The position numbers and the translations under genes were made by a program. Below are positions 1 through 64,000 of a DNA stretch of 64,000 bases, piece after piece. Each line of letters opens with the position of its first letter. The stretch's first letter is position 1. Below the pieces are notes generated by a model. It ran no database searches and was not told where the DNA came from. It saw only the letters and a program-made list of their open reading frames with translations. Origin of the DNA: Owenia fusiformis (Eukaryota; Annelida; Polychaeta; Sabellida; Oweniidae); NCBI GenBank assembly GCA_903813345.2, contig CAIIXF020000009.1:12270030-12334029 (forward strand). Direction: 5' to 3'.

Positions 1-1846
1 AGGTATCGTTGTAAACACATTGTAGTATTGACCTTAAAAAATTTTGCGTCCAAAAAACGGAAATATTTTCAATTTTTGTGTCCTCCAAATTATTTTTGAG
101 TCCTTAACATGTACGGGACGCCGTTAATGCAAGCCCTGCATAAGGATTTGCAGCATTACAGTTACAATATTCATCTTCACAGTGACCTGGCACACTTCTT
201 ATTGGAGCAATATGGTACAAACTGACTGAGACTGATGAGGATGGCATATTTTATTTTATTACATTTCATTTTGAGTTTCTGGTTCTGGTTCTATGATTTT
301 TTCTTGAATGAATGGGGAATTCACTGGATTTTAATCTTTGTCAAGATTTAACAATACAGAAAGTTATTAATTATATCTAAGAAAGTGCCAAAATTACCAA
401 GTTCATTTCTGTTGTGGCATTACCCCCTGCCATTTACCCCCCCTCCTCTCAATCACAGGACAGTTGATATGGGTAAGTTTGAAATTCATAAGTAGTCATC
501 AATATCACTTTCTTCCTAACCAATATCACTTTCTACCTAAGCAATATCACTTTCTTACTCTCCTCACCAATATCACTTTCTTACTCTCCTCACCAATATC
601 ACTTTCTTCCCCTTGTTAAGCCTTTGCAATATGCACCTACCTAAGCATGAAAGCCATATGGCAAACAATGCTATTAATTACCTTGTTATAATAGCATTGA
701 GACTAACGTACACAAAGTAAAAGGATATTAATATGAAAATCGTCATGACGATTCATTGGATCAATACTGGAACCCTCATTCAACATCACGCAAGTAAATA
801 GTATTTCTAAATAATGCTGTATGAATTCATGACAGATCCTCCATACAAAAGATTCCATTCAAGTCATATTAAAAATTCATTTTTGGAATTGGAAGTCTAT
901 ATTTAGCACCATAATCCGCTATCAGACATTACTTTTCAATTTTGGGAAATGAGAATCTTCAAGAAGAGCAACTAAAAGAAATTGGTGTTTTTAATTGAAC
1001 AGGCTGTACACTTGTCTTTTCTTTATCCAGATTTTTCTTAAGAAATGTACGAACTTTATTAAGTGTGCTACAGAATATGGTTGCTCCTGGCAAAATGATT
1101 GTCAGAAAAGGATTTCATTCACTCTTTATTGTGGTCTGTGAGTTCTGATGAGTGAATCTAAGAGATAAATGTCCCCCTTGAATCGCATTTTTTTCTAACT
1201 GAGGCTGCATTTTTGTACATGATTCTTTAAACGCGAGCAAGACTTTAATCTTAAAAATTAGCTAGATTGTGGTTAAATTGCGAAATGCCCCTGTGTATTC
1301 AAATAAATATAAATATTACGCAACTGTATTAAAGTCACTTGCTCCGGGGTCATACAAACATACATCCTCAGATTTATTGTGGCCGTAGAAAATCTATCGT
1401 ACCCTCATTGGCCCAAGCGACATTTAAGTATTTTGTAACTTTTTGTGCAACATTTTATGATTTTGTAATTGCAGCTACACTTTACTTTTTTGTAATTTTT
1501 GCGTAACATTTTAGAATTTCAACATTTTTTATTGTAACATTTTAGGAGGCGCATCTAATTGCATTGAGGAGCATTTTGGTTTTGCTGGGCCACAGAGATT
1601 TCAATGTGCGGAGAGCCCTGGAGTTAAAACATTTTTGTTTTTGAAGCATCGGACTGGCCATACGAGCACTGTAAGTTTCATGTAGGGTCCCACTGCAGTC
1701 ATCTTGAATGATTAAATCTGCGTTGGTAATTGATATCTGTCAAGAACCTATGACTGCATGCATATGGATGCCCTAAGGTGACCAAGATCACAACAACAAT
1801 TGGGAATGAGGCACTAGCCTCCCTGCAAAATGCGTATACCACTCAC
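1..1846. other. Non-coding left flank, probably intron or 3' part of the minus-strand gene at 1.85-2.45 kb
   Basis: The exon at 1847-2446 ends in a donor site, so this gene must continue leftwards through this stretch. I could not find a convincing minus-strand exon here. The sequence is AT-rich and contains the short tandem repeat listed separately. Confidence 0.5.
499..612. repeat. Short tandem repeat, about 26-bp unit
   Basis: The phrase CAATATCACTTTCTTACTC recurs about five times in a row with small variations, joined by CTCCTCAC-like spacers. The central two copies are nearly identical and the outer ones are degraded. It is a minisatellite with no evident coding role. Confidence 0.85.
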
Positions 1847-2446
1847 CTTATTTTTCCTTGGCCCTGTGGGTGTTGGCTTTACATGTTGGCCATCTTGATC
1901 CCCCAAGGCGTCAGCCATAAACATCTGCTGCTGTTGATACCATTGTGACCAGTGTCCCCCAGGATCGGTGCCTCCTGCTACGATCCCCTGAGCACCACCT
2001 GCTGGTCTTGGGGGTCCCAGGGGAAGCCCTGAAATGTGGGATCTTGAATCCTGGGATCGAGGACCACTTGATCCCTGATCATGTGATCTTTGATCAGTAC
2101 CTTGTGCTGTATCTCTTCTACTTATCATCATTTCTGCACCTCCTATTAATTCATGGGCTGGATCTCTACCTCTCATTTTTTCTGTATCTCCACCTCCCAT
2201 TATTTCCCGAGCTGTATCTCCACCTCCCATTATTTCTTTAGCTATGATCTCATCAACATGACTTTTCATAGATTCATTTGTAAGTTTGGCAAATTCTGTT
2301 GATGTTACCTCATGTGTTGGTCTTTGAGGCATATACGAGGGATTTCCCAGTGGTTGGGAAAGGTCCATGAAGGAGGGGAGCTTTGTGTGAGGGGGTACCC
2401 CCTCAGTACTACCCCCTTGGCCCTTAGCATCATCTCGTGACTCCAT
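1847..2446 (-). CDS. First coding exon of an unidentified low-complexity protein (partial gene)
   Basis: This is an uninterrupted 200-codon exon. It begins at an ATG about 16 bases after a good acceptor (TATTATAG near 2463) and ends in phase 0 at a strong donor (AAG|GTGAGT at 1847/1846). The product is rich in Gly, Pro, Gln, Asp, Ser and Arg and has no predicted membrane segment. Around residues 70-105 there is an imperfect repeat of EIMGGGDTAR-like blocks. Residues 165-200 contain a WSQWYQQQQMF segment and a basic Pro/Lys end. An acceptor just before the ATG implies a non-coding 5' exon further right. Intact reading over 600 bases, codon-like composition and two good splice sites make a real exon likely. 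I do not recognise the family; the composition would suit a nuclear or scaffold protein, but that is only a guess. Confidence 0.7.
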
Positions 2447-2462
2447 TGATGTATTTCAGCAC

Positions 2463-5400
2463 CTATAATATATTAATAATAAATAATAATTTGATGCTTT
2501 TCACATCATCATAAAAATTCCCATCGTGTAAATTTAAAGAACATTCACAGAGAGGGAGGGGAAGAATACATTGTTTGATCCGTTGTTATGGCAACCTAAC
2601 CTCCTCCCAGCTATATCTCACATAGACTTTGCTTCTTTACAAAAGTAAAACAAGCAACAAAAATATTGTAAAAGTATTGTAAATCCAGGCCTTCAGTTGA
2701 ATGAAATGGAGACTGGTGAATGGTTATATGAAACATATGTTTTATTTTATCTGCATTTGGCTCAGAGCAATGAGTTATATTTAGCTAGGTCACACATGTA
2801 CAGTCCACATATGAGTATCAAGGTAACTCTACATGTGGACAAACACATGTAGTACATCTAATATGACATACATGTATATTAAAAACCCAACAGGATTTGG
2901 CATTTTACCCCTTTACCCTGAGTGGTGCCAGCCTAGTAAAGGACTACAGGTGTATATCTTGATTTTACTTCAGTATTCTGATTGGATAAGGCCAGACCAA
3001 AGGATGATCTCTAATTTGGGTTGTAGATGAAACTCTCTTTTAAAGAAACAAAACTGAACTTTCTCATAGATATAAATACATACTACAGTACAGTTGCAAA
3101 CAGCCAATGAAAAAAACAATCAACAAAATAAAAGTCTGTAACCCTTTGCCAAAACAGAAAGTTATTTGCTCTTATCTGTACTGTCTCCATTAACCCAACA
3201 CCAGAGAAAGTTGAAACTTTTTTTCCAAAAATCACCTTTATAATCTCTTTAAAACCTCTGGTCACATACTCTTATACACATTGTAGAAAATTGCTGGGAG
3301 GAGTGCTAAATTACTAAAATAATGTGTACCCTAACAGTCAATACACATTTCTCAAGATAATATGATATATGGACATGAGTTCATACATTATCACATGACC
3401 AATAAGATTATCTCATGGGGGAAGAGTTTTGGATAACAGGGGATATTCAACTGTTACTGTTAGTAGGAGGGGTACCAACTATTATGTGTATTCTAACACA
3501 ATACACATTTCTCAAGATAAAATCTATGCAGATACATGAGTTAACAGATTATCACATCAATAGGATTATCATATGATCAATAGGATTATCTCATGGACTG
3601 TGTCTGTTAATAGGGAAGCAATTCAAGGTGATGTTGTGGAAGTCATAACTTTTTGTTGGCGATTGGAAGGTTAAAGCTCATTCTATTGACTTAGTATTGG
3701 TCTAGTCTAGGAATGCAGGGGGTCCAAGTGAACACACCCCACCCCCTGGCCAACGATTCTATCAAAAACATGCAGTTTTTCACCATTCTGAGCACTTTTC
3801 AAGTGATTTTGATCGTTTTAGAATGAGAGAAGCCTGCTGGCTTTTTTTGCACAAGCAAAGTAAGATCGCAAAACTGGTAGTTGCTGTTGCCAAATCATAG
3901 GCCTTTCATTCAATTTAATGGGGGGTATATTCCTTGAAAATTGGCCTGAGAAAAAATGATACTGGCTGGTTAAAATCTGGTTGGCCTGCCAAAATGTCTA
4001 GGTTAAAAAAATCCTTATTTCATGCACTGTTTTAGTGATAAAAAGCTTAAATACAATATCATCCTTCAATTAAGTCAACAATTTGATGTTTGACAGACTT
4101 CACCCATGGTTTCACTTTCTGTGTCTATCCGTTTTCAATTTGTTTACATGGCTAGACACTGCTCTATATTCTAGATAAAAAACAAAACAATTTTCTTAAC
4201 AGCATGCTAACTCTAACAAAAAGAAAAATTTATCTCATTCAGCCACAAAGAATTTTTCTCTTCACTAGATAACCAACGTTTAACATTTTGACAAATATGG
4301 GATAAATTACATAAAATGTACTTTACATGTGTAGTAGTAGGTCTTAAGATACTTGATTCATTATATTTTGAAATGCTATTAGGGCTCAAGATTTGAATTT
4401 GATCAATATAATTAATGATGAGTACCTATTTACTGGATGCTATCTCATTACCTAGACATATATGTGACTAATATTATGCTTGTTTCAGCTTTGTCATTAT
4501 AACTATCTCAAAGAAATGACTCACATAATTCATTATTAACAAAGTTACCATAGTTACCTGTATATTATATAGTTACTAATTCAATATTTATTGTACAGTA
4601 GCATTTGACACTAGGAGTTTTATACAATCCTTAAAAAGCCATCAATTTGAACTTGACAAGAAATAACTCTAGACTATTGATAAGTAAAATAAAAACCATA
4701 GTCATGATCAACGAATGCATATTTGTTGAAAGCATCACAAGAAAACTCATTACCATTAATTTAATGATAACACGTTCGAAAAGTTTGATGTAAATCTTTA
4801 TTAGCCAATTAATTTTTTTATGTATATTACCGAAAGTCAAGTGACATAATAGTCGAGTCCATTCATAACACCACAAAATCGTAGTACTAGGATGTTTGTT
4901 TACATTTGCGTTAACTCATCGTTTCATTAGAAAGTGAAAAAGTGAAGTTTATCGAATAATTGTAAATCAATCTTGAATACTATGAATATACATGTAATAT
5001 TTTCAAATCATATACCAGTTGAAAATTATTAAGTACCGATAATACACTGCAATAACAATGATCCGAAAGTTGGATCCATTTGTGAGTGAGTATAAACAGC
5101 GCCTTAGCGTTAATAATGGCCTTGGGCAGTGAATACAACAAACTCCACGTGGTTTTTGTTATCAACAGAAAATAAAACGCTAAAGCTTTTCTTTTACGTA
5201 GAATTACACTTTAAACTATTATCTTTGCGCATTCTTATATATTAATCCACGGATAAATTTGATTTTGAATGAACTTTTATTCACCCTGATTGAATCTTTA
5301 ATTGGATCGTTCCATAAGTGGTTTACGTTGAGGGCGGAAGGGTTAACAAGCAATCTAGTATTCCTTGTATTACAACTTTAAAAATTAAATTGTAGTGTTC

Positions 5401-7185
5401 GTATGACTAAAATGAATAATATGTTCAAGTTAAGAACAAAACTTGCTCTTATAAAATACCAATAGAAAATCTCAATACTTGGTGTAGTTTGATCTTGTTA
5501 TATTCTAGTCTTACACCCCTTTGCTGGGCAGTGAACTCTAAATTAGATGCCAATTAGCAATACACTGACCTAATTTGAAAATGACAGATGATCTGTTTTG
5601 ACATTTCTGCTATCACTCATTACATTTCAAACATTTATATCATTTAACTTACTTCGAGTTTGTGATATTTATGCGTTAAATTTAAATCCCCTTGCAAGTA
5701 CACAAGGATAATAAAGCAGCTGGCTTTTCAGCAAACTGCAAATGAATCTGAAAATTATGTGAAAAGTTCGTTTTAAAACACATAATTTGGTGCCTTACAC
5801 TACCAATCGGTAATTGAAATTCGGCATGACAATAGAACAGATATAGAAACATGTTTTACAAACCTTGTGGATATTGTTAAAATCCATACGACAGGCGAAT
5901 CTGATCCTATTTAATCATTTTATTGTCATGATATCCCAAAATGGAGTACGGTCTGATATGCAAATGATGACCTTGCTGACTGATCATGTGACCAAATAAC
6001 ACGAGGTGATATCACAACACTTTCGGAATATTCTCCTATTCCCACACTACAGTCTTTGTCACAGATACAAGAAAGATATGATTTGAAATAACTATTAATT
6101 TACAACTTAGCATTGTAAACTAGCAATTCTAATTCTGTTGACACAATTATTGATTTGATACATGCCTGTAGGAGGGGAGGGGGGTTTCGAGTGAACCTAA
6201 AAATCTTTCAATATCTTGCATATTTTCACCATTGGACCAATTTTTATAATCAATCCAGTGACAATTTTGTACCACTTATAATTTTTAGAAAACAAACCCC
6301 CTCCTGGCTACAAACCTGCAAGATAATTACAAAAGCGATGTAAACTGCAAAAGTTGGGGACATTGTTGTTTTTAAACTTTCTTTTATTCATCCTCGATCA
6401 AACTCAATCAATATGTTTAAGTTTATTTGAAAATTGGGTGTTTAGTCAATAGAGGAATTTATATGTAGCTTTAAAATTAATTAAAATCTTGGTAATTCTA
6501 GTTTTTGTGAGATTTGCACATTAACATGTTAATCATGTTAATAGCATATTTGAATTCAGTGAAAAGTTTTCTACAAGTATACCTTTAATTTATGCAGTTA
6601 TGGCTTTTTCCATGCATTTTACAACTTTTCTAAAAAACTTGGAGTTGAAGCAAGGCGGATATTGGGGGGGGGGGGTCAGACAGAGAATGCAACGTAATCT
6701 GCCATCTTCATTTCATGAGAAAAAAATATTAAACCTGCAAACCGGAAGGTGTTAGCGAAAAAATAAATATGGTAACCTCCATTTTCAAATAACTTTATCA
6801 GTCAATACTGTCCCAATCTTCATCTTAATAAGTCCAACATTATTTTCTCAATGCATATTTCTAGCATGCCTGATGCTCAGATTATATAACAACAAAAAAC
6901 ACAAAGTTCAAAATCAATATTTACAACATTTTATTCCCAACTGCATTTTACATATATTAAGTCAATTAGTGTATTTTATTTTAATTTAGGGAACATAATA
7001 TGCATCTCATTTAATTATATGTGAGGGAAAACATGTGTATACCAGCACAAGAGACATCTTAATGTCATTTCCAAAATAGAGAATATCCCAGAATTCATAG
7101 ATGATCCTATCTCCATATAAAGGTGAAGAGGTGCATCTTTATATCTATACATTGTGGGATATTTCCTCCTCTTGTAATACCCATT
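2463..7185. other. Intergenic or 5' intronic DNA without recognised genes
   Basis: No exon could be supported on either strand. The short open frames present have no family resemblance, no splice context and stop-rich neighbours. A direct repeat at 3318-3600 is listed separately, and a run of eleven G lies near 6665. A non-coding 5' exon of the gene at 1.85-2.45 kb probably lies somewhere here but cannot be placed. Confidence 0.5.
3318..3600. repeat. Two-copy direct repeat
   Basis: A block of roughly 100 bp occurs twice, at about 3318-3420 and 3480-3600. Both copies contain CAATACACATTTCTCAAGAT, a GATTATCACAT segment and an ATTATCTCATGG end. The second copy also duplicates the AATAGGATTATC part internally. 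No coding meaning was seen. Confidence 0.75.
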
Positions 7186-7391
7186 CAGTGTTCTCCCCAG
7201 GATTTTTTCTCAAATGTGTGCAAAATTCTCATTTTCACAATTCAGTCCAAAATTGGTCAAAATATGCCCATTTTACATGATTTTTCTTAATTTCAAGTGG
7301 GTGCAAATGAAATCTTGGGTGGGTGCAGACCTGATTTTAAAATCTCAGGTGGGTGCTGCACCCACTTGCTTTCATGCTGGGGAGATCACTG
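7186..7391. mobile_element. Small hAT-like MITE with CAGTG...CACTG ends
   Basis: The left end CAGTGTTCTCCCCAG is mirrored at the right end as CTGGGGAGATCACTG. The flanks share a 5-bp direct repeat, CCATT (7181-7185 and 7392-7396). The interior has a repeated GGTGGGTGCA phrase near the right end and no intact coding frame. CAGTG termini with a short target duplication are typical of hAT-superfamily non-autonomous elements. hAT duplications are usually 8 bp, so the 5 bp here may be a decayed longer one. Confidence 0.75.
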
Positions 7392-7468
7392 CCATTATTA
7401 TATTAGTGAAAATTCTTTGGGTTTGTTAAAAAACAAAATCTGGATCAAGTGTAATTTCATTTTGCTAA

Positions 7469-7651
7469 TACAATAAAGCCTGTATTTACGAACACTTCTC
7501 TAATCTGAACACCTCTCAGTCTCAATGTGAATTTATTCCATTTTGAAATCTTCCAAAGAGTGACATGTAAAAAACCTTGAAATGTGAACACCAGAATATG
7601 TGAACACTTGGGCTGGCCAATTTCTGTTCGAACAAGACAGATTTTACTGTA
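7469..7651. mobile_element. Mariner/pogo-like MITE, TA-flanked
   Basis: The left end TACAATAAAGCCTGT pairs with the right end ACAGATTTTACTGTA as an imperfect terminal inverted repeat flanked by TA. The interior contains GAACAC repeats. A diverged relative with TAAAGTAAAACCTGT ends is at 12184-12349. TA-flanked ACAGTAAAAC-type termini suit Tc1/mariner/pogo non-autonomous elements; the superfamily call is an inference. Confidence 0.6.
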
Positions 7652-10600
7652 TGTTATTTGAATTTGGAATCTTCATTTCATAATAAATATACTGACCTTT
7701 AAATCGGAGTGTGAATGTAATATATATATATCTTTATAAGGTTGAAATCATAAGATATTGCACAGTCATTAATCGACTTATTTACAATACATAAATTATG
7801 TACAATTGTACATAAATATTTACATTTTTATATACGAGCTACCTAATGGTGTCAATATATTGCAACTCTTAGAGAAAGATGAAATTTGGATGAAATCATC
7901 CCAGTCAATTTTTATGATATAATTCTTTGAAGGAATCTTTTGATTTTAACTGTTCATAACCAAGGAGGATGGCTCCCAGAGTGCAACATCGATATTCTGT
8001 CCTATATATGGGCATGTCGTGATACAAAATTTGAATTAGAACAGCCGCCATTTTGTTCACTTCAACATTTGAATCGTGAATTTTGGTCTTGTTTCCTAAC
8101 GAAAAACTCAAAACTCACAAGAAATGATCGAGACGTTTCGACGTTTTCATTGTTGAAAAATATCCAGTTTCGATCCTGGGAGCCAATCCTTGCTCCATAA
8201 CATAGTTTGAAGAAAAATAACACACTGATTGTGACCCAGAAGTTTCTGCATTTCTAAAATGTTATGAATGTGTTTCATAGGTACTTTCCACACAACAGAG
8301 TAGTTAAAAGTTGTTCTGCTCAATCATACTGTCCGCAGTATTCAATTTTATATCAATACTTTGTTAACTAAAACAGATCATAGCAAACAAACCAAATATT
8401 GCATTCTACATCCAGTTAATACATATTTTAGTCAATTTAAAGGTGCAACAATTAGTGCAGAGGGGCCATTCAACGATCATTGACCAGTGTCAAAATATAT
8501 TTAAGTTTGAATATTTCATCAAGACTTACATCTATTTTTATTATCTACCCCCTAGATAAACATTATTTCAGCTGATATTCCTCTCGAAACATGGTGGATC
8601 TTAAAAATATAAAAGTGGATTCCCCTTTTTGAAGCTTTGAAGCTGAAATTGATACTTTATCCATACATTTTAAGAAAAAAGATATGTCAAACAAGTTGTT
8701 AAGCAAAATGTTGCCTTGATAGCTAAGAAAAAGTTAAAAATTTCCTATTATCTGGGGGGAAGGACCTGGCCAAAAAGGTCATTACTGGGCCTTTTGGTCA
8801 TTACTGGGCCTTTTAAGGCCTTATTTCTTAATTTCAGGCCAAAATTTGAAGAAAACGGGCCCCAAAATTTCAAAATTTGGGCCCACTTGTGGGTTTTAGG
8901 GGCCCAAAAGTGTTTTTTTCTCTCACCTGAAATTTGCCCCCCTCCTTGTTGGTTCCCAAATCCGACCCTGGGCCTTGTTGCCCCTTTAAGACGCAGGAAT
9001 CATTGAAAGTTATTTTATTTTGCACAATTGTTCACAATAAATTTCACAATTTAGCTTTTTGCTTTTCAAAAGCAATGGTCTAAATTATTAAATTATTATA
9101 AAGGATGGTTCTGATCCAAGAAACATGGAAATAAATTGTTCGTTTTATATCAACAAAATTTTACACAAACACACATCTAACATTTCACATACACATAATT
9201 TTACACACATTTATAACATAGGTTACCCATCCAATTTTTACAAAAGATACACAATTCAACTCATAATAATATTTCATTTTTGGGATCTTCAAACTGGAAA
9301 AAGATGATAACTGTTAGATAAGAAGGCGTTCACACAACTTAACAAAAGTAATTAACAATTTAACATGCATAGAAATCAAAAAATCAAAATGCACTGATCA
9401 TGACCACGGCACGACTTATTCGGCAAATCATCGGCAAATTGTAGGCTGATTTTAACTATGGCTGAAAATTTTTTAGAATGACCTACCAATTGTCTGACAG
9501 ATTTTTTGAACGAAAGGTGAACCCCAATCATGACATATTAAAGACAACATTAAAAATGAACTGCTAACCTATGGACTACACTGTTACTAAAGGGACGTTT
9601 ATATCTTATGCATTCAGTCTGAGGCAGAACCCACAAGCTGACAAGTCAAGGTGGGCCATTCATTTTAGTTAGGAACAAATACTCGATCAGGCATAGAAAC
9701 TTAAATATTAAAAATTAATAACCCGATAGGACACCTCGACATGGTTGAAAAACTTTTGGTGTTACGGATCACGTCTTCGTGACATTATAAATAATTATCT
9801 ATGTGGCCCGACAACTCTCGCTTGATTGAGCGCATTATTTTGTTTTTGCGCAAACTGCCCAACTGATACATGGCCAGTAAACTTGACTACATTGGACTAT
9901 TTTACATTGGATATGTTTTTACATAAATCTCAACTGAACATAATAGAGTTATAAAAGCATACTAATTACAATGATATCTAAAAGCAAATGACTGCAAATT
10001 TATAACTAAAAATAACTATTTGCATCAAAGAAATTATATAATGTTTCACTGACTCGTAAATTGGTGAAAGTAAAAGGGCTGAATTGAAGATCCACTTACA
10101 TTATACATTCTCCAAGTAATTCTTTCAGTGCAACTGTGCCTACTGTCTTGCAGGTGTGATGTTTAATTTGGAGCTAGTTTATTAAAGCAACACTAAATGT
10201 TGTCAAATGTAATTAAAAAAAATTTTTTTTTAAATTGATTTAAACTCTTTATATCAATGCAATTAAATGAAATTTTCCCCAGCTCTGAGCGATTCCGAGA
10301 ATAAATTTAGAATCTGGAGAGATGTAGGCAGGATTGCACTGAAAAAAGTGCTATGGAGATATGCCATTTATAAAAACATATATGACGTGTAAAATATGTG
10401 TTAAAGGTCAAGAGTAAGAATAATATTGGGTAACAAAAATAAGTCCAAGAGACAGAACCTCTTAATATTGATACTTTCTGTATAACTATAAGAGACGCGG
10501 CCCCTTTAAATTGATAAGTTCTGAATAAATGTAGAGCCCCAATAAATTGATAACCTTGTTATACCAAACACCAGTCAATTTCATATTATAACAAGAAGTC

Positions 10601-10980
10601 CATTCTATTCTCATTAAAGAGCTGCCAACAACTTTGGGTCTTGAGACAAAAATGTCCAACCTCAATGAAAATTATATGTAGGCTCTTATGTCATTTTTTA
10701 GTCCATACAGATTACGAGGAACTTTCATTAATGCGGGACTTGTTCTGTTAAATACTGGAGTTGTTTAAATCCATTAAACCATGTAGGCAGTTTGATGTTG
10801 TTGTTGTTGTTCTTATTCCATTTTTGTCCACTGAAATGGACTTAATTTTTCAATCAATTTTCATATCCATGATTCCCTATTATTTGTGGAATCTGATGAG
10901 GTATCACCACTTAAGCCTAACATAGGCTCATCAAAAATAATACCAGATCAATCAAATGGTTATCTGGTGCTACTCTGGTG
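7652..10980. other. Intergenic and 3' flank of the DNAJB gene
   Basis: No gene was recognised. A short inverted repeat flanks about 7960-8195, with GGATGGCTCCCAG mirrored near 8178. At 8750-8990 there is a patch rich in GGCC/GGGCCC palindromes (GGCCTTTTAAGGCC near 8809), likely a degraded MITE. An AATAAA-type signal on the minus strand occurs near 9010-9020, but its use by the DNAJB transcript is unproven. The rest is featureless AT-rich DNA. Confidence 0.45.
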
Positions 10981-11090
10981 CTAACGATACAGCTTATTCA
11001 GAGCTTCACAAGATGGAGTCCCCATTTTTTGCGCCTTTTCATATGATTTAGCATCATTCCAACTGCGAGCTCGCCACATTTGGTTCTCTT
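10981..11090 (-). CDS. DNAJB12/14-like gene: alternative terminal exon B (distal)
   Basis: The acceptor is TGCCATTCCAG|AAGAGAAC and the exon ends with TAG at 10981-10983. It has the same entry phase and the same first bases (AAGAGAAC against AAGAAAAC) as exon A, so either joins the 11856-12019 exon in frame. It encodes 35 residues including AQKMGTPSC, the stretch typical of vertebrate DNAJB12 tails. It therefore looks like the more conserved of the two tails. Confidence 0.8.
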
Positions 11091-14000
11091 CTGGAATGGC
11101 AGATAAATCCAAATTTAGAATTGTCTCAATAAATATAACGTTACATTATGTCACTAGTTGGGATTTGAGAGAAGCATCCCTTTTTGAAGATGTCATTTGC
11201 CTGCTTAAAATATTTATATTAAGTTTCAGGGAAAACATCTTCCTCTTCTAACAATCCTAGCTTGGGAAATAAATAACTGTTAAAGCAACATAAATCACGA
11301 CTGCCGAGGTTCATGGGTAAATCCTCCTTTGGTAATGGATCACTGAGGTTCAAACTTTGCATGTAGGCTATATATTAGGCATTATATTATGTCTGTCTAG
11401 CATAAAGTTTGTCCAAATTGTCACATGATGGCAATTTTGTATTCTGTGCTCTTTCCCATAAGTTCCTATCACTCCAAGCTTTCGCTTGCCATAACATGTT
11501 TTCTTCTGTAAAAAAAAAAGATGGGGAAATACAAAATATCATACAAGCAAGCAAAAATATCTTCATTTTGTAGAAATAGCAGTTTAGCAAATATAGGTAA
11601 AATAAAAAATTTAAATAAGCACAGGCAAATCTTAAGTTGAAGAGGATTGTTATATTACAAAGTTTTTCTATCCTGTCAAAATGATGAAATATGGCATATA
11701 TTCACAAAAATAGTTAAAATTAGGATTTTGAATCTTGTAAAATAATGAATGTCACAGAAAATATCACTTTAGTTAGAATGACAGATATTGATAGTACTAC
11801 AGGTTGTGCCACACTAGTGCTCACTTTACTATTCTAAAAGCAACATTGAACTTACTATATGTTCTTTCCCTATAGCAGTTAGACCGTAAACCTCCTATAT
11901 ATTCATCTTCTACTTGGCGTTCTATACTCCGTATATTCCCGCTATAATGTGTGCTAAAGTCTGGCTTTACGAAATATGCAATTCCCAGATTCTGTGTTTT
12001 TCTTTCATTCATATATTTACTGAAAAATATATTACATATTGTTAAAATGCTGCAGTTGGAAACAACTGAAAGGAATCTCAGAATTATATGATTATATTGT
12101 TACAAAATGTTTTCCTATCAAGACAAATCTAGTGACATTTAATGCATAAAAAATTCATCAATGCAATTTTCTTGTTTGAGATTTAAAGTAAAACCTGTGC
12201 ATAGTAAAACACCTATTGAGCCACAAAAATGTGTTCGCTGTAAGTAGATGTTCACTACAGAGAGGTAAATTCATGCAGAACTCAGCAGAGTATGTGTGGA
12301 AGAAGGGTGTCCACTAGAGAGAGGTGTCCCTCAGACACGTTTTACTGTAATCAATTTCTAAACTTAACCTTCTAAGTGATTCATTTATTAGTGTTCATTG
12401 TCACAGACTTTATTAAAAAATTTTGTTTTAAACGTTTCGAATGCAAACTGCATCCATGATCACTAAATTTAAATTGAAAATAGTTGAAATGAATACAGGT
12501 AAATCTACTATTACATCATTAAACCTTAACAACGTCAAAAAATAATTAATTGCTAAGGCAATATAACTTCATCCCACAAGCGATCTAGATTGAAGTTGCC
12601 CATGTCTCTATTGAAGTTTTTATGCAATATTTCGCACCGTGTGGAAGATAGGATTTTTGCGTGTATTTAATTTCACGCTACCAATACGCGAAATAGGCGT
12701 AATTAAACCCACCCTGTAATTAAAGACATAAACAGTATGTGTGTGTCACATGTTGAATAAGAATCTAGAAAATTCCTCTGTTTTTAAGCCCATTTCAGAG
12801 ACTGGGAGTGAACAAGATAAATCCATATTGTATTCCTACTTACTTAGACCTCTGTAGTGAGAATACTTGATCTCCAACCAGGAAACTACTAAGAAGTGAA
12901 AGACCGACAAGTAACAACAGTGGAGTTAGCTGCAGACACATTGTGTAACCATTCTAAAACAAAAATTAATGATGATAAAAATACATTTGCAGCATTTTCA
13001 TTACCAGCAGATGAAAGGCAATTTTATATGATTTACCAAAACTACTTTTTAAGAATTTTTTCAAAGTTGTCATTGTCATATATATTCTAATCATAATATT
13101 CAGACTTTGCATACTACATGTATCTAAATGTGTTAATTGAAATTAACAGTTATTATTATTTATTTGATACGCAAATGCCGACCAATGAAACAGAATGGAG
13201 GGAATGAAAAAATAACATTTCCCGACTTCTTGAAAGTAATTAACAAAAAATGAAGTTAATTAATGTGCACTCTTACATCTTCCCTATTAGTATAATGTGT
13301 GCTGCGTGTAAAATGATGAGTTCTTGTTCGGTGTTGATGTCTCTGGCCTACGTCACCTGCAAGCAAAAGAATTATATCAAATATTGTTGGATGTATAACA
13401 TATGCAGGCCCATCCAAAGGATTTCCCAGGAGGAAGGCCGACTTTTGCGTATTGATGGGCTGAAATTTAGACCCTCTCCAGTACATTCTGGGCATATCTG
13501 GGAGCCATGTTTGCATCGTTTTATACAAATCTACAAAGATTTTCTTTGGGAAAAAGGGGTCCCCAAATGTCATTTCCCCCCCTTCAGATGGGCTTGCATA
13601 TGCAATTTTCAGTAAAATCGTATACAGATTTTTTCACAGCAAAAGTAGAGATGCTCTCAGGTTATTGCGAAAGGGTTCTGAGTTTAGCTACCCAAGCTGT
13701 ACATGCCACTACACAGCATGTAGTATCAGTTGATTGGCCACAGGCTAGCCTTGCCCAAGTCGGTCTCTTTTACTTATCTTGATCTGGTCAATCAGCTTGA
13801 AGTCAGACGTCATGTCGTCCACGCGATCTGTCAATCAATAAGGTTTCGCGATACCCCTGATAGCGTAGGTATTATGGAAATCTCTAAACCGTTGGATATC
13901 TCAGTATAATATCAGCGGAGATGTATTGGATTGTACAAGGCGGTAATAATTCAAGATCAGATTTGTAAAAAAGAATACCGACTTGGGCAAGGCTGTCCAC

Positions 14001-17000
14001 AGGCTTGCACCCATTTTTAATACTCTTTCGCACCCAATGGGACCGAGAAAAATCATGAAGTTTTGAATTCTGACAAACTTTGAACAAAATTGTTTACCAA
14101 ACATACTCATATGCACATGCACATTTGGATGATATCTTTCCTTAACCTAATAGAAGCTTTAACCCTTTTTCCAGTATCACAGATTCAAAGCTTTGGTATT
14201 TTGAGAAAAGTTTATAATTCTGTACCTAAATATCTTAAAAAGCTAGAATTTATAAGTTCATTATGGCTTAGATTGCAGTTTATGTCACCTTTTCTATTAA
14301 AGATTCTATCTACAGTAATGTAATGTAAAAGGTTTGAACATAAAACACATTTTACTATCAAATAACTAATAACTGCAATTAGTAGACTAGTAAAATGTTG
14401 AACAATCAATTAGCCAATCAATCAATCAACCAATAAATCAACCAATCAACAACATGTTTGGTCACTTTGTCAAATACACAAACGATCTCTATATGTACAT
14501 GTATTAGTTTCGACATACATAGTTGAACACCTTAAATTTAATCACATTTTGATTTGTTTTATTAAACATTATTAACTGCTATAGACTAATACAAACTCAA
14601 CTAGCAGGACAAAGCATATAATTTTGGGACCTTCACATTAATAAAAACAACTTTTCAGGCCAAGACAATCTGTATAAAAGCTGACATGGAGAACACTAAA
14701 TGCTTTTTCCTTAGCTTACTATAATCATAAGCCCCAGACCTTTTCTGTTTTCTTCTTCGATAAACATGAATATTTTCTGTAAAAATGAAATAACCGTGAG
14801 GACACTTGCATCATAATACCGTGTGATCAAATTTTTGATTTCTCACCAATATATATCTGTATATTATAATTACTATATTCAACAATACACTTCTTCAAAT
14901 TGTTAAGTATTTCTATCATCCCAATTTTCTATTTCTGTAAAGTGCAGACAAATTTGCAGATCTTGAATTTTTGATGAAATATCATGGAATTGACAAATTT
15001 GTTAAAATTACGATGAATAATATTAGGGATAAGGTAGGTTGAAAAAATCTGATTTGGGTCAAATTCGATTCAGGCCAGCAAGATGATTGTTTGGGTTGAA
15101 ACTAAGGTACTCAATTCTCAAAAGGAGTTGAGAACAGAAATCTCATAGTTTTTACAAACAACTCACCTGTAGGAAAACCACCTCCGAAAAACATGTTGAA
15201 AATCTCTTCTGCTGAGATGTCTCCTGAAACATACAATTTCTCATACTAAATTCTTGAACAAATGACAAGTTGGGATACACACAGGTGCATATAGCAAAGC
15301 CTCTATTACATTTCATTTATTTTATGATAATTTCAATCGCAACATATTATTATCTGATTCTGAAACATGATAAATGTTACAAACTCATATACATATATTT
15401 TCAAAAATTGGTATCTCAACAAGAAAAGATTTCTCTAAAACTAGGATTTCTCTGAACTAGGTGCTAAAAGCAATGGTGTAAAGAACCAATATGCAGTTTT
15501 CATGTCGAAAAACTTCACAAATGGACACTTGGGAGATTCCAGAGGCTAAAATAGACTTACCACCTCAGTAAAGAAACTTACCTTCGAATCCCCTGTTAAA
15601 ATCATACTCATGATGGTGATGACTGTGACCCTCAACTCTTTCAGCGTCACTTCCATACAGATCGTAGCGCCGCCTTTTATCTTTGTCATTCAGGACAGCG
15701 AATGCATTTCCTATGGCTAGAAAACATTAAAAAGTTTGATGGATATATTTTCTCAATAAACCAGTGCACCAAATGCCATCCACCACCTACCAAACACCAT
15801 CTACAAAAAAGTTGCAGACTATAATAACTATTTACCGCCTCACCACTTGTGGTAGTGACATATCAAAGCAATATCAGACCTTTGTGACAAACCAAGCCAT
15901 CTATATCCCCCTTAAAACCAAGATATCATTAAAAATGGACATTTACTTTAAATCATATTTTAGTGATCTAAAGGATCTTAAAATTGAACACTAAGAATTT
16001 AAAGTTCTCTAAAAAATACTGGATCGATACTGTGAACAAACAATCATCATTGAAGGAAGATCTTACCTTTAAATGCTTCTGTAGCTCCCGGGGCCTTATT
16101 TTTATCAGGATGCATTTTCAGTGCAAGTTTTCTGTAAGCCTTTTTAAGGTCCTCTTCTGAACAGTCTTTATCCACACCTAGAATCTCATAGTAGTCTTTG
16201 CACTTTCTTATCCTTAAAAACAATGAGAACTATATTTTCAACACTTTCTTATCCTGAATCTGTATGTTTTGTCCCAGAACTAAAGCCAGCAGATGGTGAT
16301 GTTCAACCACCCATGAAGCAAAATTTACTTCCTGTAAACACAACTTCACCTGTTAGAATTATCTTGAGAGTAACAATGAACTTGAGGATGTGTGCAAATG
16401 GGCAGAGGACTAATTATAACAGGTCTGTCATGAAGTAAATATGAAAAGGCACAATTTAAAGTATAACAACTCACATTTAGTATTTAGCAATCAATGTAAT
16501 AGACGGATAGATGCAGTGTTTAAAGTTTCTCATTTGGGCAATCAGTGATGTCCTATTATAAGTGCTTGTCTTTCGCAGCTTGGACGTATCTTCAGACCAA
16601 CTTTGGACCCATTATTTCTGATATATATATATTTCAAGAAAATCAGCAGAACAACCAACTGTCTGAATTGAACGCATTGAGCATTCCCCATCAAAGGGAA
16701 TTCCCATCACTTGATACTAGTGTCGTCATGTGACTTGAACCCAGGTAGCCAATCAGATTCAGAGTGGAATCTTAAATTCTGTTCCAATATCTGCGATTCA
16801 GTTGATGATTCTTCTGTGTACCATCATAATTTGACAAAGTAAACATAGGAATTGGTAATTGAAAATAGGCATGTAGAATTATCAATGAGCCTGTTTAACA
16901 TCTCCTAATGCAAAAAATTCAAGGGAATACTCTAATTCTGTTCCTATCAGACACTGCCGCTTTAATAAAGATCCATAAGAATTTGCTATTTGGAACTTAC

Positions 17001-20000
17001 CTTTTAACCATATCTAATTGAGCAGAGGTGTAATCCTTATTTAAAGTGTGACCGCTAGATTCCTGATTTGTAGAAGTTTGTGAAGTCTTTTGCTGATTCC
17101 TATGTCTGGGGCCATCTGTATTGTCTTTATGTTTGTCCTTATTTGCTGTACTACTATTTGCAGTGTTGTTAAGTTGCTCAAGTAAATCTGAAAGGAGACA
17201 ATATGTTTTTGTTTAATGCCTCAACCTCTGCCTCGTTACTAGGGATGGGACGGTTAGTTTCGGTTCGGTTCGGTTTTTCGGATCATCAGCCGTCGGTTCG
17301 GTTTTTTCGGTTCGGTTCATTTATTTGTATTGATTGACATGATTAGCTGCTTTGTCTCTGACTTCACTGCTGACTGTCACTTTCTTTTAATACAACCAAT
17401 AAAATAACTAATTTATGCTTGTAGAAACCTTTATTCTGTGAATTTATGCTTGTAGAAACCTTTATTCTGTGATGCGTTTTTTACAGAGGAAGTCATGATT
17501 GTGTAAGTTTAGTGAGTTTACCACATGATTGATTACCGAGGGATACGAATACGCGGATACGAAATGAATCTAGTAAACGAGTGAGCTAGCAACAGACAAG
17601 ACAGACAAGGTAGGGACTAGGAATATCAAAAATGTTGCTGTAAAACAGTGTTTTTAACTGTTTTATTGATACTTGACCAATGAAATATTAATCTGAAAAC
17701 GATTCGAAAAGCTGATCCGAAAGTAGGGCCGTGATCCGAAAACCGATCCGAAGGCTATGAACCGCGGTTTTTCGGTATTTCGGTTATCCGTCCCACCCCT
17801 ACTCGTTACTGTCATTTACATGTACTTGGACATCATCTTCATCGAAACTTTTATTAACCATCATGGGGGAAAGACTAATTTTAGAAAGGAATTGAAGCGT
17901 GACATTTTTCTACAAGATATCTTTTTTTCATAAACTTTATGAACTTAAAAGATGCTTTAATCTCAGACAATACCGAAACAATCAAAGTTCCACGGGGAGT
18001 TTGTTAGAAACCAGTTTTGATCTAAGAAGTTAATGAAAATGGGAAAGGCATTCTATAGTTCTGAAAGTTCTTCTTTGAACCACTTAACAGCACTTTAATG
18101 CATGATTTCCATATTATAATTTGCTTTCGCTAATGCGCTACATGTATTTATGAACAGAATTACAGAATCGTAGCCAGCAAATATCAAGGTGGTGTGATTT
18201 TTTTTACATTAAATATGGTGCATTTCAAACTATAATTTATTAATATTTTCTCAACAAATTTTACAAAGTTGTCTGTGTGTGTGTGGGGGGGGTGCTACGC
18301 CATGGCTATGCCCATGGAATTAGATATTCATCCCATCTCCATGTATCTCTCCAGGATTTGAGTTGATATCCACATCTACATTGGAACGTTTTTTATTTCC
18401 CTACTCTTATAAGAGGCTTAGTTTTCCCAATAAAGTAATGTGACATGTGACAGACCCATTGGTATTTATCGGAGGACCTAGATGCAAATTATGCAACATC
18501 ACACTTGTGAAATGTCCCGCCTCAGTCACAATATAACTTCTCCACCTCTTTCACCAATCTTCGATGGCGTCTTGAGCAATTCTGGGAAATCAGTGACGTC
18601 ACTGGAATTGGACGGCAATTTCAACTACAGATTTCTTCGGATTTGGGGATTATAGCTTTGTAATATATCTTAAGGTCTTCGACATTGAAAAAGCTACTTT
18701 TTTTGTGATTTTGAATCATAGAAAGCATTCTGAAGTTTCTCGGAGAATCTTTCCCATAATTTCAATATTACTACATGTGGTTTTACGGGCGAAAAAGATA
18801 AGGGCATGTTGTATATAGGACTGGGCAAGACGAAAATAAATATTCTTAATAGATGACACCCCTTTCAAAATAAGATGAACCAAACCGTGTCATGTGACCG
18901 ATTTCTTAAAAGAAATTACGTCAGAAAAACAAAAGCTCCGTAGAAAATTTTCGCTTGAAATGCTGAAAAGCAAGCCGAGTTTTCTATGGGAATATACCGT
19001 TATCAATAGTTAGGTGTACAATATTACCGAGTTTGATGGTGCATAAGTTAAGTGGCGGATCATTTAGTAAGTACGACAATGTGAATTCATGCGACTGTTA
19101 CTTTTTGGAAGTTTTTTTGCAAAAAAGTCGAGTATTTTTTTAAATGTCGAAGAGCTTAATTACATATATACCTATCGTTTGTGTACCATACATGAGAGCT
19201 CTTCAAATCGGAGGTAACTAAACTGAACTAAATTAAACGTTATCGCGAATTGGTATATTGAAAGCCCATGGATGCTGTCACGCACCAAATTTAAACCCGT
19301 TGGACAGCCATGTAATATATTGAGAAACGCCAATACACAGTTTCAGAGCTAAACTTGGAACAAGGACAAGAAAGTCAACACCGTAGGTGAAGGCATAACT
19401 TGTGGCAGAAAGTGGAAACCTCAAGATTCGATCAGAGTGGCAGAAGAGAGACTGCGACACAAGGACATAGTTGGCGTTGTGTGCAAGGGCCGTTTGGGTC
19501 TTGGTCACTATGGTCCTCAAGCAATCACCCCTAAGGAGAAAAGGAGCCAGATTGTCCAGGAGGTGAGGAGATCAACAGAAGAAGATAGGCACATAAAAGC
19601 TGTAGGGCAGGCCAAACAAGGAAGATGGACCAACTGGGAGGCAGCTCTACAGAGACCTCTTACTTGGAAAGAGCTTTGGACCCAGGATCAGGGTCGCCTC
19701 AGCTTTCTTCTGCGCGCATTCACTGACCTCTTACCAACGCCAGCCAATTTGAGAGTATGGGGTAAAGAAGATTCTGACAAGTGTGCACTTTGCAAGGGAG
19801 ACTGCTGCAACCTGCGACACATCCTCAGCTCTTGCCCCCAATCCCTGAGTGAAGGAAGATTCACATGGAGACATAACAAGGTACTCCAAGAAGTCTCTAA
19901 GTACATAGACCAGCAAAGAGGCATTGCCAATAGAGGTTCCATCACTCAACGGCAAAAGCAAATAGAATTTATCAGGGAAGGAAAACCCAAAGCTGCAAAG

Positions 20001-22830
20001 ACCCCCAAACCACAACCCAAGCCAAGCATTTTAGCCAAAGCAACAGATTGGCAACTCCAGGTAGATCTCTATCAGAAACTAGTCTTCCCACAGAATGTGG
20101 CCGTAACAACCCTGCGCCCAGACATGGTTATGACTTCCAGTTCAACCAAGACCATTATCATCATCGAACTAACAGTCCCATGGGAGGATAGGCTAGAGGT
20201 TTCACACGAGATCAAAGCAACAAAGTATCAAGACCTTAAAGACGAAGCTGAGACAAGAGGGTGGCACGCATCCGTCTTCCCTATCGAAGTTGGTTGCAGG
20301 GGGTTTCCAGCAACATCAGTCAGAACCCTATTATCCAAGATAGGATTGCAACCCAAGGAGCTCAAGAGTGCCTTAAAGTCTATCAGCTCAGCAGCAGAAG
20401 ACAGCTCCAGATGGCTGTGGATCAGAAGAAGAGATAAGTGGAACCCAAAGGCGACCCAGTCCACCTAAGTCCCACTAGAACAATGCTTGTTTATGTGGTC
20501 TACCACCAGACCACAGGTGTTCCATATGATAGCTCATATGGACGGGGAGTATACAGCAGGAGGCGCTTACTCGGCCGAACCCGACCTCACACCGATATTC
20601 AAGCATGTCCTAGTCCCCCCTTTGGCATGCCATTCCCATTCCTCAGTCCAATATGTCATGTAGCGAAGCATCATGGATGTTTAACAAATGGAAGATGATC
20701 AAAACCAGAAGAGTAGCATTTATTCGAGTCCTAACATTTAGTAACATGCGAGTGGCTGGGTGGTGTTAGAGTAGATTTCATGGCCTGACTTCGTCGGTAG
20801 AACTTGAAAAATAAGATTTACCTGAAGATTAGGAGTCTTACTTACCCTCTAGAGGTTAGAACACACATTTTAATGAAACTCTACCACATTTGTTGCGTCA
20901 ACTATAGAGCATTTAGCACAATATCCAAGAGGTAAATTATGGATCGTGAAAATGAATGATTTCCTAGTAAGTCCCGGAAGTTTCAATACGATAAATTACC
21001 GAACATTTGTGAAAATTGAATCTTTATTCGTTGATTTTATAATTTACACGTGCGTGTATTCGTCTACACTTTGGTCTAAATTATGAAGCATCACAAACAG
21101 GTCCTAGAATATTTAATAGACCAATACAGCTGACGACCCATTCATACTTTCCGCGCAGCATTTCATTCAGACCAATAGTTCAACTGTAGATCATGCACTT
21201 TTTCTATCTTAGAACAGGCCATCCTCCTCTGCCCTGTCCTAAACTCGTCTGCAGAAGAGACCATAAAACATTATTTTCAAATATTTTAATTATTTTTACA
21301 TCAGTCATGGTTGGATGATATGTCACAAAATTAAAGTTCAAGGTCAATACAGTATTTCTTGATAGAGGCAAAGCCGTCCCGGAAGTAAACACGACGAAAA
21401 TGGAAAAGTCCAAAAAGCATTAACACAAATTTCAATCAAGTACTGTATGCTTCATCATGAACAAAACATAGCTGATATGGTTTCATTAAAATGTGTGTTT
21501 TAACCTCTAGAGGGAAAGTAAGACTCCTAATCTTCAGATTAATCTTATTTTTCAAGTTCTACCGACGAAGTCAGCCCATGAAATCTACTCTACTACTTTT
21601 TTCAAGGCCTGACTGCGTCGCTAACATGCTAAATATAAGAGTTAGCTGACGTTTGGGAGTCTGACTTACCTTCTAAAGGTTAGAACCCGAATCTTAATGA
21701 AACCATATCACCTTTGTTCCGTCAACCATGGAGCATTTGCCACAACATCCAAGAGGTAAATCATGGATCGAGAAAATGAATGATTTCCTTGTAAGTTCCG
21801 GAAGTTTCAATACGAAAAATTCCCGAACATATGTGAAAACCGAATATTTGTTCGTTGTTTTCACGATTTACAGGTTCGTTTGTTCTTCAATGTTTTGGTC
21901 TAAATTATAAAGCATCACCAACAGGTCTTACTCTATTAATCGACTAATACAGCAGACGGCTCATATTTCTACGTAGCATTTCATTCAGACCAATAGTGGG
22001 AGTGTAGATCACGCAGTTTCGTTCGTTGCGTACTTCACTTGAAATTGGTAATTTTAAATATTGACTACTTCACTTGCTTGGCGGATGTAGAACATTGCTT
22101 AATATTCTTTTAATTTTCACACCAGACATGCTTGGTTGACACGTCAACAAAGTAAAGTTCAAGGGTCAATGCGTTATTTCGTGATAACTACAACGGAAGT
22201 CAACATTGATGAAAAATTAAAAAGTCGGAAAAGCATTTACGCTAATTTCTATCAAATGCTATGTTTATGCATCATCATCGACGCAACAAAGGTGATATGG
22301 TTTCATTAAGATTCGGGTTCTAACCTTTAGAAGGTAAGTCAGACTCCCAAACGTCAGCTAACTCTTATATTTAGCATGTTAGCGACGCAGTCAGGCCTTG
22401 CAAAAAGTAGTAGTGGGTGGGGAGGTTTTTAATTATGTTTACATCAGACATGGTTGGAGACATGGTTGGTCGAGTAGAGGCACGTTCATCCTTTCATCAT
22501 CAACAGACCAACGACGTGTTTGCTTCCTTATGTGAACTTTAGTATAGAAGACTATAAGAATAAACCTTACTCATGTTTAGCAACAATTCTAATGCTGAAT
22601 CATCAAAGCAAAAAATTCGATTTTTTCAGAAATTATTTCTAAAATCCTAAAGATATATTTGGCGATCTAAAGACTATTTTACAAAAATTAGACCCACCTT
22701 TCGCTTTAGGCAGAGGATATAGTTTTAGAGCTTTATTTAAAAATTTAACAGCCTTGTTCCGATCCCCTCCCATGATATATTTGATGGCTATTTCCAGACA
22801 TCTCTCACTTTCATCCTTGTTGCCCTCCAT
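10981..22830 (-). CDS. DNAJB14: DNAJB12/DNAJB14-like ER-membrane J-domain co-chaperone (10 coding exons, alternative last exon)
   Basis: Coding exons in transcript order: 22698-22830, 17001-17187, 16067-16212, 15582-15716, 15167-15223, 14720-14776, 13277-13356, 12844-12953, 11856-12019, then 11387-11505 or 10981-11090. All have GT-AG borders and phases that join exactly, giving 395 or 392 aa. The N-terminus ([15 protein letters not shown]) matches the family's TPR-like leader. The J domain spans about residues 112-175 with the HPD at 141-143. An MFFGGGF segment follows near 211, then a His/Arg-rich linker, one hydrophobic helix at about 273-290, and a C-terminal DUF1977 region (YFVKPDF, about 317). 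Family knowledge: such proteins sit in the ER membrane with the J domain in the cytosol and recruit Hsc70 for degradation of misfolded membrane proteins. B12 versus B14 cannot be decided; length and domain order suit both. Intron 1 is over 5 kb and filled with transposons. Confidence 0.95.
11387..11505 (-). CDS. DNAJB12/14-like gene: alternative terminal exon A (proximal)
   Basis: The acceptor is TTTTTTACAG|AAGAAAAC and the exon runs to a TAA at 11387-11389. Splicing from the donor at 11856/11855 completes an AAA codon (A|AA). It supplies 38 residues after the split Lys, starting [10 protein letters not shown] and carrying a PSC motif and a LYARQT end. The intronic pyrimidine tract is strong. 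No canonical AATAAA was seen between this exon and exon B, only a TATAAA-type variant near 11216. Against exon B, 16 of 35 aligned residues are identical. Confidence 0.8.
12184..12349. mobile_element. Mariner/pogo-like MITE in a DNAJB intron
   Basis: The ends TAAAGTAAAACCTGT and ACACGTTTTACTGTA form an imperfect terminal inverted repeat. The inside has repeated GTGTCCACTAGAGAGAGG-like text. It is related to the 7469-7651 element by its ends. There is no coding potential. Confidence 0.6.
13667..14032. repeat. Long imperfect inverted repeat (fold-back/MITE) in a DNAJB intron
   Basis: GCCTTGCCCAAGTCGGT at about 13751 is mirrored by ACCGACTTGGGCAAGGC at about 13978, with CCACAGGCT on the outer side of both arms. 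The outermost TGCGAAAGGG is mirrored by CTCTTTCGCA. The arms are about 100 bp with indels. No gene lies inside; short open frames crossing it are by-products. Confidence 0.65.
14390..14455. repeat. AATC-rich simple repeat
   Basis: A run of CAATCAATC and CCAATCAAC words in a DNAJB intron. It is a degenerate tetranucleotide microsatellite. Confidence 0.7.
16525..16770. repeat. Dispersed intronic repeat, copy 1
   Basis: This segment shares an ordered set of words with 39495-39725: GATGTCCTATT, CAGAACAACCAA, GAATTGAAC/GAATTAAAC, GGGAATTCCC/GGGAATCCCC, CTTGAACCCAGG and CCAATCAG. The spacing is similar and the orientation the same. A short dispersed element (SINE or MITE) is likely. No pol III boxes were identified, so the class is left open. 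Confidence 0.55.
17240..17801. mobile_element. Non-autonomous hAT element with 8-bp target duplication
   Basis: Perfect 8-bp direct repeats CTCGTTAC (17232-17239 and 17802-17809) flank a 562-bp element. Its ends TAGGGATGGGACGG and CCGTCCCACCCCTA are inverted. Subterminal regions are rich in TTCGGTTCGG on the left and CCGATCCGAAA on the right. A 27-bp direct duplication containing CTTGTAGAAACCTTTATTC lies at 17417-17471. No transposase frame is present. It sits in DNAJB intron 1. Confidence 0.9.
19353..20468 (+). pseudogene. 3' fragment of a non-LTR retrotransposon ORF (zinc knuckle plus endonuclease-like C-terminus)
   Basis: An open frame of about 370 codons has no ATG at its left end and ends at TAA 20466-20468. 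It carries the order seen downstream of reverse transcriptases in many invertebrate elements: a GRKWK...RLRHKD segment, then W-rich blocks, then a CCHC-type knuckle ([18 protein letters not shown]). Next come RHNKVL and a region with [12 protein letters not shown] and a KYQDL, which resembles the PD-E-K core of restriction-like endonucleases. No reverse transcriptase domain remains upstream, so it is a truncated copy. It lies in DNAJB intron 1 on the opposite strand and is visibly richer in GC than its surroundings. Exact clade is uncertain, and the nuclease assignment rests on motif spacing only. Confidence 0.75.
20767..21594. mobile_element. Terminal-inverted-repeat element, copy 1 of an adjacent pair
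   Basis: The left arm (20767-20890) contains TCCTAATCTTCAGG-type text in reverse, CCTCTAGAGG and CCGAAGTCAGG-like ends. Its mirror occupies 21480-21594. Arms are about 110-120 bp. Interior blocks (GATTTCCTAGTAAGTCCCGG, GACCAATA) recur in the neighbouring copy at 21590-22414. There is no coding frame. Confidence 0.8.
21590..22414. mobile_element. Terminal-inverted-repeat element, copy 2 of an adjacent pair
   Basis: The left arm starts with CTACTTTTTTCAAGGCCTGA and includes GACTGCGTCGCTAACATG. The right arm is its mirror, ending CAGGCCTTGCAAAAAGTAG. Arms are about 130 bp and include TCTAAAGGTTAGAACCCG. It is related to copy 1 in arms and interior but clearly diverged, so the two are not a recent duplication. 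It sits in DNAJB intron 1. Confidence 0.8.
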
Positions 22831-23215
22831 TTTGAAATTGAAGACCCCTTCAACAAAAAAACATATTGTGCTGCCATCTTTCAATAACAGAGCCTAGTAA
22901 AATACTGGACGACTCGTCTACATTGATAGCTTAGCATTCGCGAATACAAGCTAAAATACAAGTTTTGTGAAGGTTTATACCTTATTAGTATGAAAAATAG
23001 GAATAATTAGTTGCACCAGGTGAAATGTTAAGGTGACCTCACTTTTATTTGATGAATAATTACATATCACCACTCTGATATTAGGGTATTTGATAACTGC
23101 TCTATACTAGGCTTATCTAAATAATGTAAGTTGTAGTTTTTGTGGAATTTAATATTGTTTAAATTATTAATTAGCAATTACAAAATTTGCATATATTTAA
23201 ATTCATCAGATAAAT
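22831..23215. other. 5' flank of the DNAJB12/14-like gene
   Basis: The main ATG at 22830 has a good context (CAAAATGG). On the transcript strand an out-of-frame ATG lies upstream at 22877 (AAGATGGC). Its frame runs open past the main start, so it could form an overlapping upstream ORF if transcription begins further right. No clear TATA box was seen. Confidence 0.45.
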
Positions 23216-23221
23216 AAATCA

Positions 23222-23497
23222 CAGGCCTGTCAACTGTCCCGCAATTTGCGTATTTGTCACGCATTTGCTGAAGAATTTGAAGTCACGCCAGTTATTTTTG
23301 CGTGACAGAAAATGTCACGCAAATACGCATTTTACCTGGTAATTGTCAAGCAAAAATATTTCTGTAGAAAAATTTCTAAAAAAGATCGTCTACACAGCAA
23401 AAATACGAACGCCGGAAAAAAAACGTACGCATTTCGTTCGGACTTTTCACGCGAATTACGTATATGTCACGCATTCCGTTCGAAATGTTTCGTACCT

Positions 23498-23534
<37 letters not shown>

Positions 23535-23738
23535 TTGACTGATGTTTGAAACGCGAGCGTAGCGAGCGCGAAAAATTTAAGGTGTTCAAAATTTGGCAAG
23601 ATGTCCTAAAATTTAAACCAAGGTGTTCAAAATTTGGATCAAGGTGTTCAGATTTGGACCAAGGTGTCCACATTTTGAGGGGAGGTGTTCAACATTTCCA
23701 AGTCACTCATGTTAGGTGTTCCCAAGTTGACAGGCCTG
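23222..23738. mobile_element. MITE with CAGGCCTGTCAACT ends and a 35-C tract
   Basis: The left end CAGGCCTGTCAACT is mirrored by AGTTGACAGGCCTG. The flanks carry a 6-bp direct repeat AAATCA (23216-23221, 23739-23744). The left half is full of GTCACGCA words and the right half has four GGTGTTCAAAATTTGG-like repeats. An uninterrupted run of 35 C lies at 23499-23533. A reverse, truncated copy is at 32100-32355. Proline- or glycine-rich open frames over the C tract are artefacts. Confidence 0.8.
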
Positions 23739-23744
23739 AAATCA

Positions 23745-24250
23745 TTACATAAGAGTACATTACTATGGTTAATATGGAACTATCAATTGGATGTATAATG
23801 CTGTAGAAACGAATTTATGGTTATTAAACGGAATTTAAACTGATAGAGCACATTTAAATCTCAGATATCTCAGATATTCATTAATTAATTTCAGTGCATA
23901 GGGATGATGGTAATTCTGTCTGTCATATTGGAAAACATTGAGTGCATGTGCTACATTCAGAATCGGATGCAGATATTGTGATTGTGAAAACTGCAATCCA
24001 AAGTGTCCAAACCTCAAATACAGTACTCATACAGATCTCCTTGTGCTATTCATTTATCATGCACAAAACACAAACTTCAACATTTTCTTCAAACCTGAAC
24101 CAAAAGCAGCAACCTAAGAAACAAAATGTTGAAATATAAATGAAATAAGATTGTCTTCGGGAAAAGGGGTCTGTGACAATATCTTGTTTATCTTTTCTGC
24201 TTTTCTGGGGTGTGATACCGCATTCAGGTTATATATGGCATAGACAAGAG
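23745..24250. other. Intergenic, nothing recognised
   Basis: AT-rich sequence between two transposable elements, with no exon or repeat that I can support. Confidence 0.4.
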
Positions 24251-25310
24251 GGTTTGTGTAAAAAACCGGGTGACCGGGTAACCGGGTACCCGGTCGACCG
24301 GGTACCTAACGTTCCTAGCAGGGTTACCAACTTTCAAAGTTTCACATTTCCCCCGATATGTAGTAGCGAATTGACTTGACAGACTTAGCCTACCGAGTGC
24401 ACTGCTGTAACAGTGACGTCCATGTCACGTTGCTCATAAGTAGCATATAAGTTCCTAGAAGACGTTGCACATTTTGTTCTTTACACATATAGGCATCGTA
24501 AACATGAGACATCTATTGATGGTATAAAAAGAACGTTGTTGTAGCGTGTCCGTAAAGATCGTTAGTGTGGAAAACATAACAAACAGGAACGTTTGATTTT
24601 TTACTACATTGGTCCATATGTGACGTTACTCAAACGTTAAAATTCAACGTTGTCAAAACTTTTTTTCGATTTGAAATAACCTCAAAACGTGATCACGTCA
24701 ATAATGACGTTCATGGACCGTATTGATGTATTGATCTGACGTTATTTAAATATTCAGCAAAACATCGATGGATGGTTGAATTTCAACATTGTGGAAATGG
24801 CTTCAAAATATTTGTGAGTTAAGGAAACGTTACAAAGACGACAATATGTTCTCACTAAGTCGGTTCATTTCCGACGTATTGTTAACGTTAAAATTTAACG
24901 TTTTCGAAACTTTTTTTCGATTTGAAATAACCTCAAAACGTGACGTCAATAATGACGTTCATGGACCGTATTGATGTATTGATCTGACGTTATTTAAATA
25001 TTCAGCAAAACATCGATGGATGGTTAAATTTCAACATTGTGGAAATGGCTTCAAAATATTTGTGAGTTAAGGAAACGTTACAAAGACGTCAATATGTTCT
25101 CACTAAATCGGTTCATTACCGACGTTATTTTAACGTTAAAAGTTAACGTTGTCAAAGCGTTCTTACGATGTGAAATAACCTCAAAACGTGACGTCGAAAA
25201 TAACGTACATGTATCGTCCAGATCCAACGTTATAAATAAAAACAATTCCTAACCCTGCTAGGAATGTTAAGTACCCGGTCACCCGGTCACCCGGTTTTTT
25301 ACACAAATCC
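24251..25310. mobile_element. TIR element with CCGGGT-repeat ends and internal 248-bp tandem repeats
   Basis: The left end GTTTGTGTAAAAAACCGGG, followed by GTGACCGGGTAACCGGGTA, is mirrored at the right end (CCCGGTCACCCGG, then TTTTTTACACAAA). AACGTTCCTAGCAGGGTT just inside the left end is mirrored by AACCCTGCTAGGAATGTT on the right. The interior is about 2.5 copies of a 248-bp tandem unit (from about 24637, 24885 and 25133) dense in ACGTT and AACGTT. No transposase frame is present. A lone end of the same family is at 27199-27305. Confidence 0.85.
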
Positions 25311-25907
25311 TACGGGGTTACTTTAATTGTGTTTTTAGGAGACTCGATTTCTTTAATTCTATGTTGTTATGAATGAGATTAAAGAACACTAAACAAGCTT
25401 TCCAATGGTTTGATGTACATGTGGCTCGGTATTTCAAACCATATGTAATATTGTCAGTCGGCAAAACATGTTTTGTCATATCTATTAGTAAAGTTCAATG
25501 CGTAACAGTTGATTCACTTCTGTTAGAGAAGGAGACTAAAGAAGACAAGATAAACTTTCCAATGGTGCATTGAGCGTTGTTTATGTGGCTAGGTATTTCA
25601 AATCATAAAAATGTACGCATATAATGTTGTCAGTTCGTGAAAATATTTCATCATCTATTACACAATACATCTATTACACAATTACATTTAATTTCAATTC
25701 AATTTACTGTATTTTCTTTCACATTTTTATCCCATTTTTTCCATTTTCGAAGATTTTTCTAAATCAGACGTCCTATGGCCATTAGGGGTATTCCTATATA
25801 TAAATAAACTATTGAGTTGTCGTTTCTGAATAAATAGACGGACTAACAGACAAACGAATGGACAGCTTTTCTATCTCTGATGACAGGTTGTTCTAGTCTC
25901 AAAATAC

Positions 25908-26828
25908 AGGGTTTACGAAAAAGTCCGACCCCACCGACCACCGACCGGTCGGTGTTTTCCACTGGTAGCCTCAAAACAGGGTTTGAAGAAAATGTGTAAA
26001 AGACCGACAATATCATGTAAAAGACCGAACATATTTGTAGCCTTAAAATATTAATAATTTGATTTTGAATGTCAATCGTTGGACTACAGGACTAGGCAAC
26101 GGTTTCTACCGATTTTGTACCTTGCAACGAATGGCAAGCAAACAAATTGGGCATGACCGTCTCCTCTCGATTAATTGTCCTGCCTTAGGTCCTGACCTAT
26201 CATTAACCAACCCATATCGTTTCTACGGGAATCTATCCTATTTTTTACTGAAATTTAACAATTTCGAAACAAAAATGATTTGTTATCGTCATAGCCTACT
26301 GAATACTGAACACGATATATTATTACATGCGTTCTCTTATCGGGATTAAAAGTGACTTACCATTTCAGTACACCATAAGAAAGCTTTTTTGTCATATCAA
26401 ATGTAGTTGACGTTTAACAACTGAGAAATCAAACATAACGTTACGACGTCAACATCGACGATGTTTGTGTGTTTTTGTTATTGCGTTTTAGTCTATTTCA
26501 TATGAATGAACTTAATGCAATGTTACGTGCGTTTTTTCCAAAGTGATTAACCAGGATGAAATTGGTCTTCTAACAACTGAAACGTCACTTAAAAATATGA
26601 CATTACACACCACGACGATGTAACGTTTTCATCGTGATTTGAAATGATTAATTATACGTTTTTAAATCACGACCTAGTAAAGGTACTATAGTCATTGGAT
26701 TCCCAGTTTTAGTTTTACTTCTAATTTTGCATTTTCATCTTTATGTAAAAGACCGTCAGCCGACCACATGTACCCAACTGTGGAGAGTGACTGGTCGGTG
26801 GTCGGCGGTCGGTGTTTTTCGTAAACCC
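25908..26828. mobile_element. Non-autonomous hAT-like element with 8-bp target duplication
   Basis: Perfect direct repeats CAAAATAC (25900-25907 and 26829-26836) flank a 921-bp element. Its ends AGGGTTTACGAAAAA and TTTTTCGTAAACCC are inverted. Subterminal CCGACCACCGACCGGTC is mirrored by GGTCGGTGGTCGGCGGTC. No transposase frame is visible. The AAGACCG words recur at both ends. Confidence 0.85.
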
Positions 26829-26920
26829 CAAAATACATGTTCTCTCGTTTGTGAAGATTTTCGTCAATTCTAATTAATGAATATCATGTATCATGTATTT
26901 AACATTACCATGGTCATGAC

Positions 26921-27190
26921 AGGTCTTGCAATATCCCAGATTGGACCAACATTGGTCCAACAGCATGCCAGCCAGTGGGCCAACAGTGGCTGCCAATGTT
27001 GGCCCAACTTTGGCAGCCACCAAAGAACCAACGTTGGCCTATCGTTGGCCCACCATTGACACAATTTACTTTTTTACAGCCATTGTTGGCTCCCTGGTAT
27101 TAGCGGCAGCCCACAATGGGCCGCAAGCCAGCTACAATTTGCCAACTCCGACCATGCCACCCAATGGCCACCAGTAGTGACGTTGGCCCG
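26921..27190. repeat. TTGGCC/GGCCAA-rich repeat block
   Basis: Dense short repeats of GTTGGCCCAAC, CCAACATTGG and GCCAGCCAGTGGG across about 270 bp, with several local palindromes. This resembles the body of a small palindromic transposon. Open frames on the plus strand reflect the repeat, not a protein. Confidence 0.6.
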
Positions 27191-27198
27191 ACGTCTTT

Positions 27199-27305
27199 GG
27201 GGTTTGTGTAAAAAAACGGGTAACCGGGTAACCGGGTGACCGGGTACTTAACGTTCCTAGCAGGGTTAGGATTTTTTATTTATAACGTTGGACTCTGGAC
27301 GATGG
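27199..27305. mobile_element. Solo end of the CCGGGT-repeat TIR element
   Basis: The segment begins GTTTGTGTAAAAAAACGGG and continues through CCTAGCAGGGTTAGGA and TAACGTTGGA. It matches the right end of the 24251-25310 element in reverse for about 105 bp, then stops. No partner end was seen within the following kilobase. Confidence 0.75.
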
Positions 27306-27705
27306 GTATATCAGCATTCTTCCATATATCTAGCTACTTGGAAATGAGCTCGCTCCACATGCTGGGATTTATTATGGAAAGGATTCTAGCTTTCAAGCGT
27401 TTGTTATGTTTTGCAGTATGTCTGATTTGAGACATTTTATCTGTGACTTTTAGTTTGTAATCCTGTAACACAAGACAAAATCGTATGGAATAAATTGCAA
27501 TAAAATGGTTATTAAGCTTGTTATTATGGTCTTACTAGTGGTTATTATTGAGTAATGGTACAGGTATCCGATATGGTATTGCAGCTTACACTTAAGTAAT
27601 GGTACACGTATCCTTGGATTTTAGGCCCGAATACCGAGGTTTATTTTTTTGATTATCGTGTAGTATTATTTTGTGTTAATATTAGTTAACCATCTAAGTA
27701 TTGGC

Positions 27706-28402
27706 TACCATTTGCATTCGTTTGACTTCACTTCTTAAAATAGAGCTTCGTCTTCGTCTTGTAGTTTAACTACATGTAGACTCTGCACGCAGGGTAACTA
27801 TTGGCATGATATTGATAACCTTGTTATATTAATATAGCGCATAGGCGTAGCCAGGGGGATGCGATGGGATGCGGTCGCACCCCCCCCCCCCTCCATAACC
27901 AATGAAAATAGAACCATTAGATAGAAGAGAAAAGTCTTAAAATTTTGAAGCTTCTAGCTCGATTTTGAACGAAGTTGCACCAATTTTTTTTAAATTCAAA
28001 ACAAATCTTCAAAAACATTTTTAATGCCACGATCGCACCCCTTCCCCCCCCCCGACTGAAAGCTGGCTACGCCACTGTAACGTGTAATCAATACGCTACA
28101 TTTTGTATGTTCAATTTGTATACTAAAAACTGTTATTAATCCACAGATTTAGATGAAGACAAGATAAAAATCCGAATCAAGAAGGAAAAGGTGTCTAAGT
28201 ATATAAATCTTAAGGGTAATGCATATTTGAATAAAACAGAGGCGGGTTAATTTATATTGTACTATGAATTACGCTATTATTCAAAATTGCAGCTAAGATG
28301 CCTGTTTTATGATACCCTGCGTGCAGAGTCTAGTTAAACTACGTATACACTAAGACGAAGCTCTCTTTTAAAAGAAGTGAAGTCAAACGAATGCAAAGGG
28401 TA
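27706..28402. mobile_element. TIR element with TACC...GGTA ends, carrying a nested insertion
   Basis: The left arm (27706-27797) contains TTTGACTTCACTTCTTAAAA and ACTCTGCACGCAGGGTA. The right arm (28311-28402) is its mirror, ending AATGCAAAGGGTA. A third, separate arm in the right-arm orientation lies at 29433-29516. Another MITE (27840-28077) is inserted between the arms. Confidence 0.75.
27840..28077. mobile_element. hAT-like MITE with GGCGTAGCCAG ends (nested)
   Basis: The left end CATAGGCGTAGCCAGGGGG is mirrored by CTGGCTACGCCACTG. Runs of C occur next to both ends (CGCACCCC and CCTTCCCC). A truncated relative (CATAGGCGTAGCCAGG followed by a G run) is at 31139-31172. CAGTGGCGTAGCC-type ends are common in hAT non-autonomous elements; the superfamily is an inference. 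Confidence 0.7.
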
Positions 28403-29235
28403 GTTTTATGAAAAATATCACGAAAGATGTATTCTAGATATCAGTAGTATTCTCAGAAATTTATTATCCGAAACGGATAACATCTGGCCACTCAGACAAA
28501 CAATCGCAGACATAGGCTAAGCTTGTTTATTTAACAGTTAGATTTGTTGACTTACCGATCCGTATTTCAATCTCCGGGAAGACGTTCTTTTCACTTTGTA
28601 TTTGCGTGCAGTGTAATATAAGTTGATACTTTTGTTCAAAAATGTACTTTTAATGGCCATTTTATGCCTTTTATTTTCAAATTATGTTTTGATGTAAGTG
28701 TGAAAAGTCAAGAAACGTCAACCCCGACTTTTAATTAAAAAATGTTGGTTAATCACTTATGGCAAATCACAAGGTTGATGATGTCAACGGACCATGATCG
28801 TGGAAGGCTATCAATATCAGGTGTATATCGGATAGAAAATAAATATAGCTAATTTTTCGCACTGATATGATGATGACTATTCTGGCGAATCGGGTAGATA
28901 TTTCTCAGTTTTTTCCGATAATAAAACTATTCATTTCTATCAATTTAACAAACAGGGTCCTTTGAATGCACATTAAAACTATAAAAGTATTTATTGGGCG
29001 TACATACTCGTTCTGTCATGTTACTTTCATTTCATTTGCAAGTTGTCCACATATTAATCCAGCGTTTTGTTTAATCAAATTTCCCGCCCCTTGAGGTTTC
29101 CGACTGTAAAACTTAATATTTAATACTAACCAATGCATCAGTTAATATTTTCAGAATACAAATTTTCCATTTTTATTTCTCTGATAGATAAAATCTCATT
29201 TTGAATCTGTTCGTGTATTAAAGAGTATGCTTTTA

Positions 29236-29380
29236 TAATGCCGTGGTCACATTTGCTCAGATTTTCAGCACCGGCGCCCGGCCGATGAGTATTTTGTTCA
29301 AAATTGTATTCAATTCTGAACAAGATACTCAATCGGCCGGGCGCCGTAATGAAAATCGGAGCAAATGTTATCAAGTCATA
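29236..29380. mobile_element. Palindromic MITE, GTGGTCACATTTGC family (copy A)
   Basis: Arms containing TGCCGTGGTCACATTTGC, CGGCGCCCGGCCGATGAG and TATTTTGTTCAAAATTG are mirrored around about 29310 (ACTCAATCGGCCGGGCGCCG). The outermost bases of the right arm are degraded. The same family occurs twice in P450 intron 3. Confidence 0.8.
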
Positions 29381-29799
29381 ACTGATGAAAAATCAAATGA
29401 GAACATGAACATGGATAATAGGGGCACTATTACGCTGCGTGCAGAGTCTAATTATAAACTACGAGAAGACGAAACTCTCATTTAAGAAGTGAAGTCGAAC
29501 AAATGCAAAGGGTAGGGTACTGTAGAAGGGGATCATATAAAAGCACGATCTATTTTACAACGCCTTTAAGTTTTGTTGCCCTTTGTGCATTTCAAAAATA
29601 AAATATCTTAATCTGATTTGTTCCACCTTTCTTTTCGCTCAGTTCTGCAATATTATGTCCATATGTTGTTTAGGATTATGTCATTTGCGAAATAGCTGTA
29701 AGACATTATGAGAATGAATATGGGAGATTCCACGATAATGTTGTTCACATGATTTTATACACATACCTGCACAACAATCGCAGACAGAAGTCTTAATAT

Positions 29800-30465
29800 T
29801 GTCCAATAAAAAATAAGAATATAACATTTAATGATAACAAAAGGATTAATTGCTTAGTTCTCTTTGTTTTAGTCTTTGTTTTCTTAAATGCGGAAGTGTA
29901 CCAACATCACCTAGATTACATAAGAGATCATCTAACAGTCTAAAATTGCTTTTAATTGCAAGTTAATGCATTCCGACCAAAATTTGTATACCTGTAATTT
30001 GGGGGGGGGGCGATGTTACATCACATAACTACAACGTTCATATAGAAATATACAATAAGCATGTCCGTATAAAAGCTAAAATTATAAAAACTCATTTCAA
30101 AGTCATTCTGTTCATGGAAGCGTCAAGTTATGAAAAACAATGCTAAACACTCAAACAAATCGACTTGATTACCTTTGAAAACTTCTTGAGAGGAAATGGA
30201 CAAATGTATTTTTCTAACTCATTAGAGCGTCTGTCTGATTGAAATACTATTTTTTAAATACAAACATAAATGATTTAATCTTGGTCAGAAGTCTGAACAT
30301 TGTCCAACAAAATAATAAGAATCTAACATTTAATGATTACAAAAGGATTAATTGCTATATAGTCTTTGTCTTAGTCTTTGTTTTTCTAACGGCGGAAGTG
30401 TACCAACATCACCTTGATTACAGAAGAGATCATCTAACAGTCTAAAATTGCTTTTAATTCCCGGG
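29800..30465. repeat. Direct repeat of about 150 bp spaced about 500 bp apart
   Basis: Copies at about 29800-29962 and 30290-30465 share AACATTTAATGAT, AAAGGATTAATTGCT, GCGGAAGTGTACCAACATCA and GAGATCATCTAACAGTC. The copies differ by substitutions and small indels. Frames in the second copy are open but broken in the first, so coding use is not supported. Confidence 0.75.
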
Positions 30466-32099
30466 TTTTAATTACATTTTATGTATAGACTTTTTGCCTC
30501 TATTCTCATTTTTAAACCTGTTTCTGTTTGCTTATTTAACAATTGTGATAAATTACTCAGTTAGTGTCGAAATCAAAACAATTTTCTACTTTATAGTCCC
30601 CTCCTCTTGCACTGACTAAATATTAAAATAAGCCAGTCTGATTGCGAATTTACAAATCCTGTAAAAGTAGCTCCAAACCGCCTTTTAATCAGAGAAAACA
30701 ATAAGTTAATTCATCTGATTGCGAAAATACGAATCAATCTGATTATCTGATCCCCATGCTATTTGATTCGTGCATTATCTACAAGTCAGTCGAGCAAGGG
30801 TGAAATTATTTCATTTGAAAACAGAAATAAATATCAGAACCCCTCTAGCATAACTATTCGGAAGAAATTCATAAAAAATAAGGTACACAACTGATGAAGG
30901 GTCGCACACAATGCACGCACCCCTGTCCCCCTCCTCGGTGTTTGCCCACACACGACCATATTTGACAATTCTTCTAAAAACGTTTTCCCCGGGAATATAG
31001 GTGTAGCGGTTGCCAGAAGTCGCACAGCTTGGGAGTCAGGGTATCCTGATCAATGCCTCAACGCCTGACGGGTCTGATATTTAGAGGGGGCGCAAGAATT
31101 ATTAGGGCGCGGGGTAAACGTGAAAGTTGCATAAATATCCATAGGCGTAGCCAGGAGGGGGGGGGGGGGGGGTGCGATGGGTGCGATAACAATAGGCTTT
31201 ATATATGCTTTAATGTTTTATGTAGCATGATGCTTTTATGTAGGCTATTAAATACAGTTCTTTTTGCAATATAAAACTGGTATGTTTATGCAAATTCCGA
31301 TTGGACTAATATAAAGGGATATTGTTTCATTATGTGGACTTGAGAAAGTCCGACATACTCATTGCTTACAACCCAAAACTTAAAATACCGGTAGGAAGTT
31401 ATCAAGATTCCAAGAACACGATCGCTACTTAAACAATACGTTTGTAAAATCCCGGCGATCGAAATGCAATCAAACTTTCGCAATCAGGTGCCTAATTAGT
31501 CTTTTGATCTCTAAAGTTTTACGACTGAACGTTTCAATGAACTCGTGAGAAGCAAACGCAATCATCATTGATAAACATTTTTGAAAAGTCAGTCTCGGAA
31601 GAATTTTCCAAGCATTCCCTGCTTCGATGCGTTTTTATTGCAAGGGCCGTTTAGCGCCGATAATATAATTCATTATAGGGCATTAGGGTTGTGCTTTATT
31701 TGTTTTATTTATATAATGTTATAAATGTGTACGACACTTTAATGAATTATTTTTAGGGTTACAATGCATATTTGACTTTTCCCTCTAAACGTTTAAAATT
31801 CATCTTTATACTTTTCTTAGTTTGCTTCAATAAAATTTAACATTGGATCCCAGACAGTTATCAAATTCTCAGACATTTGATTAATATAGATATTTGTACT
31901 TCCGTTGACCAGTGGTGCTGGTGTGACTGAGATTCGAATCTAATATGTTTCATTTTTATGTAAATTGAGAGGAATAAAATTTTATTTTAAGCGTTTTAAC
32001 AATCTTAACGTTTGGCGTGCAGCTCAACTTAATACGCAATCAAAGGTCAGAATACAGAAATAAGAACATGCCTTTTATTTGTTATTCAAGCTCCAGCAA

Positions 32100-32355
32100 T
32101 ATCCCCGTAGGTACGAACATTTTCGGGACGGAATGCGTGACATATTAGTGATTCGCGTGAAAAGTCCGAACGAAATGCGTACGTTTTTTTTTCGGCGTTC
32201 GTATTTTTGCTGTGTAGACGAACTTTTTTAGAAATTTTTCTACAGAAATTTTTTTGCTTGACAATTACCAGGTAAAAAATAACTGGCGTGACTTCAAATT
32301 CTTCAGCAAATGCGTGACAAATACGCAAATTGCGGGACAGTTGACAGGCCTGATG
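32100..32355 (-). mobile_element. Truncated reverse copy of the CAGGCCTGTCAACT MITE
   Basis: Read on the minus strand, it starts at CAGGCCTGTCAACTGTCCCG and follows the left half of the 23222-23738 element. It stops at GTACCTAC, where the full copy enters its poly-C run. No right end is present. Confidence 0.8.
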
Positions 32356-32519
32356 CCTGCATCTGGTTTTCCCACCTTTGGGAGGGAGCCAATATACACA
32401 TAGATTACTTACTGGCCATGGACGGGGGGGGCACAGAAACGAACATTCTGGGGTCATAAGGGATACTTGGGGAAGAGGGAGGGGTGGTGGTGAATAGTGA
32501 AGTCCGGGAGTGAAGTTAA

Positions 32520-32840
32520 GGGGTACTGAAATCTTTCTTTTGATATTTAGTGCTTGAATGGAGACTTGTTTCCACTCCCCGCATTCTAGTAGAATTTAAA
32601 TATTTGATCCAAAGGAGTTATTTTAAATCAAACTTGCATTCCGATTAATTAACACTCCAATGATTGTACCGCTTAACTTCACTATTGTCTAAGATAATTA
32701 TAATGAATTCACGGGACACTAAAGTATATAGTATATTTAAACTTTAGTGGTTGGATGGAGACTTGTTTCCCCACCCGGCACACTAGTAAATTTGTAAATT
32801 TTAAATATTTGATTTAGGGAGGTATTTGCAATCCAACTCT
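32520..32840. repeat. Diverged two-copy direct repeat
   Basis: GGATGGAGACTTGTTTCC-like text, then CTAGTA and TTTAAATATTTGAT, occur in the same order near 32555-32640 and 32753-32830. Age and function are unknown. Confidence 0.6.
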
Positions 32841-34289
32841 GATGATGCAAGACTAGTCAACCAAGACTAAATTATGAACTTATTATCATTTAGACTATTG
32901 AGTTCATTAAATTATAATTCCATAGATATCATATTTAATCCTGTCAACACAATAATGGTATTAATTGGCATGATATGTAGTCAGAGACGGTTTAAAAAGT
33001 TGTTTAGATTAATGATAGTATTAGGAAAAATCCTAACTCAAAGTTTTTGTTCTCTCGCAATCCAGAGCAAACCACTCGCCGGGCAAGCATTCTTTAAAAA
33101 CGTGAAGTTTTCACCATGTTGAACAGTATTGAAAATTGTCCAATTTGAACCATCGCCTTGTATATTTCTGTAACTGCCCCCCCCCCCCCTTGACACTCGA
33201 GTGTAAGAATCCTTTCCACACTGTCAATGGTTTTACAAAATAGTTCATGTCAGGAAGGGGGAGGGGTGAGTGTAGAGAACAATCACTGACTGCGATTTGT
33301 ATGATTGAACATTATACACTTATCATAAATTCGTAAAGAATAGTTTTAAAATAAACAGCTTGTTTTATTTTATGATTGGAGTGATGTATGCATAGAAGAA
33401 TGACACTGGTTTTGAAATATCTTAATTATCCCATTGAATGAAGCCATCCGTCCCTCTGTCCATTCTTAACTCATACTGGTGGACTGATTTGATTTAAAGG
33501 AGAAGTCTCAGTGTAGAACGTGTACACACTAATGGGAACGAATTTTACTCATTTCTATTTAGGATTCGTTCATATACTAGCGGGGCTTTAGAGCATTTAC
33601 AAACGCACGAATTGTATTGTTTTAAGGCAACTTTTATGACATATAATGTATTTAAAGCTGATTAATTTTAGATTATATTCGGTTCAATTTTACAAATAAT
33701 GAATAGTATTACAGTATATCGAAAAATATACAATGATTTACATTAAATTGCGCAGACTGCAAGCAATGTACATGGTTGGCGAATTTGCATGCGCGTTCTT
33801 GATAATAAGAATTAAAGGTTGAACTTAAAAATCAAACATTTTCTTTTTTAAACATAATAAATCTTTAAATCAAGAAAATAAAAATAAGATTGATGATTGA
33901 ACTTTTCATAGTCAACTGCGACTGTGTCGACGCATGTTTATTTACTTAGCTAATTAGATATGTAAAATTGTTAATGGCCGCAACGGATAATACGTACATG
34001 TAAGCTGTTCGGATAAGACATTTCTATATGATTAATAACAAATGTTATTCAGCAGAATGTTATTCAGCAGTAACAGATCTTATTAGTTATTATTCAATTT
34101 GGATAATAAATCTATTATCTCGTCGTATTGATGTTTATTATATAGTGTTTCTCGTTGTGTAAGATTTAGAGACAAATTCTATTGACGTTTTCCCGACTTC
34201 AGTCATGTCTGCATTAATGACATCTTCAAAGTTGGTGAGTATACTAGTGTATTAAGTTAAAACACTATTTTAACGATGTCATGGGATTC

Positions 34290-35640
34290 TATCTAAAGTC
34301 ATATTTATGTTGTAATACGTCAAGATGACCCAGACAAAATGATAAAGGAACAATGATGTAAACGATAGCTTGTCAGGATTCATCACTTTCTCTAGCTATT
34401 GAGTTGTTAAAGGGTCTTCCAGCATTCGCCCTTCTTTATAAACCTCCACTGGGTACAAGGTTCTATACAGTACACTATTATATACAATATCCATGACTCG
34501 GTACACTACGGGGACTTTACAAATTATATAAAATATCCCTCGGTGTCAGATTATGAACACAAAATCTTACTAGTTATAATACGTCAAGATGACGCAGACA
34601 AATGCTAAAGGAACAATGATGTAAACGATAGAATCAGCTTGTTAGAATATAAACCTAAACTGGGTACAAGGTCCTATATACTACACTACATATACAATAT
34701 CGATGACTCGGTACACTACAGGGGCTTAAAGATGGACATGGGGTATAAATAGGAGGCAGACAAATGGAACAGCCAAAATAACTGTATTTTTGATATTTTC
34801 ACAAAGCTGGTCAATTAATTCATATTTCATATTGATTGAGAAGATGTATTGGTTCCAATTTTGTTCTTTCAATGTTTTTAAGTTCATTTTCTGCAGTTAG
34901 ATTTCAATTTCATCATTTTGTTGGATTGTGAAAGGACATTTAAAAACACTGATAACATTTTTCAAATTTAAAAGTCCTCAAGATTAGCCAATCAAAATCA
35001 AGTATTTAGCAATGCTGTTAATTAAACTTACCAATCCTGACTATCCGTGCCATGTTAAAGAGTGGATGTAATCTGATATTTAATGAGAGTTGCTAGCAAC
35101 TTTAAAACAGGCCTTTAAAGAGGAACATTGGGTATAAATAGGAGGCACACAAATGGAACAGCCAAAATAACTGTATTTTGGTATTTTCACAAAGCTGGTC
35201 AATTTTCTCATATTTCATATTGATTGAGAAGATGTTTTGGTTCCAATTTTGTTATGCGTATCTTTCAATGTTTTTAAGTTTATATTCTGGAGTTTGATTT
35301 CCACTTCATCATTTTGTTGGATTGTGACAGAACATTTAAAAACACTGATAACATTTTTCAAATTTAAAAGTCCAAAAGATTAGCCAATCAAAATCAAGTA
35401 TGTAGCAATGCTGTTAATTAAACTTACTAATCCTGACTATCTGTGCCATGTTCAAGTGTGGATGTAACCTGATATTTTAATGAGAGTTGCTAGCAACTTT
35501 AAAACCGGCCCTTAACAATTTATATAACCTATTCGTCTCTATCAGATTATGAACACAACATCTGATCTAGCTGCTAAAAGTCAAGATGACCCAGACAAAA
35601 TCAAAAAAGATTATAAAGGTCTAAACAACTGCAACAACTT
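34290..35640. repeat. Tandemly duplicated upstream modules of the P450 gene, each with a TATA-like box
   Basis: A block of about 390 bp occurs twice in tandem (about 34728-35118 and 35119-35512). Each copy has GGGTATAAATAGGAGGCA near its start (TATAAATA at 34744 and 35133) and GCTAGCAACTTTAAAAC at its end. A second type of module (GTCAAGATGACCCAGAC, TGATGTAAACGATAG, GACTCGGTACACTAC) occurs near 34318 and 34582, with a partial third copy near 35579. All lie within 1.5 kb of the P450 start codon. A promoter role is suggested only by position and the TATA-like words. Confidence 0.7.
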
Positions 35641-35766
35641 CCACAAATACTAAGAAATAGTAAATAGAATTATACACTTTTGAATTTTGAACACACGGCT
35701 GTTGAGATTGATTAACACAAGACATCTTGAATTTACATTTTCAATTCATGGTATTGACGTTGAATC

Positions 35767-38700
35767 ATGTTTCAGTTTGTTCTCCTAGGATTTGTATCAA
35801 TTTACTTTCTTTATCTGATCATACGCTATATAACCAAACCAAGAACCAACGCACCAGGACCAAAGGGATGGCCATTACTAGGAAATGCCTTAGAATTCGA
35901 CATAGAAAATTTGCCCGTGCAGATGGCAAAATGGGTAAATAGATATGGGGATGTCTTTAAAATAAACCTTTTTGGAGAGGATATCGTCGTCATCAGTGGG
36001 GAGTTATGCTATGAAGCTCTTGTTAAACGTGGTGACGATTTTGCAGGACGACCAATCCGTAATCGCGGTGATTGGGTGACAGAAATGGGTGAAGATATAG
36101 CATTTGCTGATACGAGCCCAGAGCAGAAAAAACGAAGGAAGATTGCTCACAGTGGTTTAAAGCAGTACGGAACTGGAATGGCTCATCTGGAAGAAGTAAA
36201 CGCCAAAGAGATCAAAGATTTCTTGAAAATAGTGGCGGACAAGAAATGCTCTCCATTCGATCCCCGTGCCGACATTTACAAGTGCGTCATCAAGATCATT
36301 ACTTTATTGGTAAGGTGCTCATATTGTTAAGGTGAAGGTTTGAGACAAATATTATGTCGTGCCACCATTCTCAGTTCTGAGATGACTATGAACACGCGTA
36401 GTTAACATGCCTGCATGTGATCATTCTGATACTCATAGCATCTTTCTGTTTCATCTGAAACCTCAGGGTTGAGAAGAAATGAGATGTCATTGTTTATCAT
36501 GATGGCATGTGAAACACAACACTATTTTTGCAATATTTAAAATCAGAGTTGACTTCCTCCTCTTTATTGAGCTACCCTAGATACGCTAGGCCAACCAGAT
36601 AGGGTCATACATTTTCTGTGAATTCAAAGCTGTTTATGTTGATCATAAAGACTTTTTGAAAACCAGTATTAACCAGACATATTGTATAACCTTGTCCTTG
36701 TCCTTTCAATATGTTTTGGATTTAAAACGTTACGCTTCCCGTATAAACACAATGTGCACGAATCAACTGGATCAGTCCATTTTTAAGAAATAAGGGGAGT
36801 ATTGTAAATTCCATTTCATTGACATCGTCTTGGAGATAAAATAATGTGTTTATAATGATTCTGTAAACATTGAGAGAGTGAATTATTAATTTTACTTTAT
36901 AGCTTTTTGGAGAGGCTTTGACGAAGGAAGATGACATTAAGACAATTGCAGAGTTGGATGAAACTATCGTCAGAGTCATTGGAACAGGGCAAGGATTTGA
37001 GCTTGATCATTTCCCTTGGCTTCGGTTCTTTGGGAACAGCACATACGAAATCATAAAGCATTTCAACACCGTTCGAACTAGATTATTTGATAGGTGGCTC
37101 CTGGGCTCAAAGGTATGCCCAAGTTCAGGCAAAATACCAACAGAAACATTTCAAAATTAGGATACATCAGAATTTGGTTTCCCTATAATAGGAACTATAA
37201 GGATGCTATACATGAAATTAGATTAACTTGTAGCATATTAGGAGCTTACGTATTTGATTACAATTTCAATTCAATTATGTCTATGTTTCGTAATTATGTA
37301 GGATACGATGGAGAAGGGAAAGATTCGGGGTATGGTCGACTGGTTACTTGTATCGCAGGAGAACGAACCCACCATCTCCGATACCAATGTTCGCATGATG
37401 ATCCAGAATATTCTTTTAGCAGGTAACCTACATGTGCGAATTAGAGAACTGATATCATGACATTTCACGGTAGTTTATATTATATTTTCATTTTGCCTTA
37501 TGCCTGGGTCACATTTGCTTGAGTATTTTGTTCAAAATTGAATACATTTCTGAACAAAATAGTCAATCGGCCGGGCGCCGTAGTGAAAATCGGGGCAAAT
37601 GTGACCAAGGCATTAGCGGCATATTTATGCCGTGGTCACATTTGTTCCGATTTTTACTACGGAGCCTGGCCGATTGAGTATTTTGTTCAAAATTGTATGA
37701 TCGTTACAGTTTTTTGCTAAAATGTTGAAAAATTAAGAATTTTTTTGTCCAAAAAATTGATCGGTCGGCGCGACTTTTCTACCTACTATTATTTTCAATG
37801 CGAGATTTAATTTAATTTATTCTACAGATCTACCTCGCACCAAATATCATAAACATATGCAGGAATATGACTGTGTACGAGCCGTTCAACTTTTCATGTA
37901 TACACTGATTTTTTTCTTGAGAATGCCGTCACAGAATATAGTTCCGCGGAAGACCACTTTTTTAATAATCACCGCTTTTGTGCCTTCAGCCTCCTAGCTG
38001 ATCGGCAGGGCGCCGGTGCTAAAAATCGGAGCAAATGTGACCACGGCATTACTTTTTGACGTTTCATCTAGCATGTTCGCTTGACTTTCTCAAACTGCTT
38101 GAAGTTGTATCCCTCCAGGCTCCAATACGTACACTACTTACGACGAGCTGGACGTACTACGGACGGAACTGTCGTACTTCAATCCAACTAAGAACGTTTT
38201 TACAACGAGTTGAAGTGTCTGAGGACGTATTGAGAACGAGGTAGAACTAATTGCAAACGGGTTAAAACTGATTAAGAACGTATTTATCAACGAGTTAGCA
38301 AAAATATAGCAATCATACCAAGCAAGTTGCCACTGCGTTCTTCAAAATTGGTTACCCCCCTATCACACCAAACTAGTTCTTACCCGTTCTTGCCAGTCTT
38401 ACAAAAACGTCTTAAAACGGGCTCAATCTGGCTGTGGTCGGGAAATATATCTAAAATAATTAGCTACTTCCTTCATAAACAGTCTTCAATACGTCCATCT
38501 CATTCGCAGTTCGTTCAGGTCGCACCACGTTAGTGTGCAACGTCGTATAACGCGTCCCTTAGTCTAGAAGGTCATCATGACCTGATTACAGAACGGTATC
38601 GTCGCCATCGAATTTTGAATCGATTCAAAATTGTAAATCACATTCCCCGTCCGAGAAAGTCCATGAAGTTCGTAGAACGTTGTAGCTACGTTCATTCCGT

Positions 38701-41700
38701 TCCCACACAGTTTAAAACCAGTTTTGAAGAGCGCAGTGGCAACTTGTTTGGTGTGATAGCTATATTTTTGCTAACTCGTCCATAAGCAGTCTTAAATACG
38801 TTCTACCTCGTTCTCAGTACGTCCTCAGACAGTGCAACTCGTTGTTAAAACGTCCCTAGTAGGATTAATGTACGACGGTTCTGTTCGTAGTACTTCCAGC
38901 TCGTCGTTAGTACGTTCGTACACAGTTGAAGCCCGTTTTCGAGAACGTAGTGAAAACTAGTTTGGTGTGATAGTAGGGTAAGAAACGTTTCTATGATTTC
39001 TAGTTTCTAGTTATTATTCTTATAGGCATCACAACAACAGAGAGCACCATTGAATCAGGAATTCTAGTATTGATGAACTATCCGGATATTCAAAAGAAAA
39101 TCCAAATGTCTATTGACGCAGAGCTTGGGACAGAAAGGTAAACGCATGTAGTGTATTGAACTTCTTGTATATGAGGCAAGGTATCAGTGTTGAGTTATAT
39201 CCAATAAAACCATTTCCATATAAGTGGAAAATAGATGGGTGTTGGGAAATCTTAAGAATTTGAATAAAGGTAAAATATTAAAGGTCCAAATCAAAATTGT
39301 TTTGATTGAAAATTACATATACAGAATTCAAATATGCCATCAAATAGAAGAAATTTTTTGTCTTAAATGGTTAAAATGCAGATCTCGTAAAATATCATTA
39401 AAACGAGACTTTAACGAGATTTCAAAGCTATAAGGAAAAAGGACCATTGACGAGGATCTTAAAGATGCATTATGTCATAGGTTTCTTCCCCAGACAATCA
39501 ATAATGTCCTATTGTTATTGCTCATATAATATCTCACATACCATGGATATACCTTGAGAATAACTTTTGGGTATATTATTGCCGAAATATCGGAAATAAT
39601 CAACAGAACAACCAAACTCCAGAATTAAACACAATCGATTCCTCGGCTAGCGAGGGGAATCCCCATTGAGTCACACAAGCGCCCACAAGCGCCTTGAACC
39701 AGGCAACCAATCAGGTTTATGATAAACAAATTCAACGACCAATCAGATAACAGGAGGACTTTCCCGGTATATTTAAACTTCAGATTGAATTAATTTCTTC
39801 GAAAATAATTAGATCGGCCACCACAATCGCAAAATTAACACTGAAAGAGGGGGATTTGGGACTTCTTCTTTGGTAAGTAGATGGGTATATATGTGGTGAA
39901 ACTCAAGATGCAAAAAGACAAGAGGGTCTTGATTGTGCTATCCTATGGCATAGAGCCTCTTTAATCTCAGAAAACTGCCACCAATGTTATAACCTAAGGC
40001 AATAGATACAAGTGTATTAAACAGGAATAAAGCACCCTATGCAGACAGAGCCTGTGGGAAATATTGGGTGCGGCGCAAATGAGCGGAGGGTGCGGAGCTA
40101 ACGGTCATTTTTGAATTTAAAATTGGGATATTTCTGAAACTAAGCCGTTTTTGGGACTTCAAATATACCAAGATATGTGTATTTGACACCAAATATCAAT
40201 AAAATTGTGAAAATAGTGATATTTGGTGTCAAATACACATATCTTGGTATATTTGAAGTCCCAAAACGGCTTAGTTTCAGAAATATCCCAAATTTAAATT
40301 CAAAAATGACCGTTAGCTCCGCACCCTCCGCTCATTTGCTCCGCACCCAATATTTCCCACAGGCTCTGTCTGCATAGGTTGTAAAGAAGAATAAAATAAT
40401 CCAAGATTGGCAGGTGTTTTCATCTAAATGTATTTGAACATGGAGGTCTATGGTGGACTGAAAATATACCGAAAAAATAATTAAGCGGTACAGTTAACCG
40501 GTAACTGTTAGGTATAATGCAAATGAGTTTGAATTTGCGTTATAGTATCTCAGGTAAATTTACCCGCGTTTTCCGTTTACAACATTCTGAGTTTGTGTAG
40601 GCTTAACTATGACATTCACTGTCAAATTCAGTGTCTAGGATATTGTTACAGTCATTTATATACCTTCTGTATCAAAAGTCTTCCTATTAAGGAAAACCTC
40701 AAATAACTGTTGTAAATGACCAGTAAACTTAATGAAACTTTTCACACATAATTTAAGGCATATAATACACCTTCTGTGTAAATTTGGAGACAGTTGATTA
40801 ATTTTTACTTAAAGTATCACATTTAGAACATAGCATATACCTAGAACACCGATGTGACTTTTTCCAATTTTGTGACGTCAAACTTACCTCGGATCGCCAA
40901 ACTGACCAAAATCACTTTAAATTAGGTTGCTCTGTAAAAGTACGCAGACATAGGTCTTTATATATAAAATGCTAATTATTACTCTGGATGTCCCCATACA
41001 TTTCATTAACAGCCCTAGACCATGTTCTACTACATTTAACCCTTTCCTGCCGAAAAATATTTGAAGAATTCAGATATATGTCATCACAATAAGCACTGCT
41101 ATCATTAATATGTCAATGTTCGATGCGTTATGATTCAGAATTATTGCAATAAAATGAAAATATGATAGATTCATTTGAATTAAATACAAAAATGCAGTCA
41201 AGCCAAGTAAGTAAGTCAACATTCGAAAATAAAAATTTCAAAAATCGTACATCTTTGATTTCCAAAATAATTTGTGAGATGGTTATTTAGATGATAATAC
41301 ACATTTTAACGCACTAATTTTGAGTACATCTCGAATCCATTCTCAACAAAGCGTTCTCGAAATAAGTATTCGAAATGTTTGAGTTCGGGATGGTAAAAGT
41401 ACGTTAAGATATACCGCTCCTTAACAAACTCCTTTAGGAACAAGATATAGAATCAAATGCATATTCTTCCTATTTATTCCCTGACACATGCCAATGAATG
41501 TTGCATAAGTAAATAACTCCGTTTTAAAATTTTTTGAAAACGTTGTTCTCTACAGTTGCCATTTTTTATAATTGAAAAACAAAATTGAACAATTTGCATT
41601 TCTAAATTGATAAGTTTCTTGGAATACAACTTAACTGTAAACGATTTAAGTCATTAATAATATTTCCCTCATTGAACCCATGCTGAATAGACAGTAACTG

Positions 41701-44700
41701 GGTCAATGTTTTGTGTTCAACCTTGTTTTCATGACTTTTAAACATGAGTCGACGATTATGTAGGAAATTTCATTTTCAAATGTAAGCGTGTCAACTCCTT
41801 TTTTTGCACAATATTTAGCCCTTTATAATGATAGATCGCCAAAATATGCATGAACCTCTCAATTAGGCGATAAATTTTTCAATTGTAGATGTAAACTATA
41901 AACTCAAACAAAAATTCAAATCACCCGCTCTATTATTTTGATTACACAAGACGAAATTTCCACTCCCGGGGAGCACTTTGGTATCACTTTGAAGGAGGAT
42001 TTTTGAAAAATCGTTCGAATTTTCACAAAAGGTTTCACGTAATTTTATTGCTTTGTTTAAGCCTCGACTTATATTATACTCAAATCCGATACCATAATTA
42101 TGAATCAAAATGAAACATTCAATTCACCAAGTTAGATAATAAACCGTTTCGAGAATTGATGATTTGAGTTAATTGTGGATATTTATATAAATGTAAGTTG
42201 GCATGTATTCGACAGTTAATGTACACACGTGATGTATGCATCAACGTGTGACTTAAATATCAATTTGTGACTATCACATTTGGCTTCCAAAAATTAAGTT
42301 GGAAATTACAGTGGTAGGAGATTAACGAAAACGTCAGTCACATCCAAATATCCGTACGACGTCAAGTATTAACAAAACACTTTTCGTGCATCTCGAACAT
42401 GGCAAGGTTCTGTTATCCAGCAATGTGCATTTCGAAAGAAAAAATTCACAAATATCAACAAATTTCATTGAGTAGGATATTACATTTGAAATCACAACTT
42501 TCAAATTATTTTTTTTAACCAAGAATTGTAAGAACTTGAAACATGTTGTGAGTTTTTCAAACGGCATATCCTCATTCACGTTCGTTGACAAGGATGAATC
42601 CATTTGAAAACATGGATTTTCTTGATTATTCTTCAAAACTACCCTTGAAATATAAGTATGTAGGATATTACAGTGTAAATTGACACGCATTTGTTTGCTC
42701 GATATCCTGAACAAATAAATGCAGTACCGTCTTGCAATATTTGAAAACCGAAAGTTCATTCTGTATGTAAACAAGAAAAAATACATTTATGGTTGGTTCA
42801 TAATGAAAAATGACGAATAACATATATCTTTTGAAGTAGGGGTATACAGGGACACAGTGGAAAATCAGAAATTTAGGTCATATCCCAAAGATTGCTTCAC
42901 CAATATGTAACAGAACATCAAAATTATCATTTACACGTTTGCTCATAGGTTTATTGAAAATAATTAACCAGAGGTTTACTTCAGTTGTGGCACCATTCTT
43001 AGTAAATATTCATGAACATACGAATATCGAATGTTGACTAAGTTACTTGTCTTGACCGTCTGGTCAGTTTGGCGATCTTGAGTAAGTTTGACGTCACAAA
43101 CTTGGAAAAAGTCACAACGGTGTTTTTGGTATATGCTATGTTCTGTATGTAATACTTTGTGTAAAAATTAATCAATTGTCTTAAACTCTCCGGATAGTGT
43201 GTATTATATGCCCTAAAGTATGCATGAAAAGTTTCATTAAGTTTACTTGCCATTTACAAAAGTTATTTGAGGTTTACCTTAGTAGGAAAATACTTTTGAT
43301 ACAGAGGGTATAAATATATCTAAAATCTAGACCAAATCGTTCTTTTAAACGATGACAACTGTCCACGTATTAGTTCTTGTGACTAAATACGCTAAAAGAA
43401 AAGCATATGAATCAGTTAATTTGAAAGGTGCGGTCATGGACCTGCGCTCAATGGTACAGAGGTTGCCGCGTTGCGGAACTTTATTGCTAAGAGATTGTTC
43501 GCCATGTGCTTGAGTTGTGGATGTGTTTTCCATAATAGGCATTTTGTGCATGTACAGTGATTTTTTAACAGTTGGATCTACGTTATACGTTTAGCGCACA
43601 TATTTTTACAACTGCAAATTAATTATTCAAATTTTAGGTTTCCCACATTGGATGATAGAAGCAACCTCCCGTACGTCGATGCATTCATACTAGAGACCCT
43701 GCGCTACACATCGGTTGGCCCTTTTACTTTACGCAAATCTACAAAGGATTCTAAACTAGGGAATTATTTCATTCCAAAGGATACACAGGTACAACTCAAG
43801 GGTGAACAAGCTATCAATGCTACCTGCAACACTGCTACAAAAAGCTTCGTTGGGGTCCAACCTTCATTTAATTTTCTACTCAATTGCTTCGTTATCAATT
43901 TTTTCCTAATGGAGGCATAAAACAGTGGTACGAAATTGTAATAGTAACATTTATATGCACAAGTGCCGAAGCGAAAATACTGAAATGTGGTAAAAACAGT
44001 AAGAAAATGAAACATCTGATAGGACAACAAGATATAATTAAAAAGCCTCACATATCCAAAAGATGACCTTTAACAAGAAACATTGTGGCATGTGAGGGGT
44101 TTTGAATTGTAGCCTCACTTAATGCAACGAATGTGTGATAGGTCTATATGAAACACTTTTCTTAAACTAAAAAAGAATACTATAGTATTTGGCACAAACC
44201 CAGGATGAATTCCTCATCCTAGCACAAACGATTTTGAGCTCCATCACGCACAACTTAAGGTTATCACACTCCCTATTTAGGTTTGGGTGAATATGTTTGG
44301 ACTTCACCACGATGAGCGCTACTTTGCTGATCCATGGACATTTAAACCAGAACGTTTCCTTGACCAGAACGGTGATGTTATTCCAGTCGATCAAAGAAAG
44401 ATGTAAGATATTACGCAAGTTTAGAATTGTAGTTTTGATTTTTAAGTCGTACCACTTCTAATAAGCAACCATGCCATAACTTTGTCAACTTTAATAATAT
44501 TTAATTATAGGCTGATGCCATTTGGAGCAGGAAGACGTGTTTGTGTCGGTGAACAGTTGGCGAGGGCACGATTATTTCTCTTCTTTACTGCGATGTTGCA
44601 GAAGTTTACCTTTCTTCCGCATGAGGGCGATAAATGCCCATCATGTGACCCTAGGGGATATACGACTGGACTTTTGTTACGACCAAATAATTATAGAGTT

Positions 44701-44721
44701 CGAGCAATCCTGCGCATTTGA
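35767..44721 (+). CDS. Cytochrome P450, CYP2-clan-like (seven exons, 489 aa)
   Basis: Exons 35767-36309, 36903-37112, 37302-37422, 39026-39137, 43638-43788, 44281-44402 and 44511-44721 join in phase to 489 aa, a normal microsomal P450 length. Residues 1-22 form a hydrophobic anchor, followed by the proline-rich hinge [13 protein letters not shown]. Later landmarks are the I-helix AGITTTES (about 291), the K-helix ETLR (348-351), FKPERF (400-405) and the haem loop [10 protein letters not shown] with the ligand Cys at 431. Clan-2 (CYP1/2/17-like) membership is inferred from the hinge, the FAGRP segment and motif style. Family role: NADPH-dependent mono-oxygenation of lipophilic substrates on the ER membrane; the substrate cannot be read from sequence. 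Odd point: the I-helix (A/G)Gx(D/E)T(T/S) pattern has Thr at the acidic position. Introns 3 and 4 carry large fold-back and TIR elements. Confidence 0.95.
37497..37615. mobile_element. Palindromic MITE, GTGGTCACATTTGC family (copy B), in P450 intron 3
   Basis: The left end is TTATGCCTGGGTCACATTTGC and the right end GCAAATGTGACCAAGGCATTA. The left arm lacks the GGCGCC segment that the right arm keeps (CGGCCGGGCGCCG), so the left arm has an internal deletion. It ends about 9 bp before copy C. Confidence 0.85.
37625..38051. mobile_element. Palindromic MITE, GTGGTCACATTTGC family (copy C, long), in P450 intron 3
   Basis: The ends TTATGCCGTGGTCACATTTG and CAAATGTGACCACGGCATTA are inverted, with CCGATTTTTACTACGG / GCTAAAAATCGGAGC just inside. 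Unlike copies A and B it contains about 250 bp of unrelated interior, so it may be closer to the full-length form. Confidence 0.85.
38118..38983. mobile_element. Fold-back element with about 10-bp sequence rhythm, in P450 intron 3
   Basis: The left arm (about 38118-38345) and right arm (about 38714-38950) are mirror copies sharing ACGACGAGCTGGA, TGTCTGAGGACGTA, GAGAACGAGGTAGAAC, GTTAGCAAAAATATAGC and GTTGCCACTGCG. The right end reads AACTAGTTTGGTGTGATAG. Its mirror CTATCACACCAAACTAGTT sits at the start of the loop (38358), and a variant is inside the arms near 38316 and 38740. Throughout the arms ACG or CGT recurs about every 10 or 20 bases. No coding frame is present. Confidence 0.8.
39495..39725. 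repeat. Dispersed intronic repeat, copy 2
   Basis: It shares the word series of 16525-16770 (AATGTCCTATT, CAACAGAACAACCAA, GGGGAATCCCCATT, CCTTGAACCAGGCAACCAAT) in the same order. It lies in P450 intron 4. Confidence 0.55.
40036..40378. mobile_element. Near-perfect palindromic fold-back element in P450 intron 4
   Basis: The two arms of about 160 bp (40036-40197 and 40218-40378) are almost exact reverse complements. They run from CCTATGCAGACAGAGCCTG at the left to CAGGCTCTGTCTGCATAGG at the right, around a loop of about 20 bp near 40207. Only a few mismatches separate the arms, so it is probably young or kept homogeneous by pairing. Confidence 0.9.
40654..43317. mobile_element. About 2.7-kb element with 260-bp terminal inverted repeats in P450 intron 4
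   Basis: The left arm (about 40654-40912) and right arm (about 43064-43317) are mirror copies. Shared pieces include ACCTTCTGTATCAAAAGT / ACTTTTGATACAGAGGGT, TTGTGACGTCAAACTTAC and CGCCAAACTGACC. The 2.1-kb interior is AT-rich; its longest minus-strand open frame (42334-42786) resembles no transposase I know. It is probably non-autonomous. Confidence 0.75.
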
Positions 44722-45817
44722 ATCAATAGTGGATAGTTTAAGCTAGCATACGTTTCGATTTTATATGCATTGCTTAAATTCTCCATTAAATCGAAACGGC
44801 AACGTAGACGTATAATCGCCCAAATGCAAATACATGATGAAGTTGAAATAGCTGTTCGAGCTTTAGTGTTTGTTTAGAATACACCGCATAATGTAATTAT
44901 ATGCAGCATGTTATACGCCATTGATAGTTTTATAGCTGGTTTTCTGATACATGTTTTAATTAAGCTCGTATGATAAGATAGTCGGAGCTAAAACAGATCA
45001 TGACAAACATCTTTTTCTTCAGAAAGAATTCTACTTAGTATTGAAATTAAAATTACCAGCATAGTATAGAATAGATGTGAGTATAATGATTTCCGTTGAC
45101 GTCATCGTGAAATTCATAACTTTGCGTTCTTAACAAGAAACTCAGTAGCTGAACGGTTATCTGAAGTAGACTAATTAGCCGGTTATCTAAAGTAGACTAA
45201 TTAGCACTTGTTTTGTAAGCGCGCTATACACATCACTGTATTAATTCATGCGTTCATGGTTACGTTGTGAAAAACATTGCAAGCTTAAACTCTCCAATGT
45301 ACTGTTTAAACTACGATAAATAACGTATATATTACAGGAAAAAAAATATGAAAAGATAAAATAATGCGTTTCGTTCCATTAAATTTTATTTTGGCATAAA
45401 TATCAATAAATATAAGCTTTAACATCTCGAATATCTTTCTTAATAATTAGTTGGATAAATATGTTGTAATATTCGTTACTGGACAAATGTCTGAGCCTGT
45501 AAAGTTTAATCGAATGTATTCGTATGGATATAAAGAAATATCCACAATTGACATTCCCTAGGTCACATTGACTTCCATTTTACTTATTTTGACCTACTTC
45601 AAAAAACAAAACTTTCCCGAAGGGGTAACCGAATAAGGGTTGCAACACTCCAACATTATTGAAATCAGACAAGTTACAAGAATCACCAAGGGGGTGGGGG
45701 CGGCAAATCACCCCCATCTTTGTGACAGTGTTATAAAAAGGTGCAGACATTCAGGTTAAGAAGGGGCTGATTATTACATGATATCAATAAAAAAATGTAA
45801 ATAAGTGGTCATGGTAA
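44722..45817. other. 3' flank of the P450 gene
   Basis: No gene was seen. AATAAA words occur near 45408 but cannot be assigned as the polyadenylation site. A G/C-rich word (GGGGTGGGGGCGGC) lies near 45692. Confidence 0.4.
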
Positions 45818-46206
45818 GGACAGTTACCTTTACATTCAAAATGGCGGACCGGAAGTGTCGATTTCGATATTTTTTAGTTTTCATCGAATTAAACCACTTA
45901 ATAGTTGACATATAAGGCATTGTTATTTAAATCACACCAGGTCTTATGGCATGGAAACTCTGGAGTTTGATAATTTTGTGGGTCAAACAGTTCCACGATA
46001 GCTTACCTTCCCTTAAGCGGTGGAAGATATTGTTGTATTGTGACTACACGCGGGACATAGGAGCAAATATTATACTCCAAGCTACTATTTTCATAAGCCT
46101 GATGTGGCCGAAATATGTGTACTTTTAAGTGATTTAATTCGATGAAAACTACAAATATCATCGAAGACACTTGCAGTCCGCCAACTTTAATGTGAAGGTA
46201 ACTGCC
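45818..46206. mobile_element. MITE with about 85-bp terminal inverted repeats
   Basis: The left arm (CAGTTACCTTTACATTCAAA, then GGCGGACCGGAAGTGTC and TAGTTTTCATCGAATTAAA) is mirrored at 46125-46206 (TTTAATTCGATGAAAACTA, GACACTTGCAGTCCGCC, GAAGGTAACTG). It abuts the decayed P450 exon on its left and so marks the edge of that duplicated fragment. Confidence 0.8.
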
Positions 46207-46224
46207 GTTTTCTTTTCTTGATAC

Positions 46225-46446
46225 TAACCAATGATTTGGAGCAGGAAGACGTGTTTCTATTGATGGTTGGTGAATAGTTAGAGTGTGCACGATTTTTTCT
46301 CTTCACAGTAATTCTGCAGAAGTAATTCACCTCTCTACCACAGGAAGACGGTAATCACTTAACCCAAGGGGATATACGTTTGTTGTTGTGCTACGACTAA
46401 TTTGTTCTGAAGCGCAAGCAATCTTGCCCACTTTATGGATGGTTTA
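46225..46446 (+). pseudogene. Decayed duplicate of the P450 terminal (haem-binding) exon
   Basis: It aligns to the last P450 exon (44511-44721) from ATTTGGAGCAGGAAGACGTG to GCAAGCAATCTTGC, keeping AGGGGATATACG and CTACGACTAAT. The frame is broken by indels and stops. The codons for the haem-ligand region have changed: TGTGTCGG of the gene is TCTATTGA here, removing the Cys. No upstream P450 exons accompany it, so it is a fragmentary pseudogene 1.5 kb downstream of the parent exon. Confidence 0.85.
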
Positions 46447-46763
46447 TCTCAATATAAGCAAGTTTGCATTGAAAATGAATTCTTATTTATTCAATATCTA
46501 TAAGGCCTCTGGCCCAATGTGTTCATATATATGTATTGTATGTACAATAGTTTAATATTGGTTGCTTCAATAAATATTGCTTGTCAAACAAGATCTATTT
46601 TACGTCCATTTATTCTGGAAAAGTTAAATATATCTTTATAGGCAGTTACCAGCACCCTATCACATTCACAGTGATGTCACTCTTATTGTCACTCTTATCA
46701 TTCACTTTAACTTTATTAAGTCAGTAGTTCTTGAGCCAGAGTCACAATATTAACCATTTGTAT

Positions 46764-47677
46764 TTATGACGTGCACGAACCTGGGGACAATTCGGGAAAT
46801 ACGGGCTGATTTCAGCTTTGAGCGTTAATCTCTGCCTTATTTAAAAAGCAAGCTATGTGTTTTATATATCATTTTGAAGTATTTTTTATTCCCATTTCAG
46901 TGAACTTATTTTTTCTTCAAAATTTTGATGGGATCCAACATATTTTTAGAGTTAAATATATCCCGACATCGTGAAATACGCTGTAAGACGTAACACTTTA
47001 CACTTACAGGGCTCGTTGAAATTAGGATAACTTTTGAAATAATTATCAAAAACCCACTAAAATTTCACAATTTATTCAATGGAATAAGTACATTTATGAC
47101 GTCACAATTGCTTAACGGCTACAGTTCAAATTATCATATATGAACGCTTTTAAAATTTTCAAAATTGTGTAAGGTTTTGAAGGCAAATGGGACGAGCAAT
47201 AAGTTTACCTTCATTTAACCTTCTAATTCAAGTCTGATTTGAAAGAAAAATTAACTGCACAATATTGTCATGGCGAAATTTACAAAACAATAACCAGTTT
47301 GTTTATTTTGCAAATAATATTAAAATAAGAGCTGGTTTTCGAGACTTGAAAAAAATGTGACGCATCGATTTTTTACCACAAATTCCATACATATCAATTT
47401 TTACCAACGCCCCAAGTGGATTTCTTGACCGTTTTTCAAAATTCAAAAACATTTTAGAAATATTGTCCTCGAGATCTTGCTACCCTGTGAATTTTGTCAT
47501 GATTAGATAAGGATAAAGTTTTTTATTTTTAGGTTGACTAAACTTGACAAAAATGTGACGCTTGTCATTTTTGACGTTTTAAGGCTGTTTGCGCCCTATG
47601 CTGCTCATTGTTTTGTCTTCGTTTTTTGACGCCATAATGTTACGCTAATTGTCCCCAGTTTCGTGCGACGTGTAATT
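46764..47677. mobile_element. TIR element with GACGTGCACGAACCTGGGG ends (uninterrupted copy)
   Basis: The left end ACGTGCACGAACCTGGGGA, followed by CAATT, is mirrored by AATTGTCCCCAGTTTCGTG then CGACGT. Internal text such as TCTGCCTTATTTAAAAAGC and GGCTACAGTTCAAAT is shared, in order, with the element at 51411-53829. No transposase frame is present, and the target duplication is not clear. Confidence 0.75.
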
Positions 47678-48370
47678 CCGTCCATCCGAGATCGGCTTCC
47701 CTCCTGTAATTGAAATAAACTAATTGAAATAAACGCAAGGTAGCAGAACATATATAATGTTGCCACAGATCAAGATATTACTTTTCAGAAATCGGACCCT
47801 TCTTGGTATTGAATTTTTAAGAATATCACCTGAACGTCATTACTGGTCAGATCATGTTTAGAAATTCACAACAAAGTATCAGATATGTTTCTTATGCTGA
47901 ATGAGTGAGTGAAAGGGAAAATCTAAAAATGCATGTATTATCATAATATACTGGTTGTTTCTGCCTTATCCCAAAACGTATTCACATGATTCTAAACGGC
48001 TATTATAGTTTGACAGGAAGGAATGGTTACATTTATCCGAAAGATATAAACTTCTAACTTTCCTTACTACTAAACTATTACAAGAGTATTCTATCTATGA
48101 ACTCAAATAATAACAATATACGAATTCAAAACATATGCTTTTCTGACAAATGCTTCTTGATCGTTGATAGAACTTGCGTCAGGGGTGATCACATTTATTG
48201 ATATTTTTTGTCCTAGTATGTATTCCATAAATTAATAAATAACAATTAACAAAATTTAAATAATGTCAATCGCTCGAAGGCATTACAGACATATTTCGCT
48301 CTGACGAAATCATTATTGTTATATTGGATTCCAAGGATAGTATGTAGCACTTTTGTATTTTAGTGTTAGT
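47678..48370. other. AT-rich DNA between a TIR element and the venus-flytrap gene
   Basis: I searched the minus strand here for transmembrane-coding exons that should follow a class C receptor ligand-binding domain and found none. No other feature was recognised. Confidence 0.45.
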
Positions 48371-48426
48371 CTAAAGTTTCATTATAATAGAGCAATACAA
48401 CAACGTGAGCTTATAGAAGTTCCAAC

Positions 48427-51400
48427 CTTTAAACTGCCAAATCAGAGACTCATTGAATGGGGAAAGGACATCAGTTTTTGCATCGTATTTTCCAACGCCC
48501 CTAATAGTGACACCATCACCTGAAAACAACCAAAGCAATAATTCTCATAATAATGGATGGGACTTCAAGACCAAGTAATTTGATAAGATTGATGTCTCAA
48601 AATTCTTCGACGTTCTGCCTTCGAACTAACCTCTCATTGTTCCAACGTTGACGTAATAGTTACGCAATCCATTTGCATTGTAAGTATAGGGTCCCTGTAT
48701 GTTGTTCGTGAAGGATAAATAGAAAGTAAGAATCTTTTTAGCATTAATCATCATTTGATCAGATACACAGCATAGTTTTATAATGTTTGATAATCCATAC
48801 ATTTAAACCACATGCTACCAATGGATAGACATTTAATTCCGAATAAAAATGGATAAGTGTTTTAAAGACATCATTTATTGTGTAACAGTGCTTTAAACCA
48901 GACACTTTCACAGCATAATCAATGGATCTAACGAGTTTTCATTTCGAATAATACTTTTTAATCGCAGTCGTATCTGTCCAAATGCACTCATGTGAGAATA
49001 TGTTTTGCGTTGTTTGGATTCTGGTTCACAAGAAAAAGCCACTCTATGTTACAAATGAAATAAAAAATATCAAACCCAAATTGTTCTAATTAAATGATGT
49101 GTTATTTTGGGAATTAAATTGTCTATCAAATGGGAGCATAAATGAAAGTATCAAAAAGGCACTTCGGATTTAAGTGTTCTTATTTTAGTATAATACAGTC
49201 TTACACGCGATGTTGCATGTAGTATGGAAGCATAAAATGGGCACTTCTGAAATAAGTGTCCTTATTTTTGTGTGGTTACAGTCAACGTCAAGTGAATGTA
49301 TTCAAACTGTTTAAATAATTGTACTGGTAAACAAAGTTGTAACACTACCGTGACTCCATCAAAGTCAACCTTCATTAGATTAGCATACAGTTTCTCTATC
49401 CCGTCCATGGTTCTGAGAAAAGCATTTGCTTCTCCGGGAACTACTCCCTCTTCTTGAAACGTCGCTTTCAGTGCCAAGGCAAACGCCCACACGGCGTCAT
49501 AAGCTCCACCTTGTTAATTAAAAACCTTTTTACTTGATTTTGACAGAATTAAATACCAGTGCATTTTCGTTTTACTTGTTTGCGTTTTTGATACCCTTTT
49601 GGCAATATTAATTAATACAATTTCATACATACCTTCGTTTCTACACATATTATTAGAAATTATTAGACTATGAAGTTGCAAGTCATTTTTGCTAAACATA
49701 TTCTCAAACATAAGGCCAGAATCTTTTCATGTATGTTTCAAATGTTGAGTAAACAAAGCCAGTGAGCTAATTGTGAGCTTATTATTCCTTTAACCCTCAG
49801 TGCCTAAGCCCCTTCTACTATTATAATCCTGGATAAAAAGCCCGAAAGTACAATTGAGCGAGCATAGTTTTATATTCTGCATCAGGATGAAGATACACAT
49901 ACTAATACATACCTGCGAAAACAAATGGCTTTTTGGGTGGTACCTCTTCTCCAATATCAGATAATATATCGACGTATGACTGCAATGGAACGATATTAAT
50001 TGGATATCACACAAATTCTCCCTTATTGTAATAGAATGTGTGGCAATTCGATAAGCGAGACGATGTCCAGAATAATATTTTACAAACAAATATTGACACA
50101 ATTTACAAAAGTTATAACAGAGATCTTTCTTTTGAAGGAATTGAGATACTAATTGAAGATCAATGCACGTTTTCTATTTCTAAAATAGTTCCTGCTGTTT
50201 TGCCATCCAAACAAAGCGACATTGTATTTTCTAAAGCCGATATTATATTTTCAAATAACCAAATTGTAAATGATGTCTTGGCTTATAGTACTTTCCCAAT
50301 TATATACTGTTCAGGTTTTGAAAGATTAAAAAAGAAAACATATATTTTACAAATAAACAAACTAATGCCTCTGGGAATAATTACTTTGCCACTTCTATAA
50401 TGTTTAGGTTCGGTCAGGTTAACGTTGCCACCCTCAAAGTAGTTTTCAGGTAACAGTGTAAGTTGGAGGGCTCCCTCCCTCGCTTCATCAATCTGTTCCC
50501 TTGTACAGTTGGCATTAGCCATTTGATCTTCGGTAAAGTAATTAAGCGTAGGGTTTGACTTATGCATTAGTATATACTTCTCTCCTGTGAGGTTGTATTT
50601 GTACAGCTAAAAACAAAAACAACTACTATATTTGACATTTGTAACTATGAAATGTAAAATTAAATGGACTATTCTCAGTGCAGACCTTTTATAAAACTTT
50701 CATATTGCATATATTTCATAGCAAAGTTATTTGATAAGACAGACAGATGAGAGAGAAACCGAATTGTTGCCGTTGCGCAATTGTGATCTTAGAAATTCAC
50801 ATCATCGATCGAACAAATTGTGACGTTTTAGAAAGATTTAAATCATTATTCCAAACATAACGTTCCGGTGTATTAAATTTTGAAAATATGTTAGATCACA
50901 TTACACACCTGTTCAGAAAATAGCATCACTGAAAAGCGCATAAAATACCTCAAAATTGCATATAAAGCACATGTTAAGAAGTTGTCAAGAAGTTTTATCA
51001 CTAAAACATGTTTACTTTTATAGCCTTCATCAAGAAGTTTTATCGCTAAAACATGTTCACTTGTATAGCCTTGATCAAGAAGTTTTATCACAAAAACATG
51101 TTTACTTGTATAGCCTTGATCAAGAAGTTTTATCACGAAAACATGTTCACTTGTATAGCCTTGATCAAGAAGTTTTATCACAAAAACATGTTTACTTGTA
51201 TGTCCTTGATCAAGAAGTTTTATCACGAAAACATGTTCACTTGTATAGCCTTATTATCAAAGAGTTTTATCACTAAAACATGTTAACTTGTATAGCCTCG
51301 ATCAAGAAGTTTTATCACTAAAACATGTTAACTTGTATTGCCTTGATCAAGAAGTATCTTGCAATACGTTTACGGGACAACCATTTTTTGCTTAATAATA

Positions 51401-54400
51401 AAAATGCATTTATGACGTGCACGGACCTGGGGACAATTCGGGAAATACGGGCTAATCTCAGCTTTAAAGGCCCCATCCGCCGGCAGCACGCTAAAGGTTA
51501 AAAATGTCTCTCACAACTGCCGGCGGACCCGTACGCCCGATTTCAAACTTTTAAAAACTTTACTTTTTCGCGCCATTCGTATTGTCCAATTAGATTGCCC
51601 GATTTATTCAGTGCCTAACATGACTTCCTGTTGACCTAGAAATGGCGATATTTCGAAAAATAATTCTCAATTCAACAATTTAAACAGTGTTTTAGTCGTT
51701 TTTAGTGAACGAATCGTACAAAATGGTGGACAAATACGATCACAACGAAAATGTGGAGGAAATGGATTACGATTTCGAGCTCTTTAGGCTCTTGGAAGCC
51801 GATAACGGTCATCGAAAATAGAAACTAGAATATTTTCTGAATTGAAAAATTGAACATTCGATCGCTGCAAATTCAGATTTGGATTCTGACCAGACAAAGA
51901 GGCGGAGCGGCGGATTCCGGAGGAGTATTCATGGTATATTAATGCCCAGTCGTGTTAATGTACGAAAAAATACATGAGAACATTTTTTTCATGAGCCAGG
52001 CCACTGTATCTTCCCTTTGTGAAAATTTTATCCAGATTCATTCAGTAGTTATTGAGATATTAATTATTTAGTCCAGGCATATCATTTTTTGCACTCTTTG
52101 AAGAATAAGCCAGTTGCGTGGGATATATTTGCTGAAATAAGGCAGCATGGTAAAGGTTTTAAACCACTTTGGCTTATATTGTAGTCTTACCCAATGTTAT
52201 CAAAGTGTGATATGTGAAACTTTTTTTTTAAATTTCAAAATGTGGTTTTTGATAGACTTTTTGTTCCAAAATTTGTGAATTTATTTAAAACCAACTTTTA
52301 GAGGTCACTCATATCTTCTAATTAGCCACAATTCATACCAATGCATAGCATTCATCCTCCCATGTTTTTTGCCGAAAAAATTAAGAAAATCGGTTCATAA
52401 ATAAGCGAGAAATGAACTTATCAGTGCATGAAAATGGTTCTGAGAAAAATGCATTTCAAAATTTTAGTTCTCATAGAAACCAATGGTACAATATATCTAA
52501 AACATAATTTATTTTTTCTTTTAACCTGGTAAGACAATCAACATTGGTTTTTATGAAAGTCTAACATATTTAGAAAAGATTGACATCGAAAAAAAAATTT
52601 CAATTTTTTTCAAAAAGTTTTTGGTACCTTAGTGACATCACTAATGTTTCAAAATATTTTTGATATGTTAAAACATTGAAGTGGCCCATTAGATATGGCA
52701 TTTTATTATTGAAATAGTGTGTCCTTTGTTCAACCTTTGCATTGGTGTTAAAAAGATAATCTTTTTTGAAATGGATTAAGAAATATTTGATGATTAAGAA
52801 ATTTCAACTTTTATGAAAAATGGCGGGAAATTTGAATATTTGAGAAATGAAATGCTCATAACTTTTTTTTCCAAATTTTTTTTTGTTCAAAAATCTCTAA
52901 AATCACTTTTTAAGTCCTGACAAATAGTAAATGAATGATAAAAAAATATTTTCAAACTTTAGACGGGGACTTTAAGCGTTAATATCTGCCTTATTTAAAA
53001 AGCTAACTATGTGTATTATATATCATTTTTAAGTATTTTTTATTCGCATTTCACTGAAATTATTTTTCCTTGAAAAGTATGATGGGATCTACCATATTTT
53101 TTAAGTTAAATGTACTCCGACATCGTCAGATACGCTGTAAGGCGTAACATTTCACGCTTACACGGTTCGTTGAAATCGGAATAACTTTTGAAATACTGAT
53201 CAGAATTTTACTACAATTTCACATTTTATTCATTGAAACATGTGTTTTTATGACGTCACAATTGCCTAGCGGCTACAGTTCAAATCGTCTTATATGAACG
53301 CTTTTAAGATTTTCAAAATTGTGTAAGGTTTTGAAGGCGAAGGAGACAAGCAATAAATTTACCTTTATTTAACCTTCTAATTTAGGTCTGATTTCAAAAA
53401 AAAATTAACTGCATAATATTGTCATGGCGAAATTTACAAAACAATAACCGATTTCTTTATTTTTCAAATAATAAGAAAATAAGAGTTGCTTTTAGAGACT
53501 TGAAAAAATGTAACGCATCGATTTTTTACCACAAATCCCATACATATCAATTTTTACTAACGCCCCAATTGAATTTCCTGACCGTTTTTCAAAAATCAAA
53601 AACATTTTAGAAATAATGTCCTCGAGATCTTCATTCTCTGTGAATTTCACCGGGATTGAATAAGAATAAAGCATCTTATTTTTAGGTTGACTAAACTTGA
53701 CAAAATGTAACGCTTGTCGTTTTTGACGTTATAATGCTGATTGCGCCCTATACGGCCCATTGTATTGTTTTTGTATTTTGACGCCATAATGTTACTCTAA
53801 TTGTCCCCTGTTTCGTGCGACGTGTAATTACTCTTTTTTGCTTAATAATAAAAATGCATTACTCTTTTTTGCTTAATAATAAAAATGCATTACTCTTTTT
53901 TGCTTAATAATAAAAATGCATTACTCTTTAAGATTTAACAATGTAAAGTGTATTATACCTCACAGAGGAATTTAGGTTGAGCTGATCTGGAGACATCAGC
54001 AACAAATATCCTCAGATCACGTTGCTAAAAAATAAAGATGTATCCTAAAACACTTGGGTGGGAGAATATTAAAAAACGTTCGCGGATTATATCACTTTCT
54101 TTAAAGCAATAGATATATACATATTGAAATATTTTGAAAACCTCAGAATGAACCCTTTCATGAACCCTTTCAAGGTGTATCCTTAACTACTTTGAACCAA
54201 TTATTATAGTTTATATTTCCTTCCGGCTACATCTCTCACAGTTGTAGAAATATTCGTACTTTTATTGCAGCCCAGTCAATATCTGCGACGCCATATGTTT
54301 CAAATGCATCAACCTCTACGCCATTCGCTTCAAGATTAGTTTTTAGTTGTTCAATAAACTGAAATAGATAATAAGAGTTTTAATTTAGTATTCTCGTGAA

Positions 54401-57400
54401 ATAAATCGGTGGATATTAATGCGACTAATTAATATACCAATAGACCCGTATTCTACTACTGTCAACCAGCAATTTGTAAAGACGCTTCTTTAGCTGCAGA
54501 GCCACTGTTTAATACTTTTAAACAGTAATTTTGACAGTCCTTTTTTTTTACAAATTTCACCAAATCCCTGGACATGAGCAAAATTTATTTTCTTTTCGGA
54601 AAAACGATGCCTCCACTGCATCGTGGCATTATTGAGTGCGCATTATTGTCGTCATTTCTGGCAATATTCATGAGGTATTTTTGCACATGTAGTGGTTCTG
54701 ATGGTCAAGTCATAATCAAGCTAATGTTATCAAGTGGTTCACTGGGATACGCAATTTTTATTACTTGTCTGATTTCAGTGCCTACGTTGGTATTGTTGGG
54801 AAAGCTATTCAATTTCCGCTTCAGAAATGTATTGTTTTTTAAAAGGTCAACAAAGGTCAACGTGAAGAGAATGCGATACTCGGCGATTAATTGTTTTTTA
54901 CCTTTAAAAATTCATTACCTATTCAATACTGACTCGATTTTCTTGAAATGAAACATATTGGAAAGGTTATTCAGTATACTAAACGATAATCTATCAAAAG
55001 GGGCAAAAATCATCACATTGCATTCTCTACATTATTAAAAAAAGGTAACTATCAATATCTATGAATTTTATTTTAATTGACATCAACTCAGACTATCATA
55101 GCTTTGCACCTCTACCCCAAATTACCTTTTTTTACGCCAAGATTGCCATCTATCTGTGGCTCAAGTTGTAATAATAACAGAGGCACAACAAGTACTATGG
55201 ATATAATCGAGGTCAATCTGACCCCCCTAGAGACATTAGGGTTAATGAATATTTCACATGATTGACTTACGATTAGAGTGAAATGAATAAGATCATTCAG
55301 AAACTGAATTTAGAAGTGACACTAAAATTGCATTAAAACGCTGTCAAACACATAAAGAAGAACTTTGTGTAGTCAATAGAAAATATATTACTTGGCAACG
55401 GGCACAGCGCAAGTTGGATATAAGCCAATGGATTTGTTGAATGGAGAAAATTTGTCTCTTTTTAGGAGATCATTTTCGAAACCTTTCTGTAACATGGTAT
55501 CAGCTGATCTGAGGTTAAAGTCATTAGAATTGAAAATTGGTAATTTCTCATTCAATTTGTTGTAATATTAAATATACGATTTTAATATGTTAAAAGTGAA
55601 GTCGATGCTTCCCGCACTTGGAACCTCAATATATTTACTTCACTCCAGCGTTCACCTTATGCACCTAAACGACTTTTACCTTTCCTTTTTGATGTTCACG
55701 ATCTGGGTAGAATAATCCAACATATTTCCAGCCATATCTTTCGACGATCTTAACTATTGTTCGTCCAATTATGAGTACATCATTAAGACTATCTGTCGAA
55801 AGCGGGGCTTCTAATGTCTCTACGGACGCCGCCCAATTTGCAACCTGAATTAAGATTAAAAAAATAGCATCTCCCCTTTGAGACATATCGCTGAAGTTTG
55901 TTTATGTATCAGATTTTGTAAATCACTACTAATGAAACGAGAATAAATTATTCCAAAAATGGTTCTAGATAACATACAATACTCAAATAATTTCCAGCCA
56001 TGAAAAATAATGTATATTGTCAAGTGGAAAGGAATAGAAACCGAATGTCTTACACTGATACATCCTTTAGCGGCGCAAAAAGTCCTGAGATCAGGTACCA
56101 CGCTTTTACCATGAATGATAAAGGGAATAGCTTGTTCTTTGATCTTATTGTAGTACGCCACAAAACGATCTATATCCTCGATACTTGACGTAAGAGTGGA
56201 AGTCTAAAATAAAAAAGAACATTATAATGAAAAGCATGGTGACCTGGAAACAAATATATACAAACTTTTGATATTTTTTTGATAATTTTTCAATTCATAT
56301 AAACACGAATGACAGTATACCCGGGCCTCAGCATCCATGTATTTACGACAGGAGAACTCGACCTTGACACAGATGTTTTGAGTATGGAGGTTCTAAACAC
56401 GATTTAAGAGAACATGTACATGCAGGTGAAGGTGTACCCTCATGGTCCATTCGAGATAATTTCCCTTCTTCGTCGTGTTTACTTGCACTCTTGCAGTGGA
56501 GACGATAACCCCATTTAAAGTGAAGTACGGCAATCACCATGTTGCACGACAATTGACGTGAAATTATGAAGCATAAGTGCGCATGTCAATAGATAATAAC
56601 GGCATTTGCCGTCATGTTCGTCAAGTGACGTGCAATATTTTGCACGACAATTGACGTGCAAACTATTATCTTGTAAAAGTTTCACATATTATCGGCAGGA
56701 CAACAGGCAGTAATAAACTGGGAAACTAGTGGGAAAATCATGATCTGCATCGTATGTAATAGTTAAAATCATAAACATTTGCTATTTTCCGGGTTGCGTT
56801 TTGAACTAACAACTACTATGATGTGCTTACGTCAATGTTTACAAGAAATATTTATTCAACAGCAAACCGGAAGTAAACAAATGACGTGAAGAAAACGAAT
56901 AAATTCTGATTTAATGAGGATATGAATTTAAATTGTTTATAATTCATTTAAGGTAATCATTAGATCATTGTAAAGAAGGTTTAAAAACTAAAACAAGCCA
57001 GGAAAAAAACAAAAAAATCAACAACACGCTGCGGTCAGGAAAACACTTCCGGTAAAAACGAAGAGGGAAAGTAGACCCCATTTTAGTGATTTCCAGCGGT
57101 CTTTTCTCGGAATTGGGGCTCACGTTGTGTTCAGAGATTAAAAAACTATTGGGTCAGTACCAATTTCGTCGTATAACCTGTCGGAAAGACGATATCTAGA
57201 CAATTGAAGGAGTGTTGGTAATTCCAATATGGCGTTTTTCTGGGATTCGTGAGAGGTAACATTGATTAGTTCTAGCGCAAAATTCCCACATAGGATCGCG
57301 AATTCCTACATACAAGTGCTAGATTAGATAAAATACTTGAAGAAAATGCAATAAAAAGCGTTCCATCGATCGATTTAGACTTTCCAAGAATGCAAGTTCG

Positions 57401-58333
57401 GTGGTGACTTCATTGGTTCGTAACATTTACAGAAAATTCACAAGATTGAACGGCATTTTCTCCACAATTTTGGAATGAAATTCTTCCCTGGGATTTAATA
57501 TATCATTAATGTTTACCAAAGTATACGTACTATAAAATACATATTACTTAGATTGTATATATATTAACACTGGGTATTCTAATCAACCTGGTGTTTCAAA
57601 TTATGAATTACAATGGACATTATGCTTATTGGCGTGATTTACGTCAATTGACGTGCAAAATGGCAATCTCCGTGTTACACGTTAAATGGGGTTATCGTCT
57701 CCACTGTCTTGTGCATAAAGATATAAGAAAAATATTTGTAATTATTATAGCTTGTATTCCCGAATGCAAATAACGGGTAACGGCTAGCGGATAGATTGCA
57801 AGTCAATGAACAACTCGTTAATATAAATATTACATGTACCCGTCGTACATCCCTGTAGCTGCAAGCTTTTGCTTCAAACTCAATCGCTGACCTATTTAAC
57901 GTGTCATTCCGATTACTTAGCAGCAAGTAACAATGACCTACGATCTGTTCGCTATTATTCAACCGAGTGGTTTCATATGATTGATCGTTACAGTGGCATA
58001 AAACATCATGTCCAATCACTGATCACTTCTCGACTGAAGAGTTGTTCCTTATTTTAAATTCAAAATGGCGGGTTAATTTAAGAAACTAAATAGGTTAATC
58101 CAGTAGCCGGAACCCGGTAGTTGCATTCGCAAATGAAAGCTTTAGCTAGGATGGAGTGTTCACACTTTATCTTACCCCGCTAGTGTTATAGCAATCATCG
58201 ACAACGAAATCGTAGCCAGGAAGTATGGTTGGGTCAGCGTTGACATCTTTTCCTGCTTGGACTGCGAACTTACATCGAGTGGTCCAGCTTGAGGTTATTG
58301 AGTGGATCAGGTTACCAATGAAGATCTCCTCGG
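48427..58333 (-). CDS. GABA-B-receptor-like extracellular ligand-binding domain gene (ten exons, incomplete at both ends)
   Basis: Exons in transcript order: 58176-58333, 56054-56203, 55680-55844, 54260-54358, 53959-54024, 50385-50606, 49913-49979, 49349-49509, 48631-48694, 48427-48519. All phases match and give about 415 residues of an ANF-receptor/venus-flytrap fold. Landmarks: EIFIGNLIHS at the start, DVNADPTILPGYDF, ERYGWKYVGLFY, RDLRIFVAD, FLCELYK, NCTREQIDEAREGA, FAGGAYDAVWAFALAL, VDFDGVT and GVGKYDAKTD. NCT..E..EA, the AYDAxWA block and the Y-N/D ending point to GABA-B-like rather than glutamate receptors. Five N-glycosylation sequons fit an extracellular domain. The signal-peptide exon was not found. 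After 48427 there is only a weak donor (G|GTTGGA); otherwise the frame reads 20 codons further to a TAG at 48371. No seven-transmembrane exons follow in the searched flank, so this is a secreted, truncated or pseudogenised form, or its membrane part lies elsewhere. Confidence 0.85.
50986..51360. repeat. Tandem repeat, 45-bp unit, about 8.3 copies
   Basis: The unit is CAAGAAGTTTTATCAC..AAAACATGTT..CTTGTATAGCCTTGAT, repeating at 50986, 51031, 51076, 51121, 51166, 51211, 51257, 51302 and partly 51347. Copies alternate between CACA/TTTACT and CACG/TTCACT variants, suggesting a 90-bp dimer. Because 45 is divisible by three, several frames on both strands stay open; this is not evidence for a protein. 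It is intronic in the venus-flytrap gene. Confidence 0.95.
51411..53829. mobile_element. Second GACGTGCACG..CTGGGGACAATT element, interrupted by a nested element
   Basis: The left part (51411-51461) and right part (52976-53829) together match the uninterrupted copy at 46764-47677. About 1.5 kb of unrelated DNA lies between. The outer flanks on both sides carry TTTTTTGCTTAATAATAAAA, showing insertion into the 31-bp tandem array that continues at 53830. It is intronic in the venus-flytrap gene. Confidence 0.8.
51462..52975. mobile_element. Nested 1.5-kb element with AAGGCCCC...GGGGA ends
   Basis: It interrupts the host element at CTTTA, which appears on both sides as a probable 5-bp target duplication. 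The ends TTTAAAGGCCCCATC and GACGGGGACTTTAA are weakly inverted. Inside, an ATG-initiated 32-codon frame at 51723 encodes an acidic peptide beginning MVDKYDHNEN; it may be the remnant N-terminus of a transposon protein. The rest is AT-rich and non-coding. Confidence 0.65.
53830..53928. repeat. 31-bp tandem repeat, three copies plus a partial
   Basis: ACTCTTTTTTGCTTAATAAT followed by AAAAATGCATT recurs exactly every 31 bp (53830, 53861, 53892, 53923). One further unit remnant lies left of the transposon at about 51385-51411, so the array predates that insertion. Confidence 0.95.
56494..57706. mobile_element. 1.2-kb TIR element with CAGTGGAGACGATAACCCC ends
   Basis: CAGTGGAGACGATAACCCC at the left is mirrored by GGGGTTATCGTCTCCACTG at the right. 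The flanks share TCTTG (56489-56493 and 57707-57711). Subterminal regions are rich in the palindrome-like words TTGACGTGCA and TTGCACGACAA. No transposase frame is present. It lies between the first two identified exons of the venus-flytrap gene. Confidence 0.85.
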
Positions 58334-58722
58334 CTGTGAAAATATTTTAGTTTAAAAATATAAAAATACCGATACCACTCAGAACAGTTCTGTGGAAGAC
58401 AAATTAGTGTTATCGAGCATAGTTATTAACAACAAATTGGTAAGCGCTATTCTAGCTTAATTTATACGCAAAATAAAATGACTTTAGAAAATAGAAAAGG
58501 CCAAAACATTTTGATAACATTGGGGTAAGACTACAAAATAAGGAAACGTGGTTCAACTTAATTTCGCAGGAGCATGCGTATTGCCCATTTGCTGGCCATT
58601 TTTTAGAACATGCTAAAAATGGCTACCACCTCTCTTCAGATTTACTCCCTTCGTAAGAAGTTGTTGACAACACGTGTCCATTCATTGCTGGTACGGTTCT
58701 TATCTTGTATGTTATCTGTAGT
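58334..58722. other. Upstream of the first identified venus-flytrap exon
   Basis: The exon at 58176-58333 begins inside a codon, so at least one exon encoding the N-terminus must lie to the right. No signal-peptide-like exon could be recognised here or up to 59.2 kb. Confidence 0.4.
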
Positions 58723-58935
58723 CTAGGATTTTTGGCACACACATCTAATTATAAAAACCTTGGGGGAGGTCAGGTCTGGGGATTGGGATGCCCAGTCGTT
58801 ACCTGTCCTACGGTTGATGAACCGATCTTTAAAGTGGTTTGCAGCCACCATTGTTAGGTGAGTTGCATTTTGGGCACACCCTGCATTACCACCAACTCGC
58901 GCCCGCGAGAATGAAATAAATCCAATAAACAACAT
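58723..58935 (-). pseudogene. Mariner-like transposase fragment
   Basis: A 70-codon minus-strand frame contains QNATH, a basic RFINRRTGND segment and WASQSPDLTSP. These resemble the catalytic QDGAxxH and WPxxSPDLxP landmarks of mariner-type transposases in the right order and spacing. The acidic residue expected after Q is Asn here, and the frame has no continuation, so it is a dead remnant. Confidence 0.55.
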
Positions 58936-59264
58936 CTATATTTTTGCTTCAGCACTTAGAATTAAACGTGATACTTTAAACATCATGGTTCTGTGTCATC
59001 AGCATGTCGTAAGTAAACTCAATGTGGGCAATAAAAATGCGACACTCACATATATCATATTTCAAAGGAATATAGTAAAACCAAATTTCATGTTAAGTAG
59101 CCAATAAAAAGTTTCAACATTTTAAAAAATGTCAGTTGATGCATGTTTTTATTATTTTGCGTGACTCAAAAACTATGGCGCATCTTCGTCAAAACAGGGG
59201 TAGAAATTTTAAAGAACTTGTGAATGTCTATAATTTTAGGTAAATTTCATTATCTTATACAATC

Positions 59265-59528
59265 CATTTATTAGACTCCAGATTGAAAATCTGGAGTCTA
59301 TTGCTTTTGCCTGTTTTCTTATTAGACTCCAGATGAAAATCTGGAGTCTATTGCTTTTGCCAGTTTTCTTTATTAGACTCCAGATTGAAAATCTGGAGTC
59401 TATTGCTTTTGCCAGTTTTCTTATTAGACTCCAGATGTCAATCTGGAGTCTATTGTTTTTGCCAGTATTCTTATTATTAGACTCCAGATGTCAATCTGGA
59501 GTCTATTGTTTTTGCCAGTATTCTTATT
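59265..59528. repeat. Five-copy palindromic head repeat
   Basis: The palindrome AGACTCCAGAT..ATCTGGAGTCT, followed by TATTG(C/T)TTTTGCC(A/T)GT and TCTTATTA, repeats five times at about 50-bp spacing. Spacer variants are TTGAAA, GAAA and GTCA. It is directly joined to the long tandem array on its right. Confidence 0.9.
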
Positions 59529-62500
59529 ATTCTTCTTCTTCTTATTATTCTGTAGCCGTTTTTTCAATAACTATAAGGTATCCAGTAGACCATTATACAG
59601 TTAATTTAGGTTAAGTATCTAGTTGGTGGGAAATTGGGTCAAATTTTTATCTAGGTCAAAGGTCAAGAACTAGGTCAAATCCAGTACTTTGTCACTTTTT
59701 TCAATTTTCTCAGTCGTCCTTCAATATTTTCGATCCAGGTTTTTTTCATTGTGTTCCTCATAAAAAAGTAGGAAAGCTAGGGTCGATTTAGTTTTTTGAT
59801 ATCTCAAACCGATTTTGAGATATGGCGTCCAGAAAGTAGGTCACACCAAAACGTGCTCCAAATTCAATGTATGAGTTATGAATTAGGGGTAGAATTTTGT
59901 CAGGAATCCGAATCTACAAATCAAATTTCGATCCGACTTCTAGTTCGAAAGTTATGGCGTTTTGAAAACTCAAAAATCGCTAAATTTTGTGCCCATGTTA
60001 AGTCAATGGGAAAAAAAGATTTTTTTGAAGTGAAAAATACGAAATATAGACTGAGTTCAGCTAAATTTAATGAAAGCCTTCAAAAGAAGGGGACCTCAAA
60101 AGCCATCTAGCTTCAGAATTTGGACACCAAAATTCCTAGGTCAAAATCTAGGTCAAATTCAAAGGTTTTCCTTATTTTTGCGATTCTGACACTACACTTC
60201 AATTATATTCTTCGAAATTGTGTTTACATGTAGCCAAGAGTGTGCTTATAGTGATAGCCTTTTGCCGTCAGAAAGTATTTTGACCCACTTTTGAGATATG
60301 GTGTCCGAAAAGTAGGTCAAAATAAAAAAAATCCAAATTTAACGTATGAGTTATGAATTAGGGGAAGAATTTTGTCAGGAATCCGAATCTGCAAACCAAT
60401 TTTCGATCCGACTTCCGGTTCCGAAGTTAAGGCGTGTCCAAAAAGTAGGTCAAAATAAAAATTCGCCAAATTTAACGTATGAGTTATGAATAAGGGGTAG
60501 AATTTTGTCAGGAATCCGAATCTTTAAATCAAATTTAGATCCGACTTCCGGTTCAGAAGTTATGGCGTTTTGAAATTTCGGAAAATCGATCTGATGGTAT
60601 CCTGATAGAAAGTCAAGAGTAGAGAAGAAAATATTGAAAAATTCATCCATCCTTCCTATCTGATCCTATCTTATCCTATCCTTCCTATCTATCCTTCGTT
60701 CGTATCCTTTCTTTCCTATCCTTCCTATCCTCTCCTATCATATCCTTTCTTCCTATTCTGTTCTATCCTATCCTTCTTTCTTATTCTATCCTATCGTTCC
60801 TTCCCATTCTATCCTATCCTATCCTACCTTCCAATTTTATCCATCCATCTTATTCTGGATGACTCAGCTTATTCTGGATGACTCGGCTTATTTTAGATGA
60901 CTGGGCTTAAAAAAGTCTAGATCTGGAGTCTGAAATTGAACTTCGTTCAATTTCCAAAGTCTAGTTATTCTTCTTATTCTTATTATTCTTTTTGAGTTTT
61001 TTCAATAACTATAAGGTATCCAGTAAATACCATAATACAGTTCATTTAGGTTTAGTATCTAGTTGGTGGGAAATTGGGTCAAATTTTTATCTAGGTCAAA
61101 GGTCAAGAACTAGGTCAAATCCAGTACTTTGTCACTTTTTTCGATTTTCTCGGTCGTCCTTCAATATTTTTGATCCGGGTTTTTTTCATTGTGTTCCTCA
61201 TAAAAAAGTAGAAAATCTAGGGTCGATTTAGTTTCTTGGTATCTCAAACCGATTTCGAGATATCAGTGTCCGAAAACGAGGTCCAAAAAAAAGTTCTCCG
61301 AATCCAATGTCCAGGATATCAATCTTATAGGAGATTTTCTCAGGATTCCGAATCTGAAAACCAAATTTCGATCTGACTCCCGGTTCAGAAGTTATGGCGT
61401 TTTGAAAATTCAAAAATCGCTAAATTTGGTGCCCCATGTTAATTCAATGGGAAAAAATATTTTTTTGAAGTGTAAAATATGAGATTCAGACTAAGCACAG
61501 CTAAACATAATGGAAGCCCATAAAAGAAAGGGACCTCAAAACCTTCTTTTCATAAAAATTTGGACACCAAAATGCCTAGGTCAAAATCTAGGTCAAATTT
61601 CAAAGTTTTTCCTTATTTTTGCGATTCTGACACTACAGATTAATTATATTCTTCGAAATTTTGTATACATGTAGCCAAGAGTGTGCTCATAGTGTTAGCC
61701 TTTTGCCGTCAGAAAGTATTTTGCCCCACTTTTGAGATATGGTGTCCCAAAAGTAGGTCAAACTAAAAAATTCTCCAAATTTAACGTTTGAGTTATGAAT
61801 TAAGTATAGAATTTTCTCAGGCATCCGAATCTGCAAATCAAATTTCGATCCGACTTCTTGTTCGGAAGTTATGACATTTTGAAAGCTCAAAAATCGCTAA
61901 ATTTGGTGTCCCATGTTATGTCAATGGGAAAATTTTTTTGAAGTGTAAAATTCGAGATATAGACTAAGTACAGCTTAAAATAATGAAAGCCTATGAAAAA
62001 AGGGGACCTCGAAGGCTACCTAACTTCAAAATTTGGACACCAAAATCCCTAGGTCAAAATGTATGTCAAATTCATAGTTTTTCCTTATTTTTGCGATTCT
62101 GACACTATGTTTAAATGATTTGCTTTAAAATTTTGTATACAGGTACGAAAGAGTGTGCTAATAGTGTTAGCCTTTTGCCGTCAGAAAGTATTTCGACCCA
62201 CTTTTGAGATATGGTGTCCGAAAAGAAGGTCAAAATAAAAAGTTCTCCAAATTTAACATATGAGTTATGAATTAAGGGTAGAATTTTCTCAGGAATCCGA
62301 GTCTGCAAACCAAATTTTGATCCGACTTCCAATTCGAAAGTTATGGCGTTTTGAAATTTCGAGAAAAATCGATCTGATGGTATCCTGATAGAAAGTCAAG
62401 AGTAGAGAAGAAAATATTGAAAATTGCATCCATCCTTCCTTTGTGAAACTATCGTATCCTTCTTATCTACCTTTCCTTCGTATCCTCTCCTTCCTATCCT

Positions 62501-64000
62501 TCCTATTCTATTCCTTCTTCATATTCTATTCTATCATTCTTTCCTATTCTATCCTATCATTCCTTCCTATTCTAGCCTATCCTTCCTTCCTTTTTCATCC
62601 ATCCATCCATCCATCCATCCATCTTTTTCTGGATGACTCAGCTTATTTTGGATGACTCGGCTTATTCTGGATGACTCGGCTAAAAAAAGTCTAGATCTGG
62701 AGTCTGAAATTGAACTTCGTTCAATTTCCAAAGTCTAGTTATTATTATTCTCTCTTGTCACGTTTTCTCAGTAACTAGAAGACTTGGAGTAAATCTACTT
62801 ACATGGTCAGTTAGGGTATGTCAAATTATCATTTTGTAGGTAGGTCAAATTATCATTTTGTCAATTATCTTTGTCATTTTTCGATATTTTTTCAAAATTT
62901 TTTTTTCAACGTGTAGCCGAGAAAAAGACGATTCGACTGTGAGTAATCAATTTTTTGATTACTTTTACCGATTTTGAGATATTGCGTCCGGAAAGTAGGT
63001 CAAACGAAAAAGTTCTCCGAATTCAACGTATGAGTTATGAAATAAGTGTAAAATTTCCTCAGGAATCCAAATCTGCAAACCAAATTTCAATCTGACTTCC
63101 GGTTCGGAAGCTATAGCGTTTTGAAATTGCTAAATTTGGTGCCCATGTAAAGCCAATGGGAAAAAAGACTTTTTCGAAGTGTAAAATACAAGATATAGAC
63201 TGAGCACAGCTTAACATAATGAATGTCCATAAAAGAAGGGGACCTCAAAAGCTACATAGCTTCAAAATTTGGACACCAAAATGCCTAGGTCAAAATCTAG
63301 GTCAAATTCATAGTTTTTCCTTATTTTTGCGATTCTGGCACTACACTTTTAGGATTTGCTTCAAAATTTTGTATACAGGTAGCAAAGAGTGTGCTAATAG
63401 TGAGAGCCTTTTGCCGTCAGAGAGTATTTTGACCCACTTTTGAGATATGGTGTCCGTAAAGTAGGTCAAAATAAAAATTTCTCATAATTTAACTTATGAG
63501 TTATGAATTAAGGGTAGAATTTTCTCAGGAATCCGAATCTGCAAACTAAATTTCAATCCGACTTTTCGTTGGGAAGTTATGGCGTTTTGAAAGCTCAAAA
63601 ATCGCTAATTTTGGTGCCCCATGTTATGTCAATGAGAAAAAAGATTTTTTTGAAGTGTAAAATACCAGATAAAGACTGAGTACAGCTTAAGATTCTGAAA
63701 GTCTATAAAAGAAGTGGACCTCGAAGGCTATCTAGCTTTAAAATTTGGACACCAAAATCCCTAGGTCAAAATCTAGGTCAAATACATAGTTTTTCCTTAT
63801 TTTTGCGATTCTGGCACTACACTTTTAGGATTTGCTTCAAAATTTTGTATACAGGTAGCAAAGAGTGGGCTAATAGTGTTATCCTTTTGCCGTCAGAGAG
63901 TATTTTGACCCACTTTTGAGATATGGTGTCCGAAATGTAGGTCAAAATAAAAAATTCTCCAAATTTTACATATGAGTTATGAATTAAAAGTAGAATTTTC
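59529..64000. repeat. Higher-order tandem array, about 1.77-kb units with about 470-bp sub-repeats
   Basis: The unit end (GTCTAGATCTGGAGTCTGA, then TTGAACTTCGTTCAATTTCC and AAAGTCTAG) occurs at about 60915-60964 and 62689-62738, giving a period of 1774 bp. Within units a block of about 470 bp recurs (for example at 61620 and 62092, and 63330 and 63803). It carries GCGATTCTG(A/G)CACTAC, GTGTGCTAATAGTG, CTTTTGCCGTCAGA, TATGAGTTATGAATTA and GAAGTTATGGCGTTTTGAAA. Each unit also has a TTCC/TATCC pyrimidine microsatellite (60650-60870, 62420-62640) and GGATGACTCGGCTTA repeats. The third unit is cut by the window edge. Open frames here follow the repeats and have no known family. Confidence 0.9.

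Follow-up and report, generated by a model that had tools for sequence, protein, structure and literature searches.

The human co-chaperones DNAJB12 and DNAJB14 have the same domain order as the gene described here, with a single membrane span and, at the C-terminus, a DUF1977, listed in Pfam as a domain of unknown function. Short isoforms of both human proteins have been described, lacking the J domain, in some cases together with the membrane and DUF parts (PMC8792056; PMC10939069). The role of DUF1977 is unsettled in view of the deletion results reported for the two proteins: the DUF part of DNAJB14 supports DNAJB12 binding and DJANGOS formation, its removal making the binding around 3-fold weaker (PMC8792056), whereas nuclear DJANGOS structures still form with a DNAJB12 from which almost the whole luminal domain is missing (PMC3986390), so that the luminal tail appears dispensable for some activity. 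In a meeting report, the luminal part of DNAJB12 is referred to as a putative calcium-binding domain (PMC10939069), and both proteins are reportedly lost under reductive ER stress (PMC12370619). Gene structures with homologous alternative last exons have been described before; human capping protein beta is one case cited, and on the Drosophila X chromosome such features are shared by 14 of 101 alternative terminal exons, counting first and last exons together (PMC3228551).

In the window, i.e. the whole stretch of 64,000 nucleotides of Owenia fusiformis DNA that was analysed, the minus strand carries a gene for an ER-membrane Hsp70 co-chaperone of the DNAJB12/14 type. Rebuilt from the sequence, it has 10 coding exons, beginning with the ATG at 22830, with GT-AG borders and consistent phase. 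Nine of these, from the ATG to the donor at 11856, are common to two predicted forms that differ in the tenth (10A or 10B, encoding tails A and B), and the joined frame is open to either stop, giving 395 amino acids with exon 10A and 392 with exon 10B.

22698–22830, minus strand: coding exon 1, N-terminal region (MEGNKDE...), with the ATG and donor GTGGGT; sequence-based gene model
17001–17187, minus strand: coding exon 2, linker; a single splice pair, from the AG/GT trial given below
16067–16212, minus strand: coding exon 3, J domain; Pfam DnaJ over exons 3–4, best PDB match DNAJB12 (2ctp)
15582–15716, minus strand: coding exon 4, end of the J domain; splice sites and phase
15167–15223, minus strand: coding exon 5; splice sites and phase
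14720–14776, minus strand: coding exon 6; splice sites and phase
13277–13356, minus strand: coding exon 7; splice sites and phase
12844–12953, minus strand: coding exon 8, transmembrane segment; hydropathy maximum at residues 274–292
11856–12019, minus strand: coding exon 9, most of the luminal DUF1977, Cys350; Pfam DUF1977 at E 1.3e-11 in the genome search
11387–11505, minus strand: terminal exon 10A, last third of DUF1977, Cys384, stop TAA; acceptor with 18 of 20 pyrimidines
10981–11090, minus strand: terminal exon 10B, last third of DUF1977, Cys384, stop TAG; acceptor with 14 of 20 pyrimidines
10178–10183, minus strand: AATAAA, candidate 3' end common to both isoforms; hexamer scan, with ATTAAA at 10167

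Exon 1 has a single match in the whole genome at E ≤ 10, at its own locus, and for exon 2 only one of the pairs tried between AG (17260–17150) and GT (17080–16980) dinucleotides keeps the full frame open. Exons 6 and 9 both end in TATA/gtaag, with A as the last exon base, where G is usual. The Pfam DnaJ profile scores about 91 bits over exons 3–4, the HPD motif is present in the translation, and the best PDB match to the protein is the J domain of DNAJB12; the luminal part matches no PDB chain at E ≤ 1. The only strong hydrophobic stretch lies between the DnaJ and DUF1977 domains, the latter being above the Pfam cut-off with either tail. This arrangement is consistent with a cytosolic J domain, one membrane span and a DUF1977 facing the ER lumen.

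Intron 1 of this gene contains, on the opposite (plus) strand, an open frame of 371 residues (19353–20465) with a zf-RVT match of 22.3 bits, below the cut-off of 27.5, which probably represents a LINE-type retroelement fragment. Elsewhere in the window, exons of at least one cytochrome P450 gene lie on the plus strand at 35764–36327 (Pfam p450, 62.9 bits, profile positions 2–155) and 43561–43917 (56.4 bits, positions 310–365), the first of them some 13 kb from the start codon of the J-protein gene, which runs in the other direction. An open frame of tandem 15-residue repeats of the GYTSEHVFVIKLLDQ type (50894–51250, minus strand), where the other strand is open too (50944–51273), is probably not a gene but a simple DNA repeat, and neither tRNAs nor Rfam families were detected within the window.

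The two terminal exons are homologous, lie in tandem and in equal phase, and each has its own acceptor and stop. The acceptor of exon 10A reads tttacag/AAGAAAAC at 11505 and that of exon 10B attccag/AAGAGAAC at 11090; the donor common to both tails is CATATA/gtaagt at 11856, and the Lys codon split at this donor is completed by 10A as well as by 10B. The coordinates, stops, phase and shared Lys codon proposed for these exons in the initial annotation proved right to the base on recheck, as did the identity of 16 in 35 residues between the tails. At the nucleotide level, 60 out of 105 positions are identical. We tried to find a third tail exon and recovered only A and B, both by tblastn over 23500–8000 (next E 0.99 among the best 14 matches, all with tail A) and with a two-sequence profile run on all reading frames of the window (next best E 0.11); elsewhere in the genome there was none at E ≤ 10.

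As the exons are short, one may ask whether their likeness is due to chance. Queried against the whole genome, exon 9 joined to tail A gave three matches, namely exon 9, 10A and 10B (E 1.2e-4), with no further match at E ≤ 10, and tail B gave two, itself and exon 10A (E 2.5e-5). These reciprocal matches, with none outside the gene, place the identity above chance. Moreover, the DUF1977 score is 56.1 bits without a tail (profile positions 12–74) and rises to 91.3 bits for the full protein with tail A and 94.1 with tail B, either tail moving the end of the match from profile position 74 out to 108. Since 45 of the 105 bases differ, the pair is not an assembly duplicate either, and we regard chance or an assembly error as an extremely improbable source of the likeness.

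Outside the window gene, the genome gave no match to DUF1977, exon 1 or either tail. A profile search for a second DUF1977 in the whole genome, in which three candidates were scored, retrieved this gene as its one match. Eleven places in the genome carry a J domain; the second-best of them, the only other one inspected as a possible paralogue, was set aside as an ordinary protein by its appearance, which we take, from reading its sequence and not from a database match, to be DNAJB1/4-like. A single DNAJB12/14-type gene is therefore likely rather than proven, since the genome search tool may miss weak matches.

Several observations indicate an ancient tandem duplication of the last coding exon, after which both copies were retained as protein-coding sequence. 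The flanking introns have no recognisable likeness, as blastn aligned the exons only (other matches had E ≥ 0.95, barring the overlap of the two compared pieces), which points to an old duplication. Identity between the tails falls from 24 to 21 to 15 of 35 at codon positions 1, 2 and 3, respectively, as expected under protein constraint. The estimates of dN (0.50) and dS (approximately 2.0) give a dN/dS of around 0.25, a rough value, since dS is near saturation.

We also simulated neutral drift of exon B. In 5000 copies taken to the A/B divergence, a mean of 9.4 residues was kept and 0.1% of copies kept at least 16; none of the 5000 reached 101, the BLOSUM score observed for the tails, and 8.7% remained without a stop. 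The fewer the changes assigned to A, the weaker this neutral test becomes: with 38 changes, 16 residues survive in 4.0% of copies, and none of the 5000 attains the BLOSUM score; with 30 changes (5000 copies), 57.7% keep at least 16 residues and 1.56% reach the score (0.48% while open); with 22 changes, the fractions are 99.8% and 44.7% (11.0% while open). If A alone had been neutral, arithmetic assigns to it about 38 changes, i.e. most of the 30.7 non-synonymous differences plus a synonymous share, and for this reason we regard 22 as too low.

Because pairwise dN/dS cannot tell which of the copies was constrained, we used the Pfam DUF1977 profile as an outside ruler and scored the tails on an identical exon 9 stub. 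The stub scored 85.8 bits with tail A and 88.5 with tail B. With neutral copies of B in place of the tail, it scored 54.9–66.8 bits (18 copies with 45 changes) and 56.0–68.1 bits (10 copies with 30 changes), these two numbers of changes being the ones used in the profile test (n = 28). Tail A thus fits DUF1977 almost as well as tail B and far better than all 28 neutral copies, which argues that both were kept as protein. The proposal of the initial annotation that the duplication was kept in frame and open is backed by the dN/dS, the profile scores and the simulations. Its description of A as the diverged copy holds by a few bits at most, A being not notably farther from DUF1977 than B.

The slightly better score of tail B could be taken to mean that exon A is a relic, recently out of use, and that tail B alone is made. 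The constraint on exon A is historical, and a recent loss of its use would look identical in sequence. Nevertheless, exon A is open, lies in the right phase and carries the family cysteine in register, its acceptor is richer in pyrimidines (18 of 20) than the eight other acceptors listed (10–15 of 20), and its DUF1977 score lies far above those of the neutral copies; we thus consider a relic improbable. Contig sets of prokaryotes and viruses, searched for relatives with the exon pair, contained none, as expected there.

The cysteines offer a further comparison with the human proteins. After the membrane span, each form has just two, Cys350 in exon 9 and Cys384 in exon 10A or 10B, and their spacing is 34 residues in both. 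This is the spacing of the luminal pairs in the human proteins, for which disulfides were predicted by AlphaFold between Cys329 and Cys363 of DNAJB12 and between Cys332 and Cys366 of DNAJB14 (PMC12370619). Either exon thus carries, in exact register, the second half of the predicted redox disulfide of the family. Both forms should close this luminal disulfide, given that each tail provides a potential cysteine partner for Cys350 at the family spacing. The second cysteine was retained in 23% of the neutral simulated copies, and by itself is modest evidence.

We infer that both exons are used, because both copies have long been constrained, and two C-terminal isoforms, which the initial annotation called probable, are the most economical reading of the sequence. 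In the explanation that we favour, and consider rather likely, two acceptors compete for one donor, the disulfide is kept and the 3' end is common. The spliceosome would join the donor at 11856 either to the acceptor at 11505, giving tail A, or to that at 11090, giving tail B. Such a competition between 3' splice sites would swap the last third of DUF1977, i.e. the C-terminal 38 residues in A or 35 in B, leaving the preceding 357, J domain and span included, unchanged. Acceptor A is both nearer to the donor and richer in pyrimidines than acceptor B. The A-form transcript would continue to the common 3' end, with exon B inside its 3' UTR. Nonsense-mediated decay would not be expected, the stop codon lying in the last exon.

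Such a shared 3' end is favoured by two negative results. The stretch from 11505 to 10981 contains no donor of the GTRAG or GTRNGT type (in a scan limited to these GT motifs), which makes onward splicing from A to B unlikely, and neither AATAAA nor ATTAAA occurs from 11855 down to 10184. The one AATAAA that the hexamer scan found after the donor (11855–9300) is at 10183, well past exon B. We therefore consider a shared 3' end most likely, with the poly(A) reading drawn entirely from hexamers; the switch could work without a second poly(A) site.

Variant hexamers are present between the exons (TATAAA at 11218 and AATATA at 11220, 11376 and 11388) and could end the A transcript before B. In a second explanation, both exons are used and A has an early poly(A) site of its own, where cleavage competes with splicing to B. 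The hexamers at 11218 and 11220, around 170 bases past the A stop, would suit such a site, and the homologous 3'-terminal exons of human capping protein beta have multiple poly(A) sites, which the authors expect for homologous terminal exons generally (PMC3228551). Homologous last exons usually have separate poly(A) sites, whereas the pair described here has no canonical signal between its members, and past 11218 the sequence has little G+T (fraction 0.39). We consider an early site credible but rather unlikely.

For the terminal exons of Drosophila, control by base-pairing has been described (PMC9013439). The gene described here lacks support for such pairing: for the three pairs of regions compared, 65%, 40.5% and 23.5% of 200 mononucleotide shuffles formed competing RNA structures that were equally strong.

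If the two acceptors do compete, luminal partners or redox enzymes would meet a different surface and C-terminus on each of the two forms. The DNAJB12/14 type has two genes in human and apparently one in this animal, and it is conceivable, in our view doubtful, that the exon duplication takes the place of the vertebrate gene duplication, with disulfide-closing forms whose luminal domains co-assemble like DNAJB12 and DNAJB14 or that differ in redox stability. If that were true, the composition of a complex for ER quality control would be set by splicing. By exchanging the final third of DUF1977 while retaining its cysteine, the exon pair also shows which positions may vary, and the A and B forms make a clean pair for testing the function of this domain.

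Homologous alternative last exons are already known, and in titles and the beginnings of abstracts in the open-access literature we found none described for the DNAJB12/14 family, in line with the statement of the initial annotation that no described tail switch is known there. The tandem homologous last exons of human capping protein beta and Drosophila pip, one of which is used per transcript (PMC3228551; PMC9013439), are comparable systems. Within the family, the human isoforms described in these reports lose domains (PMC8792056; PMC10939069), whereas the gene of O. fusiformis would swap its luminal tail instead.
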